Assembly: GCF_000196655.1 (NCBI RefSeq)
Contig: NC_014253.1
Coordinates: 1,939,423-2,003,422, forward strand
Direction of reading: 5' to 3'
Length of the DNA stretch: 64,000 bases
DNA from: Methanohalobium evestigatum Z-7303
GTDB lineage: Archaea > Halobacteriota > Methanosarcinia > Methanosarcinales > Methanosarcinaceae
Shown piece by piece: positions 1 through 64,000 of this stretch (the stretch's first letter is position 1; the number at the start of each line of letters is the position of its first letter). Position numbers and translations under genes: made by a program. The notes below the pieces were generated by a model. It worked only from the letters and a program-made list of their open reading frames with translations. It searched no databases and was not told the origin of the DNA.

Positions 1-132
1 TATATCCGGTTCTAAGGGCGATTCTTTGCTATCCAATTCTATATTAAATCCGCCGTATTGTTTTACCAGACCAATTATTTCTTCTTTATTTACATCGCTT
101 TTGTATTCCATATTTATTTTGTATAGATTCAT
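1..132 (-). CDS. N-terminal part of an unidentified protein, cut by the window edge
   Basis: An ATG at 132 on the minus strand opens a frame that runs out of the window after 44 codons with no stop. A GTGAT element (Shine-Dalgarno type) lies a few bases upstream. The visible part begins MNLYKINMEYKSDVNKEE and is charged, without a signal peptide or membrane segment. I do not recognise the family. The plus-strand frame over the same bases is rich in Phe, Leu and Ser and looks like an antisense shadow, which favours the minus-strand reading. Confidence 0.45.
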   Translation of the reverse strand, partial: MNLYKINMEYKSDVNKEEIIGLVKQYGGFNIELDSKESPLEPDI

Positions 133-519
133 TTTATCACTTCTTCTATATTTCAATCCTATACAAGGATTTTTGTCAATTAAGTTTTTATGTATACATA
201 TTAGTTATTTTTTATTAATATTAACCTACAGAAAAAATAAGTGATAATTTATCTTCATGCCGATTTAAAAGGTAATCATTTAAAAAAGGTATTACTTTCA
301 CACCGATTGACTCTTGTTTAAATATTGGCTCTGTAGAAAACCTATTGAAATCGGCATCAAGAAGCAAGATTCAAAAACACATCTAAATATATTATTGATT
401 ATCATAGACATTTGGATCTAAAGCATTTCTACAAAGCCTAAATATTAATAAGTCATATAGTTATTTTTAACCGTAAAAATAATTAATTATAATAACATTT
501 TTTACTGATAGGTGGTAAA
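133..519. other. Gene-free stretch left of the IS607-type element
   Basis: There is no credible coding frame. The stretch holds two nested or overlapping inverted repeats: ATGCCGATTT at 257-266 with AAATCGGCAT at 348-357, and GGCTCTGTAGAAA at 327-339 with its near-perfect complement at 426-438. The rest is AT-rich. The left end of the IS607-type element must lie somewhere here, but I cannot place it. Confidence 0.5.
327..438. repeat. Short inverted-repeat element, possible MITE or IS remnant
   Basis: A 13-bp end, GGCTCTGTAGAAA (327-339), faces TTTCTACAAAGCC (426-438), an inverted copy with one mismatch. The 112-bp unit has no coding capacity. Ends of the form GGCTCTGTxGxAAA are common in IS6-like and related insertion sequences. 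This is therefore a plausible miniature element or a leftover of one. No clear target duplication is visible. Confidence 0.35.
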
Positions 520-1107
520 ATAAAAGCAGGTGATGTTTTAAAAACGTTGAGAATAACAAGACCAACATTGTATAGATATGTAGAAAATGGTTATATAAAA
601 AGAACTTTACTCCCGAATGGACAATATGAATATGACGATGAATCTGTTTATGCTTTCTTAAATAAGGATGTGAAAAGAAAAACTGTGATATATGCCAGAG
701 TTTCAACATCAAAACAGAAAAAAGACCTTGAAAACCAAGTGCAAATGCTTGAAACATGGGCGTTTAATTCGGGTTATCAAGTAAATCATATTTATTCGGA
801 TGTGTCTTCAGGGATTTCGTTTGAAAAGAGAAAAGATTTCTTTAAGATGTTGGATGAAATTACTAACTATAAAGTCGAAAACGTAATTATATCATATAAA
901 GATAGACTAAGTAGAGTTGGGTTTGAATTGTTTTACCATTTGTTTTCCAAATACGGCACCAACATAATCGTTGTGTCGGATATCGGAAACAAAAAATTGG
1001 ATGATGAAGAAGTGTTCAGTGAAATAACATCTCTACTACATTGTTATTCCATGAAGCTATACAGCAAAACAAGAGCAAAGTCAATAGAAATAAAGAAAGA
1101 AGAATGA
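520..1107 (+). CDS. tnpA: IS607-family serine recombinase (TnpA)
   Basis: This is the resolvase-type transposase that cuts and rejoins IS607-type elements. The N-terminal MerR-like helix-turn-helix (about residues 1-45) is followed by the serine recombinase core, with catalytic Ser62 in YARVSTSKQ and the downstream KDRLSRVGFE motif. It has no ATG start. TTG at 547 would cut off the conserved first helix (KAGDVLK), which is readable upstream. An ATA at 520, preceded by AGGTGGT at 510-516, restores it. The start is therefore either a genuine AUA or a decayed ATG. From 520 the protein is 195 aa, normal for the family. tnpB follows directly after the TGA. Confidence 0.85.
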   Translation: MKAGDVLKTLRITRPTLYRYVENGYIKRTLLPNGQYEYDDESVYAFLNKDVKRKTVIYARVSTSKQKKDLENQVQMLETWAFNSGYQVNHIYSDVSSGISFEKRKDFFKMLDEITNYKVENVIISYKDRLSRVGFELFYHLFSKYGTNIIVVSDIGNKKLDDEEVFSEITSLLHCYSMKLYSKTRAKSIEIKKEE

Positions 1108-1125
1108 TTGTGGTATAATATAATT

Positions 1126-2313
1126 GTGTCAAGAACTGAAACTATTCGCTTAAACCACGAAAACAAACTTTCACGACTTTGCCACATATCCAAAAATCTC
1201 TACAATCAAGCAAATTACATAATTAGACAGAATTGGCTCAATGGTTATGGTTATACTAAATATGAAAAAGTAAATGAAGAACTGAAAGGAACTGAAAATT
1301 ATTCAATTCTACCATCTCAAACAGCTCAACAGACTCTAAAAATGGTCGATAAAAATTGGAAATCATTTTTCAATTCGCTAAAAGACTACAAAATTAATCC
1401 TCATAAGTACGAAGGTAAACCAAAACCGCCAAACTATAAGAAAAAAGACGGAGAATTCCTTTTAATATTTACATCACAACAACTAACCAGAGGAATAAAA
1501 AACAATTATCTCAAGTTTCCCAAAAAACTGGGATTAAAAATCAAAACAAGATTAAATGAGGATACTCATATTCAACAAGTGCGTATAGTTCCTCTTGGTG
1601 TTGGTTATAAATGTGAAATAGTCTATAAACAAAAAATTGAACATATTAATTTAAATGAAAATAATATAGCATCAATTGATTTAGGGATTAACAACATCAT
1701 AACCATGGTAAATAACATTGGTGAAAAGCCAATTGTTATTAAAGGTGGTGGGGTTAAGAGCATAAATCAATACTACAACAAAAAGAAATCTCAATGGAAA
1801 TCGTTTTATGACAAAAGAGGTTTTGATGAAACAAAAAGATTGGAAAAAATATACCAAAAAAGAAACAACAAGATAAACGATTTTTTCCATAAAGTTAGTA
1901 AAAAGATAATCAACTATTGCATCGAAAACAACATCGGCACTCTGATAGTAGGTTACAATGAAGGATGGAAACAAGATTCTAACATTGGTAAGAAAAATAA
2001 TCAAAATTTTGTGCAGATTCCATTCTTCAAGTTGAAGAAGCAAATAGAATATAAAGCTGAAGATGCTGGTATAAAAGTTGTGTTTCAGGAAGAATCTTAT
2101 ACGTCAAAGTGCTCGTTCCTCGATGATGAACCAGTTGAGAGAAGGACTTCTTATCTTGGTAAAAGAATTAAAAGAGGGCTTTTCCGATCATCTAACGGCA
2201 CTATAATCAATGCCGATGTAAATGGTGCCTATAATATTATGAAAAAAGCAATCCCTGATTTAGATGGGATAGAGTGTAGCGTTACACCCGGTGAGTATAT
2301 CTCACGAATGTAA
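1126..2313 (+). CDS. tnpB: TnpB RNA-guided nuclease of the IS607-type element
   Basis: Protein of about 395 aa of the IS607/IS605 OrfB family, the presumed ancestors of Cas12. TnpB proteins are known as omega-RNA-guided DNA nucleases that help retain the element. The three RuvC acidic residues are present: D185 (IDLGINN), E279 (YNEGW) and D364 (ADVNGAYN). The zinc-finger region is atypical: one Cys (SKCSFLD) and a GLFRSSNGTIINAD stretch replace the usual two CxxC pairs, a variant seen in a TnpB subgroup. GTG at 1126 gives MSRTETIRL, the usual family start; TTG at 1108 is the alternative. It appears intact. Confidence 0.88.
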   Translation: MSRTETIRLNHENKLSRLCHISKNLYNQANYIIRQNWLNGYGYTKYEKVNEELKGTENYSILPSQTAQQTLKMVDKNWKSFFNSLKDYKINPHKYEGKPKPPNYKKKDGEFLLIFTSQQLTRGIKNNYLKFPKKLGLKIKTRLNEDTHIQQVRIVPLGVGYKCEIVYKQKIEHINLNENNIASIDLGINNIITMVNNIGEKPIVIKGGGVKSINQYYNKKKSQWKSFYDKRGFDETKRLEKIYQKRNNKINDFFHKVSKKIINYCIENNIGTLIVGYNEGWKQDSNIGKKNNQNFVQIPFFKLKKQIEYKAEDAGIKVVFQEESYTSKCSFLDDEPVERRTSYLGKRIKRGLFRSSNGTIINADVNGAYNIMKKAIPDLDGIECSVTPGEYISRM

Positions 2314-2350
2314 CTGATAATAAAATTAGTTATCTAATGTTACTAAGTTT
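2281..2350 (+). ncRNA. Structured 3' end of tnpB, candidate omega-RNA scaffold
   Basis: Nested complementarity overlaps the tnpB stop. GTTAC (2281-2285) pairs with GTAAC (2310-2314), enclosing GTGAG-TATAT-CTCAC (2291-2305). A further TTAGT/ACTAA pair follows. In TnpB systems the guide RNA comes from the 3' end of tnpB and the right end of the element. Position and folding fit that role. The right boundary of the element, and so the guide sequence, could not be fixed. Confidence 0.4.
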
Positions 2351-2550
2351 ATCAATTACAATGACGTAGGAAACTATATAAGAGATAATAATTAGGCTGA
2401 TGAATCATTCATCCATCTCTCCCTCTACCAGCTTCTAATATATTAAAGGTTAAGCTAATGAAATAGGTAATGTTCCTGACTAAAAGTTAAGTAAAACTAT
2501 AATATTTGTCAGGAGTAGCATTATAAAAAGGATATTTAGTTAACATATCA

Positions 2551-3852
2551 TTAATCGGTTAATTTTCCCAAAAAGTATCCAGAAGTTGTATCAGTGATTT
2601 CCACATCACACCATTGACCCGGTGGCAGGTTACTCTCAGGAATCACAACCGGTTTGTAGGACTCTGTCCTTGCCATTACACCTTTGTATTTTGCATCTTT
2701 TGAAACAAAGACCTTACCATGCCATCCAACCATTTCTTTTTTAGATTCTAATTTAACAGTATCACATACATGATGCAGTTCATTGGAGCGTCTGACTACT
2801 ATCCTTGAATCAATATTACGATATTCAAGTGCTTTTGTATGAGGTCGGGGTGTATAGCGGGATATATTCACTTTATCAGGTCTGTAATTTTTAACCCAGT
2901 CAATGCTTTTATAAAAATCATCTTCAGTTTCACCAGGAAACCCTACTATGATATCTGTCACCAGTGTCAAATCATTGAACCTGCTTCTAAATTTTGTTAT
3001 AATCTCATCGACTTCTGACATAGTATAATTACGGTTCATATATCCAAGTACTTTTTCAGATGCTGATTGTATCGGAAGATGTAAAAATTTGTAGATTTTG
3101 TTATTTTCATACACCTTTAACAGGTCATCAAGTATAGGATAAACCGAAAAGGGATTCATCATTCCTACTCTGATTTTAAAATTACCTTCTATGGACGCTA
3201 CTCTATCCAGCAATTGAGGTAAAAGAACACCATTTTGTCTGTCAATTCCATATTGAGCATTATCCTGTGATGTGATCCAGATTTCTCGGCATCCTTCAGA
3301 AACAGCTTTTCTAACATCTTCTACAATCGAATCAATATCAAAAGATTTCAACTTTCCTCTTGCTGTTCTTACCACACAGTAGGCACATCTGTTGTTGCAT
3401 CCCTGAGATATCTGACATATATGTATATTTTGATTGAAACGGGTTCTTGGTGCATTTAAAATATCATCAGGTCTTGATGAAAAAATCTCCAGTCTTCGAC
3501 CTGAGTTATTCTTATTTTTAGCATTTTCAATACTATCAAGTACCTCATTAATCCTTGTAATCGAGTTAACACCAAGAATATGGGCATCTTGGTTATTGTC
3601 CAGAATATCATCATGCTGTACTTCGGGCATACATCCGGAAACTACAACTTCTAAGCCTTTTCTTCCCAGTTCCCCGATTTTATGAAGAATTTTTTGTTCT
3701 GTTGTGTATTTTACTGTACAGGTATTGAAAACAACAACATCTGCACTCTTTTCATCAACCAGTTCATGACCTTGGCGTTTGATGGCATCCATCATTATTT
3801 CCGAAGCTGCCTGACTGGAAGGACAGCCGTAAGTAGCGACATGGACTTTCAT
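2551..3852 (-). CDS. tRNA threonylcarbamoyladenosine methylthiotransferase (e-MtaB/CDKAL1 type)
   Basis: Radical-SAM enzyme that adds a methylthio group to t6A37 of ANN-decoding tRNAs. The N-terminal MTTase domain has its cluster cysteines C10 (YGCPSS), C45 (NTCTV) and C74 (SGCMPE). The radical SAM core has the CNNRCAYC motif, C152/C156/C159. The C-terminal ~65 residues fit a TRAM RNA-binding domain. At 433 aa it has the usual length. It is 50 bp downstream of the FBPase gene on the same strand. The KEOPS subunit Cgi121, needed to make the t6A substrate, is encoded one gene further upstream, so the locus links two steps of one tRNA modification. Confidence 0.93.
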   Translation of the reverse strand: MKVHVATYGCPSSQAASEIMMDAIKRQGHELVDEKSADVVVFNTCTVKYTTEQKILHKIGELGRKGLEVVVSGCMPEVQHDDILDNNQDAHILGVNSITRINEVLDSIENAKNKNNSGRRLEIFSSRPDDILNAPRTRFNQNIHICQISQGCNNRCAYCVVRTARGKLKSFDIDSIVEDVRKAVSEGCREIWITSQDNAQYGIDRQNGVLLPQLLDRVASIEGNFKIRVGMMNPFSVYPILDDLLKVYENNKIYKFLHLPIQSASEKVLGYMNRNYTMSEVDEIITKFRSRFNDLTLVTDIIVGFPGETEDDFYKSIDWVKNYRPDKVNISRYTPRPHTKALEYRNIDSRIVVRRSNELHHVCDTVKLESKKEMVGWHGKVFVSKDAKYKGVMARTESYKPVVIPESNLPPGQWCDVEITDTTSGYFLGKLTD

Positions 3853-3901
3853 GTTAACAGATGTGAAACATATCGGATGTCATATATCTTGTGGATGATT
3901 T

Positions 3902-4993
3902 TCAGTATAGTCGTAGAGGAGAATCTTCTTTATCATGGATATACATGGAATCTGTAAACCTTACAACTCCAGAACTGCCCATGGATATACTGTGAACCCT
4001 GGCATCACCGGTTCCAAAAAGGTTTACCTGTTTTAAAAAGTGTCCTGAAGTTATTCCAGTTGCTGCAAAGATTACATCCCTGCCGGGTACAATCATATCT
4101 GTATCAAGGACAGTATCCATATTGTCTTCAGTTATACCCATCTTATTCAATCTTGGCATTTTTTCCAGTTTCTCTTTTTCTATCTCTTCTCCGGATTTGC
4201 CCTTGGCTACAGTCGGAAGTAACAACCTGGTAAGTATTTTTCCACCAAGTATTTTAATCGCTGCTGCTGTAAGTACCGCTTCACCAGATCCGCCTGAACC
4301 CATAACAACATGCACACCCGAACCTCTAATAGCAGTTGCTACACCGGGTATCAGGTCACCATCGGTTACAAGATTCACACGTGCCCCTGCTTGTCGAATA
4401 TCATTTATTATCTTGTAGTTGCGTTCCCTGTCCAAAATAACTACTACTATTTCATCGATATTTCTGTTAAGTGCTTTTGCAACAATATTTAGGTTATCCG
4501 CTACAGGTGCATCGAGGTCTATTTTCTCATCTGGATGCTCTCTTTCATATTTAACTACATCAGAACCCACAACAATTTTTTCCATATATACATCGGGACC
4601 ATGGAACAATCCCCCTCTTTCAGACATAGCCATGACAGAGATTGCACCCGGCATTCCATCTGCTACAAGATTTGTCCCTTCGAGCGGGTCTACCGCAATA
4701 TCCACTTCAAGGTCGCCTTTACCAGTACCTATTTCTTCACCGATATATAGCATCGGAGCTTCGTCTCTTTCCCCTTCTCCGATTTTTATAAGACCTTTCA
4801 TATCCAGTGAGTTCAGCATCCTTCGCATTGATTCTACAGAAACATGGTCTGCATAATTTTTGTTTCCCAGACCTACTTCATGAGCTGCAGCAATTGCTGC
4901 GGATTCTGTTACATTAATTAACCTTGGAAGCAGGTTAGTTTCAATCGGACCTGCATTGTTCATCATTTCTTCGGCAGTTTTAGGATTGGTCAT
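3902..4993 (-). CDS. glpX: Class II fructose-1,6-bisphosphatase (GlpX type)
   Basis: Hydrolyses fructose 1,6-bisphosphate to fructose 6-phosphate in gluconeogenesis. GlpX-family signatures are clear: IGEGERDEAPML near residue 71 and the metal-binding VDPLEGT at 101-107. A GSGGSGEAVLTAAA segment lies in the second half. The 363 aa is slightly longer than bacterial GlpX because of N- and C-terminal extensions. It lies between Cgi121 (72 bp upstream) and the tRNA methylthiotransferase, probably co-transcribed. GlpX proteins can also act on sedoheptulose bisphosphate, so substrate range is inferred. Confidence 0.9.
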   Translation of the reverse strand: MTNPKTAEEMMNNAGPIETNLLPRLINVTESAAIAAAHEVGLGNKNYADHVSVESMRRMLNSLDMKGLIKIGEGERDEAPMLYIGEEIGTGKGDLEVDIAVDPLEGTNLVADGMPGAISVMAMSERGGLFHGPDVYMEKIVVGSDVVKYEREHPDEKIDLDAPVADNLNIVAKALNRNIDEIVVVILDRERNYKIINDIRQAGARVNLVTDGDLIPGVATAIRGSGVHVVMGSGGSGEAVLTAAAIKILGGKILTRLLLPTVAKGKSGEEIEKEKLEKMPRLNKMGITEDNMDTVLDTDMIVPGRDVIFAATGITSGHFLKQVNLFGTGDARVHSISMGSSGVVRFTDSMYIHDKEDSPLRLY

Positions 4994-5065
4994 ATCATCA
5001 TCTCGGCTGTTTATCTAAAAATTATAATAGAAAATATATCCTGTTTATATAATACGGTTTGGGTT

Positions 5066-5575
5066 TTATTTTAAAACATCAACAAGAGCCACTCGTTCAA
5101 GAACAAGTTCAGGTATTTTATGTTCACCAACTGCATCTACTTCAGGCTGGGTGATTTCAAATTCTGATAAAATAAAATCTCTTTTGGATTCATCATAAGC
5201 AAGAACTGGATTTTCGGTAATTAACCCATTTAACTTTTCAGAGACATAACTAATGTTCTCAGGATTACCCAGAATAACAAAAGCTATATTATTTGTACCG
5301 TTATGAATTCCTATATTAAAAGCATCCTCTATCTGGCGTTTTCCAGAAGCATAACGCATTATTTCTATACCTGTATCCTTTGCTCTATTGTATCCGTTTT
5401 CAATCGCCCTCAAAGCCTTTTTCACTGAAAATTCTAAGTGCCGTTTTCCTGCCAATTTATCCGCATTAAGTGCCTGAACTGTAACATTATTCACTGATGC
5501 TATGTCATCCAATTTCTTTATAAAACCCTGCACATTATCAATGTAAACAGAACCGCTTAAAATTTTTACGTCCAT
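5066..5575 (-). CDS. cgi121: KEOPS complex subunit Cgi121
   Basis: 169-aa protein matching archaeal Cgi121 (TPRKB), the KEOPS subunit that binds tRNA and Bud32 during N6-threonylcarbamoyladenosine (t6A) synthesis. The recognisable pattern is the central segment with Asn-Ala-Asp-Lys, His-Leu and Ala-Ile-Glu-Asn-Gly, followed by a Met-Arg-Tyr-Ala-Ser-Gly-Lys-Arg-Gln-Ile block around residues 83-93. No membrane segment is present. It heads a minus-strand run with glpX and the t6A methylthiotransferase. Confidence 0.85.
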   Translation of the reverse strand: MDVKILSGSVYIDNVQGFIKKLDDIASVNNVTVQALNADKLAGKRHLEFSVKKALRAIENGYNRAKDTGIEIMRYASGKRQIEDAFNIGIHNGTNNIAFVILGNPENISYVSEKLNGLITENPVLAYDESKRDFILSEFEITQPEVDAVGEHKIPELVLERVALVDVLK

Positions 5576-5794
5576 AATAACCAGTTAAATATTGGAAGTG
5601 AATAAGGATAACGGTTGGAGTAATTCACCTAATACATTTGATAGAGGAAAATATATTTATTTGCTGGTATTATTTTTTATCTGATTGTAATATAACATCA
5701 TATATTTAAATAAAAGATAGATTTTAAATCATATCAGCCTCTTTAAATCGATACAATAATCATTATTTTCATTGTTCTTTTCAGGAGATTTTCA

Positions 5795-7015
5795 ATGTAT
5801 CATCTAGAATGTATTGAATGCGGAAAAAGGTACACCGAATCAGATGTAGTATACACCTGCGGTGAATGTAACGGGTTGCTTGATGTCATTTATGATTATT
5901 CCACCATTGAGCTGGACATGAACAAACTCAAAAAACAATGTCCATCAGTATGGAAATACCGGGAAATACTTCCTATAGATGAAACACAGGAACCAATATC
6001 CATTGAAGAAGGAGGTACCCCTCTTTATAGATGTGACCGTCTTGCTGATAAAATCGGTATAAAAGGTCTTTATGTAAAACATGAGGGACTGAACCCTACA
6101 GGTTCATTTAAAGACAGAGGTATGACCGTTGGTGTATCAAAAGCCATTGAACTTGGTATGAAAACTGTTGCATGTGCATCGACAGGTAACACTTCTGCAT
6201 CACTCGGCATCTATGGTGCAAGAGCTGGAATTCCTGCGGTTGTGCTGTTACCAGAAGGCAAAGTTGCTCTTGGTAAAGTTGCTCAGGCTTTGATGCATGG
6301 TGCCAAAGTTTTGAGTGTAAGAGGCAATTTTGATGAGGCTCTGGTACTGGTACGCCAGTTATGTGACGATGAAAAATTCTATCTGTTAAACTCTGTCAAC
6401 CCCTACAGGCTCGAGGGGCAAAAAACAATCGGCTTTGAAATTATCGACCAGCTGGGTTTTAATGTTCCTGAAAGAGTAGTACTGCCAGTTGGAAACGCTG
6501 GAAATATCACAGCTATTTATAAGGGTTTTAAAGAATTCATGAACATAGGTATAACTGATAAAGTCCCCCGGATGACCGGTATCCAGTCCGAAGGTGCCGC
6601 TCCGATTGTAGATGCCTATAGAAATGGAAGGGATGATATCACACCAGAAAAGAACCCTGATACGATTGCAACCGCGATACGTATCGGAAACCCTGTAAAT
6701 GCAAAGAAGGCATTGAAGGCTATATACGAATCCAATGGAATGGCGGATACTGTCACCGATGATGAGATTGTACAGGCTCAAAGAGACCTCGCCCAACTTG
6801 AGGGCATAGGCGTTGAACCAGCAAGTGCATCATCTGTAGCAGGACTTAAAAAACTGGTTAATGATGGGATAATTGGAAAAGACGAAACTGTGGTATGTGT
6901 TACAACAGGTCATCTACTCAAAGACCCCCAGGAAGTAGTTGATGTATGTCCAAAACCAGTGGTTGTGGATGCTACGATGGAATCGATTAGAAATGCGGTG
7001 TTTTCGGATAAATAA
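5795..7015 (+). CDS. thrC: Threonine synthase
   Basis: PLP enzyme converting O-phosphohomoserine to threonine. The N-terminus carries a rubredoxin-like zinc knuckle (C6, C9, C22, C25), typical of one archaeal/bacterial threonine synthase group. The PLP lysine is K106 in GSFKDRGM. ASTGNTSAS and the glycine-rich phosphate cup (PVGNAGN) follow. 406 aa, usual length. AGGAGAT lies just before the ATG. leuS starts 26 bp after the stop, so the two may share a transcript. Confidence 0.95.
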   Translation: MYHLECIECGKRYTESDVVYTCGECNGLLDVIYDYSTIELDMNKLKKQCPSVWKYREILPIDETQEPISIEEGGTPLYRCDRLADKIGIKGLYVKHEGLNPTGSFKDRGMTVGVSKAIELGMKTVACASTGNTSASLGIYGARAGIPAVVLLPEGKVALGKVAQALMHGAKVLSVRGNFDEALVLVRQLCDDEKFYLLNSVNPYRLEGQKTIGFEIIDQLGFNVPERVVLPVGNAGNITAIYKGFKEFMNIGITDKVPRMTGIQSEGAAPIVDAYRNGRDDITPEKNPDTIATAIRIGNPVNAKKALKAIYESNGMADTVTDDEIVQAQRDLAQLEGIGVEPASASSVAGLKKLVNDGIIGKDETVVCVTTGHLLKDPQEVVDVCPKPVVVDATMESIRNAVFSDK

Positions 7016-7041
7016 AGTTTAATCAAAGGATGGTTTTTACA

Positions 7042-9936
7042 ATGCTTCAGGATTATAAACCACATGAAATAGAAACAAAATGGCAGAAACGCTGGGATGA
7101 AGAAAAAATATTTGAAGCCGATCCTGACAACAGAGAAAAGTTTTTAATCACTGTCCCCTATCCCTATTTAAACGGTAACCTTCACGCCGGTCATACAAGA
7201 ACATTTACCATAGGTGATGCAGTAGCAAGACACAAACGGATGAAAGGTTACAATGTACTGTATCCTATGGGGTTCCACGTCACAGGAACACCTCTTGTTG
7301 GACTTTCCGAACTTATTAAAAAGCAAGAATCCAAAACCATGGAAGTATATTCCAAATACCATGGTATCCCCCGCAACATTCTGGAGAATCTGGACACCCC
7401 AGACAAAATTGTAGATTATTTTACAGTTGAAGCTGAAAAATCGATGAAATCCATCGGGTATTCCATTGACTGGAGACGTAAATTTACAACTACAGAAGAA
7501 GCCTATAAACAATTTATTGAATGGCAGTTCAACCTCCTGTACAAAAAAGGTTACATTGTAAAGGGCTCACATCCTGTTAAATGGTGTCCCAGCGACGATA
7601 ATCCTGTTGAAGATCACGACATCCTTCATGGTGAAGAAGCAAACATTGTGGATTACACCCTTATTAAATTCAAATACGATGATGTTACAATACCATGTGC
7701 CACCCTTAGACCTGAAACTGTTTTTGGAGTTACAAACCTCTGGGTCAATCCAGAAATTGAATATGTAAAGGTGAAAGTCAAAAAGGATGGAGAAGACAAA
7801 TCTGAATATTGGATTGTGAGCAAAAGGACTTATACAAAACTTCAATACACAGATAAAAATGTTGAATACATAGAAGATGTCCCTGCCAGTTCCCTAATTG
7901 GTATTAAGGTAGAAAATCCAGTTACAGGAGATGACGTCATCAGTCTGCCTGCTTCTTTTGTTACCGATGAATACGGTAGCGGAATTGTCATGAGTGTGCC
8001 TGCTCACGCACCCTATGATTATCTGGCACTCAAGGATATGTATGATAAAGATTTGAGTGGATATGGCATCAATAAAAATCCAAGAGATATTCAATTTATA
8101 TCATTAATAGATGTCCCAGAATATGGAGAATTCCCTGCTGTAGAAGCTGTTGAAGAGTATGGTGTTGTAGACCAGAACGATTCACGTGCAGAGGATGCTA
8201 CCAAAGCCGTTTATCGTAAAGAGTTCCACAACGGTGTCCTGAAAGAAAACACCGGTAAATACGCAAATATAGAGGTATCAAAAATAAAAGATATACTCAC
8301 CCAAGACCTTATTGAACAGACCATAGGAGAGATTTTCTATGAATTCAGTGAGCCTGTGGTCTGTCGTTGCGGAACTCCCTGTGTAGTAAAAATGGTTCGA
8401 GGTCAATGGTTTTTGAATTATTCTGACCCTGAATGGAAGAAGAATGTTTACCGATGTATTGACCAGATGGATATCATACCGCCTGAATACAGAAATGAGT
8501 TTAAAAATAAAGTGGACTGGATCAAGGACAAAGCATGTGCCAGGAAAAAAGGACTTGGAACCCGTTTACCTTTTGACAGACAGTGGCTTATCGAATCCTT
8601 GGCTGACTCTACCATATACATGGCATATTATATAGTCAGAAAATTTGTGCAGGAAAATTTTACACCTGAACAAATGGTTCCTGAAATGTTTGATTTTGTA
8701 CTGCTTGGCAAAGGAAATTTGGAAGATGTTGCAGAAAAAAGCGGTATTGATAAGGATATATTGGAACAAATGCGGTATGAATTTGAATACTGGTATCCTG
8801 TCGATTTGAGGTCATCAGGTAAAGACCTTGTTCCTAATCATCTGCTCTTTTTCCTTTTCCACCATGTAGCTATATTTGATGAGGACAAATGGCCTCAGGC
8901 AATCGCTGTTAACGGATTTGTTTCCCTTGAAGGGGAAAAAATGAGCAAGTCGAAAGGTCCATTATTGACACTCAATGATGCTGTGGATAACTATGGAGCG
9001 GACATATCAAGGGTCTATATACTATCAAATGCTGAGCAAACACAGGATGCTGACTGGAGATCCAGCGGTATTGAAGCTACAAGGAAACAGATAGAAAGAT
9101 TCCACAACTTTGCAAGAGAGATATTGAATTCTGGCGTATCCCAGAACAAAGAAAGTGAACTGCATCAAATAGACAGATGGATACTTAGCAGACTCCAGCA
9201 TTATATAATGGATACAAATGATGCACTGGATGCAATAAAAACACGTAACGCTTTACAGAATTCATTTTTCTTCCTGTCCAATGATATAAAATGGTATCAG
9301 AGAAGAGGTGGAGAAAAACTGCTTTATGATATACTTGATACGTGGGTACGCTTGATGTCTCCGTTTGCCCCACATATATGTGAGGAAATCTGGGAATCAA
9401 TGGGTAATAAAGAACCCGAATTTGTATCCCTTGCTCCATACCCAGAACATGACCCAGAACTTATCGATAACACTGCAGAACTGGGTGAAGAATTAATCAG
9501 TAACACATTATCTGATATTGAAGAGATAATAAAGGTTACAAAAATCAACCCCAAAAAAATTGTTATCTACACATCACCTAAATGGAAAAATGAATCCTAT
9601 AAAATGGCTCTTAAAATGCACAATGAAGGCAACCTTAACATCGGGAATTTGATGAAGGATTTGATGAAGGATCCTGTAATAAAATCCTACGGTAAAGAAG
9701 TACAAAAATTTGTGCAAAAAATCGCTCCAAATATTACCAGTATGGACAGGAAAAAATTCGACAAAATCTATAATTCAGATTTGGATGAAGAATCTGTATT
9801 AAAAGAAAATCTGAGATTTTTTGAAAAAGAAACCGGATGTACAGTAGAAATTGATAACGCTGATAATCCCCAATATGACCCAGATAATAAATCCAGATAT
9901 GCAGCTCCTTTAAAACCTGCTATATATATAGAATAA
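7042..9936 (+). CDS. leuS: Leucyl-tRNA synthetase
   Basis: Class I aminoacyl-tRNA synthetase charging tRNA-Leu. The HIGH-type motif is HAGH (about residues 48-51) and KMSKS is at 633-637. A long CP1 editing domain lies between them and an archaeal-type C-terminal extension follows. At 964 aa it has the size of archaeal/eukaryotic LeuRS. An earlier ATG at 7030 overlaps the ribosome binding site (AAAGGATGG), so ATG 7042 is preferred. The stop is followed by a hairpin and T-run at about 9942-9975. Confidence 0.96.
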   Translation: MLQDYKPHEIETKWQKRWDEEKIFEADPDNREKFLITVPYPYLNGNLHAGHTRTFTIGDAVARHKRMKGYNVLYPMGFHVTGTPLVGLSELIKKQESKTMEVYSKYHGIPRNILENLDTPDKIVDYFTVEAEKSMKSIGYSIDWRRKFTTTEEAYKQFIEWQFNLLYKKGYIVKGSHPVKWCPSDDNPVEDHDILHGEEANIVDYTLIKFKYDDVTIPCATLRPETVFGVTNLWVNPEIEYVKVKVKKDGEDKSEYWIVSKRTYTKLQYTDKNVEYIEDVPASSLIGIKVENPVTGDDVISLPASFVTDEYGSGIVMSVPAHAPYDYLALKDMYDKDLSGYGINKNPRDIQFISLIDVPEYGEFPAVEAVEEYGVVDQNDSRAEDATKAVYRKEFHNGVLKENTGKYANIEVSKIKDILTQDLIEQTIGEIFYEFSEPVVCRCGTPCVVKMVRGQWFLNYSDPEWKKNVYRCIDQMDIIPPEYRNEFKNKVDWIKDKACARKKGLGTRLPFDRQWLIESLADSTIYMAYYIVRKFVQENFTPEQMVPEMFDFVLLGKGNLEDVAEKSGIDKDILEQMRYEFEYWYPVDLRSSGKDLVPNHLLFFLFHHVAIFDEDKWPQAIAVNGFVSLEGEKMSKSKGPLLTLNDAVDNYGADISRVYILSNAEQTQDADWRSSGIEATRKQIERFHNFAREILNSGVSQNKESELHQIDRWILSRLQHYIMDTNDALDAIKTRNALQNSFFFLSNDIKWYQRRGGEKLLYDILDTWVRLMSPFAPHICEEIWESMGNKEPEFVSLAPYPEHDPELIDNTAELGEELISNTLSDIEEIIKVTKINPKKIVIYTSPKWKNESYKMALKMHNEGNLNIGNLMKDLMKDPVIKSYGKEVQKFVQKIAPNITSMDRKKFDKIYNSDLDEESVLKENLRFFEKETGCTVEIDNADNPQYDPDNKSRYAAPLKPAIYIE

Positions 9937-9941
9937 ATAGA

Positions 9942-9975
9942 GGGACGACCATTAATTGTCCCCTAATACTTTTTT
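9942..9975 (+). terminator. Probable terminator after leuS
   Basis: GGGAC (9942-9946) pairs with GTCCC (9958-9962), with an 11-nt loop, and is followed by a run of six T (about 9970-9975). It lies directly after leuS and before the separate kinase gene. The stem is short, so confidence is moderate. Confidence 0.45.
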
Positions 9976-10062
9976 GACCTGACCAAAAGAATAAATTTAA
10001 AAGTAAAGGATGGTAAATATCCAGTTACCAAATCTGTTGTTTTATTTAAAGGAGCAAAATGA

Positions 10063-11847
10063 ATGAAACTTCGGGATATAAGATTAAACCGTAAGTTTAT
10101 AGCGTTTGCATTAATCTTATCTATTCTACCAGTATCACTGCTGGGTCTTTATGCCTATGACCAGACCCAGAATTACATTGACAGCGAATTAAAGGAAAAA
10201 CTACAAGACCAAGTCAAACTGGAAAAGGATTATATTAATGCCACATTCTCCACTGCAAGAGAAAAAGTTAGCAATAATCTGAATACATCAAGTGATGAAC
10301 TGTATTCCAGAGGTATTCCTGATATTGTTGATAACAAAATGGTCATTAACGGATATGTTGTCAATAACAATTCAGATATTGTTGCCGACATAACAAACCA
10401 AACAGGTGGAAGAGTTGCAATATTTAAGGTTAAAAACAACAGAGCAGTAGAAATATCTGAAAGCATTGAACAAAATGACAATATAAATTATACAGAAACT
10501 GAAAACTTTGCTTCTGATAAAGTATACAGGGAAGTAGTAATAAAAAACAATACCTATATTGACCGTTCAAAAATACAGGGTCAATGGTATCTCAACGCCT
10601 ATCGACCTATAAAAGATTCTTCTGATAAAACCATCGGAATACTCTGTGCAGGTATACCAGAAAAGCCTTTTATCAATAAAATAAAATCCCAAATGAAAAA
10701 CATTGTCATCGGAGAAACCGGTTATTTTTATGTAATTAATTCTGATGGGAAAGTGATAATTCACCCAAATCTTGAGGGAGAAAATGTTCTCAATTACGAT
10801 TTTGCAAAAGAAATGATAGCAAAAAAGGAAGGTAACATCAAGTATATATGGAAAGGTCGGGACAAACTGGTTGGCTATACCTATTATGAACAGAGAGATT
10901 GGGTAATTGCATCAGGTGCTTTTGTTGAGGAATTTTATGCACCACTGCATTCTATACGGGACAGCCTTACCATTGTCGTGGTTGCTTTTGCATTAATGGG
11001 TTCGGTCTTTGGTATATGGTTCTCAAGGACTATTACAAAACCTGTGGATGAAATGCTTGAAGCAGCCAATAAAGTTTCAGAAGGTGATTTTGATGTAGAT
11101 ATTAAAGATACATCAAAAGACGAAATCGGCCAACTGTCAAAAGCATTGAATTCAATGATAGCAAACCTCAGGGATTCGAATAATCTGAAAGATCTTTTTA
11201 CAGATATATTACGACACGACCTTTTAAATCCTGTAACCGTTATTAAAGGATATTCTGATGTACTGCTTAAAATGGAAGATGATGAGAAGAAAATAAAGAC
11301 TCTTGAAACTATAAAACGTAATACAAACAAACTCATCAATATGATAGAAAATGCATCCAAACTTACAAAATTGAATACAGTAGAAGAACTTGATTTTAAA
11401 CAGCTGGATATCAAATCCATATTCGAGGAAGTGATTAATAATTACCAGCCTACATTAGACGAAAAACAGATGGATGTGGATTTTAGAGCAGAAGGAGAAT
11501 ATCCTGCCAGAGCAGATTCCTTTATTGAGGATGTATTTTCCAATCTGTTATCGAATGCTATAAAATACAGCCCTGAAAAGAGTAAAATAATAATCGAAAT
11601 TCATGATGCAGGAAAATTCTGGGAAGTAACTGTTACAGACTTTGGAGAAGGCATTGCAGACAAAAACAAACAACTGATATTTGAAAGGTTCAAACGTGCT
11701 GAAAAAGGTGGAGTGAAAGGGTCAGGACTTGGACTTGCCATTGTAAAAAGGATTATAGAACTCCATGGTGGAGAATTAGGTGTAAGAGACAATCCACAGG
11801 GGAAAGGTAGTGTTTTCTGGGTCACGGTTGAAAAATATCAGGAATAA
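10063..11847 (+). CDS. Membrane sensor histidine kinase (Cache-HAMP-HisKA-HATPase)
   Basis: 594-aa sensor kinase. An N-terminal membrane helix (about residues 12-30) is followed by a large extracytoplasmic Cache-like sensor domain (to ~300) and a second helix (~303-325). HAMP comes next, then HisKA with phospho-acceptor H385 (LRHDLLNP). The ATPase domain has N box (LLSNAIKY), G1 (DFGEGI) and G2 (GLGLAIVK). All key residues are present. No response regulator is adjacent, so the partner and ligand are unknown. It converges tail-to-tail with the nitrilase-type gene, with 1 bp between the stops. Confidence 0.9.
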   Translation: MKLRDIRLNRKFIAFALILSILPVSLLGLYAYDQTQNYIDSELKEKLQDQVKLEKDYINATFSTAREKVSNNLNTSSDELYSRGIPDIVDNKMVINGYVVNNNSDIVADITNQTGGRVAIFKVKNNRAVEISESIEQNDNINYTETENFASDKVYREVVIKNNTYIDRSKIQGQWYLNAYRPIKDSSDKTIGILCAGIPEKPFINKIKSQMKNIVIGETGYFYVINSDGKVIIHPNLEGENVLNYDFAKEMIAKKEGNIKYIWKGRDKLVGYTYYEQRDWVIASGAFVEEFYAPLHSIRDSLTIVVVAFALMGSVFGIWFSRTITKPVDEMLEAANKVSEGDFDVDIKDTSKDEIGQLSKALNSMIANLRDSNNLKDLFTDILRHDLLNPVTVIKGYSDVLLKMEDDEKKIKTLETIKRNTNKLINMIENASKLTKLNTVEELDFKQLDIKSIFEEVINNYQPTLDEKQMDVDFRAEGEYPARADSFIEDVFSNLLSNAIKYSPEKSKIIIEIHDAGKFWEVTVTDFGEGIADKNKQLIFERFKRAEKGGVKGSGLGLAIVKRIIELHGGELGVRDNPQGKGSVFWVTVEKYQE

Positions 11848-11848
11848 A

Positions 11849-12625
11849 TCACCAGTAAAGGTTAGTACGTCTGTCACTTAAAACATTCATTTTTTCACGG
11901 ATTTTACTGGTTTCATCAAGGTCAATATTGTAGAAGATTATACCTTCACTATTTCCTGCATCTGCTTTAACATTGCCCCATGCATCAATTATCATAGAAC
12001 CACCTGAATAGGTAGAACATAGGTCGCTTCCGGTGCGGTTGCACGCAATATGTGGTATCTGATTTTCGATTGAACGTGCTTTAACAAGCGTATACCAGTG
12101 ATTTATTCTGGGATCTGGGAATTCTGCTATAGTTACAATAACATCTGAACCCGATAATGTTAATTTCCTTGCGATTTCAGGGAAACGGAGTTCATAACAT
12201 ATTACAAGCCCGACTGTCAAATTTTGAAGCTTGACAGGAGCGATTGAATCACCTTTAGAAAAATAAGATTTCTCACGTCCGAAAGGGTGGGTTTTCCTAT
12301 AGAATCCAGCAAATTCACCTGATTCAATACAGAATCCAAGATTATAATAGGAATGTTCCTTTTTTTCAATGATCGAACCAATAATTGTACAATCATACGT
12401 TTTTGATACAACTGCAAGTTTTTCCAGTGTTGGATAGGGATAGGTTTCTGCTGACGATTTCATATTTTCATAACAAAACCCTGTTGAAAATACTTCAGGC
12501 AAAACGATAATCTGCGCACCATCCATTGCAGCCTTTTCAGACATTGATACCGCTTTATCAATATTGTACTGTTTATTACAATGAGATATATCCATCTGGA
12601 TACATGCAACATTTAAACCTGTCAT
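11849..12625 (-). CDS. Carbon-nitrogen hydrolase, nitrilase superfamily
   Basis: 258-aa amidase-type hydrolase with the complete Glu-Lys-Cys triad: E44 (VLPEVFSTGF), K111 (YRKTHPFG) and C143 (VICYELRFPE). The fold and length fit omega-amidase / N-carbamoylputrescine-amidase-like members, but substrate cannot be read from sequence. Pyruvoyl arginine decarboxylase, which makes agmatine, is encoded about 800 bp away on the other strand. A polyamine-pathway role is therefore possible but unproven. Confidence 0.85.
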   Translation of the reverse strand: MTGLNVACIQMDISHCNKQYNIDKAVSMSEKAAMDGAQIIVLPEVFSTGFCYENMKSSAETYPYPTLEKLAVVSKTYDCTIIGSIIEKKEHSYYNLGFCIESGEFAGFYRKTHPFGREKSYFSKGDSIAPVKLQNLTVGLVICYELRFPEIARKLTLSGSDVIVTIAEFPDPRINHWYTLVKARSIENQIPHIACNRTGSDLCSTYSGGSMIIDAWGNVKADAGNSEGIIFYNIDLDETSKIREKMNVLSDRRTNLYW

Positions 12626-12657
12626 TGATATTGACCCCTATGTTAAAATGGATTACA

Positions 12658-13266
12658 TTAAAAAGATAACTTGGTTTGCTTTGTTTTTGGAACAAGACCC
12701 TTGACATCCACAAATTCTTTCATGAGTTCAATAAGTATTTCATTTGACATTTGGATGATGTATTCATCATCACTTTTTATTTCATATGCCCTGTCTCCTG
12801 ATGGTATGTTAATTCTTGTAATGTCAGACCGATATTTTTTGAGGTTTGTATCTGTTGATTCCTGAACAATGTTGGCAAAATCATCCATTTGGTTTTGTAT
12901 CTGTTTTTCACTAAAACCAATTAACTTAAGTTCCTGCCTGAAAACCGGTCTTTCAAACAAATTGAATGCGATATATATTCCAACCGGAACACGATAATCA
13001 GAATCCAGTTGTTTTAGATGGTCACAAAGCAATGAATAAACGTCTTCAGAAGTCTCATCTGAATCATCCATCAACCTGTAAATTTTAGATGGAGGAACTT
13101 CAATTTCTACAAGTTTATCCATATCCTTGAGTGCACGTAAATATCCGGTCAGAAATAAACGGTGTTCATCATATCCTTCATTCTTTAATTCCCGGGTTAT
13201 GCCGCTGATTGATAACTGTCTGCCATCCAGAATTTCACTAATTTTTTTATAGAGGTCTTTGGGCAT
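12658..13266 (-). CDS. Uncharacterised winged-helix-like protein with a PIP-box-like C-terminus
   Basis: 202-aa acidic protein, about 32 bp upstream of the hydrolase gene on the same strand. The first ~70 residues look like a winged helix (ILDGRQLSISGITRELKNEG, then LRALKDMDKLVEI and SKIYRLM). The middle is helical. The C-terminus ends KTKQTKLSF, close to the PCNA-interacting QxxLxxF pattern but one residue short. I do not recognise a named family. A DNA-linked role is suggested only by the winged helix and tail. Confidence 0.7.
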   Translation of the reverse strand: MPKDLYKKISEILDGRQLSISGITRELKNEGYDEHRLFLTGYLRALKDMDKLVEIEVPPSKIYRLMDDSDETSEDVYSLLCDHLKQLDSDYRVPVGIYIAFNLFERPVFRQELKLIGFSEKQIQNQMDDFANIVQESTDTNLKKYRSDITRINIPSGDRAYEIKSDDEYIIQMSNEILIELMKEFVDVKGLVPKTKQTKLSF

Positions 13267-13426
13267 ATTATCTCTGCTAACTTAGATAATATATCAGCAT
13301 AAAATTATCGGTTTTGTTTTTAAGGTATATAAAGAACAAATATTTATTAATAAAAGGGGCAATTTTTAAAAACTATTAACAACATCAGTATTCCCTCTAT
13401 AAATTAAGAACATCTTGTAAACAAAT

Positions 13427-13918
13427 ATGAACCTAGTACCAAAAAAAATGTTTTTTACCAGTGGTATCGGCAGACATTCAGAACATCTGGAGTCTTTCGA
13501 AGCAGCCCTTCGTAATGCAGGTATTGAAAAATTTAATCTGGTTACAGTAAGCTCTATTCTGCCTCCAAATTGTAAAATCGTATCAAAAGAAGAGGGATTG
13601 TCAGAACTGTATCCAGGTGAAATTGTATTCTGTGTCCTCTCAAGAATTTCATCGGATGGACCCGAAGACCAGATAACTGCCTCAATAGGGTGTGCAGTTC
13701 CCAGCGACCAGAATACAATCGGGTATATCTCTGAATACCACGGAGCAGGACAGACAAAAACTTCAGCAGGTAATTACGCGGAAAAACTTGCCAGAGAGAT
13801 GTATCAATCATGGACTGAAAAAGACCCATTAAAAACCACGCATATTGCAATAACTGCTGAAGCAGATGATAAACTAAAATGGACTACTGCTGTTGCGGCA
13901 GCAATTTTTATAATTTAA
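13427..13918 (+). CDS. pdaD: Pyruvoyl-dependent arginine decarboxylase
   Basis: Makes agmatine from arginine, the first step of archaeal polyamine synthesis. This 163-aa proenzyme is expected to self-cleave between S42 and S43 (TVSSILPP), turning S43 into the pyruvoyl group. The family motif GEIVFCVLSR follows. Length is normal. The gene stands alone: TATA-like TATATAAAG near 13325 upstream, and a strong hairpin terminator downstream. Confidence 0.93.
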   Translation: MNLVPKKMFFTSGIGRHSEHLESFEAALRNAGIEKFNLVTVSSILPPNCKIVSKEEGLSELYPGEIVFCVLSRISSDGPEDQITASIGCAVPSDQNTIGYISEYHGAGQTKTSAGNYAEKLAREMYQSWTEKDPLKTTHIAITAEADDKLKWTTAVAAAIFII

Positions 13919-13954
13919 GAACTGTAAATATCAGTAACATCCGGTAACAAACAA

Positions 13955-13994
13955 GGTGTTGCTGGTTGGTTATAAACCGGCAAACACCATCTTT
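13955..13994 (+). terminator. Hairpin terminator after pdaD
   Basis: GGTGTT (13955-13960) and GCTGGTT (13961-13967) pair with AACCGGC (13975-13981) and AACACC (13983-13988), with one bulged A and one G-T pair. The stem is followed by CTTTT. Confidence 0.6.
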
Positions 13995-14095
13995 TAAAAA
14001 TCAAATAAATTTTAATTCACAACACATTTATTAAGTTTAAATTTTATACATTCTATACAGGTTCATACCAAGTTAGATTGGAGGTCGTAGTAACA

Positions 14096-14605
14096 ATGGG
14101 CAAGAGAACTCGAATTATAAATGATCCATCCGAACTGGTTCCGCTCTTAAAAACATTCGGATCCCAAAAACATAAACAGGTATATGATGCCCTGTCCAAT
14201 ATGTGGATGTCAGAAAAACAACTGGAAGAATATATAGGCGATGACGTGACAAGCAGCATCAACATCCTTAAAAAAGGTGGGCTTATTGAAAGCCAATGGC
14301 AAATGCCTGAACCCGGTAAAAAACCTGAAAAGGAATACCATTCTGCTTATTCCAAAGTACAGTCCAATTTCCAATGCTCATTAGATGATTTAAGTGATAT
14401 TATAACTCTGGCATTACAACCCTATGAAGAGATTAAAGATACTTTAGAAGAACTGGAAGAAATGGTCAAACAGGGTAACAATTCACTGAACAATTTGGCA
14501 CGGTCTCTTAATAAAAGTCCTTTATATTTGCGTTCCCTTGCCAGAAGGTCGGATAAATTATCGGTCATGGGTCAAAGACTCAGAGTTAAAGAGGATACCA
14601 AATGA
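14096..14605 (+). CDS. ArsR-like winged-helix transcriptional regulator
   Basis: About 169 aa. The N-terminal two thirds are a winged-helix domain: residues 10-75 contain PSELVPLLKTFGSQKHKQV, EKQLEEYIG and INILKKGGLIE. An extended wing (PGKKPEKEYHSAYSKVQ) and an alpha-helical C-terminus with coiled-coil character (IKDTLEELEEMVKQG) follow. ATG 14096 is preferred over TTG 14078 because GGAGGT lies at 14080-14085. The stop overlaps the next gene (ATGA), so the two regulators are translationally coupled. Target unknown. Confidence 0.75.
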   Translation: MGKRTRIINDPSELVPLLKTFGSQKHKQVYDALSNMWMSEKQLEEYIGDDVTSSINILKKGGLIESQWQMPEPGKKPEKEYHSAYSKVQSNFQCSLDDLSDIITLALQPYEEIKDTLEELEEMVKQGNNSLNNLARSLNKSPLYLRSLARRSDKLSVMGQRLRVKEDTK

Positions 14606-15390
14606 TAGACCTCCTGCAGAGTAAAAGCGGGATTACAAAGTTTTTGATTTTGATTGAAGTAGCTGCTCACCAGCCTAATGTTAGACAAAAAGAAATTGCC
14701 AGGAAAATCGGAGTGACCCCACAGGCAGTTTCTGAATACATGAAAGAACTGGTCGAAGATGGTTTCATATATTCTGAAGGCAGGGTTCAATACCGGATTA
14801 CAAAATACGGTGTAGAATGGGTGCTGGAAAATGCAGCAGATATGAAGCGTTATGCTCGTTTTGTAATGAGCGATATTATCAGCCATGTATCAACATGGAC
14901 TGCTATTGCAGAAGAAGACCTTGACAAGGACGAAAAAGTATACCTTGAAATGCGTGATGGATTGCTCTATGTAAGCAACAACAAAGTCACAAACTCAACT
15001 GGTATTACCATCGATGAGGCAAAAAAAGGAGAGGATGTCGGTGTCACCGACCTAAGGGGATTAATCGACCTTGAAGTCGCAAAAATCACTGTATGCAAGA
15101 TACCAAAGGTTGAACGCGGTGGGTCAAAAAGGGTTGATCTTGAACGGTTACAAACACTTTCCAAATCTAAATCATATATTGCCGCTATAGGAACGGAATC
15201 TTTGATAGCACTCAAAAAAATCGGACAGAATCCTGATGTGATGTTTGGTGCTAAAGAATCAATCGTTGAAGCGGCATTCCATGGGTTATCTTCACTGGTG
15301 CTGGTAATTGACGAAGAAATTACTACGATTTTAAGCCGGCTGGAATCAGAAAACATGGAATATGAATTGATAGACCTTACCAGACAATAA
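14602..15390 (+). CDS. Winged-helix regulator with C-terminal ligand-like domain
   Basis: 262 aa. An N-terminal MarR/IclR-like helix-turn-helix (about residues 22-75; RQKEIARKIGVTPQAVSEYM) is joined to a ~180-aa alpha/beta domain. That domain reads like a sensor fold: EDVGVTDLRGLIDLEVAKITVCKIP, then SYIAAIGTESLIALKKIG. It starts inside the stop of the preceding HTH gene. Similar proteins are, to my knowledge, widespread in methanogens and haloarchaea, but the signal is not known. The phosphoesterase gene begins 17 bp downstream. Confidence 0.75.
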   Translation: MIDLLQSKSGITKFLILIEVAAHQPNVRQKEIARKIGVTPQAVSEYMKELVEDGFIYSEGRVQYRITKYGVEWVLENAADMKRYARFVMSDIISHVSTWTAIAEEDLDKDEKVYLEMRDGLLYVSNNKVTNSTGITIDEAKKGEDVGVTDLRGLIDLEVAKITVCKIPKVERGGSKRVDLERLQTLSKSKSYIAAIGTESLIALKKIGQNPDVMFGAKESIVEAAFHGLSSLVLVIDEEITTILSRLESENMEYELIDLTRQ

Positions 15391-15407
15391 AACAAAGAGG
15401 AGTTTTT

Positions 15408-15944
15408 ATGAAAATCTTTGCAATTTCTGATACGCATATGAAACAGGCACAAATTCCACAAAATCTTACCGGTATTATTGATGATTATGATATTATCATC
15501 CATGCCGGTGATTTTACTTCAAAAGGTTGCTATGATGAGTTTGAATCCACCGGAAAACTAAAAGCTGTTTATGGTAATGCTGATGACCCTGAACTTAAAG
15601 AGATTCTTCCTGAAAGAACCAAATTTGAAATCGATGGTGTTAGAGTTGGGATAATCCACCAAGGAGCTTTATCTGTTACTGATACTCTTGCCTACCGATA
15701 TCTTGCTCTGGAAATGGAAGTAGATGTGCTGGTATTTGGACATCTGCACAGACCAATTGTGGAAAAGGAAGACGTTATGCTGGTGTGTCCTGGTTCTCCG
15801 ACAAAACCCAGAATGTCCCCACCTACTGGAGTAGAAATTACAATTGAGAATGGTTCTGTTACTGGGAATATAATTGAACTTGAGGGCGGTTCATGCGATT
15901 CTCTTGAATTAACCCGCAAGTTTATGGAAGAGGACGAATCATAA
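15408..15944 (+). CDS. YfcE/MJ0936-type metallophosphoesterase
   Basis: 178-aa calcineurin-like phosphodiesterase. Motifs are in order: SDTH (residues 7-10), HAGDFTSKG, YGNADDP (GNxD type), IHQG and FGHLHRPI (GHxH type). These bind two metal ions. The YfcE family hydrolyses model phosphodiesters and the physiological substrate is unclear. A strong GAGGAG ribosome site precedes ATG 15408. It is likely co-transcribed with the two upstream HTH genes. Confidence 0.9.
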   Translation: MKIFAISDTHMKQAQIPQNLTGIIDDYDIIIHAGDFTSKGCYDEFESTGKLKAVYGNADDPELKEILPERTKFEIDGVRVGIIHQGALSVTDTLAYRYLALEMEVDVLVFGHLHRPIVEKEDVMLVCPGSPTKPRMSPPTGVEITIENGSVTGNIIELEGGSCDSLELTRKFMEEDES

Positions 15945-15949
15945 ATTAA

Positions 15950-16186
15950 TCAATGGTAACCTTCAGATGTTTCAAGTTTGAATATTACACCCATGTCCTG
16001 AAGGCTGAGATGCACTTTATCCCCAAACTCCAATATTTCATATACGTCTACATTATCTCCCCAATCGTATACATAATCATAGGGTCCCTGTATAGGCTGA
16101 AATCCCAGTGACATGAGCCTATTTTTTATTTCTGACGGTGTAGCTCCACCATCACTGTTATACCATATCATAAGATAGGTTTTCAT
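15950..16186 (-). CDS. Small conserved-looking protein of unknown function
   Basis: 78 aa. Begins MKTYLMIWYNSDG, with a helix (PSEIKNRLMSLGF) followed by beta-like segments (VDVYEILEFGDKVHLSL, MGVIFKLETS), suggesting a compact ferredoxin-like alpha/beta fold. A GGTGAT ribosome site lies upstream of the ATG. It converges with the phosphoesterase gene, with 5 bp between stops. Function unknown. Confidence 0.65.
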   Translation of the reverse strand: MKTYLMIWYNSDGGATPSEIKNRLMSLGFQPIQGPYDYVYDWGDNVDVYEILEFGDKVHLSLQDMGVIFKLETSEGYH

Positions 16187-16267
16187 TTTTTATCACCGAT
16201 AAATAAGTATAACTTTTTTGTTTATCACAGTTTTGGTTATTAAATAATTAAAAAAGTTGAACTGCAC

Positions 16268-16296
16268 CTATCAAGTGTTATTATTACACTGGATAG
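16268..16296 (-). terminator. Terminator after the first RPA operon
   Basis: CTATC-A-AGTGT (16268-16278) pairs with ACACT-G-GATAG (16286-16296) across a 7-nt loop, with one internal A-G mismatch. On the minus strand it is followed within ~20 bases by ACTTTTTT. It sits just after the COG3390 gene. Confidence 0.55.
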
Positions 16297-16313
16297 ATGC
16301 ATATTTATAAAAA

Positions 16314-16880
16314 TTATTCTGTTTCTTTGAGTGATTGCAGTGCCTGCTGCACCATTTCATAATAATGTTTCTTATCTGTATTGTAGTGTTCAACCGCTTT
16401 TTTGATATTAGGTTCATCCTTATCCAGAGAGTTGATACGGTTAAGAGTGTGTTTTGCAGCTTCCAGAACCCACATATCCCGAGTATCTCCATCTACCACA
16501 CTTATTGATTCGGGTCGAACCGAGGTTATTACATCTCCTTCATCTGTAGTGTAGGTATTGGGTTTTCCCACTATTGCCACAAACGCGGGTTTTTCACATT
16601 CTGAAAGAACCTGAGCAGCTTCAGGCTGGTACTGACCAGCGTAAATCAAAAATGAGCCGGTAGGGTCTGATACACGTCCGCGGAGAAACTCGGCTTCGGT
16701 GCCTATATCTTCCGTTTCTGTAAGAGTTCCCACTATAAAAAGACGGTTTACCTTTGCACCTGTAGGTGTAAGAAGATACTGGGGAGAATACTGGTCTTCA
16801 CCATCTTTAAACATCAGATTGGATTCTTTAAATTCCTGAGCAAATACCCGTTTTGCTACTTCTCTAACAAATGCTGCCAT
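16314..16880 (-). CDS. RPA-associated OB-fold protein (COG3390)
   Basis: 188-aa partner of archaeal replication protein A. The N-terminal block (VREVAKRVFAQEF, YLLTPTGAKVNRLFIVGTLTE) and the OB-fold core (GRVSDPTGSFLIYAGQY) are characteristic. It follows the RPA gene with its ATG immediately after the RPA stop, behind GAGGTGGT. Proteins of this family bind the RPA zinc-finger subunit in haloarchaea. A longer paralogue with the same arrangement lies at 29597-30463. Confidence 0.85.
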   Translation of the reverse strand: MAAFVREVAKRVFAQEFKESNLMFKDGEDQYSPQYLLTPTGAKVNRLFIVGTLTETEDIGTEAEFLRGRVSDPTGSFLIYAGQYQPEAAQVLSECEKPAFVAIVGKPNTYTTDEGDVITSVRPESISVVDGDTRDMWVLEAAKHTLNRINSLDKDEPNIKKAVEHYNTDKKHYYEMVQQALQSLKETE

Positions 16881-17816
16881 TTATACCACCTCAGCCGAGG
16901 CAATCAATTCATCAAGTTCGTTTTCATCGAATCTGGACTGCTGTTCTATTGTTTCCACCAAAATATATCTATCAAGTTTAGGACCTGTAACCGTGTAATA
17001 TTTACCCATAAGTTTTTCTTTCAAATAGTCAAGAACTACATTTGGGTCAAGTGCTTCTGATGCCATAGATTTGGCACTCTCAAGGGTTATTTCGCCTATA
17101 TATTCTGTCAATTCACGGTTTAAAAGTGCTTCATGCACGGATTCTCCATCATCCAGAACAGCTTTAATCCTTAAATCATATACACCCTCTACTTTTCCAT
17201 GTTCGGGGCATGCCCCTTTTGATAACGGACGGTTGCATTCAGGGCAGCGTTTTATAAGCCCGGAACCAGATTGTATATCTACCATCGCTCCACTGGCTGT
17301 AACTGATGATGTTCCTATCTCAATATCTTCATCTATTTTTTCTATGGAACTTGTTCTGTTAAGATTAATCTGGAATTTTTCGTTCCATTCATCAATTACT
17401 ACATTTCTGAGATGATAGGTCTTGTTTTCCTCAACATCAGGAAGATTTGCATTAGCCCATTTTACAAATTTTATTGTACCGGTTGAATCTCCAACTATAC
17501 CTACCTGAGATATTGATTCATGGGTATTATCCCAAAGCTGGAGGACTTTAACTTTAACATTGACCCATTTACCATCTTCTAAAAGGTCTTTAACATTTAC
17601 AAGAGGCGTTTCTGTCTGACTGCCATAGAATTCTCCTCTTGATATGTTGTATTCTTTCAAAAAATAGTTTGTAACACTTCTTCGTGCTTCGTTCATGGGT
17701 ACTTTAAATTTGGAGGTTAATTTTTCAAGTCTTTCTTCGATATCTTCCTGTGGTATATCTACACCAAAATCAGAGAATCTATCTTTGATTTCTTTTGCGG
17801 CTTCTTTTTCATCCAT
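16881..17816 (-). CDS. rpa: Replication factor A, zinc-finger OB-fold subunit
   Basis: 311-aa single-stranded-DNA-binding protein. An N-terminal helical segment precedes at least one clear OB fold (about residues 65-155; VKVLQLWDNTHESISQVGIVGDSTG). A zinc finger, CPECNRPLSKGACPEHG, lies near residue 193, followed by a C-terminal OB-like region. Size and layout match the shorter RPA2/RPA3 type of Methanosarcina. A GGTGTC site precedes the ATG. A second, larger RPA is at 30456-31763. Confidence 0.9.
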   Translation of the reverse strand: MDEKEAAKEIKDRFSDFGVDIPQEDIEERLEKLTSKFKVPMNEARRSVTNYFLKEYNISRGEFYGSQTETPLVNVKDLLEDGKWVNVKVKVLQLWDNTHESISQVGIVGDSTGTIKFVKWANANLPDVEENKTYHLRNVVIDEWNEKFQINLNRTSSIEKIDEDIEIGTSSVTASGAMVDIQSGSGLIKRCPECNRPLSKGACPEHGKVEGVYDLRIKAVLDDGESVHEALLNRELTEYIGEITLESAKSMASEALDPNVVLDYLKEKLMGKYYTVTGPKLDRYILVETIEQQSRFDENELDELIASAEVV

Positions 17817-17926
17817 TATAAGACACCTAAATACCTCTTGTTTGTTTTAAATTGAGAGGTATAACAAGATATGTTTTATTTTTATATAAAAGTAATTAGC
17901 AGAGTTAAAAAATTAAATCTGTCATA

Positions 17927-19774
17927 TTATTTTTCGAGCATATCTGCAACCACTTTAGCAGAATCACCTTCACCTATAACAGTTACAATATCGTTGTATT
18001 CAAGAACCAGATCTCCATGAGCTATAATTGATTCATCATCTCTTCTAACCATAAGCATTAGACTTTCTCTTGGGAGCGCCAGGTCTTTTACTGCCTTTCC
18101 AACTACATTTGGATTAGTAACGGCGATTTCCAGTATCTCACCTTCACCACCTACTTCACACATGGAAAACATATGAGGTCTACCTATCATATCATCAAGA
18201 ACTATAGCTGTTGTCTTTGCAGGGCTCATTGAACGGATATCAAGGTCCCAGAAAGCATGCAGGTTTTCTACATCATTAACCCTTGCTACAACTTGGTCTT
18301 TATTAAACCCAAATTTACTTTTTGCTACCTGACACACAAGGAGATTGGTATTGTCTTTATCTGTGGTGGCAACCACATATTTTGCATTCTCTATTCCTGC
18401 ATCTTTTAATATATTCATGTCTTCTACATCACCATGAACTGCTCTAATTCCCGAGTTCATTAATTCATGACATTTTTCCTTTGATGAATCAACAACTACT
18501 ACATTTTCTCCTCGTTTTTCAAGCCTTTTTGCCAGCAATTGACCTACATTTCCTCCTCCTACAATCAAAATTTCCATTGGTATCACCCCTAATTTATTCG
18601 CAAGCGGTTTTGACAACGTACCTGTCATAAAGACGGTAATAATTACTGTTAAAAATACCAGTCCTACAAGAGTTTGACCTCCTTCAATATTTAAAGCATC
18701 CAGTCTTATTGCAAAATAGGTTGCTATTGATGCCGGAACAACACCCTTGGGACCTATTAAAGATATGAATAGTTTATCGTTTCTTCCAAGTTGTGAGCCT
18801 ATTGTAGTAGAAAATACTGATAGAGGGCGGATTAGGAACATGAGTAACAGTACTATTATAATTCCTGTAAATCCTATCTGGATGATGTTATCAAATTTTA
18901 AGAGTGCAGCAAGTAATATAAAAATTAGAGAGAGCATCATCACCACAAGGTCTGATTTGAATTCCTTTAATACCATCTTATAACGTACATTGGAAGTACC
19001 CATTATAATACCAAAGAGCGCTACTGCAAGAACCCCTGATTCACTACCTATCATTTCAGATATTACATAGGTACCAATAACCAATGTTAACGTCAACAAC
19101 CTTGCCGTCTGTGGTGATATGAAAGGTCCTTTGGATAAAAATTTACTGAGTGCAAAACCGCTTAAAACACCCATTGATGCTCCTGCAATGAACCGATAAA
19201 ATATTCCTGCTATAGCTTCTATACCTGATAGCTGGAAAACAATGAATTCAAAAATAACGGCGGCAAGAATTACACTGGCTGCATCATTAAATACACCTTC
19301 AAGTTCAAGGACTTTACTTGTTTTATGGTTAACTTTGACATTTTTTACAAGCGGTGTTATTACAGTAGGACCTGTTGCACCCATCAATGCACCATAAAGA
19401 GCCGCCATTTCAAGCTGAATCCCTAACAGTAAATGCGTTAAAATGGTTGTTAAAATAAATGTAATTAACAATCCAATTGTTGACAATTTCAGGGTACTTT
19501 TGTGTATAGTTCTTAAATATTTTAGGTCTAAATTAAGACCACCGTCAAACACAATAATAGCAACAGAAAGTGAAACCAGTACAGTCAGACCATCTCCCAG
19601 TATGTTAGGGTCAAAGATGTTGAGAACTTCTGGACCTATAATTATGCCTTCTGCAAGTAAAAATAGGATGGGAGGTACTTTAAAGATTTTACCTAATTGC
19701 TGTGCCAGAAGTGCAAGTATAAGTACAATTACTGCCAATTGTAGAAAATATACCGATTCCAATCTGATTCCCAC
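17927..19774 (-). CDS. Cation/proton antiporter with RCK (TrkA-N and TrkA-C) domains
   Basis: 615-aa membrane protein. Residues ~1-390 form about 12 membrane helices of the CPA Na+(K+)/H+ exchanger family, including FDGGLNLD and GVFNDAASV. They are followed by a Rossmann TrkA-N/RCK_N domain (MEILIVGGGNVGQLLAKRL, then VDSSKEKC). A C-terminal TrkA-C/RCK_C ligand domain spans about 535-613. The architecture suggests a nucleotide-gated K+ or Na+ efflux system. GTG at 19774 is the assumed start; TTG at 19762 is possible. RCK_C domains can bind c-di-AMP, and a diadenylate cyclase is encoded in this window. Confidence 0.88.
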   Translation of the reverse strand: MGIRLESVYFLQLAVIVLILALLAQQLGKIFKVPPILFLLAEGIIIGPEVLNIFDPNILGDGLTVLVSLSVAIIVFDGGLNLDLKYLRTIHKSTLKLSTIGLLITFILTTILTHLLLGIQLEMAALYGALMGATGPTVITPLVKNVKVNHKTSKVLELEGVFNDAASVILAAVIFEFIVFQLSGIEAIAGIFYRFIAGASMGVLSGFALSKFLSKGPFISPQTARLLTLTLVIGTYVISEMIGSESGVLAVALFGIIMGTSNVRYKMVLKEFKSDLVVMMLSLIFILLAALLKFDNIIQIGFTGIIIVLLLMFLIRPLSVFSTTIGSQLGRNDKLFISLIGPKGVVPASIATYFAIRLDALNIEGGQTLVGLVFLTVIITVFMTGTLSKPLANKLGVIPMEILIVGGGNVGQLLAKRLEKRGENVVVVDSSKEKCHELMNSGIRAVHGDVEDMNILKDAGIENAKYVVATTDKDNTNLLVCQVAKSKFGFNKDQVVARVNDVENLHAFWDLDIRSMSPAKTTAIVLDDMIGRPHMFSMCEVGGEGEILEIAVTNPNVVGKAVKDLALPRESLMLMVRRDDESIIAHGDLVLEYNDIVTVIGEGDSAKVVADMLEK

Positions 19775-19860
19775 TTATAAAATTCCAAAACCAAGATATA
19801 AATTTTTAGATTGCACAAAAAACAGTTATCTAAATCTGGATAATAAAAAAATAAAAATTA

Positions 19861-19890
19861 CAAGACCATTAAATATTATCAACGGTCTTG
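19861..19890 (-). terminator. Terminator of the mtb transcript
   Basis: CAAGACC (19861-19867) pairs with GGTCTTG (19884-19890) across a 16-nt loop. Read on the minus strand, after mtbB, it is followed by TAATTTTTATTTTTTTA, a classic T-rich end. Confidence 0.65.
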
Positions 19891-19904
19891 CTGGTCAAAT
19901 TGTT

Positions 19905-21308
19905 TTATTTTACCTGATTTCTGAATTTTTCACATGAGTTGATCTTGATGTCGAGCAGTTCTTCGATGTTCATCTTGGCAGAGATGCCTTTTGGAGCACC
20001 TTCTACAGAAGTTAAGACACCGATACCGAGTTCTTCTCTCAGGTCTCTCATCACGTACTCATCACTGAGATCCATTGGCTCGACACCCAGTTTCTTGGAG
20101 ACATAGTCCTTGGCTTCATTAATTCTCATGTTCTTGGAGAGCTGCATTCTTGCAACAAGGTCTCCACCTGCACGCATACCGGTCATACCGGATGCGGATA
20201 CGTGTGCTATCGGCATACCCACTGGGTCGCCGACTCCTACCTATATGCCGTCTACTCCGGCTACCTCGACCATTGCTTTACTGCACCTGGTAACCGCATC
20301 AACAGGTGGTGTCTCGAACATTGGAATGCCACCGACACCCATACCCATGTTTACATGGCAGGGAATTGGTGTTGATTCGACTGCTGACTTGATGAATGTG
20401 ACAGCTCTTGCAAGGTTCCATGAAGTACTGTGACCGGTGCTGGCGTTACAGACAGGACCGTAAAGGTTTGCTCCTGCTTTTGCTACAAGTGGTCCCTGCT
20501 CATGCGGCCAGAGACCTGCAAGTGTTGTTCCGTCGTATTCAAATTCTCCATGCATACCAAGGACCGATTCTGAAGCCATGCCTGCTTCGATATACATGTT
20601 CGGGAATCTCTTCCTGAGGGCTTCTATTGCCTGGACTGATGCGTAAAAGTCACCGTCTCCGGCTGCACCGATAGTATCAAAGTTTACACCGTCTGCAGCA
20701 GACTTGTAAAGTTTATCTACTGTCCAGACCATGTCATTAGTAAGCTCATCAGCAGCACCTTCTATCTCTTCTTTGGCTTCCTGGAGCTTGAATTCCCTCA
20801 TCAGATCGGATGGGTTCTTGAACGGACCGTCCGGCTGATAGTAAAGACCCATGTTTGGCATTGCACCATACATCAGAGGAACGGTCATGTTCTGCTGGCA
20901 GACTTCCATGGTCTGGCATTCCTGTGAAACCACTGGTTTTACAGGTTTGAAACTGTAGTCGATGTGACCAAGTTCCATGGTATCGGTACCGAAAGCACGC
21001 TCGTGAGTCATGACACCGGTCAATCTGCTTGCAGGTATTCCGGTACCGCTGTTACCCTGGTCACCATCGATTCTTAAAGTACCGATATCATGGGTCACAG
21101 GTACTTCGTTACCGGCATCGACACTCACCATCTTTTGGGGAGACATCAGGATGTCTGCGATTTTTTCTTTGTCATCATCGCTGAGTGCTGGTATACCACC
21201 GAGTTCAGCAGCATCATTTGTACCTGCTTCGATATCTTCCATTATCCTGTCTTTGGAATGGTATTCTGTGGTAGAATCTCCCATCCTTATTCTGTAGCCA
21301 TTTGCCAT
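19905..21308 (-). CDS. mtbB: Dimethylamine:corrinoid methyltransferase with in-frame UAG (pyrrolysine)
   Basis: Transfers a methyl group from dimethylamine to MtbC. The frame is interrupted by one TAG (CTA on the plus strand, 20241-20243), read as pyrrolysine at residue 356. The reading through it is GVDGI-O-VGVGDP. Total length is 467 aa. Both length and position match MtbB; the monomethylamine enzyme MtmB has its UAG near codon 202. The sequence is otherwise continuous and conserved on both sides ([31 protein letters not shown]). It lies 22 bp after mtbC. A naive annotation would split it into two truncated ORFs. Confidence 0.96.
20241..20243 (-). other. Amber codon read as pyrrolysine in mtbB
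   Basis: In-frame TAG at codon 356, exactly where MtbB proteins carry pyrrolysine. The protein continues in the same frame for 111 more residues of clear homology. Confidence 0.95.
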
Positions 21309-21330
21309 TGTTTACAATCCCCCTATCAGT

Positions 21331-21984
21331 TTATTTGGATGCACCGAGTTTTTCTTTGGTCTTGTTTACTGCTATGCTTGCGTTTTCTGCGTAGATGTCG
21401 GCACCTATCTTGTCAGCCCATGCCTGGGTTGCTGGTGCCCCACCTACCATGACAACGGTATCGTCTCTCATTCCAGCTTCTTTGAGAAGCTCGATGATGT
21501 CCTTCTGACCCTGAAGTGTTGTGGTCATGAGTGCAGAGATTCCGACTACATCAGCGTTGTGTTCTTTTATCTTGTCAATAAAGTCCTGTGCAGGAACATC
21601 CCTTCCGATGTCATAGACTTCAAATCCGGATGCCTGAAGCATTGTGGACACAATAGATTTGCCGATGTCGTGTACATCTCCTTCTACTGTACCATTGATA
21701 ACTACACCAAGTGGTTTGCCTCTGGATTCCTGAGGCATGTCCTCTTCGAGTGTTTTGACTGCGTCTGTCATGGCTTCAGCAGCCATCATCACATGCGGTA
21801 AGAACAGTTTACCTCTCTCAAACTTCATACCGACTTCGTTCATCCCGGCTGCAAGACCGTTTTCGATGATGTCTGATGCTTCGAGATCGCCTCTTGCTTT
21901 GTTTACTGCTTCCAGTACATTATCCTTCTTGCAGGATATTATAGCATCTGATATTTCTTTTAATAGTTCTTCTCTCTCTGCCAT
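21331..21984 (-). CDS. mtbC: Dimethylamine corrinoid protein
   Basis: 217-aa corrinoid carrier that receives the methyl group from MtbB and passes it to the MT2 enzyme (MtbA, not in this window). It has an N-terminal four-helix cap (residues 1-88) and a Rossmann B12 domain. The lower axial ligand is H105 in GDVHDIGK, followed by GISALMTTTLQGQ and VMVGGAP. A GGAG ribosome site precedes the ATG. It has its own TATA-like element upstream and a strong hairpin separating it from the mtt genes. Confidence 0.95.
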   Translation of the reverse strand: MAEREELLKEISDAIISCKKDNVLEAVNKARGDLEASDIIENGLAAGMNEVGMKFERGKLFLPHVMMAAEAMTDAVKTLEEDMPQESRGKPLGVVINGTVEGDVHDIGKSIVSTMLQASGFEVYDIGRDVPAQDFIDKIKEHNADVVGISALMTTTLQGQKDIIELLKEAGMRDDTVVMVGGAPATQAWADKIGADIYAENASIAVNKTKEKLGASK

Positions 21985-22013
21985 AAAAATCTCCTTTTTT
22001 AAACTTTTTTGTA

Positions 22014-22025
22014 GTATATATAAAA
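22014..22025 (-). promoter_or_regulatory. TATA-like promoter element of mtbC
   Basis: On the minus strand TTTTATATATAC lies about 30 bp upstream of the mtbC ATG, behind the 14-bp hairpin at 22111-22142. It would give mtbCB a separate, short-leadered transcript. Confidence 0.45.
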
Positions 22026-22110
22026 TCGGGGTTAGTTAATAATAGGTATTGATTAAATCAACACCTTGTAAACATGAAATTATTTTTTTTATAAAAAGAT
22101 ATGGGAAAGA

Positions 22111-22142
22111 AGAGAATTTTGATAGTAATATCAAAATTCTCT
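22111..22142 (-). terminator. Perfect 14-bp hairpin between the mtt and mtb genes
   Basis: AGAGAATTTTGATA (22111-22124) and TATCAAAATTCTCT (22129-22142) are perfectly complementary around a 4-nt loop. On the minus strand a T-rich stretch (CTTTTTATAAAAAAAATAA) follows. It lies 15 bp after the stop of the 46-aa gene. It could terminate or attenuate the mtt transcript, or protect its 3' end. Confidence 0.65.
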
Positions 22143-22157
22143 ATACAAATATTGATG

Positions 22158-22298
22158 TTAGAGGCGCTTCGCAAAGACTCTTGCCTGCCACAATGCAATT
22201 CCTGCCATTATTAAAATCACTAACATCCATGTATACTCTGGGAAGGGGAATACTCCATTTTCAAAGTTGCTTATTAATATTTCCCATTGTGTTGCCAT
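22158..22298 (-). CDS. 46-aa single-pass membrane peptide downstream of mttP
   Basis: A tiny frame whose ATG (22296-22298) touches the TGA of the preceding gene. GGAGAG inside that gene's last codons serves as the ribosome site, so translation is coupled. The product starts MATQWEILISNFENG. It has one hydrophobic helix (about residues 23-37, WMLVILIMAGIALW) and ends in a basic tail (ARVFAKRL), so the C-terminus should be cytoplasmic. It could be an accessory subunit of the MttP permease. No family recognised. Confidence 0.7.
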   Translation of the reverse strand: MATQWEILISNFENGVFPFPEYTWMLVILIMAGIALWQARVFAKRL

Positions 22299-22631
22299 TC
22301 AAATCTCTCCTGCTTCTCTTTTCTTTTTAAGTCCTATATCAGGTCCGAGACAAGCATCCTGTGCTCTTGCTTTTCCATAGTCTGTTATGACATATTTGTG
22401 TAGCAATGCACCTTTTAACCAAACACCTTCATCATCAATTTTTTGCTCTATGTCCTGAAGGAATCCATAAGCTGCAAGTTCAATAAGGTCGAAGTTGAGT
22501 GTCTCCTTCATGAATTTGTTGTTTTCGGAGTCGTATTCTTTAGCGACCTGATTTACAAGGTCATTATTCCAGTGTGGCTCTTCATCAGTACATAGTTCGA
22601 GGAGCCTGAATTTGAAAGGTCTTTTAGCCAT
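22299..22631 (-). CDS. Small winged-helix-like protein in the mtt operon
   Basis: 110 aa, starting 13 bp after mttP behind AGAGGTGG. The pattern LLELCTDEEPHWNNDLVNQVAKEY, then a recognition-like helix (NFDLIELAAYGFLQDI) and a wing (GALLHKYVITDYGKARA), reads as a winged-helix domain (about residues 6-95). A short basic tail follows. It may bind nucleic acid or be a protein-interaction module. I do not know a published function. It is translationally coupled to the 46-aa membrane peptide. Confidence 0.75.
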   Translation of the reverse strand: MAKRPFKFRLLELCTDEEPHWNNDLVNQVAKEYDSENNKFMKETLNFDLIELAAYGFLQDIEQKIDDEGVWLKGALLHKYVITDYGKARAQDACLGPDIGLKKKREAGEI

Positions 22632-22644
22632 TTGTATCCACCTC

Positions 22645-23697
22645 TTAACCTCTTAATGTTTCTATTTCCAAAGACTCTTCTGTAAACATTATGAATGCAC
22701 CTGCAATACACAGGATACCACCCACAAACACTGTCCATGCTGGTGTAGACCCAAGGAACAGGAACAAGAATATAACAGACATCAAACCATACAGGTTAGC
22801 TACTGCCTGTCCACGTCCTACACCAATTAATGGGAAGGACTTGTACCATGAGACATAGCAGAAACCAAATGTGATTCCCGCAAATATCAGCACCAACAAT
22901 GCGATTGGGCTCTGGAGAACCAATGCTGTATATTTTAACATTGGGAATCCTGCTATTGCAAGAGCCGGAATGATGATTATCCACCAGAGTAAGAGCTCGA
23001 AAACAAACCTTGCTGTTAGACCTGCATCAGATTCTGAAACTTCAAGTCCTACACCTGCAATTGCACCTTCAAGACCCCATCCAAGAGCTGCCATGGCACC
23101 TCCAAGATATCCGAGCCATGCTACTCCTTGTGCACTTTGAATATCGTTGATGAGACCACCTGCAAAAATGGTGACTCCTCCACCGATAATCACCAGTATA
23201 CCTACTGCTGCACGTTTGGTAATTTTTTCACCATACCAGAGGTTTGCGGTAACGGCACCGACAACTGGATACAAAAGACCAGCTACTGCTGCAAATGCTC
23301 CACCGATAAATGCCATTGCCATAAATGAACCAAATATTGCGATTGGACCTCCACAAACTGAACCAATAAGGAACCATTTGGAACACGGTTTAAATTCTCT
23401 TAAGGTCCTACCAAGTTCTGGTAACCTGAGAAGTGTCCCGTTCCATACCATAAGGGCGATTATAACTGTTAAAGCGTTAAACGCTGTTACCAGTGCAGCG
23501 ACAATAACCATCGGGGCATCACCAGGTATACCCACTGATATTTCATCATACATGCCAACGAAAGGTTCCACAGTCCAGACAACTTCACCAGGTATATACC
23601 ATAAACCCCAGAGTATTGCACAGAAGAGGGCCCACATATACCCACTTCTAATTCTGTTTTCATGTTCCTTTATCCTCATTTGCTCTGTATCTACCAT
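22645..23697 (-). CDS. mttP: Trimethylamine-associated permease (DMT superfamily)
   Basis: 350-aa integral membrane protein with about ten helices and EamA/DMT-type repeats (LWGLWYIPGEVVW; GFCYVSWYKSFP). It sits between mttC and mtbC, where methylotrophic Methanosarcina carry mttP, the presumed methylamine transporter. ATG 23697 is preferred because GGAGGAG lies 4-5 bases upstream; an ATG 33 bases earlier has no ribosome site. Substrate is inferred from context. Confidence 0.88.
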   Translation of the reverse strand: MVDTEQMRIKEHENRIRSGYMWALFCAILWGLWYIPGEVVWTVEPFVGMYDEISVGIPGDAPMVIVAALVTAFNALTVIIALMVWNGTLLRLPELGRTLREFKPCSKWFLIGSVCGGPIAIFGSFMAMAFIGGAFAAVAGLLYPVVGAVTANLWYGEKITKRAAVGILVIIGGGVTIFAGGLINDIQSAQGVAWLGYLGGAMAALGWGLEGAIAGVGLEVSESDAGLTARFVFELLLWWIIIIPALAIAGFPMLKYTALVLQSPIALLVLIFAGITFGFCYVSWYKSFPLIGVGRGQAVANLYGLMSVIFLFLFLGSTPAWTVFVGGILCIAGAFIMFTEESLEIETLRG

Positions 23698-23743
23698 ATT
23701 ACTCCTCCATGATATTCCATGTAATAACAAACATAATTAAAAT

Positions 23744-23766
23744 CAGGTGTGCAAATCGCACACCTG
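23744..23766 (-). promoter_or_regulatory. Perfect 9-bp hairpin between mttC and mttP
   Basis: CAGGTGTGC (23744-23752) pairs perfectly with GCACACCTG (23758-23766) across a 5-nt loop, 12 bp after the mttC stop. No long T-run follows. A role in mRNA stability or partial termination, giving more MttBC than MttP, is more likely than full termination. Confidence 0.6.
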
Positions 23767-23778
23767 TAAATCATTTAT

Positions 23779-24432
23779 TTATTTCACCGCTTCTTTTGCT
23801 TTCTTTACAGCATCTGCTGCATTTTCAGCATAGATGTCTGCACCAATTTCATCAGCCCATTTCTGACTGACTGGTGCACCACCAATCATGGTCTTCACTT
23901 TATCGCGGATGCCTGCTTCCTTGAGCTGTTCTTCAAGGGTGAGCTGTTCGGTCATTGTTGGTGTCATCAGTGCAGATGATGCAACAATGTCAGCATCTAC
24001 TTCTTTTGCTTTGTTCACATAGGATTCAATTGCAACATCTCTTCCGAGATCATATAGTTCGAAACCTGCAATTTTGAGCATTGTTGCTACAATGTCTTTA
24101 CCTATGGTGTGGATGTCACCTGCAATTGTTCCGATGACAACTCCACCGTGTTTCTCTTCGGCACCGCCTCTCTGTTCTTCAAGTACAGGTGTTATAAGTT
24201 CAACTGCTGCAGACATTGCTTCAGAAGCTGCAATTACATGTGGAAGGAACAAAGATCCTTCTTCGAATTGGTCTCCTACTTCAGTCATTGCAGCAGTAAA
24301 ACCATCTTCGATGAGTTTCACAAGGTCTACATTGGAATCTATTCCTTCCTGTGCTACTTCTTTGGCAGCATCCTCGTCAAACTCTTTGATGGCATTCTTT
24401 GCTTTTGGTATTAATTCCTCTAAACTCGCCAT
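23779..24432 (-). CDS. mttC: Trimethylamine corrinoid protein
   Basis: 217-aa corrinoid protein that accepts a methyl group from MttB. Helical cap to about residue 90; B12 domain with axial H108 in GDIHTIGKD, then SSALMTPTMTEQ and TMIGGAPVS. Clearly paralogous to MtbC (21331-21984). An AAGGAGAG ribosome site precedes the ATG. It starts 29 bp after the mttB stop. Confidence 0.95.
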   Translation of the reverse strand: MASLEELIPKAKNAIKEFDEDAAKEVAQEGIDSNVDLVKLIEDGFTAAMTEVGDQFEEGSLFLPHVIAASEAMSAAVELITPVLEEQRGGAEEKHGGVVIGTIAGDIHTIGKDIVATMLKIAGFELYDLGRDVAIESYVNKAKEVDADIVASSALMTPTMTEQLTLEEQLKEAGIRDKVKTMIGGAPVSQKWADEIGADIYAENAADAVKKAKEAVK

Positions 24433-24461
24433 AAATTCACTCTCCTTTTTATAAATTATAT

Positions 24462-25949
24462 TTACTGACCCATTACTTCTTTGTCAGCTCTGTCCATGAC
24501 AGCTTTCATATCCTTCTGGATATCGGAATCGATTGGCTCTACTTCGTAGTTCTTCAGGATATCTTCGACTTTTTCATGTGCAACATCGATGATGTCCTTG
24601 GAACCATCTTTCTCCCAGTCACCAAACATTCTTCTGTCAATAAACATTGGGTCTGATGGCAGGTCGATCTTTTGTCTGGTATCTTTCAGTGCGAGGAAGT
24701 TGTTACCAATTCCGACTTTACGGATATTGTCGATGTTAAGTGATTCATCTGTTACTTCGATACCTTCCATTACCTTCTTGGTCATTGATATCATGTCATT
24801 ATCGAACAACAGCTGTTCAAGTGAGAAGGTCATACCGAGTTCAAGCATACCTGAGCCGTACAGGGTATTTGCACCCGAGAGTGCTGGGAGAAGTGTTGTC
24901 ATTGTCTTCTCATGACCTGCCTGAGCATCAGGTACCTTGGAGTCTGCCTATGAGCCTGCTACATAGGATGGAAGTCCATAGTAGTGTCCAAGTTTTCCTA
25001 CTGCTCCACTGATAAGTCCGAGTTCTGGTGAACCGACAGGTGCTGTTCCTCTCTTAAGGTCAAAGGTTGTGGTTGAACTACCGTACCATACTCTGGCTCC
25101 TGGCTGGGTTATCTGGGCAAGTACAATTCCTGAAAGTACCTCAGCGTTGTGGGTTACAAGAGTTCCAGCAAGGTCTACTGGTGAAGAACCGCCAGCCATT
25201 GCCATACTGAGCACGTTGAGTGGTATTCCATAGCGTGCTCCTTTCATGATGACCTGACATGCGTTGTCGCCAAGCTCTAATGGACTGGTTGGACACAGCA
25301 GTGCGGAGAATATTGGTTTGTTGCGTGCTTCTTCTTCATCTCCACCGTAGAATGCTTTGCAGATGTCGAAGTAGTATTCCATTGAATCTCCGACTGGGTC
25401 AATGTGCTGGAAGTGCTTTGCTGTGTTTACAAGTGGTGTGTAGGTCTCGTGAACATCCTGTGCTCCTTTTATTGCCCAGTCCCTTGCGGATACTGGCAGT
25501 GAGAAGTAATCGATGTTATCTGCCCAGTCACATACTTTTGCACAGTCTGCAACATCCTGTTCCACTGAATCTTCGGTTTTGAATTTGCCGTGTCCTTCAT
25601 ACCGGCACATCTTGATACCGGTACCAAAGCAGGTCCAGTGTACCTGTCCTTTGTGGGACTGTTTGAATGTGTTTTCTTTGGTTCTACCATAGAGATAGAA
25701 GCTTGATGGTGCGAGCTGTAGTGCTCTGTTTACCAGATATTCTGGTATTTTTACAACATGTGTGTTCTCGTCTACGTCACAGCCATTCTCTTTGAATAAC
25801 TGTCTTGCTTCAGGATCTTCTACTCGAATTCCTGGATCCTGGAACAGTTCCATGGTTGCACGGTGGATTTCACCGAGCTCTCCTTCACTGAAAAGTTCCA
25901 GATTTACTCCGTTTAATTTATCCTGTCCTGGATAGAAGTGTTTTCCCAT
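24462..25949 (-). CDS. mttB: Trimethylamine:corrinoid methyltransferase with in-frame UAG (pyrrolysine)
   Basis: Demethylates trimethylamine to dimethylamine, methylating MttC. An in-frame TAG (plus strand CTA, 24948-24950) is codon 334, the known pyrrolysine position of MttB. The reading through it is YVAGS-O-ADSKVP. Full length is 495 aa, identical to the typical MttB. Strong MttB motifs flank the codon ([20 protein letters not shown] before; [20 protein letters not shown] after). It is the first gene of the mtt unit, behind an ~800-bp leader. Confidence 0.97.
24948..24950 (-). other. Amber codon read as pyrrolysine in mttB
   Basis: In-frame TAG at codon 334. The 44-bp stretch after it, up to the next possible ATG, remains in frame and encodes conserved MttB residues ([13 protein letters not shown]). 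Confidence 0.95.
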
Positions 25950-26744
25950 TGTATCACTCCTTTATTTTTTGTTGTAGATAGTAGACCTTGGCCTACTTTG
26001 TAGTGGAATGAAGCCGTGATAGAGCCTATTCCACTTGTAGAGGTTGTACCGACATGGGGTATACTAGCACTATAAAAACTCCTCAAATAAATATTGACTA
26101 ATTTGTTTACACCTTTTTGTTCAAAAATGTACATATTAACAGGTGTAAACCATTTATCCATGCCAGATACCCCCAATTGACTGGATAACAGTTTACGGAA
26201 ACTACGGCTGCAATAATTTTGCAGTTCTGGGAGTTTTATATTTTTTGTTGTATTTTTACTATATGACACTAATTTATTAATAATACCTCTTAATCCGGCC
26301 CCTATCTAGGAGGGGGTTAATTTGGTTTTATTCCATACAGTTTCGCTCACTCCCACATTGCAAGGTTTTGCAGCAACCGAATATTCCTCAGATAACTTAT
26401 TGTAGCCCGTATGTACAACCTCCGTAATTTTCAACAGTCCTTGGTGAATTATAAATACATTGTATTTTACTTCACCTCCTGTTAATTACATAAGGTAGGT
26501 TTTTATTACAAAAATATAAATTTATCGGATTTATTTCAGGATGAATAATTAACATTTATACAATTGCTTGCTATAAAATAGGTTTTAACCCGTTAATATA
26601 GCAAATAAGTATCGATATTCAAAAATAATCCAATATATTTAAATATCAAATTTTAAGATTAATTATTTTAATAAACATGTATAAATAAAAATATCAGATA
26701 AATTTATATACTAGTTCTATAACAAAGATTTTCTAAAAATAATA
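25950..26744 (-). promoter_or_regulatory. ~0.8-kb gene-free leader between ramA and mttB
   Basis: No credible gene. On the plus-strand coordinates it contains AGTGGAAT/ATTCCACT (26002-26009 and 26028-26035, 8 bp, 18-nt loop) and CCCCT/AGGGG (about 26301-26317). The ramA-proximal half is very AT-rich. Methylamine methyltransferase operons of Methanosarcina are known for long untranslated leaders with regulation at the mRNA level. A long structured mttB 5' UTR is the likely content. A 118-codon minus-strand frame (25913-26269) overlaps mttB and shows no protein-like features. Confidence 0.6.
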
Positions 26745-28370
26745 TCACTGTTTTTTGATCTTTACATCTTCATATTTAATTGCATTCACCGGACAAATAC
26801 CTACACAACGCCTGCAACTTGTACCAAGACACCTTTGAGCATTATAATTTGCTATCAAACCTTCATCTGTATCAAGAATAGTTATCGCATCTTCAGGGCA
26901 TTCCTCTTCACATTTATGGCAAAATATACAACCATCAGTGATTTCTTCCAGTATTATTCCTACATTACCTATTGTTTCTATTCCTTCTTTACCCACATTT
27001 GCAATATCTTTTTCTACCCTTTTTTCTATAACAGGGTTTCTGACCATTTCAGGTAATTTGGGCAGATTATAAAAACCAAGCATTTCATTATAGGTTTCTA
27101 TAGGCATACCCTGTGTCCAGTAAGACAATTCAAATATATAGAAATTTTTGAATGTTTCACTGGTTGCCATCATCAAATGGTCAGCTGTTATTGTATGTGC
27201 AAATTCTGTGATTTCATCGAGTTTATTATCATCAAAAACAAGGTCTCTTGCAAGTGATATAGATGTATTACCAAATTGAACAATTCTTTTTCCAAAATTG
27301 GGACAGGTACCCAACCTCCTTGCTTTTTCAGAATCTACATAAGTACCTGATGCCCCTGACATATAGATATTTTCCAAATCTTCATATTTTAAACCTGATT
27401 CAACAATCAAAGTAAGATGTGCAGCCCTTATTGCCCCTATAGCTTTCCCTGCCTCTTCTATATCTCTATTGGTTAATACAAGGTCATCACCAAGTATAAT
27501 TTTACCATTAGGTAATTGCGGGAGTTTTTCAATCAAACCAGTATCAAGGGCTACTGAAAGTACTGATATCATACCAGTTCCAGTTATTCCTATGGTTTTA
27601 ACACCTGAGTCTTCAACTACTTTGCCTGTAGCAGGTTCTATAAGGTCGCCTTTCTTTTCGGACATATTGTCATCAAGAACAGTAAGCCTCCAGTAGTCAC
27701 CTTCGGGGTTTACATCTGTTATTGCTCCCGGGCTTGCAAGCATACCGCAACCAATACCCTGTCCCTCTATAGCAGGACCTGCTGCAGCGCTTCCAGTAAC
27801 AATTTTATCGCCCACTTTGAGTGCCATTTCCGCATTTGTACCATAATCGGTTACAATAGAAGGTTCAGTTTGGCTCAAAAACTCGGTTTTAAGCATCATT
27901 GCAAGTGCATCAGCTCCTATTTCATGTTTAATCGCTGGAGGAACAACAACATTACAATTTGGCATATCCAGAATATCTCCAAAAATATCATTAGCAGGAA
28001 CTACTCTTGAATCTCTTTTTACGTCCTCTACTCCCAACCTTGCCTGTTTATTCCTTCCCGCATAGGCAAGGTCGCGGATTTCCATATTCTGGAAAAGGGA
28101 TAATTGTATAGGGTTACCACATATAGCCAGTTTTTTGACTTCTGAAAGATTAACATTGAAAGCACTAATGATTCTTTTTACTGCATTAAGAATTATGCCA
28201 TTTGCAATATCTTCACCAAGTTCAATAGCAAAATCAAGGTGGTCTATGACATTCCCACCTGGCAACGGATGACCCATTGTAATTACTGTTTTAATTGTTT
28301 CTTCTCTCTCAAGGTCTATGAGCTGTGCTCTATAACCGCTCGTCCCAAGATCCAGTGCGATTCCATACAT
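26745..28370 (-). CDS. ramA: Methylamine corrinoid protein reductive activase
   Basis: ATP-dependent iron-sulfur protein that reduces inactive Co(II) to Co(I) in MtmC/MtbC/MttC. The 541-aa chain starts with an actin/ASKHA-like fold (ALDLGTSGYRAQLID; DYGTNAEMAL). It ends with two 4Fe-4S sites: CIFCHKCEEECP and CLGTSCRRCVGICP in the last ~65 residues. This is the domain order of RamA. It is upstream of mttB in the same orientation, separated by the long leader. Confidence 0.95.
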   Translation of the reverse strand: MYGIALDLGTSGYRAQLIDLEREETIKTVITMGHPLPGGNVIDHLDFAIELGEDIANGIILNAVKRIISAFNVNLSEVKKLAICGNPIQLSLFQNMEIRDLAYAGRNKQARLGVEDVKRDSRVVPANDIFGDILDMPNCNVVVPPAIKHEIGADALAMMLKTEFLSQTEPSIVTDYGTNAEMALKVGDKIVTGSAAAGPAIEGQGIGCGMLASPGAITDVNPEGDYWRLTVLDDNMSEKKGDLIEPATGKVVEDSGVKTIGITGTGMISVLSVALDTGLIEKLPQLPNGKIILGDDLVLTNRDIEEAGKAIGAIRAAHLTLIVESGLKYEDLENIYMSGASGTYVDSEKARRLGTCPNFGKRIVQFGNTSISLARDLVFDDNKLDEITEFAHTITADHLMMATSETFKNFYIFELSYWTQGMPIETYNEMLGFYNLPKLPEMVRNPVIEKRVEKDIANVGKEGIETIGNVGIILEEITDGCIFCHKCEEECPEDAITILDTDEGLIANYNAQRCLGTSCRRCVGICPVNAIKYEDVKIKKQ

Positions 28371-28547
28371 ATTTATATCTCCAATTATGCTACAATGCTA
28401 AATTATTTTAATTACATTTAATACACGTTTCGTTTATTATTTGCCTTTAATAAAAACTCAAATAATATATAAATAAATTGTGTATGGTTTTTAACCCACC
28501 ATACAAAACCAATCCATGGGATTCATTAATAACAATTAAAAGAAGCT

Positions 28548-29123
28548 TTATTTGATATTAAAGCCCAACAAAAATGATCCCATACCTGATTCACATACTG
28601 CTTCCATTCTATCCTTGAGATATTCATCTGTTGGAGGCGATGGTGAACCCAGAACTACATCATTGATTTCAGGAACCTCTTCAACAGTTGGACATTCTTT
28701 GGGAGGCATTACTACTACAAGGGGTTTAGAAGTACCTGTCAGAGATGATATTGATGACTTATCATAGATTACAATATTACCTATTACAAGAGCATCTCCT
28801 GTTTCTTCATATTCTTTAAGTTTCTCAGTATCATCCATTTCTTCACCAATTTTTTCGCCCTCTTTCATAAGTATCACTTGAGGGCTGCAAGGCCATTCAA
28901 ACTCCTTGTTTGTGGTAAACACCATCACAACATCACGGTTGATTACCTCTTTTACACCCTGATTGTCACCTTTTCCAAGTCCCATCAGAGTCATATCTTC
29001 TGCCTTTTTCTCTTGTTCTTTAATATTCTCAAGGTCATCAGCATCAAGGGTAAATACACCGCATACACCCTTCATCTCCATTACTCTGTTTTTAACTTTC
29101 TCAATTATTTTTTTATTTTCCAT
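28548..29123 (-). CDS. Uncharacterised cytoplasmic protein linked to the methylamine cluster
   Basis: 191 aa, no membrane segment, acidic. Cys residues occur near positions 21, 80, 143 and 175. Segments such as NRDVVMVFTTN, GDALVIGNIVIYD and PLVVVMPPKECP suggest alternating strands of an alpha/beta fold. I do not recognise the family. It is the gene upstream of ramA on the same strand, 177 bp away, and divergent from another Cys-rich unknown. A role in methylamine metabolism is guilt by association only. Confidence 0.75.
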   Translation of the reverse strand: MENKKIIEKVKNRVMEMKGVCGVFTLDADDLENIKEQEKKAEDMTLMGLGKGDNQGVKEVINRDVVMVFTTNKEFEWPCSPQVILMKEGEKIGEEMDDTEKLKEYEETGDALVIGNIVIYDKSSISSLTGTSKPLVVVMPPKECPTVEEVPEINDVVLGSPSPPTDEYLKDRMEAVCESGMGSFLLGFNIK

Positions 29124-29273
29124 ATTAATCCTCTATTGGTAGTTAAATAGAATAAATATAAACAATTGTTCTACAGGTTTAAATTAACTGCTTTGTTTAC
29201 TTAACAATATCGGATAATTTAGCTCGGGTAAAAGCTTTATTAAAAAATAACATTCTAATATATAGGAGGTAAA

Positions 29274-29594
29274 ATGACAAAACTAACTGTACATTCAAAT
29301 GTCTGTGATTACATTCACAAAATACATGGTGAACAAAAAGGCAAGAATGTTTTAATCAATATAGATACATCCTGTAAAAAAGTGAAAAACCTTTCAGGTA
29401 TAGAAGTTCCAAAAATGGAAATATTTAATATCAAAGATAATTTTGTTATGCAAAAATCACAGGAATCAAGATGCTGTGCTACCTGTATTGTCCCTTCAGG
29501 TATTATCCATGCCTGCTGGATTGAATCAGGATTCATGGCAGAATCAATAGCCAATGATGCCCGCAATATTTGTATAGAATTCGATGAAGAATAA
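29274..29594 (+). CDS. Small cysteine-rich protein of unknown function
   Basis: 106 aa, preceded by a strong AGGAGG site. Cysteines are at NVC, DTSC and a cluster RCCATC followed by HACW, consistent with metal or Fe-S binding. Spacing does not match a ferredoxin. No signal peptide. It shares a divergent intergenic region with the 191-aa unknown and converges on the second RPA operon. Confidence 0.75.
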   Translation: MTKLTVHSNVCDYIHKIHGEQKGKNVLINIDTSCKKVKNLSGIEVPKMEIFNIKDNFVMQKSQESRCCATCIVPSGIIHACWIESGFMAESIANDARNICIEFDEE

Positions 29595-29596
29595 TA

Positions 29597-30463
29597 TCAG
29601 GATACAACTTTTATTATCCCAATTTTTGGTTCATAACATTTACCATTTGATAGCATCGAACTGACCGCATCCTCTACTGTTTGTTCGGAAACACCTTTCT
29701 CCTGTGCAAGGTCTATCAATTCTCCATAATCCACACCTTTTCCTTCATCAATATCTTTCATGATTCCTATCAAAAATTCTTCTATGTCAGGTTCATCTGA
29801 TGATGTTTCAAAAGATTCAACATCTATCGATTCAAGACAATCCTTAATCGATGTCTTTAATTCCTCAATATAATCCACACCGGTATGATAATATCCAAGT
29901 GAAAGAGTGATACCTTCTGCAAAATCAAAAGATACATTGTTTTGTACCAGATAATCATACAGGTCTGAACCTTTTAATTCCGTAGAAATAGCCTTTGAAT
30001 ATGTATCTATCCTATCCAATGTTAGTTCAGCAGTATCTACAATCCACTGGTCACGAATATATGATCCAACTACATTGATTTCTTCTGGTCGTATTGAAAC
30101 ATAAACACTTCCGTCTTCTGGGATATATGCTCTGGATTTGCCTATAAGTGCTACATAGGTAGGGATTTCAACAGTTGACAAAAAAATTGATGCTTCCGGT
30201 TGATATTGACCCGCATATACTACAAATGCCCCTGTTGGGTCTACTATCCGAGCCCTCCAGATATTATTGTCTGTTCCTATATTATCAACTTCTGTAACAA
30301 CACCAACCACAAAAACTCTGTTTACTTTTGTACCAATCGGGGTAATAAGAAAATTGGGTGTATAAACACTGTTATTATCAACCTGTTTCCCCGGGTCTAT
30401 ATTAAGCGTTGAATCATTGAATTCTTTTGCAAATATCCTTTGAGCAACTTCACGCTCAACCAT
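29597..30463 (-). CDS. RPA-associated OB-fold protein (COG3390), long form
   Basis: 288 aa. The first ~175 residues match the COG3390 core of the shorter paralogue at 16314-16880 (REVAQRIFAKEF; FLITPIGTKVNRVFVVGVVTE; DPTGAFVVYAGQYQPEA). The last ~70 residues form a winged-helix-like tail (DIEEFLIGIMKDIDEGKG, YGELIDLAQEKGVSEQTVEDAV) absent from the short form. The ATG overlaps the end of the RPA gene by 8 bp, so translation is coupled. Confidence 0.87.
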   Translation of the reverse strand: MVEREVAQRIFAKEFNDSTLNIDPGKQVDNNSVYTPNFLITPIGTKVNRVFVVGVVTEVDNIGTDNNIWRARIVDPTGAFVVYAGQYQPEASIFLSTVEIPTYVALIGKSRAYIPEDGSVYVSIRPEEINVVGSYIRDQWIVDTAELTLDRIDTYSKAISTELKGSDLYDYLVQNNVSFDFAEGITLSLGYYHTGVDYIEELKTSIKDCLESIDVESFETSSDEPDIEEFLIGIMKDIDEGKGVDYGELIDLAQEKGVSEQTVEDAVSSMLSNGKCYEPKIGIIKVVS

Positions 30464-31763
30464 AGGTCACACCTTCCAGACGTTTTAAGAGGTTGTGCAC
30501 ACGGTCATCCAGTGAGCCGTCTGGAACCCATACAGATTTGGCAACAAGTGTCGGACCAAAATCTGTGTTTGACGAATTTCCACATACACCCAGATATTTA
30601 CCTATTAATCTGCGACGCATGTCTTCATATACTGCATCCTGAGACAGTGTATTTTGGATTATATCTTCAGCTTCATACATACTACTACCGTATACTATTT
30701 CTGAAAGTTCCCTATTAAGAATTACTGTTATTGCACCGGTACCATCATCCAGTATTGCTTTAATACGCATATCATGGTAACCTTCCACAGTTCCATGTGC
30801 ACGGCATTTATTTTTGAAAATCACACGGTTACAGGTTGGACAGCGTGTGATTATTCCCGAACCAGACCTTAATGAAATAATATTACCTTCTATAGATACT
30901 TCAAATATACCGTCTTTGTTTAAAATATTTTTTATAGGTACAGGTTTTGATGTATTTGAAGCTGTTTCATAAGTAAACGGCAGGTTTTCTGTTGAATCTA
31001 CTATTTCCAAGGATGTTGATTCATTAATATTTATAGAGGGCACCCCTTTAAAGGTCTGCACAAAAGCACCCTCAAATTGGATAACTTTTCCAATATCCAC
31101 CCCCTCCAGAGGTGTCCATGATGTGAAAGGGAGTTTTCCGGTTTCATCTGCAAGTACACCCTCTAAAATGGTCGTTTTTCTGTTTTTAACATTTACTTCT
31201 CTGTGGTAAAGTTCTACAACAATAGCCATTGAATTAACATAAATATCAGAAAAAGATATATCAAACAATTTCTTTTTGTTTTGTCTGGTTATTTCATCTA
31301 CAGATGGTAATGATTCATCAGATAGATAAGTTATTTCTGAACGGTTACCAATGTTGAGCTGGACACGATTTTGCCATTTACGTGTATATGCATTTTTAAT
31401 TTTTAAAGCATCACCTATGTTAAGTGACATGTCTTCCCACAATGTAAAATAACATGCACCTGTAGAATCAGCAATAATTCCTGATGAGATGGGTACTTTT
31501 TCACCTTTTACATTAACAGTCTTGTTTTGGATGTCTATAATGCGACCGGTGATTTCCAATCCCTTGGAATTAGCCTTCAAATTTCCAATATTTTTTGGAT
31601 ACAGTACACTTGATTTATATTTTCTAAGAATAGTACGTTTTGCCTCTTCAACTGGCACCCGGTAACTCAACAGTTTTTCTAATTCGTTTTTTATAAGATT
31701 TTCATCTACATTCTCAAGCGCCCTTGTTAATTCGTCTAAATGAGGCGCCAAATTGTTATCCAT
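30456..31763 (-). CDS. rpa: Replication factor A, larger multi-OB subunit
   Basis: 435 aa. After an N-terminal helical region come two OB folds (about residues 60-150 and 165-255) and a zinc finger CPTCNRVIFKNKCRAHG near 306-322. A further OB-like C-terminus follows. It is therefore one OB domain longer than the paralogue at 16881-17816. ssDNA binding in replication and repair is the expected role. It is divergent from the histone gene. Confidence 0.9.
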   Translation of the reverse strand: MDNNLAPHLDELTRALENVDENLIKNELEKLLSYRVPVEEAKRTILRKYKSSVLYPKNIGNLKANSKGLEITGRIIDIQNKTVNVKGEKVPISSGIIADSTGACYFTLWEDMSLNIGDALKIKNAYTRKWQNRVQLNIGNRSEITYLSDESLPSVDEITRQNKKKLFDISFSDIYVNSMAIVVELYHREVNVKNRKTTILEGVLADETGKLPFTSWTPLEGVDIGKVIQFEGAFVQTFKGVPSININESTSLEIVDSTENLPFTYETASNTSKPVPIKNILNKDGIFEVSIEGNIISLRSGSGIITRCPTCNRVIFKNKCRAHGTVEGYHDMRIKAILDDGTGAITVILNRELSEIVYGSSMYEAEDIIQNTLSQDAVYEDMRRRLIGKYLGVCGNSSNTDFGPTLVAKSVWVPDGSLDDRVHNLLKRLEGVTYG

Positions 31764-31897
31764 GAAACGTCACCTTTATTAAATCATGACTCGATAATAA
31801 TCTGCTGTATATCTACTGTACCCACATTTTAATTTATAAATCTGGATTTTACATTAATTTAATGTTGTATGTAATCTTTATACAATAAAGGTAATAA

Positions 31898-31912
31898 AAA
31901 ATTATATATATC
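31898..31912 (+). promoter_or_regulatory. TATA-like element of the histone gene
   Basis: AAAATTATATATATC lies about 70 bp upstream of the histone start. This spacing would place transcription initiation near 31935, with a leader of about 45 nt containing GGAGGTGA. Confidence 0.4.
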
Positions 31913-31978
31913 TATTCCTTGATTTTAGAAATAAAAAGGATTGAATATCTATTCAAAGACTACCTGGAGGTGAAAAAT

Positions 31979-32185
31979 TTGACAATTCTACCACTTGCTC
32001 CTGTAGAACGCGTAATAAGAAGTGCAGGAGCAGAAAGAGTCAGTGAATCAGCAGGAAATGCCCTTACAGAGATACTGGAAGAATATGGACAGGATATCTC
32101 CAAAGAAGCGGTGAAATTGGCAGAACATGCTGGCAGAAAAACTGTAAAAGAAGAAGATATAAGATTAGCAAAAGAAATGTTGTAA
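31979..32185 (+). CDS. Archaeal histone
   Basis: 68-aa histone-fold DNA-packaging protein: [19 protein letters not shown], a long central helix, and the C-terminal [17 protein letters not shown]. The start is TTG at 31979, because GGAGGTGA lies at 31966-31973 and the family begins with a short ThrIleLeuPro segment. Reading from an upstream TTG at 31919 would add 20 residues not found in histones. A single histone fold, without fusion. Confidence 0.93.
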
Positions 32186-32209
32186 ATACAGCATTTCTAT
32201 TTTTTAAGC

Positions 32210-32476
32210 TTAAGCTTCTGCAGATTCCAATTTTTTAACTGAAAGTACACCTATAGGACAATGTTTTGTACATGTTCCGCACACAATACAGGTTTCTTCA
32301 TTAATTAATGCCTTGCCGTTAACAACCCTGATAGCAAGATTTTCATCATCCGGGTCAAATTCATCCTTTTTCTCAAGCTTAGCATTTATAGGACACACTG
32401 AAAAACAGATGCCACAACCTATACAGTGACTTTCTTCCATTTCCAGTACTTTATTATTCTTTTTCCCTTTTGCCAT
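32210..32476 (-). CDS. Two-cluster 4Fe-4S ferredoxin
   Basis: 88 aa with two complete motifs, C18-C21-C24-C28 (CIGCGICFSVCP) and C63-C66-C69-C73 (CIVCGTCTKHCP). A ~35-residue acidic insert lies between them, longer than in simple clostridial ferredoxins and like the methanogen FwdG/polyferredoxin type. ATG 32476 is chosen for its GAGGT site; an ATG 42 bases earlier gives a non-homologous hydrophobic stretch. Electron-transfer partner unknown. Confidence 0.87.
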   Translation of the reverse strand: MAKGKKNNKVLEMEESHCIGCGICFSVCPINAKLEKKDEFDPDDENLAIRVVNGKALINEETCIVCGTCTKHCPIGVLSVKKLESAEA

Positions 32477-32557
32477 ATTAATTACCTCGGTTATTATTAT
32501 ATATAGTAGTGTTGTCACGTCTTATATACATTACCAGATATGAACGTTTCGAATCAT

Positions 32558-33064
32558 TCAGTTAACAATACCTACTACACCTATACCTGAAAGAACCAGT
32601 GATGTTACAATTATTCCTGAAATCAAAACTCCTGACAATATAGCCAACAACGCATGCCTGAACTTTATACCAAAAACAAATGAAGCAACGCATCCCGTCC
32701 ATGCACCTGTAACAGGTAATGGTATTGATACAAACATTACCAGTGCAAGAGTTCCATATTTTTCAAATTTTTCTGAATGACGCTTATGTGTTCTTTCAAA
32801 CAGCCATGTGAAAAAATTGTCCCATAACCTGAACCTTCGCAAACTATTGGACACAGGACCCAAAAACAGCAATATGGGAATTACAGGAAGCATGTTACCA
32901 AGTACTGCCATTAAATATGCCAGTACAGGATTCATTTCATATATCACCAGCGCCACTGGTATCGAGCCCCTAAGTTCTGAAAAAGGGAGTGCACTCAATA
33001 AAAATGTCGACATCCAGGGCGGCATTACATTAAAGGTTTCGACCAGAAATTCTCTGAATACCAT
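32558..33064 (-). CDS. Small multidrug-export/COG2426 family membrane protein
   Basis: About 168 aa with four or five membrane helices. The family signature region is PFSELRGSIPVAL, and VSIPLPVTGAWTG follows. Members are annotated as small multidrug exporters, but transport has not been firmly shown. ATG 33064 lies immediately after the rfcS stop; an ATG 33 bases upstream sits inside rfcS and is less likely. Probably co-transcribed with rfcS. Confidence 0.8.
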   Translation of the reverse strand: MVFREFLVETFNVMPPWMSTFLLSALPFSELRGSIPVALVIYEMNPVLAYLMAVLGNMLPVIPILLFLGPVSNSLRRFRLWDNFFTWLFERTHKRHSEKFEKYGTLALVMFVSIPLPVTGAWTGCVASFVFGIKFRHALLAILSGVLISGIIVTSLVLSGIGVVGIVN

Positions 33065-33065
33065 A

Positions 33066-34022
33066 TTATTCGTACTGGGATAATGTAAAGTGAGCAAGCA
33101 GTGCTTCTAACTGTATACGTTCATTAGCTCCTTCAGTGAGCCTGAAATCAATTTCGCCTATTTTATCGACAAGTTCCACCATCAACTTTTCAGGGATATC
33201 CAGATTAAATATCGCCCGATAAATCTGGCCTACTACATCTTCTCCTGAAAGTCCTTGTTCTGACATGAGTTTTTCCATTGTTTCACGTGCCGCTTTGAAA
33301 TTCCCATCAAGTGCTTTTTGTACCAATTCTTCTATTTCTTCAGGATGAGCAGTTGCAGTTATCTTATAAATTGTATCCTTATCAATAACATCATCTATAA
33401 GGGCTGACGCCTGTAGAGCATTTATAGCTTTTCTCATGTCACCTTGGGATACATATTTGATGGCTTCAACCCCATCTTCTGAAATCTGTAGACCTTCCTG
33501 TTCTGCTATATATCGAACTCTCTTTTCCACTGCCTCATAAGATAATGAGCGGAATCTGTAAACTGCACATCTGGATTGTATGGGTTCAATTATTTTTGAT
33601 GAATAATTACATGACAAAATAAAACGGCAATTGTTTGTATAACGTTCCATCGTTCTCCTGAGGGCTGATTGTGCATCAGGTGTTAGTGCATCAGCTTCAT
33701 CGAGAAAAATTATTTTAAAATCCGCCCCTCCTATAGGAGATGTTTTTGAGAAATCTTTTATTTTTGTCCGCACTACATCAATCCCACGCTCATCAGAAGC
33801 GTTAAGTTCTGTAAAATTCTGATGCCATGCATCTCCGAATAATTCTTTGGCTATTGCCACCGCTGCAGCAGTTTTCCCGACGCCCGGCGGTCCTGAAAAC
33901 AACAGATGCGGAAGATTATTTGTACTTATATATGACTTCAACCGTTTTATAGCCTCACCCTGACCAACGATATCATCAAGTTTGAACGGTCTGTATTTTT
34001 CTATCCAGATTTCTTCTTTTAT
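33066..34022 (-). CDS. rfcS: Replication factor C small subunit, apparent AUA start
   Basis: AAA+ clamp-loader subunit that loads PCNA. Walker A GPPGVGKT is near residues 44-51, Walker B FLDEADAL, sensor-1 SCNYSSKI and the arginine-finger SRC motif (IQSRCAVYRF). The first ATG (33941) would remove 27 residues, including the conserved family start (EEIWIEKYRP, DDIVGQ), which is fully readable upstream. No ATG, GTG or TTG occurs in that stretch back to a TAG at 34044-34046. ATA at 34020-34022 lies 6 nt after GGTGGAGGG. The protein is then 318 aa, the normal length. Confidence 0.92.
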   Translation of the reverse strand: MKEEIWIEKYRPFKLDDIVGQGEAIKRLKSYISTNNLPHLLFSGPPGVGKTAAAVAIAKELFGDAWHQNFTELNASDERGIDVVRTKIKDFSKTSPIGGADFKIIFLDEADALTPDAQSALRRTMERYTNNCRFILSCNYSSKIIEPIQSRCAVYRFRSLSYEAVEKRVRYIAEQEGLQISEDGVEAIKYVSQGDMRKAINALQASALIDDVIDKDTIYKITATAHPEEIEELVQKALDGNFKAARETMEKLMSEQGLSGEDVVGQIYRAIFNLDIPEKLMVELVDKIGEIDFRLTEGANERIQLEALLAHFTLSQYE

Positions 34023-34079
34023 AACAAACCCTCCACCACATAACTAAAAAATATGGTAGGTTACAATACTGATTCTATT

Positions 34080-34412
34080 TTATTTGTAGATATAATTATA
34101 AGCTATATTTCCAACATAGGGCAATCTGAATTTCAAACCACGATATGCTTGAATTGCCAGTATAAGCATAAGGAAAAGTGCCATGAAACCTACAAAATCC
34201 GCGAGTAACCATCCTACAAAAGGCAACCATCCTATTAAAAACACTAACAAAGATAATGGGAGAAATGTCAAAAATGATTGAAGTGCATGAAAACGTACAA
34301 ACTTATTATTGTTTTCAATAAGCAAAAAAAGAACTCCTGTTAACCAGAAACCCGGATAACATAAAAGTCCTACAATGTTTTCATTTAATTTTATAGCAGT
34401 CCTGTATGTCAT
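34080..34412 (-). CDS. DUF4870/Tic20-like small membrane protein
   Basis: 110 aa with three or four hydrophobic helices and the family pattern FVRFHALQSFLTFL followed by GLKFRLPYVGNI. It begins 39 bp after rnfB behind GAGGG, so it is likely the last gene of the Rnf operon. The M. acetivorans Rnf operon also ends with a small membrane-protein gene (MA0665). Whether the two correspond needs alignment. Confidence 0.82.
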   Translation of the reverse strand: MTYRTAIKLNENIVGLLCYPGFWLTGVLFLLIENNNKFVRFHALQSFLTFLPLSLLVFLIGWLPFVGWLLADFVGFMALFLMLILAIQAYRGLKFRLPYVGNIAYNYIYK

Positions 34413-34451
34413 TATTATCCTACCCTCTAAATTTTATAATTAACGAAAAAA

Positions 34452-35324
34452 TTATCCTGAATCTGCTTCTGCTGTTTCTGAAGTGTCGGCACTCTGTTTT
34501 GTGCTTGTTTTGGTTTTTTCTCCAGTTTCTTTCATTTCAATTGTACCCTGAGGACATTTTTCAACACATATCCCACAGGCAGTACATTTCTCCTGATCGA
34601 TTTCAGCGAGGAAATTATTTACCTTTATGGCATCTTCAGGGCAATTCTTTTCACATATTTTGCATCCGATACATCCAGTTGTACAAACTGCTTTTACAGC
34701 TTTTGGTTTATCATGTGAACGGCAGCGTACATGTACTTTTTCGGATTCTTTACCGAATACTAATATATCATTGGGACAAGACTCAATACAAAGACCGCAA
34801 CTTGTACACAGGTTTTTGTTAATATGAGGGAGCCGGTCTTCACCAATTGTTATTGCACCGAAAGGACAGGCTCTTACACAGGTCCCTCTACCCATACATC
34901 CATAACTGCAACCTTTTTCGCCTTCTGAAAGCATCATTACCGCATTACAGTCTTGGATGCCTACATAATCGAACCTGTTTACACAGTTCACACCACCTTT
35001 ACACCTAACAACCGGATACTGTTTTTCACCCTGGGTAACTTCCTTTCCAAGTATACCTCCTATTTGCTGTGCCAGTTCAAATCCTCCTACTGGGCAACCA
35101 TCGATAGGTGCATCTTCACTGACAACTGCTTCAGCAAATGCACTGCATCCTGCATACCCACAGGCACCGCAGTTTGCTCCTGGTAGCGCTTCAAGCACTT
35201 CCTCTACCAGTGGGTCTGTTTCAACATGAAATATTCTTGAAGCCGCAATTAGCATTACACCAATTGCAAAACCAAGTCCTCCAAGGACTGCAACTGATTG
35301 GATTATGACATTAATGAAGTCCAT
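34452..35324 (-). CDS. rnfB: Rnf complex iron-sulfur subunit RnfB
   Basis: 290 aa. An N-terminal membrane anchor (about residues 6-28) is followed by the 4Fe-4S motif CGACGYAGC...CPVGG near residue 50. An RnfB core (CVNRFDYVGIQDC, CSYGCMGRGTCVRACP) and three more ferredoxin-type sites (CTSCGLCIESCP, CIGCKICEKNCP, CTACGICVEKCP) follow. A Thr/Ser/Glu-rich tail ends the protein. RnfB takes electrons from ferredoxin. It is the last rnf gene, 78 bp after rnfA. Confidence 0.95.
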   Translation of the reverse strand: MDFINVIIQSVAVLGGLGFAIGVMLIAASRIFHVETDPLVEEVLEALPGANCGACGYAGCSAFAEAVVSEDAPIDGCPVGGFELAQQIGGILGKEVTQGEKQYPVVRCKGGVNCVNRFDYVGIQDCNAVMMLSEGEKGCSYGCMGRGTCVRACPFGAITIGEDRLPHINKNLCTSCGLCIESCPNDILVFGKESEKVHVRCRSHDKPKAVKAVCTTGCIGCKICEKNCPEDAIKVNNFLAEIDQEKCTACGICVEKCPQGTIEMKETGEKTKTSTKQSADTSETAEADSG

Positions 35325-35402
35325 TTATAAGTTCACCTCTATAGGCAAGGTAAGGTATTAAATTATAATATTAACCATGAAATATATATCATACGATAGA
35401 AT

Positions 35403-35996
35403 TTAACCACCCAAAGGAATTACCTCAAAGTAGTTTACAAATGCCATTGATAACAGGGTAGCAAAGAAAAATGCATGTGGAACTCCTTTAACAGATGAGT
35501 GAACATGCACAAGGCTTGAACGCTCCCTTAAACCTGCCATTATCAGCAGTACTATTGTAAATCCGATTCCTGCTGCCAGCCCAAATGTTACACTCTGTGC
35601 AAAATCATAACCTGCTCTGATATTTAAAAGAACTGAACCAAGTACTGCACAATTAGTTGTAATTAAAGGCAAATATATTCCAAGAGACCTGTAAACAGCA
35701 GGCGACATTTTCCTTAACACAAATTCTACAAGCTGTACAAGGGAAGCTATCACAACAATGAAGCTAATAATTCTTAAAAACTGCAATCCCATTGGATCAA
35801 GCAAGAACGTATAGATAAAGTACGTTGCCACAGATGCCATTGTTACTACAAAAATAACCGCCAATGACATCCCTGCCGAACTCTTGGTATCTTTAGTAAC
35901 ACCGATAAATGGACATAATCCAAGGAACTGTATCAGGATGAGATTCTGTACAAAAACACCCTGCATCAACACAGATAATATTGAGTCTTCTGCCAA
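35403..35996 (-). CDS. rnfA: Rnf complex membrane subunit RnfA
   Basis: 197-aa integral membrane subunit with six helices and the RnfA/NqrE pattern NLILIQFLGLCPFIGVTKD near the N-terminus. ITTNCAVLGSVL follows in the middle; its conserved Cys, together with the N-terminal Cys, belongs to the intramembrane Fe-S site known in Nqr/Rnf. It starts 2 bp after rnfE. Confidence 0.95.
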   Translation of the reverse strand: MAEDSILSVLMQGVFVQNLILIQFLGLCPFIGVTKDTKSSAGMSLAVIFVVTMASVATYFIYTFLLDPMGLQFLRIISFIVVIASLVQLVEFVLRKMSPAVYRSLGIYLPLITTNCAVLGSVLLNIRAGYDFAQSVTFGLAAGIGFTIVLLIMAGLRERSSLVHVHSSVKGVPHAFFFATLLSMAFVNYFEVIPLGG

Positions 35997-35998
35997 TT

Positions 35999-36610
35999 TT
36001 ATTCACCTCTTTCAAGTTTCTTGGCTTTATAATGATTTACAAGCATCATCAAAACACCTATTGTTAGAAATGCACCCGGTGGAAATATCATATAATCTAA
36101 CGGGTCAATTGGAACACTTATTAACTGATAACCAAATGTAACAATTTCACCTGTACCAAGCAGTTCTCTGATAGACCCCATGACACCAAGTGCAACAAGA
36201 AAACCTGCTGATATACCCAATGCATCAATAAACGAGTACAATGTATTATTTCTGCTTGCATAAGCTTCAGCTCTTCCCATAATTACACAATTAACCACAA
36301 TAAGTGAAAGGAATACTCCAAGTGCAGCAAACATCGATGGGAAATACGCTTCCATCACCATGCTAATAATTGTCACAAAAGTTGCAATGGTCATAATAAA
36401 TATAGGAATTCTTACAACAGCAGGAATCTGTTTTCTAAAAGTTGATATTAGTACATTCGAGCATATTAAAACAAAAGCAGTTGCTGCCGACATACCTATA
36501 GCGTTTTCCAGTGTTGTTGTTACTGCTAATGTGGGACATAAACCAAGCACAAGCCCAAATATAGGGTTGTCTCTGGTTATTCCCCTTAAAAATTCATCCC
36601 AAACACCCAT
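35999..36610 (-). CDS. rnfE: Rnf complex membrane subunit RnfE
   Basis: 203-aa six-helix membrane protein homologous to RnfA/NqrD. GLVLGLCPTLAVTTTLENAIGM (about residues 20-41) and IVVNCVIMGRAEAYAS carry the paired cysteines of the half-channel Fe-S site. PIDPLDYMIFPPGAFL near the C-terminus is typical of RnfE. Confidence 0.94.
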   Translation of the reverse strand: MGVWDEFLRGITRDNPIFGLVLGLCPTLAVTTTLENAIGMSAATAFVLICSNVLISTFRKQIPAVVRIPIFIMTIATFVTIISMVMEAYFPSMFAALGVFLSLIVVNCVIMGRAEAYASRNNTLYSFIDALGISAGFLVALGVMGSIRELLGTGEIVTFGYQLISVPIDPLDYMIFPPGAFLTIGVLMMLVNHYKAKKLERGE

Positions 36611-36628
36611 AGTATCACCATATTGTTA

Positions 36629-37186
36629 TTAATTTATTTCTTGTTCGATTTGCTCTATTTTATTATTTAAACCAGTAACTACTGCGCTTGAGGATACTGT
36701 AGCTCCTGATATAGCATCTACATTACCACTGTTTTGTGACAACGCAAGACCGTCCAAAGGCAAATTACTAAACTGGTTTTTAAACTCTGCATTTGTTATT
36801 TTGGAACCTTTACCAGGTGTTTCAGCTTGCCTGAGAACTTCCATCCCATATATTTTTTCAAAGTTTGTATCAACAGCCGCTGCCATTTTTATATCATCAT
36901 CATATCCGGCTTGCTCCGTCACAAACCCATATCCTATAAGATTTCCACCCGAATCATATGCTTGATAGTAAAGAACTTCTTCTTCATTTTCACCTGAATA
37001 AACTGGTTCGAATTCTTCAGCCTCTGGCATAAGCTGTGAAAGTGTTTCCTGGGTCTGTCTTTGTTCGGCAATCCTTAATTGTTCTTGAGTGGGTACATAA
37101 GTAGCTCCCAGCACCGCTGAAGCCACTGCAGAAATCAATACCAGTTTGGCTATGATTACAATGATTTCCTTATTGAATCCTTTCAT
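36629..37186 (-). CDS. rnfG: Rnf complex flavoprotein subunit RnfG
   Basis: 185 aa: one N-terminal membrane helix (about 8-30) and an extracytoplasmic FMN-binding domain. The flavinylation motif is SGATVSS at 160-166, with T163 the expected FMN-linked residue. An ApbE transferase is encoded nearby at 41571-42596. Together with MmcA it would carry electrons on the outer face. Overlaps rnfD by 17 bp. Confidence 0.94.
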   Translation of the reverse strand: MKGFNKEIIVIIAKLVLISAVASAVLGATYVPTQEQLRIAEQRQTQETLSQLMPEAEEFEPVYSGENEEEVLYYQAYDSGGNLIGYGFVTEQAGYDDDIKMAAAVDTNFEKIYGMEVLRQAETPGKGSKITNAEFKNQFSNLPLDGLALSQNSGNVDAISGATVSSSAVVTGLNNKIEQIEQEIN

Positions 37187-38105
37187 CTTTTAACACCTTT
37201 GTATAATAAACATTACCCAACTTATCTAACAGTTTATTAATTTTTGACCTGAAAAATGATTCTGCACCAAAGGGTTTAGGATAGGTATTATTTTCTATAA
37301 ACGCAGAGAAAGCGTTTGCCAATAATAGCCCATAGAATGTTCCTGCTACATAATCCGAAAAGAATCCGTAGATAAATACAAGAACACCTGCTATAAAACC
37401 ATAAATTATCCTACCGTTTTTGGTAATTGGTGATGTTGCAGTATCAGTAATAAGGAAAAGTCCACCAAGTACCAATGCCCCTGTGAAAGCATAGGATAAA
37501 TGACCAGCAAGATAAGCCAAAGCAAATACTGTCACAAAAAAGCTTAGTGGAACTCTCCACTCTATATATTTTCTCATAACAAGATAAATCCCAGGAATTA
37601 ATATCAATAGAGGAGATACGCCTATCGGATAACCTGCTCCTGTTTCCAATATTAAATCAGAAAGTACACCTAATTGAGGTACTGATATCGGTGTCATATA
37701 AGACGAATAAGCAAGGCTCAGAAATACCCAGGCTGCAAGTACTGGATTAAAAGAGTAGGACCCGATACCTCCAAATATGTGTTTACCAAAGCCTACAGCA
37801 AAAGCTGATCCAAGCATCGGCAACCACCATGGTGCTCCAGCAGGAATAACCAATGCTGTTATCATCCCTATAAAAATTACATCACCATCGTTTACAGTAA
37901 TCTTCTGGTCAAGGAATCTTAGGATTACAACCTCTATTGCTGCTGCTGCGAATATACCTGCTATTATATGGCTCAATACAGGTAATCCAAAAAAGTATAT
38001 GGAGACAATAACAAGCGGTATAAGCGCAAATATTTTGTACCAGATAAAATTTTGTACACTGAATGATGTTTTTTTATGTGGGGGTGGCGATACTGTTAAT
38101 GGCAT
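37170..38105 (-). CDS. rnfD: Rnf complex membrane subunit RnfD
   Basis: 311-aa membrane subunit with about nine helices and the flavinylation-site region TDTATSPITKNGR near residue 220. GGIGSYSFNPVLAAW and KPFGAESFF are conserved RnfD/NqrB segments. ATG 38105 lies two bases after the rnfC stop, behind GGAGGAGG encoded by the rnfC tail. An upstream in-frame ATG inside rnfC lacks such a site. Confidence 0.94.
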   Translation of the reverse strand: MPLTVSPPPHKKTSFSVQNFIWYKIFALIPLVIVSIYFFGLPVLSHIIAGIFAAAAIEVVILRFLDQKITVNDGDVIFIGMITALVIPAGAPWWLPMLGSAFAVGFGKHIFGGIGSYSFNPVLAAWVFLSLAYSSYMTPISVPQLGVLSDLILETGAGYPIGVSPLLILIPGIYLVMRKYIEWRVPLSFFVTVFALAYLAGHLSYAFTGALVLGGLFLITDTATSPITKNGRIIYGFIAGVLVFIYGFFSDYVAGTFYGLLLANAFSAFIENNTYPKPFGAESFFRSKINKLLDKLGNVYYTKVLKDERIQ

Positions 38106-38107
38106 GT

Positions 38108-39469
38108 TTATCGACCTCCTCCACATGAACATCCAAGTGTAACATTGGATGATTCTTCTTTTGGCTGATAATCTTCATAGGATCTCCTTATAGCTTCTTT
38201 TGCATATTGGTTCAGTTGTAAAAGGTGCCTTTTTGATGGACAAATGGCTGCGCATCGTCCACATTCTATACAATTCATAACATGCATTTCACGGCATTCA
38301 TCAAAACGACCCTGATCTGCCAGTATAGCCAATCTGCTTGGCACAAGCTCCATGGGACAGATATCCACACACTTTGTGCAGTGAATACACGGATACGTAT
38401 TATACACTGGAAGCTCATCCTCAGTCTGTATTGTTATTCCTGTAGTAGTTTTTATTACAGGTACCTCGTCTGTATACTGAGCAATACCAGTCATTGTACC
38501 ATTTGCTATTAGTTTAACCGAATTTTCCCTATATCCACCAAGATGCTCTATAACATCTTTAAACAAAGTACCAACTTTTACTAACTCCTTTTGTGGATTG
38601 GCATTACCAACGCCTGACACTGAGATAACTGTTTCAAAAGAGGGTTTACCCTCATATATTGCATCATATAGTGCTTTTGCCGATTTCACACTGCAGATTG
38701 CAATTCCTGCATCATTAGGATGTTTATCAGGTGAAAGTTTGCATCCTGTTACAAAATAGGTAAAAAGGTTTTGTGTATTCTTTCCGTATATCCTGTCCTG
38801 TGAAACTACTACCCTGTCTGAATTCATGTCCTCCAAATAATAATCAATTGTTCTTTTTCCAACAAGAGGACCCACATGTACAGGGTTTCCATCAACAGTT
38901 GTCCTTTCAAAGGCATCGATAGATTCTTCATCATCATTAGAAAGTACAATAGCTCCTTTTGATGCTCCTGATGCTTGTATTAAAAGTTTCAACATCTCAA
39001 GTAATTGTTCCGGTGAATTAGAAACTGATTTGAAATGACCATACATCCACTCCGAACATGTGGCATTTATGATTACTGTATGTATCTCATTATTTTCCGG
39101 TTGCAGAATAGAATGTATCGGTTCACCGGTATAATCCACTACTCCTGCATCTTTAATACGGGATATTAATTGCGATTGAGTAGGGTTTTCAAGAGGAGAA
39201 TAATTAACTGATTCCTCACTGTCATTGGGTTTTATAATTATACTTTTGATTTTAGAACCATCTGGATGATGTGAATCCTGTATAGCTGTTACTTCACCAC
39301 ATACACTGGAATGTACAGGGACATCACTATATGATTTCGCCTCTCCTATTTTCTGACCTGTAATTACAGTATCTCCAACGTCTACTAATGGTTCACAGAT
39401 TTCACCTGTATGCTGTTTTAATGGGATAACCATTTTTTCTGGTAATATGTTTAATGTTTCAATTTCCAA
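38108..39469 (-). CDS. rnfC: Rnf complex subunit RnfC
   Basis: About 453 aa. The N-terminal biotinyl-lipoyl-like domain (VIPLKQHTGEICEPLV; VGDTVITGQKIG) is followed by the central RnfC core and two 4Fe-4S sites, CIHCTKCVDICP and CIECGRCAAICP. A short Cys/Gly-rich tail (CSCGGGR) ends the protein. TTG at 39469 is chosen because GGAGTGG sits a few bases upstream; GTG at 39478 would overlap that site. In methanogens RnfC need not oxidise NADH. Confidence 0.93.
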   Translation of the reverse strand: MEIETLNILPEKMVIPLKQHTGEICEPLVDVGDTVITGQKIGEAKSYSDVPVHSSVCGEVTAIQDSHHPDGSKIKSIIIKPNDSEESVNYSPLENPTQSQLISRIKDAGVVDYTGEPIHSILQPENNEIHTVIINATCSEWMYGHFKSVSNSPEQLLEMLKLLIQASGASKGAIVLSNDDEESIDAFERTTVDGNPVHVGPLVGKRTIDYYLEDMNSDRVVVSQDRIYGKNTQNLFTYFVTGCKLSPDKHPNDAGIAICSVKSAKALYDAIYEGKPSFETVISVSGVGNANPQKELVKVGTLFKDVIEHLGGYRENSVKLIANGTMTGIAQYTDEVPVIKTTTGITIQTEDELPVYNTYPCIHCTKCVDICPMELVPSRLAILADQGRFDECREMHVMNCIECGRCAAICPSKRHLLQLNQYAKEAIRRSYEDYQPKEESSNVTLGCSCGGGR

Positions 39470-39481
39470 TATAACCACTCC

Positions 39482-41041
39482 TTAAAAGGCTGGGTCTTGT
39501 TCCACTTCATCAGGTCTTTCACCTGGAACGGTCACACTAATGTTTATATCCGAGAAGTTGGTTGGTGGGTCGGTCTTTGCAGGATCTTCCTCATATCCAA
39601 GTGCTGCCCAATCCATTGCAGGTTTTTTATCATGACAGGTTGTACAGTCTCTACTTTGATTGAAATGTATATTCTGCAATGCGTTTGTTCTGGAAACTCC
39701 ATGACAGTCATCACATTCAAGAGGTTCGGATAATCCTACATCAGAACTGGCTATATTATGGTTTATTGGATAATACAGGTCTACATGTCTTAACACTGCA
39801 TTTGGATAATCAGGGCCTTCTCCATCACTGCTGAAAGAACGCATTTCTTTTTGAGTGACATTTCCATCACCATTGGAGTCTGCCTGCCTAACATGAGACG
39901 GTGGTATAGGGTCGCCTACTTTTGTACTGTTATTGGGATTTGCTGCAACTTCCTCATTAATCCCTGCATCCCACCAGACTCCTGTGATTACATTATAAGT
40001 ATCCAGTTCTGCATTTTCATCATCCTCATCTGCTACATGTGGGAGCTTATCTGTACTCTGTAAGGATTGGTTAGTTGTCCACTCAAGGGTAGGTTTGAAA
40101 TTTGCTTCCCGAATTGTATCTTCTCGGGTTCCATTTTTCCACGTGAATTCTTTAAGAGGCTCTCCTCCTGATGATTCACCACCCGGCATTTCAGTTACAT
40201 GGCATGACTTGCAATCGAGGAATTCAAGGTGAGCATCAACTGTTCCACCATGGGATATCCCTTCATGACATCCTGATGACTGACAACTCTGTACTTCCGC
40301 ACCTACTTCCTGTGCAGCTGGCATGGTACTGCTACCTATTTGATGTTCTATGGTTTCATGGCACTCCATACAGCTTTCTTCTGCATGAACATCGCACTCT
40401 GAATAATCTTCATCCGCCCAGTTAACACCGGTTTTTACAACCTGATCTGAATGACAGTACTCTTCACATGAACTCCGTTGTGGTGCTCCATTTACCGGGT
40501 CATGAATCTCTGTAACGATTGGCAGAGGTGTCAAAATATCAAGCATATAACTGCCTACGTAATGAGGTTCCTGACGTAGCTCGTGTTTTGCTTCTTCCCA
40601 CGCCGCTTCATTGGCCTCTTCAAAATTACCGTTTCTAATCATTTCAGCCCTTTCATCGAAATTGTATTCACCTGTCTGGTCATGGCAAACCATACAATCA
40701 AGGTCTACCCCATACTCTTTAAGGGGACCTCCACCCGGGTGTTGAGGTCCAAATTCCTTTACCCATGCATCTTTGCCTTGCTCAGATATGTGGAAATTAT
40801 CCAGAGGATTCCATTTATCCATATCTGTCTGCACATGGTAAGATTGTTCTGCATCATTTGCCAGAGGATTTAAATCGGCATTGTAATGGCAACCACCACA
40901 TACACTTTCAGACCATCTACCATCAATCATGTAATGTTTATCAAGTACATCACTACCACTGTATCCTACATAAGCGTAAATACCCGATATAAAAAACATA
41001 AACAACGTTATTCCCAGAATAATTGCTTTCAGTTTTTTCAT
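39482..41041 (-). CDS. mmcA: Multihaem c-type cytochrome MmcA of the Rnf complex
   Basis: 519 aa (from ATG 41041; GTG at 41050 is possible), with an N-terminal signal helix. Eight haem-binding patterns are visible. Six are CxxCH: C48-H52, C116-H120, C224-H228, C277-H281, C443-H447 and C466-H470. One is CxxxCH (C192-H197) and one CxxxxCH (C253-H259). Between haems 6 and 7, residues 388-399 form a canonical EF-hand loop (DSNGDGNVTQKE). MmcA passes electrons from Rnf to methanophenazine and outside acceptors in M. acetivorans. First rnf-linked cytochrome gene, 13 bp before rnfC. Confidence 0.94.
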   Translation of the reverse strand: MKKLKAIILGITLFMFFISGIYAYVGYSGSDVLDKHYMIDGRWSESVCGGCHYNADLNPLANDAEQSYHVQTDMDKWNPLDNFHISEQGKDAWVKEFGPQHPGGGPLKEYGVDLDCMVCHDQTGEYNFDERAEMIRNGNFEEANEAAWEEAKHELRQEPHYVGSYMLDILTPLPIVTEIHDPVNGAPQRSSCEEYCHSDQVVKTGVNWADEDYSECDVHAEESCMECHETIEHQIGSSTMPAAQEVGAEVQSCQSSGCHEGISHGGTVDAHLEFLDCKSCHVTEMPGGESSGGEPLKEFTWKNGTREDTIREANFKPTLEWTTNQSLQSTDKLPHVADEDDENAELDTYNVITGVWWDAGINEEVAANPNNSTKVGDPIPPSHVRQADSNGDGNVTQKEMRSFSSDGEGPDYPNAVLRHVDLYYPINHNIASSDVGLSEPLECDDCHGVSRTNALQNIHFNQSRDCTTCHDKKPAMDWAALGYEEDPAKTDPPTNFSDINISVTVPGERPDEVEQDPAF

Positions 41042-41052
41042 AAAAAACACCG

Positions 41053-41460
41053 TTATTTTTTACCTGCAGCATCTTCTAATTCTCTTACAACAATTCCGAT
41101 GACATTTCTAAGACGCTGTTCATTTAAAATACTTCCATCATCTGCTACGTATTTCGCCAACTCAAATTTTTTTGGAATCTCATAGGTATTAAGGTCAAAA
41201 ATCTTATCCAGGATGTTTCTCTTTGCAAATCGACCTAAAAAATTAACACTTAGACGAGTACCCAATACCTGAGCTTTTAATTCTATTTTTTCAAGATTAG
41301 AATCAGATTTCACATAAATTATAAGGTCGTATTGAGAACCTATATGTTTTTCAATCCCTCTCCATCCATACTCTTCCATTATTTGATGAATAGCTACAAT
41401 TAAATGCTTGTGTTTATCAGAACCTTTCGGAGAAACAGTTCCCGGGTTTATACCGCTCAT
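41053..41460 (-). CDS. Unknown cytoplasmic protein heading the mmcA-rnf operon
   Basis: 135 aa, basic and soluble, without signal peptide or Cys motifs. Strand/helix-like segments include HLIVAIHQIMEEYGWRGIEKH, YDLIIYVKSDS and KIELKAQVLGTRLSVNFLG. Its stop is 11 bp before the mmcA ATG. It is therefore probably the first gene of the Rnf operon, and could be a regulator or assembly factor. Family not recognised. Confidence 0.75.
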   Translation of the reverse strand: MSGINPGTVSPKGSDKHKHLIVAIHQIMEEYGWRGIEKHIGSQYDLIIYVKSDSNLEKIELKAQVLGTRLSVNFLGRFAKRNILDKIFDLNTYEIPKKFELAKYVADDGSILNEQRLRNVIGIVVRELEDAAGKK

Positions 41461-41570
41461 AATAATACATCCGTAACACGGTTATAACAAATATAATTCT
41501 TTAAAGGTAAATCATCTATACTTATAATTTTCGAGTTAAATTTAATATTAAACAATCCTCCTAACCAATT

Positions 41571-42596
41571 ATGAATTATAAAATTGTCGCAGTTTTTCTA
41601 TTAATACTTACTGCATCTATTGTTTCAATTTCCATCTCAACCAATGATAACCAGCCAGTTGTTGAAAATAATGATACATTACAATCGTTTCAAGAATCCA
41701 GAAGTTTAATGGATACTACAGTTACAATCCATATAAAGGATAATAATAAAACTCACGCAAAAAAAGTTATTGATGAAACCTTCAGCGAAATAAATTCTGT
41801 TGACAAAATGATGAGTTCGTATAAAAACAATAGCCAGCTCAGTAAATTAAATAACAATGGATTTGTTAAAAACGCCAGCCCTGACTTTTTGCACGTAATT
41901 AAAAAAACCAAGCACTATTACAACGTAAGCAACGGTGCTTTTGATGTTACAGTAAAACCCATCCTTGACCTATGGGAGAAAAAATTCGCCCCCGGTGGAC
42001 CCCAAAAACCCCCATCTGAAAAAGAAATAAACAAAACCCTAAAACTTGTTAATAATTCAAACATTACCATTGAAAACAGTAACATATCCATCAAAAAGGA
42101 TATGGGTATTGTTCTTGGAGGTGTTGCTAAAGGGTTTGCTGTTGATGAAGCCATTAAATCCCTAAAAAATAGTGGTATAGAAAACGGTTTTGTAAACGCC
42201 GGTGGGGATGGTAGATACATAGGCTATAAAAATGACAATAAATCATGGAAAGTTGGATTAAGAAATCCAAACAAAACAGGTGACGCAATTACAGTAATGA
42301 ACATAAATAATATGGCTGTTGCTACAAGCGGGAATTATGAACGCTATTATAATAAATCCGCATCGGTTTCCCACATATCAGACCCAAGAACTGGTTACCC
42401 TTCCAGAAAAATTATAAGCTCCACTGTTATTGCAGAAACAGCAATGGATGCTGATGCCTATTCAACTGCAATTTTTGTTTTAGGTGAAGATAAAGGGCTT
42501 GAAATGATTGAACAACTGGACAACGTAGAGTGTCTTATAATCACATCCAACAGAAGTATAATACGGTCCAGTGGTTTTGATAAATATGAAGGGTAA
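41571..42596 (+). CDS. apbE: FAD:protein FMN transferase ApbE
   Basis: 341 aa, membrane-anchored by an N-terminal helix (about residues 5-23). It carries the ApbE signatures MDTTVTI, GAFDVTVKPI, GIVLGGVAKGFAVD, NAGGDGRYIG and SHISDPRTGYP. It covalently attaches FMN to Thr residues; RnfG (SGAT) and RnfD encoded next door are the obvious substrates. Divergent from the rnf operon, 110 bp apart, so the two may share control. Asn-rich, many NxS/T sites, fitting an extracytoplasmic protein. Confidence 0.93.
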   Translation: MNYKIVAVFLLILTASIVSISISTNDNQPVVENNDTLQSFQESRSLMDTTVTIHIKDNNKTHAKKVIDETFSEINSVDKMMSSYKNNSQLSKLNNNGFVKNASPDFLHVIKKTKHYYNVSNGAFDVTVKPILDLWEKKFAPGGPQKPPSEKEINKTLKLVNNSNITIENSNISIKKDMGIVLGGVAKGFAVDEAIKSLKNSGIENGFVNAGGDGRYIGYKNDNKSWKVGLRNPNKTGDAITVMNINNMAVATSGNYERYYNKSASVSHISDPRTGYPSRKIISSTVIAETAMDADAYSTAIFVLGEDKGLEMIEQLDNVECLIITSNRSIIRSSGFDKYEG

Positions 42597-42625
42597 AATA
42601 AATAGAGGATTTATATTTCCACTTA

Positions 42626-43171
42626 TTATTTTAGTTTAACTTCATGAAGAGTTTCATATACAGGACCCTGAGGGGTTAATGTACTCTTTTTAAGTTTCAC
42701 AGTATCCACCCACATAGTACCTATCTCTATACCCTCTAATTCTTCAAGTGTTTTTAAAAATAAATCCTTGTCATTTTTGGATAGGTGTTTAACTCTTGCT
42801 ATTGTGGCATGTGCTGAAAATTTTTTATTATCTTCCTTGAAATTAAAATCTTTCAAAACAGAATTTACATTATCATGCAGTGTTTTAAAGTCTCCTTCAG
42901 CCCCAAGCCATACAACTTTGGGATATTTGGGTTTTGGGAATACTCCTATATTTTCAATTGTAGCATGAAATGGTCCACAATCGATATTATCCAGTGATTT
43001 TGCTATTTCCTGAATCTGGTCATCCTCAACATCACCAAGGAATTTTAGAGTTATATGCACAAGTTCTGGATTTACCATTTTTACTTTAAAATCCCTGAAT
43101 CTGGATTGTATTTCAGCAATTTTTTCGTGATATTCTTCAGGAAAGTCTACAGATATGAAAGCTCTAACCAT
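42626..43171 (-). CDS. thpR: RNA 2',3'-cyclic phosphodiesterase (2'-5' RNA ligase family)
   Basis: 181 aa with the two catalytic HxTx motifs, HITLKFLG (about residue 40) and HATIARVKH (about residue 125). Family members open 2',3'-cyclic phosphates and can join RNA halves through 2'-5' bonds in vitro. RAFISVDFPEE at the N-terminus is typical. Length is standard. Confidence 0.93.
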   Translation of the reverse strand: MVRAFISVDFPEEYHEKIAEIQSRFRDFKVKMVNPELVHITLKFLGDVEDDQIQEIAKSLDNIDCGPFHATIENIGVFPKPKYPKVVWLGAEGDFKTLHDNVNSVLKDFNFKEDNKKFSAHATIARVKHLSKNDKDLFLKTLEELEGIEIGTMWVDTVKLKKSTLTPQGPVYETLHEVKLK

Positions 43172-43306
43172 ATAATTTCACCTGTAAATAGATACAGTTT
43201 CATATTACATATCATTATGACTACACCTAAGTTTTTATAAATTATGGATTTCATTATACCAAATAGAGAATGGATTAACCAATAACGGAGAATCACGGGC
43301 GATTAA

Positions 43307-44188
43307 ATGGTGATTAAAAAAACTATTGTAAAAACGGCTCTCGACCTTGCAGAAAAACTTGAGGCAGAGGCAATAATTGTATCGGGAGACATCGAAATTA
43401 AAGATCTTACTACAAGCCTACCCGTATATTTTGCTCATCGGAGACCAAAAAGCATAATTGATTATCTGGTATCGACCAGTTCAGAACAACAGGAACGCGG
43501 TAAAGAAATTGCCGACAAAATTACACAAGAAGTAGCTGGTAATACAAAAAATGTGGAAAATGTTGCCGCTATAGAACATCTTCTGGGAGAACTGGAAAGG
43601 GGCGTTGTTGTAGGTATAGTTGAAACAAGGGACTCAAGCTCGATAATCGTCCATGATTTGAGTGAAAGCCCGCTAATAAAGGCAATGAGAGAATGCGAAG
43701 AAAGAGTATCTCCTGAAGTGATGCGTGCTGTGCTTACAATAGCCTTTGATATTGCGGCTACCGGTAGAGAAGGCAGTCAAATCGGAACTGCATTTATCAT
43801 TGGTGATGTGGACGAAGTCATGTCAAGGTCTCACCAGATGATATTAAACCCTTATGCAGGTCATTCTAAACCAAACCGGGACATTTTGAACAAGCAAAAC
43901 TGGGAATCCATAAAAGAATTCTCCCAGCTTGACGGCGTTTTTGTGGTTTCTGAAGATGGTGTTATAGAAGCGGCAGGTAAATATCTGGATGTTGATGCAA
44001 AAGACCTTGTAATAAACAAAGGACTTGGGGGGAGACATGTATCTGCAGCCGCTATTACAAGAGACACTGTCGCTATTGCAATCACTGTATCCGAATCCGG
44101 CGGAATTGTCCGTGTATATAAAGACGGAAAGGAAACCCTGTGTATAGAATCCACAAAAAGGGCTTTTAAACAGATGCTCCCCGAATAA
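43307..44188 (+). CDS. dacZ: Diadenylate cyclase (c-di-AMP synthase, DacZ/DisA_N type)
   Basis: 293 aa. An N-terminal pyruvate-kinase-like alpha/beta domain (residues ~1-120) precedes a C-terminal DAC domain. Catalytic motifs are DGVFVVSEDG (near 208) and GLGGRHVSAAAITRDT (near 240), corresponding to the DGA and RHR elements. Makes c-di-AMP from two ATP. In euryarchaea this nucleotide is essential and linked to osmotic balance. Monocistronic. Confidence 0.92.
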   Translation: MVIKKTIVKTALDLAEKLEAEAIIVSGDIEIKDLTTSLPVYFAHRRPKSIIDYLVSTSSEQQERGKEIADKITQEVAGNTKNVENVAAIEHLLGELERGVVVGIVETRDSSSIIVHDLSESPLIKAMRECEERVSPEVMRAVLTIAFDIAATGREGSQIGTAFIIGDVDEVMSRSHQMILNPYAGHSKPNRDILNKQNWESIKEFSQLDGVFVVSEDGVIEAAGKYLDVDAKDLVINKGLGGRHVSAAAITRDTVAIAITVSESGGIVRVYKDGKETLCIESTKRAFKQMLPE

Positions 44189-44307
44189 TAACTTCTCAAA
44201 AAATATATTTGGTTATTAAAATGTACCACAACTTTAGTTGATATATTATTATAACGCTTAACTATATAAACCTGACCAAACCAAACATCACTTAAGAAGT
44301 GATCATA

Positions 44308-44964
44308 ATGAAAGTACTTGGTGTTTCAGGTTCACCTATTGATGATGGTAATACAGACAGTGCTTTAAAGACCGCCCTTGCTGCCACAGGGATGGATACA
44401 GAATTTGTAAAATTGAAAAATTATAACATCGAACCCTGTAGAGCATGCCTTAAGTGTGTAAATACAAACGTTTGTGTAATCAATGATGCCGGTAATATCT
44501 TAGCACAAAAAGCCAAAAATGCAGATGCTTTGATTGTTGCCGGATATACACCCTACTCTACACTGGATTCCCGCTCAAAAGCGTTTATAGAAAGATTATA
44601 TCCCCTCAGACACAAATACGGGTTCATGCAGGGCAAACCCGGTGGAGCAGTTATTACATGTGCAGTCCCCGGATCATGCGAAATGTTGCCTCCTGTGTGT
44701 GATAACGGTGTTAATGCTGTTATGTATTATATGATGGAAGAAGGTATGAATTTTGTAGGGTCTGCTACAGTATTAGGAAACCTTCCATGTATAAAATGTG
44801 GTTATGGTGATGAATGTGATCTCACCGGTATAAAAATGATGTATGGAAACGAGGCTACTGTGAAATCTGTAGGGGTTAACAGATTTGAAGACCAGCCCGA
44901 AGCAGTAGAGGCTGCCAAAACATTGGGTAAAAATATCGCAGAAGCATTAAAATCAAACGAATAA
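44308..44964 (+). CDS. Iron-sulfur flavoprotein (Isf/NADPH-dependent FMN reductase family)
   Basis: 218 aa. The flavodoxin-like FMN fold starts VLGVSGSPIDDGNTD. A compact cysteine motif C44-x2-C47-x2-C50-x5-C56 matches the 4Fe-4S motif of methanogen iron-sulfur flavoproteins. More Cys residues occur later (CIKCGYGDEC). ATG 44308 is preferred over GTG 44299, which is part of the GTGAT ribosome site. These proteins reduce O2 or H2O2, or carry electrons from ferredoxin. The exact role is unknown. Confidence 0.85.
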   Translation: MKVLGVSGSPIDDGNTDSALKTALAATGMDTEFVKLKNYNIEPCRACLKCVNTNVCVINDAGNILAQKAKNADALIVAGYTPYSTLDSRSKAFIERLYPLRHKYGFMQGKPGGAVITCAVPGSCEMLPPVCDNGVNAVMYYMMEEGMNFVGSATVLGNLPCIKCGYGDECDLTGIKMMYGNEATVKSVGVNRFEDQPEAVEAAKTLGKNIAEALKSNE

Positions 44965-44976
44965 TCCTTTTGGGCT

Positions 44977-46023
44977 TTATACCTTAAATCTAAGCAGTGC
45001 CGCTATTCCACCCAGAGAATCCAGTTTCTTACCGGGTTCAAATTCGGTACTGAAAACAACTACAGTCCCCTGTGCCTGATCCACAGATTGTAAAAGAGTA
45101 TCTATATCAATATCTTCTTTTTCTCTTTCCTGCCTCAGCATTTCATCTGTTATTAAAAGTGTTTCTACTGCACCAAAATAGATAGCATTTTCTACTTCTT
45201 CAAGTCCGTATTCTGCTTTGCCGTCTGTAGCCATTTCCTTTAAAAGTTCATCCATTAAAGAAGATTCCCTAGCTATCCGGGATTGTTCCATAATCCTATC
45301 TACTGCACCTCTTCTCAGAACTTCCTGATATCCGCTCATACCAATGGATGAAGTATCCTCTACTACTGCACTTGATGCCATCTCAGGTTCTTTATTTTTG
45401 AAAAACTCCATGAAATCTTCCTTGGTAAAACCGGGTCCAGCCACAACAATAGCTTCAGAACCAGGAGCTGCATATTTCAACTGGTTCAGGATGTTTTCAA
45501 AAAATACTTCCCTTAATGTACCCTCACCTTTACCCGAAGACTGGGTAATATGAGAATACTGTTCAATTCCATAATGACGTACTAATCCTATATCTGCATC
45601 CCCTTCCTCAATCGCAACAATAACAACTTTCGGTTTCTTGGATGCCGCTTCCGCTTCATCGATTCTTTCAAGCTGGTCTTTTTTCCAAGTTTTAATTATG
45701 GAAACATCTGTACTGTCCTCGATATTGAGAGTATGGTAATATCCCTGATCCATCCCCTGTTCAATCAAACCATTTATCCTTAAACGGTTGGAAAATTTGT
45801 GAAATTCAAGTGAATCCACTCTTATACCAAGTCTTGTGGTTTTTTTCTCGGCTTTTTCAGGTCGAAGTTTATCGGTATCAGAATCTGCCTTTCTTTTGGT
45901 TAGTGCAAATATAAGGTCCCCTTTTTCAATAATATACTTTAGATGCCACAGGTCATCCAATGTTTCTGGTGTAAGTGAGATTTCACCTTCCCTGCCTTTT
46001 AAGTTACGTTTTGTCACCCTCAT
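44977..46023 (-). CDS. pelA: Pelota, ribosome-rescue factor
   Basis: 348 aa (aPelota/Dom34), which with ABCE1 splits stalled ribosomes. The N-terminal Sm-like domain (RVTKRNLKGREGEISLTPE; LWHLKYIIEKGD) is followed by the eRF1-like central domain (VVIVAIEEGDADIGLVRHYG) and the C-terminal domain (VETLLITDEML, ending GGIAALLRFKV). Only 22 bp after the RqcH-type gene. Confidence 0.95.
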   Translation of the reverse strand: MRVTKRNLKGREGEISLTPETLDDLWHLKYIIEKGDLIFALTKRKADSDTDKLRPEKAEKKTTRLGIRVDSLEFHKFSNRLRINGLIEQGMDQGYYHTLNIEDSTDVSIIKTWKKDQLERIDEAEAASKKPKVVIVAIEEGDADIGLVRHYGIEQYSHITQSSGKGEGTLREVFFENILNQLKYAAPGSEAIVVAGPGFTKEDFMEFFKNKEPEMASSAVVEDTSSIGMSGYQEVLRRGAVDRIMEQSRIARESSLMDELLKEMATDGKAEYGLEEVENAIYFGAVETLLITDEMLRQEREKEDIDIDTLLQSVDQAQGTVVVFSTEFEPGKKLDSLGGIAALLRFKV

Positions 46024-46045
46024 ATATACAGTTCTCTCCGTTTAA

Positions 46046-48058
46046 TTAAAAGTCCTTTTTATCCTTGATGTCGGATTCCCCGGGTGGAAGCATATTGGAT
46101 ATCTGGTCAGGTGAGGCTATGTTTTTTACAAAATGAACGTCTTTTAACTGCTCCATATATAATTTGTATATTTTCTTTGCCAAATCACTCTGGCTATACT
46201 TTCCGGGCATTAATTCGATTATGTATTTCCCATTTTTTTTCACTGCATCTAATGGTCCGCCTATAACCCTTGTTTCATTTTCAAGTTCAAGTCCTATCGC
46301 CACACTCACAGGAACGTTTTTAAAGTAATTACGGTCGCCTCTGATTATAAATGACCCTTTTTTCAGAAATTCACCGGATTCTGGAGTTTTTGAGACCTGG
46401 TTGGGATACACCCAGTAACAATCTCCACCAAACTGTCCCGATTTCCAGATGCTTGAATATGACACTACAAATTGTGCCGCCTCATACATAGTCTGCTCAG
46501 GTACATTATAACGTTTTGATTTGACAATCGCCAGTGGTGCTCCCGGAACCTGTGTATGGAGTATAATGTCCTGCTTTTCCATGTATTTTTTAAATATCTC
46601 TTCATTGGTATCCGCGTCTCTCCCACCAACAACGAGAAATCCATCGGATGATATAAACCATCTAAATCGTGAATACCAGTGTTTTTTACGTATTACTTTA
46701 CGTTTTCTTGTCTGTTGCTGAGGTTTATCCCTGTTTTCTATAATTCGTTTTGTTTCCTCTATTGCACGAAGAGCTCCTTCACGCTTTTTCATAACCCGTT
46801 TGGCTTTTTCATAATATGTCTGTGCATTCTGTGGAACTGAATAACGGATATCAAGTGTTGCTTTTGTACCGTCAAGATCCATTACAATTGTTCCTGATTT
46901 GGGGTCTATACTCTGGATTAATTTTGCAGAAGGGATATCGTTCGCTTCTTTGAGTTTGGATTTAATATCATCCCATGAATACCCACTTTTACGGGCATTG
47001 GTCAAAACAGTGATCACTTCTTCAACAAACGGGTAATGTGAGTATATTGCTTCTGCTATCGAATTGTATTTGTTGGCTTCCTTTTCAAATTTCTCTATTG
47101 CTCCCTGCTGCTGCTGAAGCCGTCTCTGATATATATCCACTTTTTCTTTTTTGGCAGATTCCTGGATTTTTCTTTCAGCTTCTACAACCTCTTTTCCGAA
47201 GAATTCATCCAGAGCCTTGTTGAACGAATCAAAATATTGTTTTTCATATTCCTTGTATTGTTCAAGCTCAAAAGGAAGCACATCAACATATTCTGATTGA
47301 TTATTTGTTTTCTGTTTTATTATGCAGGGGTTAAGTTCACCGGTAACAATCGGGGTAAACACATCTTTTAAAGTATCAGTAAGTTTGGATTTTTCATCTA
47401 AAGTAACATCATCTACTGGTTTATTTTTATCCACCCCAGCCCTTGCACATACCTCTTCTGCAAGTAATCCCCCGAGATTAAAACTGGTTGCTATTGTGCG
47501 TACTACATCATCTTCACTGGAAGAAAACGCCTGCTCAAGGTCATCTTTTTCTGCCTCAAGCGGACTAATCTGGGATTCGGGATATTCATACATCTCACCG
47601 CCCTGAATTTTACGACCCCTGAATGTTCTGGGCTTCATAGGGAGAATGATTTTGCGTTCATTGTTAAGAAGGATAACATTACCCTGTGAGAAAAATTCAG
47701 CAATCAGTATTGTATCGACATCTCCCTTTGAGATACCTATCTCCACAATCCTGTCAAAATCGTATTGCCTGATAAAAGTGATTCGACCGCCCATTATATG
47801 TTTTCTAAGAAGCATGGGGAATGGACCCGGCATTTTAGGATTAGAGCGGAGATGCTTGCTTAAATGTATCCTCTTTCCTGCCTCGATAACCAGATTATCC
47901 CTGCCGACACGGGGTATATAAATGTTTATTCTGACTTCATCAGGTGTTGGCTGGTATATCTTGTTGATTTTTGCATCAACTATAGAATTAGAACCATCTG
48001 ATAATTCTGATATAAGGGCGGATATATCAGCACTTGACATCTCTTGTTTCTTTTTCAT
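46046..48058 (-). CDS. RqcH/Rqc2/NEMF homolog (NFACT family)
   Basis: About 670 aa. NFACT-N domain (SADISALISELSDGSNSIVDAKINKIYQ), a long coiled-coil middle (about residues 290-470 with FEKEANKYNSIAEAI and KREGALRAIEETKR), then NFACT-R (WYSRFRWFISSDGFLVVGGRDA). Homologs bind split 50S subunits and add C-terminal tails to stalled peptides. ATG 48058 is taken; TTG 48064 is possible. No ribosome site is visible, so translation may be leaderless. Forms an operon with Pelota. Confidence 0.92.
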   Translation of the reverse strand: MKKKQEMSSADISALISELSDGSNSIVDAKINKIYQPTPDEVRINIYIPRVGRDNLVIEAGKRIHLSKHLRSNPKMPGPFPMLLRKHIMGGRITFIRQYDFDRIVEIGISKGDVDTILIAEFFSQGNVILLNNERKIILPMKPRTFRGRKIQGGEMYEYPESQISPLEAEKDDLEQAFSSSEDDVVRTIATSFNLGGLLAEEVCARAGVDKNKPVDDVTLDEKSKLTDTLKDVFTPIVTGELNPCIIKQKTNNQSEYVDVLPFELEQYKEYEKQYFDSFNKALDEFFGKEVVEAERKIQESAKKEKVDIYQRRLQQQQGAIEKFEKEANKYNSIAEAIYSHYPFVEEVITVLTNARKSGYSWDDIKSKLKEANDIPSAKLIQSIDPKSGTIVMDLDGTKATLDIRYSVPQNAQTYYEKAKRVMKKREGALRAIEETKRIIENRDKPQQQTRKRKVIRKKHWYSRFRWFISSDGFLVVGGRDADTNEEIFKKYMEKQDIILHTQVPGAPLAIVKSKRYNVPEQTMYEAAQFVVSYSSIWKSGQFGGDCYWVYPNQVSKTPESGEFLKKGSFIIRGDRNYFKNVPVSVAIGLELENETRVIGGPLDAVKKNGKYIIELMPGKYSQSDLAKKIYKLYMEQLKDVHFVKNIASPDQISNMLPPGESDIKDKKDF

Positions 48059-48201
48059 AGTCAACAGAAAATGTCAGATTCTACTATAAGGTTTATCCTT
48101 AAAAATAGGGCAAAAATAAAGTATAAAATACAATCCATAATAATGAGTATAGAATAGAATCTGTACTCCCTTATTAACAAGACAGGACAAAAACCAACAA
48201 C

Positions 48202-49377
48202 ATGAACGATAAAACACTGCGTTTTCTAAAAAAAAGGTTTCAGGATTATTATCAGGATGCACATATACATTTACCTCCTGAATATACATCCCGTGAATGG
48301 GGATTTATCCTCTTTGATGACATGCCAAAAACTGTGATGCGTCGCCACATGGCTTTCGGATCATCGGGTGAACTTCAGGACTATTTTGCATGGACAGTTC
48401 CAGCACATGCCTATTATTCTGTAGCGTATTATGAATACCCCAATGCATCCAATATGAAAGATAAAAACTGGTTACAATCGGATTTAATATTTGACCTTGA
48501 TGCAGACCATCTCCCCCATGTACCCGATTCATATCCCGAAATGCTGGAGAATGTAAAACAGGAAGCATTAAAACTTTACGATTTTCTATCTGATGATTTT
48601 GGGTTTGGTGAAGATGATATAAACATCGTATTTTCAGGCGGTAGAGGTTATCACTTTCATATATCTCATCCATCTGTAAGGTCGCTGGGCAGTGCTGAAA
48701 GACGTGAAATCGTGGATTATATTAGCGGCAGGGGTCTTGATATAAGCCAGATAATTGGGAAAAGTTATGTTAGCGGTGATTCAGGGAGACGCGATGCAAG
48801 TATGTTTGTATTCCCTTCGGAAAACGATGGAGGATGGGGTGCAAAAATCAACCGCTATATCATATCCTACATTTCAAATATAGTTAACAGTAACAAACCC
48901 ATTAAAAAACTGACAGGTTTTAGCGGTGTTGGCAAAACAACCGCTGAAAAACTGGTCAACATTTTCAATGATGAAAAACAACTTGCATTGTTGAAAAAGG
49001 GCAAAATAGACATGGTTTCAAATACTTCAAAAAATTTATTTGAATACCTGGGAAAACAGGCTGTTGATAATCTAATTGCCAATGTAGATGAACCGGTTAC
49101 TGCTGATGTAAAACGTCTTATAAGAGTTCCGGGTTCACTTCATGGTGGTTCGGGTTTAAAGGTGACAACTCTTTCGGCTTCACAACTGGAGAATTTTAAA
49201 CCTCTCGAAGATGCTGTAGTTTTCAAAGATAATCATATTACAGTAAATGTAACCCAACCCTCTACTGTAGAAATGAAAGGTAATAAATATCATGTGAATG
49301 AGGGTGTACAGGATTTGCCCGAATATGCAGCAATCCATTTAATGTGCAGAGGGGGTGCTGAATACGGATCGAACTGA
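48202..49377 (+). CDS. priS: DNA primase small (catalytic) subunit PriS
   Basis: 391 aa. Archaeo-eukaryotic primase with the metal-binding DLDAD motif (D98, D100, D102), SGGRGYHFH near residue 147 and a conserved RVPGSLHGGSGLK near residue 313. Synthesises RNA primers with PriL, which is not here. Its end overlaps the GINS gene by 23 bp. That pairing is common in euryarchaea. Confidence 0.96.
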   Translation: MNDKTLRFLKKRFQDYYQDAHIHLPPEYTSREWGFILFDDMPKTVMRRHMAFGSSGELQDYFAWTVPAHAYYSVAYYEYPNASNMKDKNWLQSDLIFDLDADHLPHVPDSYPEMLENVKQEALKLYDFLSDDFGFGEDDINIVFSGGRGYHFHISHPSVRSLGSAERREIVDYISGRGLDISQIIGKSYVSGDSGRRDASMFVFPSENDGGWGAKINRYIISYISNIVNSNKPIKKLTGFSGVGKTTAEKLVNIFNDEKQLALLKKGKIDMVSNTSKNLFEYLGKQAVDNLIANVDEPVTADVKRLIRVPGSLHGGSGLKVTTLSASQLENFKPLEDAVVFKDNHITVNVTQPSTVEMKGNKYHVNEGVQDLPEYAAIHLMCRGGAEYGSN

Positions 49378-50101
49378 GCTCAAGAATAAACTAAGGGAAG
49401 AACGAAACCCTTCGATTAACAAAATCTCATCTGATTTTTACAAAAGGGTGCAGGACTACATAATAGAACTGGAAAACGAAATTAAAAACATAAACAACCC
49501 CCGTTCTGTAGAATCCAAAATGCTTGAAGATGAACTTGAAAGTGCCATCATTGATGTAGAAAATATATTCATCTACAGAATCAAAAAAATTACCACATAT
49601 GCCAGATCCCATGCATTTTCCAAAAATCCATCAAAAAACGACCTTGACAAACTACTGCCTGAAGAAAGAAAGGTGTACGATTCCATACTTTCTGCCATCC
49701 ATACATCCCATAAGGAATTAATTGAACCTATAATAAATCCTGAAATAAGGGATAAAAGCAGCAATCAAACTGAAAATACAGATACAGAATCATCAGAACC
49801 AGAGCATCCAATAGAAGAAGTTGAAGATTCACAGGAAACCACTGCCACCCCATCAAACAGTGATACCGAAAAATCCAGAAAAAGTGAAATAGATAAAAAC
49901 GAATCTAAAACCAGTTCCAATAGCAAAAATGATATAAATGAAGAGTACGTTGTTGTCCGAGCATTGAAAGATATACCTACATTCAAAGCTGTAGACAATC
50001 GTAATTATAAACTAAATTCCGAAGATGTTGTTGTTTTACCAGCTCCCAATGCCAACGGACTTGTTAAGCGAAACGCAGCACAACTCATTAAAATCAATTA
50101 A
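49355..50101 (+). CDS. gins: GINS complex subunit (Gins51/Gins15 type)
   Basis: 248 aa. An alpha-helical A domain (residues ~10-125) and a small beta-rich B domain at the C-terminus (EYVVVRALKDIPTFKAVDNR; EDVVVLPAPNANGLV) are joined by a ~65-residue acidic Ser/Thr/Glu-rich linker. This is the A-B order of Gins51. GINS activates the MCM helicase with Cdc45/RecJ-like protein. Overlaps priS. The linker is unusually long and low-complexity. Confidence 0.9.
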   Translation: MLNTDRTELKNKLREERNPSINKISSDFYKRVQDYIIELENEIKNINNPRSVESKMLEDELESAIIDVENIFIYRIKKITTYARSHAFSKNPSKNDLDKLLPEERKVYDSILSAIHTSHKELIEPIINPEIRDKSSNQTENTDTESSEPEHPIEEVEDSQETTATPSNSDTEKSRKSEIDKNESKTSSNSKNDINEEYVVVRALKDIPTFKAVDNRNYKLNSEDVVVLPAPNANGLVKRNAAQLIKIN

Positions 50102-50131
50102 AATTTATCGAAGTAATAAAAGGTGTTTATC

Positions 50132-50410
50132 ATGAAATTTCCAAAAAAGATGAGGACACATTGCCCTTTCTGTAAAATGCATACAGAACATAAAATCGAA
50201 AAGGCGAAAAAAGGTAAAGAATCATCAATGACCCACATCACAAGACAGAAAAAACGCAGATCAGGTATTGGTAACGACGGAAAGTTCTCAAAGGTACCTG
50301 GAGGAGATAAGCCTACAAAAAAGGTGAGACTTAAATACAGCTGTACCAAATGTGGGAAATCACATCAGAGACCAGGTTTTAGAACCAAACGATTTGAATT
50401 CAAAGAATAA
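50132..50410 (+). CDS. rpl44e: Ribosomal protein L44e
   Basis: 92 aa, with C11/C14 (THCPFC) and a second CxxC (CTKCGK) near residue 71 forming the zinc site. [11 protein letters not shown] is the typical C-terminus. GTG 50123 could extend it by three residues, but GGTG there is better read as the ribosome site for ATG 50132. First of the ribosomal-translation run. Confidence 0.96.
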
Positions 50411-50431
50411 TCAAAACTCAGAGGGACGAAT

Positions 50432-50617
50432 ATGAATAGTACAAGCTGGCCAAAAAGCCGATTCTTGCGTGTGAAATGCAACGACTGTGAAAATGAACAG
50501 ATAATATTTGGTAGTGCAAGCAGAGAAATTACCTGTACTATGTGCGGTAGAACTCTTGCCGAACCAACTGGTGGTAAATCAACCATCAAAACACACATCA
50601 TAGAAGTTCTTGAATAA
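50432..50617 (+). CDS. rps27e: Ribosomal protein S27e
   Basis: 61 aa zinc-ribbon protein of the small subunit ([28 protein letters not shown]), preceded by GAGGGACG. Standard archaeal length and neighbourhood (L44e-S27e-aIF2alpha). Confidence 0.96.
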
Positions 50618-50649
50618 AAAGTAAATAAAAAGAGAACTAACAGTGGTAT

Positions 50650-51465
50650 ATGATGGACAAAAATAATAACGAATGGCCAAATGTAGGCGATTTTGTAGTA
50701 TGCACCGTTAAAAATGTGACTGATTTTGGTGCATACGTCACCCTTGATGAGTATGGAGATAAAGAGGGCTTTATCCATATTTCTGAAATCAAAGCCGGGT
50801 GGGTAAAATACGTCCGTGATTATGTACGTGAAGGACAGAAAATTGTCTGTAAGGTATTGAAGGTAGACCCTAACAGACGGCATATAGACCTTTCATTAAA
50901 AGATGTCAATGAGCATCAAAAACGTGAAAAAATCCAGCAGTGGAAGAACGAACAGAAAGCATCCAAATGGTTACAGTTTGTTGCAGAAGAAACAGGTACC
51001 GATGAAAAAACACTGAGTAACCTGAAATCTATATTCACTGACGAATTTGGAAGCCCATATGCAGCATTTGAAGAAGCCGCGATGTATGGTGAGGATGCCT
51101 TTGAAAACATAAAAATTGACAAATCACTGGAAGAAAAAATAACCAAAATCGCCCAAGATAATATAAAAATACCGTATGTAGAAATTGCTGGATATGTAGA
51201 CCTTACAAGCAACGCACCAGACGGTATAGAAAATATAAAACAGGCCCTCAATGATGCTGACAGTACAAAAGAAAACTACAGCAGCAATGTAAAAATTGAT
51301 ATCAGTTATACCGGTGCTCCCAGATACCGTATCAAAGTCAATGCTCCAGATTATAAAACCGCAGAAAATGCACTGAAAAATGCTGCTGAAACTGCTACAA
51401 ACACCATCAGAAATCTGGGTGGAAAAGGTGAATTCTACAGGCACATTGAAGCAACCAGTGCATGA
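50650..51465 (+). CDS. eif2a: Translation initiation factor aIF2 alpha subunit
   Basis: 271 aa. The N-terminal S1 domain (GDFVVCTVKNVTDFGAYVTL; GFIHISEIKAGWVKYVRDYV), central helical domain and C-terminal alpha/beta domain (VKIDISYTGAPRYRIKVNAP) match archaeal aIF2alpha. It binds Met-tRNAi with the beta and gamma subunits. ATG 50650 or the adjacent ATG 50653 may start it. Confidence 0.96.
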   Translation: MMDKNNNEWPNVGDFVVCTVKNVTDFGAYVTLDEYGDKEGFIHISEIKAGWVKYVRDYVREGQKIVCKVLKVDPNRRHIDLSLKDVNEHQKREKIQQWKNEQKASKWLQFVAEETGTDEKTLSNLKSIFTDEFGSPYAAFEEAAMYGEDAFENIKIDKSLEEKITKIAQDNIKIPYVEIAGYVDLTSNAPDGIENIKQALNDADSTKENYSSNVKIDISYTGAPRYRIKVNAPDYKTAENALKNAAETATNTIRNLGGKGEFYRHIEATSA

Positions 51466-51491
51466 ATTTTTATTAATTTTTATTGATTGCA

Positions 51492-51659
51492 ATGGGATAT
51501 AAAATACGCAAATGCAAACAATGCAGTAGGTATACACTGGAAGAATCCTGTCCATATTGTGGTGGTAAAACAGTTAACCCACAACCAGCTCGTTTTTCTC
51601 CTGCTGATAGATATGGAAAATACCGAAGACAAAGCAAGCAAATTGAGGACACAATATGA
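51492..51659 (+). CDS. nop10: H/ACA ribonucleoprotein Nop10
   Basis: 55 aa, easily missed for size. The sequence MGYKIRKCKQCSRYTLEESC then PYCGGKTV gives the zinc ribbon C8, C11, C20, C23, and PARFSPADRYGKYRRQ is the universal Nop10 region. It is a component of H/ACA RNA-guided pseudouridine synthase. Its TGA overlaps the next ATG (ATGA). Standard archaeal order aIF2alpha-nop10. Confidence 0.96.
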   Translation: MGYKIRKCKQCSRYTLEESCPYCGGKTVNPQPARFSPADRYGKYRRQSKQIEDTI

Positions 51660-52426
51660 AGGAAACAGAAATTATCCGCTTAAAAGATGACGTCCAGTTG
51701 AACAATCCCATAATGTTTGTAGGACTTCCTGGTGTAGGTCATGTTGGAAAACTTGTAGTGGAGCACCTGATAGAAAATCTGGAAGGTGAGAAGGTTATAG
51801 AAATATATTCTCCATACTTCCCGCCGCAGGTACTGGTTAACAATGACAATACTATAAAGCTTGTGAACAATGAAATCTATGCCTGTAATATCAATGGTCA
51901 GGATATACTGATATTAGCCGGAGACCATCAGAGTTCTACAAATGAAGGGCATTATGAACTTGGCAGCCTTTATCTCGACCTTGCCGAAGAATTCGGTGTA
52001 TCAAGAATATATACTTTGGGCGGGTTCCCTACAGGTGAATTCAACCACAATGAAGGCGTAATTGGCGCGGTAAACAATATCAATCTTGTAGAAGAACTGG
52101 AAGGCTATGGGGTTGAATTCAGAGAAAATGAACCCGGGAATGGTATTGTTGGTGCATCAGGCTTAATTCTTGGTCTTTGTGATTTCAGAAATATTGACGC
52201 TGCCTGTCTTATGGGATTGACATCAGGATACATAGTAGACCCAAAAAGTGCACAATCCATACTGCGTGTAATTGACAGGATACTGGATATCGAAATCGAT
52301 GAGGAAGAACTGGAAAAAAGAGCCAAAGAAATGGAAAAAGTTGTAGAGAAAATTAAGACAATGAAAGAACAACAGGAGACAGGAAACCTGCCACAGAAGG
52401 ATGAAGATATAAACTACATCATCTGA
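51656..52426 (+). CDS. PAC2-family protein (proteasome assembly chaperone-like)
   Basis: 256 aa. PAC2 fold: NNPIMFVGLPGVGHVGKLVVEHLI near the N-terminus, then IYTLGGFPTGEF and GASGLILGLCDFRNIDAACLMG. It ends in a ~45-residue coiled coil (EEELEKRAKEMEKVVEKIKT). Archaeal PAC2 members are thought to assist proteasome assembly, which is not proven for this protein. Translationally coupled to nop10. Confidence 0.87.
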   Translation: MKETEIIRLKDDVQLNNPIMFVGLPGVGHVGKLVVEHLIENLEGEKVIEIYSPYFPPQVLVNNDNTIKLVNNEIYACNINGQDILILAGDHQSSTNEGHYELGSLYLDLAEEFGVSRIYTLGGFPTGEFNHNEGVIGAVNNINLVEELEGYGVEFRENEPGNGIVGASGLILGLCDFRNIDAACLMGLTSGYIVDPKSAQSILRVIDRILDIEIDEEELEKRAKEMEKVVEKIKTMKEQQETGNLPQKDEDINYII

Positions 52427-52439
52427 AAGGAGCTTTTTT

Positions 52440-53681
52440 ATGCAAATCAATGCCGACCTCCACCTGCATTCTAAATATTCAATGGCTACTTCTCAAAAAA
52501 TGAATTTACCGACAATGGCAGAGGAGGCAGGCAAGAAAGGAATCAACCTTGTTGGTACAGGTGACTGCACTCATCCCAAATGGCTGCAGGAGATTAAAAA
52601 AGCCTCATCAGACGATGAGAGCATCCAGATTAACGATACCCATTTTTTGCTTACAACCGAAATCGAGGATAAAAATCGAGTTCACCATGTATTGATTCTT
52701 CCATCAATATCAAAGGCTGAAGAACTTGCCGAAATCATCAGCAAACATGGCGACATTGAATCAGACGGAAGACCTTCCGTCAGAATGGATGGATGTGATA
52801 TCGCTCAAGCCGCAAGAGATACAGGTGCATTAATCGGCCCATCTCATGCATTCACTCCATGGACTGCCATCTATGCTGCTCATGATTCACTTGAAGACTG
52901 TTATGGTGACATGACCGATTACATATCCTTTGTGGAACTGGGATTAAGCGCGGATAGTGATTATGCGGACAGAATTAAGGAACTGCACAGACTTACCTTT
53001 CTTACCAATTCTGACGCTCATTCCCCCTGGTCGAACAAGCTTGCCAGAGAATTTACACGGTTTGAAGTACCCGATATTAATTTTGAAGGAATCGAGAAAG
53101 CCATATTAAGAAAAGAGGGTTATAATGCCACACTCAATGTTGGTTTCTTCCCACAGGAAGGTAAATACAACGAATCCGCCTGTGTAAGCTCCAAATGTTT
53201 GAATCACTATACTTATGAGAAAGCAAGTTCATTAAACTGGAAGTGTCCATGCGGTGGCAGAATTAAAAAGGGTGTATATGACAGGGTAAATGAACTTGCC
53301 GATTTTGATAACCCCCAACATCCAGACTACAGGCCGGAATACATCCACCTCATACCGCTTGCAGAAATCATTATGAAGGCACTGGGTCACTCCAGCATCA
53401 ATACAAAAGGCGTGACCAGAGCCTGGAATACATTGGTTAAAGAATTTGGTAGTGAAATAGCAGTCCTTGTGGATGCAGAACTTGAAGCTCTTGACGTGGA
53501 TGAAAGAATCATCGATGCCATTGTTGCATTCAGGAATGGGGATGTTATACTTCACCCCGGTGGTGGAGGACAATACGGATGGATTGAACTACCAGAAAAA
53601 ACGGTTAGCAAATCACAATCCAGACCCGTTTCAGAAAATAAATCCAGTCCAAAAGGTCAGAGTTCACTTCTGGATTATTAA
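52440..53681 (+). CDS. endoQ: Endonuclease Q (PHP-family DNA repair nuclease)
   Basis: 413 aa. PHP-fold metal sites: DLHLHSKYS (residues 6-14), GTGDCTHP, GPSHAFTPW and TNSDAHSPW. A Cys-rich zinc region (CVSSKCLNH...CPCGG) and a C-terminal domain follow. EndoQ cuts 5' of deaminated bases (hypoxanthine, uracil) and abasic sites. The last residues, QSSLLDY, fit the PCNA-binding box QxxLxxY, and EndoQ is known to work with PCNA. Ribosome site AAAGGAGC. Last gene before the tRNA. Confidence 0.9.
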   Translation: MQINADLHLHSKYSMATSQKMNLPTMAEEAGKKGINLVGTGDCTHPKWLQEIKKASSDDESIQINDTHFLLTTEIEDKNRVHHVLILPSISKAEELAEIISKHGDIESDGRPSVRMDGCDIAQAARDTGALIGPSHAFTPWTAIYAAHDSLEDCYGDMTDYISFVELGLSADSDYADRIKELHRLTFLTNSDAHSPWSNKLAREFTRFEVPDINFEGIEKAILRKEGYNATLNVGFFPQEGKYNESACVSSKCLNHYTYEKASSLNWKCPCGGRIKKGVYDRVNELADFDNPQHPDYRPEYIHLIPLAEIIMKALGHSSINTKGVTRAWNTLVKEFGSEIAVLVDAELEALDVDERIIDAIVAFRNGDVILHPGGGGQYGWIELPEKTVSKSQSRPVSENKSSPKGQSSLLDY

Positions 53682-53753
53682 TTCTCGATACTTATATAAT
53701 GGATAAAAACGTTGTAAATCAGTTACCTGAAAATGAACAAATTCAATAACTGT

Positions 53754-53877
53754 GCCGGGGTGGCAGAGCGGACAAATCCAACGGAGTAACAATATATCTG
53801 CTGTGGAGTCTATACGCGGCAGGCTCGAGACCTGTTGTCCCTTTTGGGACTCCTGGGTTCGAATCCCAGCCCCGGCG
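53754..53877 (+). tRNA. tRNA-Ser(CGA), interrupted by a ~37-nt insertion in the D arm
   Basis: Acceptor stem GCCGGGG (53754-53760) pairs with CCCCGGC (53870-53876), with discriminator G. Anticodon arm GCAGG-CTCGAGA-CCTGT (53819-53835), anticodon CGA at 53826-53828. The long variable arm (GTCCC-TTTT-GGGAC) is typical of tRNA-Ser. T arm CTGGG-TTCGAAT-CCCAG. The D arm begins normally (GCAGAGCGG, 53763-53771), but about 37 extra bases separate it from the anticodon stem. Pairings GCG/CGC, GAC/GTC and TCCA/TGGA, with AAA and TATA bulges, form a bulge-helix-bulge-like structure. Mature length would be 86-88 nt. Confidence 0.88.
53776..53812 (+). other. Probable D-arm tRNA intron (boundaries approximate)
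   Basis: A 37-nt insertion whose ends fit cleavage inside the AAA bulge (53774-53776) and the TAT bulge (53811-53813). Removing it leaves D stem GCAG/ACGC with an A-C pair at 12-23. Alternative boundaries 53778-53815 give a better-paired stem (TGC) but fit the bulge-helix-bulge less well. Confidence 0.55.
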
Positions 53878-53968
53878 TTTATTTAATTTTTAAACAAATA
53901 AGAAGTTAGTCGTATTCATCTCTTTCTTGGAGTCTGGTTTGTAAATATCCTTTATTAAACCCGAATTG

Positions 53969-54517
53969 TTATTTTCTACCTTCTATTCTGATGCTTGCAA
54001 CTTTATCAACAAGGTTTTTTACATCATCATAACTTAAATTAAAATCATTCATCACCTTTTTTTGTTCCTGCTCAGGAATTATTGCATCTATAACATCAAA
54101 TGGGATTTCTGATTCGTCTATCTGCCATACTTCACTGAATCCAGTATTCATTATTATATCCAGATAATGTCTTTTTAATATTGCACCCGAGATACAACCC
54201 ACATAAGCCTGAACAGAATCCTTTATCTTTTCAGGTATTTCCTCTAAAAGAACAATATCTGACACCATGAATTTTCCGTCTGGTTTCAACACTCGGTAAA
54301 TCTCATTAAACACATTCTCTTTTTCAGGTGAAAGGTTACAATCTATTAATTCCAGACAGATGGGACATACTGACTTTGAATTTTCTATGGTTTCGTTATT
54401 TTCAAATATACCTTTTAGATTTAGTCTGTCCTCCCCCATTAATACTACCAAAATATACCTTTGAATAAGGTAAATACTGTATCTATTAATTAATATATCA
54501 AACTGCTTGTTGTCCAA
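53969..54517 (-). pseudogene. Truncated arsenite methyltransferase (ArsM) remnant
   Basis: The C-terminal half resembles ArsM: NLSPEKENVFNEIYRVLKPDG, FMVSDIVLLEEIPE, YVGCISGAILKRHYLDIIM. The first ~150 residues, including the SAM-binding Rossmann motif and early arsenic cysteines, are missing. The ~60 N-terminal residues of the open frame do not look like a SAM-binding domain. No remaining half is seen upstream, where the NOP2/Sun gene begins 40 bp away. Most likely a deletion-derived fragment. Expression is possible but catalysis is not. Confidence 0.7.
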
Positions 54518-54557
54518 ATATTAAAAAACAAATTTTTAAAACGATTAGAGGAACACC

Positions 54558-55436
54558 ATGGAGAGGTACAGGAACATCATCCCCGAGTTTAAAAGATTTA
54601 AAAAAGTAATCCATTCTCCACAACCCTACGATATAAGAATCAATACAATCAAAGCTAATGTTCCTGAAATTAAAAGTTTATTAACACAAACTGGATTCAG
54701 TTTTGAACAGAGAGATTGGAACAATGAATTTTTAAAAGTTGATTTTGAACCGGGAAAAAGCATATTGCACTGGATTGGGAAGTACCATGTTCAGGAATCT
54801 GTATCCGGTATTCCTCCTTTGGCTCTAAACCCCATACCCTATGATAGAGTACTTGATATGTGTGCTGCTCCCGGAAGTAAAACCTCTCAAATGTCAGTTC
54901 TTATGGAAAATACAGGAGAAATACTGGCAAATGACATATCTAAAAACAGAATCCGTAGTCTGCTTTCCAATGTATCGCGTCTTGGATGTGTAAATGTACA
55001 GGTTTTAGAAAGAGACGGAAGAAATATTCCGGAAAAATCAAAATTTGACAGAGTTCTTGTAGACGCTCCATGTTCAGCCGAAGGAAACGCAAGAAAAAAT
55101 AATGACCTTTTAAATGGTGCTGACACTGAAACAATTACAAGAATTTCTGAATTACAGACAAGTTTACTCAAAAAAGCATTCAGATTATGTAAAACAGGAG
55201 GAACCGTAGTCTATTCAACCTGTACATTTGCACCCGAAGAAAATGAAATAGTGGTCTCCAAGTTTTTGAACCACGGAAAACTGGAAAAACCAGATTTAAA
55301 TCTACCCCATTCTCTGGGGCTCTCCGAGTGGAACGATAAAAAACTTGGCAAAGAACTGGAAAATTGTATCAGGGTTTATCCCCACCAACTGGATTCTGGA
55401 GGGATTTTTGTTGCTAAATTTAAAAAAATGTCTTGA
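54558..55436 (+). CDS. NOP2/Sun-family RNA m5C methyltransferase
   Basis: 292 aa. SAM motif LDMCAAPGSKTSQM near residue 96, then the two catalytic cysteines in DAPCSAEGNARKN (about residue 172) and STCTFAPEENE (about residue 219). The substrate could be tRNA (Trm4-like) or rRNA. It lacks a C-terminal RNA-binding domain; that domain appears to be the next, overlapping gene. GAGGA precedes the ATG. Confidence 0.92.
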   Translation: MERYRNIIPEFKRFKKVIHSPQPYDIRINTIKANVPEIKSLLTQTGFSFEQRDWNNEFLKVDFEPGKSILHWIGKYHVQESVSGIPPLALNPIPYDRVLDMCAAPGSKTSQMSVLMENTGEILANDISKNRIRSLLSNVSRLGCVNVQVLERDGRNIPEKSKFDRVLVDAPCSAEGNARKNNDLLNGADTETITRISELQTSLLKKAFRLCKTGGTVVYSTCTFAPEENEIVVSKFLNHGKLEKPDLNLPHSLGLSEWNDKKLGKELENCIRVYPHQLDSGGIFVAKFKKMS

Positions 55437-55869
55437 GGATTATTTCTCAGAAAGGTTCGGAGTGGATAGTGATTTCTGGAAAAATTACAATGTATACCTG
55501 TTAGGAAACAGTATCTGGTTAACTTCGTACAATCTTGAACCAAAGTATAAAAACATCTCATGCGGGCTACGGGCTTTAAGAATTAAGGATTCAGAACTTA
55601 AAAGTTTGAAACCCACGACCTACATACTACAATATCTTGATAACCATATCAAAACTAATATTGTAGATGTGGACACAGAAGATTTAAAAAAACTTTTCAA
55701 TGGAGGATATCTGGAAAACAATATTTTGGATAATGGTTATGTAGCTCTGAGATATAAAGGTTACATTATCGGATGTGGAATGAAAAATTCATCAGGTGTT
55801 AAAAACCAGATACCGAAAAAAAGAGCCAAACAACTTGAAAAAATAATAGATGAAAAATTACCAGACTGA
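55411..55869 (+). CDS. PUA-like domain protein, RNA-binding partner of the methyltransferase
   Basis: About 152 aa, resembling the C-terminal PUA/RsmF-type module found fused or adjacent to NOP2/Sun enzymes (FWKNYNVYLLGNSIWLTS; SCGLRALRIKD; GYVALRYKGYIIGCGM; KNQIPKKRAK). No ATG is present. TTG at 55411 (or 55408) follows GGAGGGA at 55398-55404 and lies inside the end of the methyltransferase gene, a ~26-bp overlap. Probably acts with it to bind RNA. Ends tail-to-tail with a 12-bp overlap of the next gene. Confidence 0.75.
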   Translation: MLNLKKCLEDYFSERFGVDSDFWKNYNVYLLGNSIWLTSYNLEPKYKNISCGLRALRIKDSELKSLKPTTYILQYLDNHIKTNIVDVDTEDLKKLFNGGYLENNILDNGYVALRYKGYIIGCGMKNSSGVKNQIPKKRAKQLEKIIDEKLPD

Positions 55870-56862
55870 AGACCGGTAATCAAATTCGAATTCATCTACT
55901 TTTTCTGGCGGCAACCCTATATTATCAAACATGTTTTTAAAAACCTGTATATATTCTTCTTCAGGTATTTGTTCTCCTGCATCCAGTTCTATTTCTAAAT
56001 TCACTCCACCCAATTTATCAATCTGGATGGTATATTCAGCCCCTCCATAAAGATTGATAATTTTCATGTTTGGTATCACATAATCAATAGAACTTGATTT
56101 GTTTCCATCAGTGTAAAATGTCTGTGTTGTCCAGCCACCACCATGGGTAGGAGATAATGTGATATTACTACTTTTGTTTTGATAAGATTTATAGATAGAA
56201 TCAATATCAGGAGTTTTCTGGATTGTAATACCAACAGACGTTTTGTTAACGTTTCTAATTTTATCCTTTAACTGGTTCAAATAATCCTGTGATTGGTTGT
56301 TATCAATATCAAATAGTAACATAAAACGGTCTATAATCCATTCATCATCAGGAAGATTTTCTTTTTTAAATGATGAAAAATATGGGTCAGTTCTGGATCC
56401 ATTAAAAAATGTTACCTTTGTCCCACTCTCATCTCTGGGAAATCTCAATTCAAAAAATGTATCCTGTGTATAATAGCCATTAATAGCTACTACCCAGTAA
56501 TCCTTTCCAAATTGCTGTTCCAGTTCAGATAAAGGTGAATACAATCCATTTGCGTTTTCAATTTCACTATTTACAAAATATGGACCATTTACAGTATATC
56601 CTGACTCACGGGCATTGTTGATAACTTTACCATAATCCACTTCATCCAGATTTAGTCCATCCGCTGAATAATAGGCATGGTCTGAAGATATCAGCACATA
56701 TGCAAACGAACCAAAAACTCCTGCAATTAAAACTACAATAAGTAATAGACTTAATATTGATTTTTTCAGAGTTGAAAGATTACTCTTTTTCCAGAGCCAT
56801 ACCATCAATACCACAAATACAATACCTGCAACCAGAGTCATTAGACCAAAAATTCCCACCAT
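55858..56862 (-). CDS. Unknown membrane-anchored protein of the ABC transporter operon
   Basis: 334 aa. Two N-terminal membrane helices (about residues 3-24 and 34-58 from ATG 56862) are followed by a ~270-aa Asn/Asp/Tyr-rich domain expected outside the cell (many NxS/T sites). ATG 56862 is preferred for GAGGT seven bases upstream over TTG 56880. It is the last gene after two FtsX-type permeases and is likely co-transcribed. Family not recognised. Confidence 0.75.
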   Translation of the reverse strand: MVGIFGLMTLVAGIVFVVLMVWLWKKSNLSTLKKSILSLLLIVVLIAGVFGSFAYVLISSDHAYYSADGLNLDEVDYGKVINNARESGYTVNGPYFVNSEIENANGLYSPLSELEQQFGKDYWVVAINGYYTQDTFFELRFPRDESGTKVTFFNGSRTDPYFSSFKKENLPDDEWIIDRFMLLFDIDNNQSQDYLNQLKDKIRNVNKTSVGITIQKTPDIDSIYKSYQNKSSNITLSPTHGGGWTTQTFYTDGNKSSSIDYVIPNMKIINLYGGAEYTIQIDKLGGVNLEIELDAGEQIPEEEYIQVFKNMFDNIGLPPEKVDEFEFDYRSSVW

Positions 56863-56880
56863 AATTTTTACCTCTGTCAA

Positions 56881-58080
56881 TTATTCATATCTTAAAGCTT
56901 CAACCGGGTCCATTTTGGCAGCCTTGCTTGCAGGGTATACACCAGCTATCACTCCTACTAAAACAGCAACACCAAAACCTATTATTATCAATTCAACAGG
57001 GAATACATTCGGTAAATCGAGAAACGTATTTGCACCGTATGCACCCAATATACCTACAGTTGTACCTATAATACCTCCGAATAATCCTATAACCACTGAC
57101 TCGACTATGAACAATATAAGAACATCATAATAGGTATATCCTACCGACTTCATCAGTCCGATTTCACGGGTACGTTCAGTTACCGTTACAAGCATGATGT
57201 TCATGATTCCGATTGACCCTACAACAAGCGATATCAGTGCCACAGAAATAAGTAAAGCACTCAGAGCCGCTGATATTTGACCTACCTGATCAAGTATCTC
57301 TGCCTGATTGAAAATCGTATAGGGTTTTACATCTTCGTTGTCAAGCTGTCGTTCAGGAACACCAAGACTCCTTGCCAGACGCTTATCCACATCATCAGAA
57401 ATTTCTCTTATATTTTCCAGACTGGATGCTGTAAGAGCGAATCCTCCATAATCTTCTCTGTTTAGCATATCCTGCATGGTAGACATAGGTATAAAGATAC
57501 GCTCTTCTGGATTTGGACCTCCCCCTACAAATGATGGGTCTCTATCTTCGGTTATCCCTTTGACCCTGAAAGTTTCAGTCCTTTCAGTACCATCATTTCT
57601 TCTAAATGTTATATCGATTGAATTCCTGTTGGATATGTCCCTGTCGAACTTGTCATTTGCAATTTCATATCCAAGAACCGCGACGTATTTATCGTTATCG
57701 CTTAAAAAATTTCCTGATTCCAGATTGATATTACCTATTCGTTTATAATCTTCTGTAGTTCCAAATATCTCAATACTTCGCTCACTGGAACCGTATTCAA
57801 CCGTTGCTGGCTTTTGAATTACAGGTGATACTCCAACTATTCCTGGTGTACTTTTTAACAAATCAAATTGATTATCGTAAAAAAGATTAACATCATTACT
57901 GAAGATAACAATAAAATTGTCTCCTGCTGCACCTATTTCATCTTCAAAAAACTGGCTAAAACTTGCTCCCAGTGAAACATTAGCAATAACTGCCGCAACT
58001 CCTATTACTATTCCCAGTGTTGTCAGCATTGACCTCAGTTTAGAACTGCTTATGCTTCCAACCGCTATCTTGAAAGCCAT
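56881..58080 (-). CDS. MacB/FtsX-type ABC permease, copy 2
   Basis: 399 aa. An N-terminal membrane helix (LTTLGIVIGVAAVIANVSLGA, split by short turns), a large extracytoplasmic MacB_PCD domain (about residues 45-270) and three C-terminal helices of the FtsX domain. The end is YPASKAAKMDPVEALRYE. Highly similar to the upstream permease at 58166-59380, so a tandem duplication. Such transporters work as mechanotransmitters or export lipoproteins and peptides; the substrate here is unknown. Confidence 0.92.
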   Translation of the reverse strand: MAFKIAVGSISSSKLRSMLTTLGIVIGVAAVIANVSLGASFSQFFEDEIGAAGDNFIVIFSNDVNLFYDNQFDLLKSTPGIVGVSPVIQKPATVEYGSSERSIEIFGTTEDYKRIGNINLESGNFLSDNDKYVAVLGYEIANDKFDRDISNRNSIDITFRRNDGTERTETFRVKGITEDRDPSFVGGGPNPEERIFIPMSTMQDMLNREDYGGFALTASSLENIREISDDVDKRLARSLGVPERQLDNEDVKPYTIFNQAEILDQVGQISAALSALLISVALISLVVGSIGIMNIMLVTVTERTREIGLMKSVGYTYYDVLILFIVESVVIGLFGGIIGTTVGILGAYGANTFLDLPNVFPVELIIIGFGVAVLVGVIAGVYPASKAAKMDPVEALRYE

Positions 58081-58165
58081 ACCTATATTTAAAATATTAT
58101 ATCCCCCTTAACTTAATCATAATTAAATCATAGCCTAATATTCCAAACATCTAATTATTCCCGGT

Positions 58166-59380
58166 TCATTCAAATTTTATAGCTACAACTGGATCCATCT
58201 TTGCTGCTTTACTTGCTGGATATACTCCCGCAATCAATCCTACAAGAACAGCAACACTAAAACCTGCGATTATCAATTCAACAGGGAAAACATTCGGCAG
58301 GTTCAATAGATTATTAACAGCTAATGCTCCTGAAACCCCGAAAACTGCTCCCAGAATGCCTCCCAGTATACCAACAATTATGGATTCTACTATGAACAAC
58401 ATCAAAACATCATAGTAGGTGAATCCTATTGATTTCATCAGCCCGATTTCACGGGTACGCTCGGTTACCGTTACAAGCATGATGTTCATGATGCCAATTG
58501 ATCCTACTATCAATGAGATCAGAGCAACCGACACAAGCAAAGCACTCAAAGCTCCAGATAACTGTCCCACCTGATCCAGTATTTCCAGTTGATCGAAAAT
58601 TGTATAGGGTTTTACATCTTCATTATCAATATCCCTTGCTGACACCCCTAAACTGCGAGCAAGGCGGCCATCTATTTCTTCTGAGACTTCACCTACCGAT
58701 TCAAGATTAGTAGCCTGTACAAAAAATCCACCATAGTACTCCCTTCCAAGCATTTCATTCATGGTAGATATAGGGATGAATATACGCTCATCTGGTTCGA
58801 TACCACTTTGTAGAAAGGTAGTTCCCGGGCTTTTTATTATGCCCTTTACTTTAAATGTTTGTGTTACCTCTGTACCGTCATTTCTTCTAAGCGTAATATC
58901 AATTGAGTTCCTGTTGGATATATCCTTATCAAATTTATCAGTTGAGACATCTTCTCCGATTACTGCTGAATATTTATCCTTGTCAGACAGGAAATTTCCA
59001 GCCGCCATGTTGAAATTTGCTACTTCTTCATAATCTTCAGTTACACCCTGTACATTCACCTGTCTGGTGCCGGACATATATTGAACCTGTCCTGATTGCT
59101 GAACAACAGGTGATACACCTACAACACCAGGTGTACGTTTTATGGTTTCAAGTTCATTCTCATGGAATATATTAACATCCTGACCTTCGATTAAAATAAA
59201 ATTATTACCTGCAGCACCTACCTCATCGTCAAAATACTGACCGAAACTTGCACCCAGTGATACATTGGCAATTACAGCAGCTACTCCTATTATTATTCCA
59301 AGTGTTGTAAGTGCAGACCTTAATTTTGAACTGCTAATACTTCCTATTGCAATTCGAAACGCTTCCAGAGGGTTCAACAT
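58166..59380 (-). CDS. MacB/FtsX-type ABC permease, copy 1
   Basis: 404 aa with the same order of helices and MacB_PCD domain as copy 2, ending YPASKAAKMDPVVAIKFE. The N-terminal 50 residues and the FtsX domain (SIGIMNIMLVTVTERTREIGLMKS) are nearly identical between copies, while the extracytoplasmic domains differ more. It starts 24 bp after the COG1361 gene. Confidence 0.92.
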   Translation of the reverse strand: MLNPLEAFRIAIGSISSSKLRSALTTLGIIIGVAAVIANVSLGASFGQYFDDEVGAAGNNFILIEGQDVNIFHENELETIKRTPGVVGVSPVVQQSGQVQYMSGTRQVNVQGVTEDYEEVANFNMAAGNFLSDKDKYSAVIGEDVSTDKFDKDISNRNSIDITLRRNDGTEVTQTFKVKGIIKSPGTTFLQSGIEPDERIFIPISTMNEMLGREYYGGFFVQATNLESVGEVSEEIDGRLARSLGVSARDIDNEDVKPYTIFDQLEILDQVGQLSGALSALLVSVALISLIVGSIGIMNIMLVTVTERTREIGLMKSIGFTYYDVLMLFIVESIIVGILGGILGAVFGVSGALAVNNLLNLPNVFPVELIIAGFSVAVLVGLIAGVYPASKAAKMDPVVAIKFE

Positions 59381-59404
59381 GGACTTTACCTTTTATCCCT
59401 TAGA

Positions 59405-60640
59405 TTACTGGTTTTTATTTTTCCTTCTTCTGTAAATCATAAAAGCTACTGCACCGGCTACAATTACCAGTACTCCGCCTATCGCTGCAATATTACTTGA
59501 CTGTTCATCATTGGTTACCAGTTTGAGTTCCTTGACAGCAACAACATTTTCATGTTCGTTCATTCCATTTCGGTAATTTGCTGTAATCATTAATTCCCGT
59601 GTACCTGTAAGATTATCAGATATAACACTGGTATCTACCTCAATGGTAAACAATTCATCTGGGCTCATGGTACCAATGAAATATGGTGAAGGCGAAAATT
59701 CTACTCCCTCAGCCTGCAGTTCAACGTTTACTGAAGACAAAGGATTTGGTCGTACATTAGCTACATCGAACTCAAGAGTACCTTCCCCATTTTCAATCCT
59801 TAATTGTTCGGAAGGAATCACCTTTACACTAGATGATTCAATCTTAACAGGTATTCTCCAGTTATTATTGTAGTTATGTGTACTACCCCTCATAGAAAGG
59901 TCAAGGTAGCATGTTCCTACTTCTGCATTTTCATCCACATTTATATTATAACTAATATCCATGGAATCTCCCGGTCCAAGTAAACCCCCTCCCTGATAAG
60001 ATTCCGACTCTACATCTATCCTGTCGCATCCGTGGAGTGTAGCTCTCTGAATTCGAACATTATTTTCAAATATTTCATCGCCTATCTTTACGGTTCTTTG
60101 TGAAGCTGTATTTTTCAAAGTAAAACTTATTGTACCTGTATCACCGGGCATCATAACTTCAGGCTCAGCATGGATATTTTCAAGCTGGACAATTCCAATA
60201 CCTTCATAAGTATCAGTACCTATAGCTATGTCAAATTCCTGTTCTATCCATGACTCACCTTCTCCACGATAACGGATTGTTATCTCACTTGTGCTCGGTT
60301 TTGCATTTTCATCAACATACAACCGATATTTATGTTCCACCGAACTGTCAGGGTTAACAATCCCAAATTTTTTCACAGCATTTTTAGGAGTGTCAAGTGA
60401 AAGAGGGTATTCAGGAACAATTTCTATAGAAACATCTTCTACTTTACCCGAACCCACATTATCAACTTTTATCCAAACATCAACATATTCACCTATTTGA
60501 GCTGGCGAAGGATTGTATTTTGAAATACTGACATCTAACCAGTTAGGCTGGAACGCCGATACTGAAGCTGTTGACATTGAGAAAAGGGACGTTAAAACAA
60601 TTAACGAAATGAACAAACTGACATATTTTCTTAAATTCAT
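59405..60640 (-). CDS. COG1361-type surface protein with signal peptide and C-terminal anchor
   Basis: 411 aa. Signal peptide (about residues 1-29), then CARDB-like immunoglobulin folds (YNPSPAQIGEYVDVWIKVDN; VMMPGDTGTISFTLKNTASQ; GPGDSMDISYNINVDENAEVG). A C-terminal membrane helix (IAAIGGVLVIVAGAVAFMIY) ends in a basic tail (RRRKNKN). It lies between the ATPase and the permeases, so it may be the extracellular partner of this ABC system. Archaeal homologs often sit beside MacB-like transporters. Confidence 0.87.
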   Translation of the reverse strand: MNLRKYVSLFISLIVLTSLFSMSTASVSAFQPNWLDVSISKYNPSPAQIGEYVDVWIKVDNVGSGKVEDVSIEIVPEYPLSLDTPKNAVKKFGIVNPDSSVEHKYRLYVDENAKPSTSEITIRYRGEGESWIEQEFDIAIGTDTYEGIGIVQLENIHAEPEVMMPGDTGTISFTLKNTASQRTVKIGDEIFENNVRIQRATLHGCDRIDVESESYQGGGLLGPGDSMDISYNINVDENAEVGTCYLDLSMRGSTHNYNNNWRIPVKIESSSVKVIPSEQLRIENGEGTLEFDVANVRPNPLSSVNVELQAEGVEFSPSPYFIGTMSPDELFTIEVDTSVISDNLTGTRELMITANYRNGMNEHENVVAVKELKLVTNDEQSSNIAAIGGVLVIVAGAVAFMIYRRRKNKNQ

Positions 60641-60652
60641 ACCATATCACCT

Positions 60653-61369
60653 TTAACCTTCTATTATACCATCTTTTAAGTGTACAATTCTGCCTGCATA
60701 TTCAGATACATCAGGCTCATGAGTAATCATAACAATAGTTCGACCCTTATTGTTAAGGTCTGTAAAGATTTTCATTATCTCATCGCTTGTTTTTGAATCC
60801 AGATTTCCTGTTGGTTCATCTGCCAATATTAGCGAGGGATCGTTTATCATTGCACGGGCTACCGCCACCCTCTGGGATTGTCCTCCGGATAGCTTATTGG
60901 GTTTGTAGTGCATACGTTCTTCCAGTCTTACCATTTTAAGTAAATCTCTGGCTCTTTTATCAAAGTCCATATTTCCCTTGCTATTAGCATAAGTTGGAAG
61001 TTTTACATTTTCCAGTGCTGTTAAACGTGGCACCAGATTGTAGGACTGAAACACAAAACCTATAACCATGCCTCTGACCCTTGCAAGTTCATCGTCCGAC
61101 ATCTTGCTGATATCCCTGCCTTCAACAAAAAGCGTGCCACATGTTGGTCTATCAAGACATCCTATAATATTCATAAGTGTACTTTTTCCAGAACCTGATG
61201 GACCCATTATGGCTACAAATTCACCCTGTTTAACATCGAGATTGATATTTTTAAGAATCTGTAATTCCATATCCCCCACCCAGTAGCTTTTACAGATATT
61301 GTTAAGTGTGATGATAGATTTGTCTCTAACATCAGATTCCAAAGCATTGATATTTTGTATTTCATCCAT
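60653..61369 (-). CDS. ABC transporter ATPase, LolD/MacB type
   Basis: 238 aa. Walker [10 protein letters not shown], signature [14 protein letters not shown], Walker [14 protein letters not shown] and H-loop MITHEPD. The LolD/MacB subfamily pairs with FtsX-type permeases such as those encoded downstream. ATG 61369 follows the regulator stop by one base, inside its GGAAGGG-containing tail. Confidence 0.94.
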
Positions 61370-61370
61370 A

Positions 61371-61883
61371 TTAAATCCCTTCCCCCACATCGGATAAATG
61401 ACTGGAGCTTTTTATCTCCTCTATCTTTTTGACCATATCTTCAAGGATATCATCAATTTTTAGGAGATCATTGTAATACCCTCTCAAAATCGTTATCTTT
61501 TGTTTTTGGGATTCATTAAGATTTTCACTATTGTAATATTCAATCATGGACGGAATTTCAAATTTTGCTTTTTTAATTTCATTAGTTCGTACATTGGATA
61601 TTTGTTCTATAACCACATCAAGAATCTCTTTACGTGCATAAAGATAGACCTTTTTTGTTCCCGGTTTTTTACTGCGTACTACATATCCGGATATTTCCAG
61701 AAACCTAATTTTATTACTGATTGATGCAAGTGAATATCCAGTCTCGTCAGCCAGTTCACTCATTGCAATTTCATCGGGTTCTATGAAAAGCCGGGCAAAA
61801 AGAGTTGCAGTAAGTTCATCCATACCATTGGCTTTACCGACTTCCTGATAAAATTTTATAAAATCCTGATCTATTGAGTCCAT
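61371..61883 (-). CDS. GbsR/MarR-type transcriptional regulator
   Basis: 170 aa. A winged-helix domain (residues ~20-95; MSELADETGYSLASISNKIRFLE, then GYVVRSKKPGTKKVYLYA) and a coiled-coil C-terminal half (NESQKQKITILRGYYNDLLKIDDIL) match the GbsR family. It leads the ABC operon and probably controls it. Stop and ATPase start are adjacent. Confidence 0.85.
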   Translation of the reverse strand: MDSIDQDFIKFYQEVGKANGMDELTATLFARLFIEPDEIAMSELADETGYSLASISNKIRFLEISGYVVRSKKPGTKKVYLYARKEILDVVIEQISNVRTNEIKKAKFEIPSMIEYYNSENLNESQKQKITILRGYYNDLLKIDDILEDMVKKIEEIKSSSHLSDVGEGI

Positions 61884-62033
61884 AAAATCAACGTTTATTA
61901 TTTTTAATAATTATTAAAAATAGTTAAATAAAGTAATAGTATTTAAACATTGCGAAGCGACAAATAATCAAAAACAAAAGAGTAAAAATAATCAAAAGGA
62001 AAACTAAAACTGTTTTCCTGCAGACACACTCAA

Positions 62034-63269
62034 TTACATCGCATGTTCACCGATTTTATCTATAGTTTCGTTGATATCACTTTCCAGTTCCTCGGGTAGC
62101 CCTTTGATACCAACATCAAGGAAACCACGAACAATCATACCAACTGCTTCATCTTCACTTAAACCGCGAGACATGAGGTATTCTACTTGGTCTCTGGCTA
62201 TTTTACCTACTGCTGCTTCATGGGTCAGTTCAACATTCTGGAGATTTGCTTCCAGAATCGGTATAGCTCTTTGGGATCCATCATCGCTTAAAACCAGTCC
62301 TCTGCATTCAAGGTGACCTTTTGCATTATCAGCATTACCTACCATTTCACCCCTTGCTACTACATTTCCACCAGTAGTAATAGTCCTTGAAATTAGTTCC
62401 GCCTTTGTCTCCGGTGAATTGAATTCTACTTTGCTGCCAAGATCCAGTTCAGATCCGGGATGACCTACCGCAATAGTATTAAACCTGGCAACTGCTCCCT
62501 TGCCGTCGAGAAAAGCAGTCGGGTAACTCTGGATTGATTTAACCGGTTTCAAGGCTATATAATTATTGATAAATGTGCCGCCTTCTTCAACTTTGATTTT
62601 TGTTCTGGGTCTTACACCTATGTCTTCAGCCCAGTTATGAATCATAGTAAAGGTCAGTTTTCCGCCTTTTTTAACATACATCTCTGAAATTCCCAGATGA
62701 AGCCCGCTCATAACTTCTTCCTTTGTTGTACAACCGGTAATGATTTCAAGTTCTGCATTCTCTTCCACGATTATAATATTGTGAACTGTCTGAGATACTT
62801 CTTTATTACCAAGAAGCAGACAGGTCTGCACCGGTAGTGTTTCCTTTTTACCTGCATGTGCTCTTATGAAATAACCATTAGGCTGCTGGAGATAGGTTGC
62901 AGCAGTATATTTATCAGTATCTACTGGAACAAGATTCCATGCATAATCATCCAGCCAGTCATATTTTTCTCTTGCCTGCTTTGTTGGTATAAGTTCTACA
63001 TTTTCGCTTTTTGTTGAACTGTAGGAAACTGCATTATTAAGAACTACAAGGCTTCCTGACCTGCCTTCTCCAGATGGTACCACTCCTGTATTAAGAAGCT
63101 GTTTCTGGGTCTTCTCATCCCATTCTGTAAGGGTTTCCACCTGCTCTGATTCACTGGGTGCTATTTCATATTCACTAAGGTCAAAATCCTGACCATATGA
63201 TGCCTTTTTATCAAGAGCTTTTTCAGCCCTTTCCTTTAAATCTTGTTTTAAATTTGATTTAGTTTGCAT
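62034..63269 (-). CDS. sufB: SufB/SufD-type Fe-S assembly scaffold
   Basis: 411 aa. SufBD beta-helix core with HNIIIVEENAELEIITGC, EMYVKKGGKLTFTMIHNW, GHPGSELDLGSKVEF and the C-terminal LECRGLVLSDDG and VGKIARDQVEYLMSRGLSEDEA. With SufC it forms the archaeal SUF scaffold. ATG 63269, after GAGGAG, overlaps the end of sufC by 22 bp; GTG 63278 is less likely because it overlaps that site. Confidence 0.92.
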   Translation of the reverse strand: MQTKSNLKQDLKERAEKALDKKASYGQDFDLSEYEIAPSESEQVETLTEWDEKTQKQLLNTGVVPSGEGRSGSLVVLNNAVSYSSTKSENVELIPTKQAREKYDWLDDYAWNLVPVDTDKYTAATYLQQPNGYFIRAHAGKKETLPVQTCLLLGNKEVSQTVHNIIIVEENAELEIITGCTTKEEVMSGLHLGISEMYVKKGGKLTFTMIHNWAEDIGVRPRTKIKVEEGGTFINNYIALKPVKSIQSYPTAFLDGKGAVARFNTIAVGHPGSELDLGSKVEFNSPETKAELISRTITTGGNVVARGEMVGNADNAKGHLECRGLVLSDDGSQRAIPILEANLQNVELTHEAAVGKIARDQVEYLMSRGLSEDEAVGMIVRGFLDVGIKGLPEELESDINETIDKIGEHAM

Positions 63270-64000
63270 CTGATACACTCCTCATATCCCTGTGTTTTGA
63301 TTTCATCTAAAAGTTTTCTTGGATTACCTGAACACATGATTTTGCCACTACACATTATATAGGCTCTGTCTGCTTCAAGATAATCAAGTATCTGTCCTGT
63401 ATGGGTGATAATAAGGGCTGATTTTCCTTTTACACTCCTCTCACCGATACATTCCAGGTTTGCATTTAACATCTCCTGGATTTTTGTACCTACTTTGTTT
63501 ATACTTACAAGATCTACCCCTGATTCAGGTTCATCGATAAGGTACATACAGGGATTCTGTGCTATCAGTTGCAACAGCTCTGAACGTTTTATTTCACCAC
63601 CTGAAAATCCGACATTGATTTCTCTGTCCATAAAACGTTTCATATCCAGGTCTTCTGCAACTTTATCAATATCCATGTTTTCTTTGGCTATTGCTTTTAT
63701 AAGACTGGATAGTTTAACTCCTGTCATATTGGGCGGTCTCTGAAGCATTATACCCAGACCTTTTTCAGCCCTTTCATCAACTGAAAGGTTGGTTATATCT
63801 TCACCGTTGAAAAGAATCCGACCTTCAACAACTTTATAATCGCCAAAACCCATGATCGCCCTTAAAAGTGCGGATTTGCCTGACCCATTGGGCCCGAACA
63901 GTACATTGGTGTAACCAAAATCCACTGTTAAATTAACATTGTTTAGTATTCTTTGCCCACCATCAGCAGGCTCAACTGACAGATTTTCTATTTCAAGCAT
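63248..64000 (-). CDS. sufC: SufC, ABC-type ATPase of Fe-S cluster assembly
   Basis: 250 aa, with its ATG at the very last bases of the window (63998-64000). Walker A GPNGSGKS (36-43), Q-loop LQRPPNMTGV, signature GFSGGEIKRSELLQ, Walker B YLIDEPESGVD and H-loop ITHTGQ are all SufC-like. A start further upstream, outside the window, cannot be excluded, but the family begins LEIENL. Confidence 0.95.
   Translation of the reverse strand: MLEIENLSVEPADGGQRILNNVNLTVDFGYTNVLFGPNGSGKSALLRAIMGFGDYKVVEGRILFNGEDITNLSVDERAEKGLGIMLQRPPNMTGVKLSSLIKAIAKENMDIDKVAEDLDMKRFMDREINVGFSGGEIKRSELLQLIAQNPCMYLIDEPESGVDLVSINKVGTKIQEMLNANLECIGERSVKGKSALIITHTGQILDYLEADRAYIMCSGKIMCSGNPRKLLDEIKTQGYEECIRCKLNQI

Follow-up and report, generated by a model that had tools for sequence, protein, structure and literature searches.

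The single tRNA-Ser(CGA) gene of Methanohalobium evestigatum Z-7303 is interrupted by 38 nt in its D arm. We consider it about 95% probable that this is a functional tRNA gene with a non-canonical archaeal intron of the bulge-helix-bulge (BHB) type at position 21/22, spliced by an alpha'2-type EndA endonuclease and the RtcB ligase. The intron is real, old, and of a known kind, and the gene is not broken, because the same intron has been inherited through most of the class. Positions refer to the window, that is, the whole 64,000-nt stretch of DNA that was analysed (contig NC_014253.1, 1,939,423 to 2,003,422, forward strand).

The gene occupies 53754-53877 on the forward strand, between a 413-aa frame that ends at 53681 and a convergent frame at 54517-53969. 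Its sequence, strand, and ends are as originally predicted, with G1 as the first base and the discriminator G73 as the last. The cloverleaf is complete, with the acceptor stem GCCGGGG/CCCCGGC and the anticodon loop CU-CGA-GA, which is uninterrupted, as had been claimed; the 38 extra nt part the D loop from the 3' strand of the D stem, and CCA is not encoded after G73.

Table 1. Features of the tRNA-Ser(CGA) locus (window positions; ^ marks the predicted cut)
Feature	Position	Strand	Sequence	Content or basis
TATA-box-like element	53692..53699	+	TTATATAA	About 55-60 nt upstream of tRNA-Ser(CGA); putative promoter
5' exon	53754..53775	+	GCCGGGGUGGCAGAGCGGACAA	Acceptor 5' strand, U8, G9, G10-G13, D loop to A21
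Central BHB helix, 5' strand	53770..53773	+	GGAC (G18 G19 A20 C20a)	RNAalifold; paired in 54/54 introns; structure count
5' splice-site bulge	53774..53776	+	AA^A (most relatives YAA)	RNAalifold; predicted cut, third bulge nt being the first intron base
Intron, 38 nt, position 21/22	53776..53813	+	AUCCAACGGAGUAACAAUAUAUCUGCUGUGGAGUCUAU	Removal gives the architecture of the intronless orthologs
Intron-side helix, 5' strand	53777..53779	+	UCC	RNAalifold; pairing counts; covaries with 53805-53807 in Methanothrix-type genes
Intron-side helix, 3' strand	53805..53807	+	GGA	RNAalifold; pairing counts
Central BHB helix, 3' strand	53808..53811	+	GUCU (relatives GUCY/GUUC)	RNAalifold; 54-intron count; structure count
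3' splice site	53812..53814	+	AU^A (most relatives AWA)	Opens into the D-arm loop; RNAalifold; predicted cut
3' exon	53814..53877	+		A22 C23 G24 C25 G26, anticodon arm with CGA, variable arm, T arm, acceptor 3' strand, G73

Nearby, the 182-aa frame at 53969-54517 on the reverse strand matches PF13847, a methyltransferase domain, over its C-terminal part alone (profile positions 84-136 of 145) and is probably a truncated gene. An sR5-like Rfam match at 54005-54058 fell below threshold and was judged to be chance.

Standard tools handle this gene poorly. At default settings, ARAGORN leaves the window without a tRNA call, and the locus reaches 20.8 bits with the Rfam tRNA model, whose cut-off is 29. 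Once the 38 nt are removed, ARAGORN calls tRNA-Ser(cga), in keeping with the original reading of a D-arm intron. With introns allowed, the same program takes the unspliced gene for Asn(GTT) or Val(AAC), and such miscalls may mislead automatic anticodon censuses of intron-bearing genomes. Similarly, a tool that considers introns at 37/38 only could leave genomes of this class apparently without a tRNA-Ser(CGA); tRNAscan-SE 2.0 includes a non-canonical intron model (PMC8450103). As for a second Ser(CGA) gene, which figured in a refuting condition of the original prediction, none was found in the 2,406,232-base (2.406-Mb), 99.9%-complete genome, and the interrupted copy is the sole one.

The boundaries of the insert come from relatives that lack it. 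Intronless Ser(CGA) orthologs occur in two sister families, f4 (which we take to be ANME-2c) and f5 (presumably Methanoperedenaceae). Their genes read ...GCAGAGCGGACTAACGCGGCAGG... at this site and contain GGCAGAGCGGACTAACGCGGCAGGCTCGAG, in which GGACTA^ACGCGG corresponds to the predicted spliced product. Joining 53775 to 53814 yields GCAGAGCGGACAAACGCGGCAGG, which differs from the f4/f5 form solely at the variable base 20b; the boundaries are therefore fixed to 1 nt and the length is 38. The remaining 1-nt uncertainty in the end of the 5' exon, which we placed using the intronless orthologs and the rule that the cut falls between bulge bases 2 and 3, arises because there is an A at both ends. 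Canonical introns are cut after base 37, with the first two anticodon bases in the central helix (PMC4090602); the cut therefore follows the second bulge base, which here gives AA^A, AU^A, and position 21/22. With 38 nt removed, the stretch from G10 to C25 is 17 nt long, the length that it has in the intronless orthologs and in this genome's Ser(UGA), so that the insertion originally put at about 37 nt is there but is 1 nt longer.

When 25 tRNAs were aligned and folded with RNAalifold, the cloverleaf, the GGAC/GUCY helix, the YAA bulge, and the UCC/GGA helix were all recovered unaided, together with compensatory changes across many genera in the stems of the acceptor, anticodon, and variable arms. 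The central helix, GGAC/GUCY or GUUC, is paired in every one of 54 distinct introns: its outermost G faces U in 37 and C in 17, and the next G faces C in 50 and U in four. The intron-side helix likewise stays paired through changes on both sides. Its third pair is kept in 54/54 (shuffle mean 48.5, maximum 51) and its fourth in 31/53 (shuffle mean 16.3, maximum 23). In a count of the named structure over a diverse subset, 100% of cells are paired, against 21-50% for slid versions; two pairs show changes on both sides, and the covariation score was matched in one of 500 shuffles.

All relatives have three bases between the central and intron-side helices at the 5' splice site, that is, a 3-nt bulge. 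On the exon side, C or U23 follows AWA and the outer helix of a strict BHB does not close; what closure there is amounts to 2 bp (G10-C25 and C11-G24, or G15C16 with G24C25). Since this side is open after AWA, the motif as modelled is a relaxed BHB, closer to bulge-helix-loop. The insert lies at 21/22, not at the canonical 37/38, where the anticodon loop is intact. The original prediction was right to call the motif relaxed, but its 3-bp GAC/GUC centre gives way to the better supported 4-bp GGAC/GUCY helix. That shorter helix, with GCG/CGC as its outer part, is a possible alternative register, which we set aside in view of the fourth central pair, kept in 54/54 with a change between G-U and G-C. 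Please note that the BHB is not present in the minimum free energy structure of the single precursor: folded alone, it prefers another fold by 3.7 kcal/mol (-52.3 versus -48.6 with the BHB enforced) and gives the central helix a probability of about 0.01, and the precursors of several relatives behave alike.

Genomes of the family (112), the order (186), and the class (156) were searched with a pattern that describes the anticodon loop and T arm of Ser(CGA). Within the Methanosarcinaceae, where a comparison had been proposed as a check, a same-site insert turned up in eight genera by this pattern and in a ninth (g2) by a separate one. A further pattern, for other serine tRNAs, matched almost only Ser(CGA). 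Same-site introns are found in Methanohalobium, Methanococcoides, Methanohalophilus, Methanolobus, Methanosalsum, and ANME-2. By rank, they extend over nine genera of the family, two more families of the order, of which one is named ANME-2, and, in the class, a second family that is Methanothrix-named. The 54 distinct versions range from 17 to 47 nt, with short ones of 17 and 23 nt in family f2. Because the same insert recurs at the same site in dozens of species, it is not a chance insertion, and the expectation that such introns would be rare in Methanosarcinales does not hold for the Ser(CGA) gene, where the intron is common across the class. In the Methanothrix-named family (f6), 14 of 33 genomes have the insert by exact-pattern search, and the remainder may just miss the pattern; the gene on a Methanothrix-named contig (L122) is nearly identical to one of the f6 genes (L275).

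On an RpoB domain tree of 48 genomes, whose deep branches are weak, the intron is present in f1, f2, and f3 and absent from f4 and f5, with f6, which has it, outside. The most likely history is that the intron dates from the common ancestor of the class and was lost precisely in two families, with the gene replaced in one branch of the Methanosarcinaceae. In that branch (g4, g5, and g13, the last presumably Methanosarcina; L033-L038, L073-L075), Ser(CGA) is an unrelated intronless gene with the acceptor strand GCCCAGG and the D arm GUCUAGYGG, like that of Ser(GGA) in the Methanohalobium genome. We infer that the original gene was replaced here.

The alternative that survives best, though we hold it to be unlikely, is that several independent insertions struck one hot spot, so that the intron would still be an intron but not a single old one with losses. 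The RpoB tree does call for at least two to three changes of the intron label, and f4 and f5 are without it. Against this, the position, the bulges, and the GGAC/GUYY pairing are identical everywhere; two precise deletions and one replacement suffice, whereas independent gains would need the same site and the same motif each time.

Two further kinds of insert were seen in these genes. In f6 (L266-L278, L122), the T loop of tRNA-Ser(CGA) holds a conserved insert as well, about 30 nt long (GGGTTCAAAATGG...CAGGAAAATCCC) and bordered by UUC/GAA beside an intact T stem; it looks like another non-canonical intron within one and the same tRNA. In ANME-2 genomes (L125, L164, L264, L118), there are extra or interrupted copies of the intron-bearing gene whose anticodon stem or T arm contains an element of about 60 nt, TCGAAAATCG...CGATTTTCTTATCTTCGGCCTTCTC..., that resembles a small mobile or repeat element.

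It is important to consider the A12-C23 mismatch, which had been taken to mean that the splice sites differ or that C23 is edited to U. Neither need be invoked, and we regard both as very improbable. It is true that C23 is mismatched here and that the Watson-Crick state occurs naturally, with U23 in Ser(CGA) of ANME-2 and genus g11. Yet the mismatch does not stem from the choice of splice sites, because the intronless f4 and f5 orthologs have the same A12 and C23, and these serine tRNAs can do without a 12-23 pair, because the same-genome paralog Ser(UGA) has A12-A23. A cut after AAAU, which would make A12-U23, was ruled out: position 23 is C in the intronless orthologs as well, and it is in the 3' exon that C and U alternate. 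From these comparisons, A12-C23 appears to be a tolerated trait of the tRNA-Ser(CGA) lineage and not a sign of wrong splice sites.

The least credible alternative is that the insert is retained in a tRNA with a long D arm, or that the gene is a pseudogene which the cell can spare because Ser(UGA) could in principle read UCG by wobble. Standard finders do miss the gene, but its exons are conserved over many genera with compensatory stem changes, which is what a working tRNA would show; the helices at the splice sites stay paired although the insert ranges in length from 17 to 47 nt; and exact intronless forms exist in f4 and f5. Judging from the sequences, the intron is almost certainly spliced. 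In the precursor, G18-G19-A20-C20a would pair with the GUCU close to where the intron ends. The resulting 4-bp helix would have a strict 3-nt bulge on its intron side, and its exon side would leave the 3' splice site open. The alpha'2 endonuclease, presumably a homodimer, would then cut AA^A and AU^A, and RtcB would join A21 to A22. The predicted product is an 86-nt tRNA with the D arm of the intronless orthologs, A12-C23 included, save for base 20b. In this scheme the insertion, its boundaries, conservation, and covariation, and the set of enzymes are observed, whereas it is predicted that the gene is transcribed and that its RNA is cut at these sites, to within 1 nt, and ligated.

The genome encodes the enzymes that this requires. 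It has one splicing endonuclease, EndA, a 354-aa protein of the two-repeat alpha'2 type: PF01974 gives exactly two matches, both in that one frame, and a separate beta subunit is absent. All class genomes checked that have any PF01974 match likewise give two. Residues 26-341 of EndA, covering both repeats, align to the alpha'2 EndA of Archaeoglobus fulgidus (1r0v/2gjw; E 2.5e-35), the C-terminal repeat retains the region of the catalytic Y, H, and K, and the protein scores 611 bits against the NCBIfam equivalog NF006795. RtcB is present as well (613 bits).

Published accounts disagree over relaxed sites that lie elsewhere than at 37/38 and over whether alpha'2 enzymes cut them. Three hold these enzymes to strict motifs (PMC4090602, PMC4033280, PMC12397907), the last being a 2025 structure paper which argues for canonical ones alone. 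Homodimeric enzymes have been reported to cut bulge-helix-loop (PMC8707768, PMC6379350), and A. fulgidus EndA is reported to remove bulge-helix-loop introns at 37/38 in full-length pre-tRNA (PMC6379350). One review names Korarchaeum as the only alpha2-type archaeon with non-canonical introns (PMC4033280), and an earlier survey names only three thermophilic euryarchaeal methanogens with such introns (PMC3218864). The conserved intron described here suggests that alpha'2 enzymes accept relaxed motifs in nature. We lean towards the broader view that relaxed bulge-helix-loop introns in the D arm, and in Methanothrix-type genes also in the T loop of that tRNA, are routine substrates of euryarchaeal alpha'2 endonucleases in living cells, in which case the accepted link of non-canonical introns to heterotetrameric or specific-loop enzymes would fail for a whole class of methanogens.

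The kind of intron is known; what is of interest is the clade in which it occurs, the type of enzyme found with it, how deeply it is conserved, and that some relatives have two inserts. Reviews tie non-canonical introns to heterotetrameric or specific-loop endonucleases, and describe the Methanosarcinia clade and its enzyme type without them. A conserved D-arm intron in Methanosarcinia that have only an alpha'2-type EndA is thus a natural counterexample, testable in the culturable Methanolobus and Methanococcoides. In addition, one and the same tRNA occurs in this clade with the intron, precisely without it, with two inserts, and as a replaced gene, which makes the clade a useful record of intron loss. 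Our literature search found no report of a tRNA-Ser(CGA) D-arm intron; GtRNAdb and the main 2003-2008 surveys lay outside its scope, and prior annotation there is possible.

Among known systems, the closest likeness is to the non-canonical BHB, hBH, and HBh' introns of Crenarchaeota, Thaumarchaeota, Nanoarchaeota, and Korarchaeota, which share the short D-arm intron, the 4-bp central helix, the 3-nt bulge, and the variable intron loop; D-arm positions 20/21 and 22/23 are given in a review (PMC4090602). Unlike those, the host here belongs to the Methanosarcinia and has an alpha'2-type enzyme, presumably homodimeric. With the canonical 37/38 introns of euryarchaea, the Ser(CGA) intron shares the presumed EndA and RtcB and the logic of the central helix, but it sits at 21/22 and its exon side lacks the outer helix of the anticodon stem. 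Finally, the EndA of A. fulgidus (1r0v, 2gjw) has the same two-repeat single chain; that enzyme reportedly handles bulge-helix-loop at 37/38 (PMC6379350), whereas D-arm, and perhaps T-loop, substrates are predicted for the enzymes considered here.
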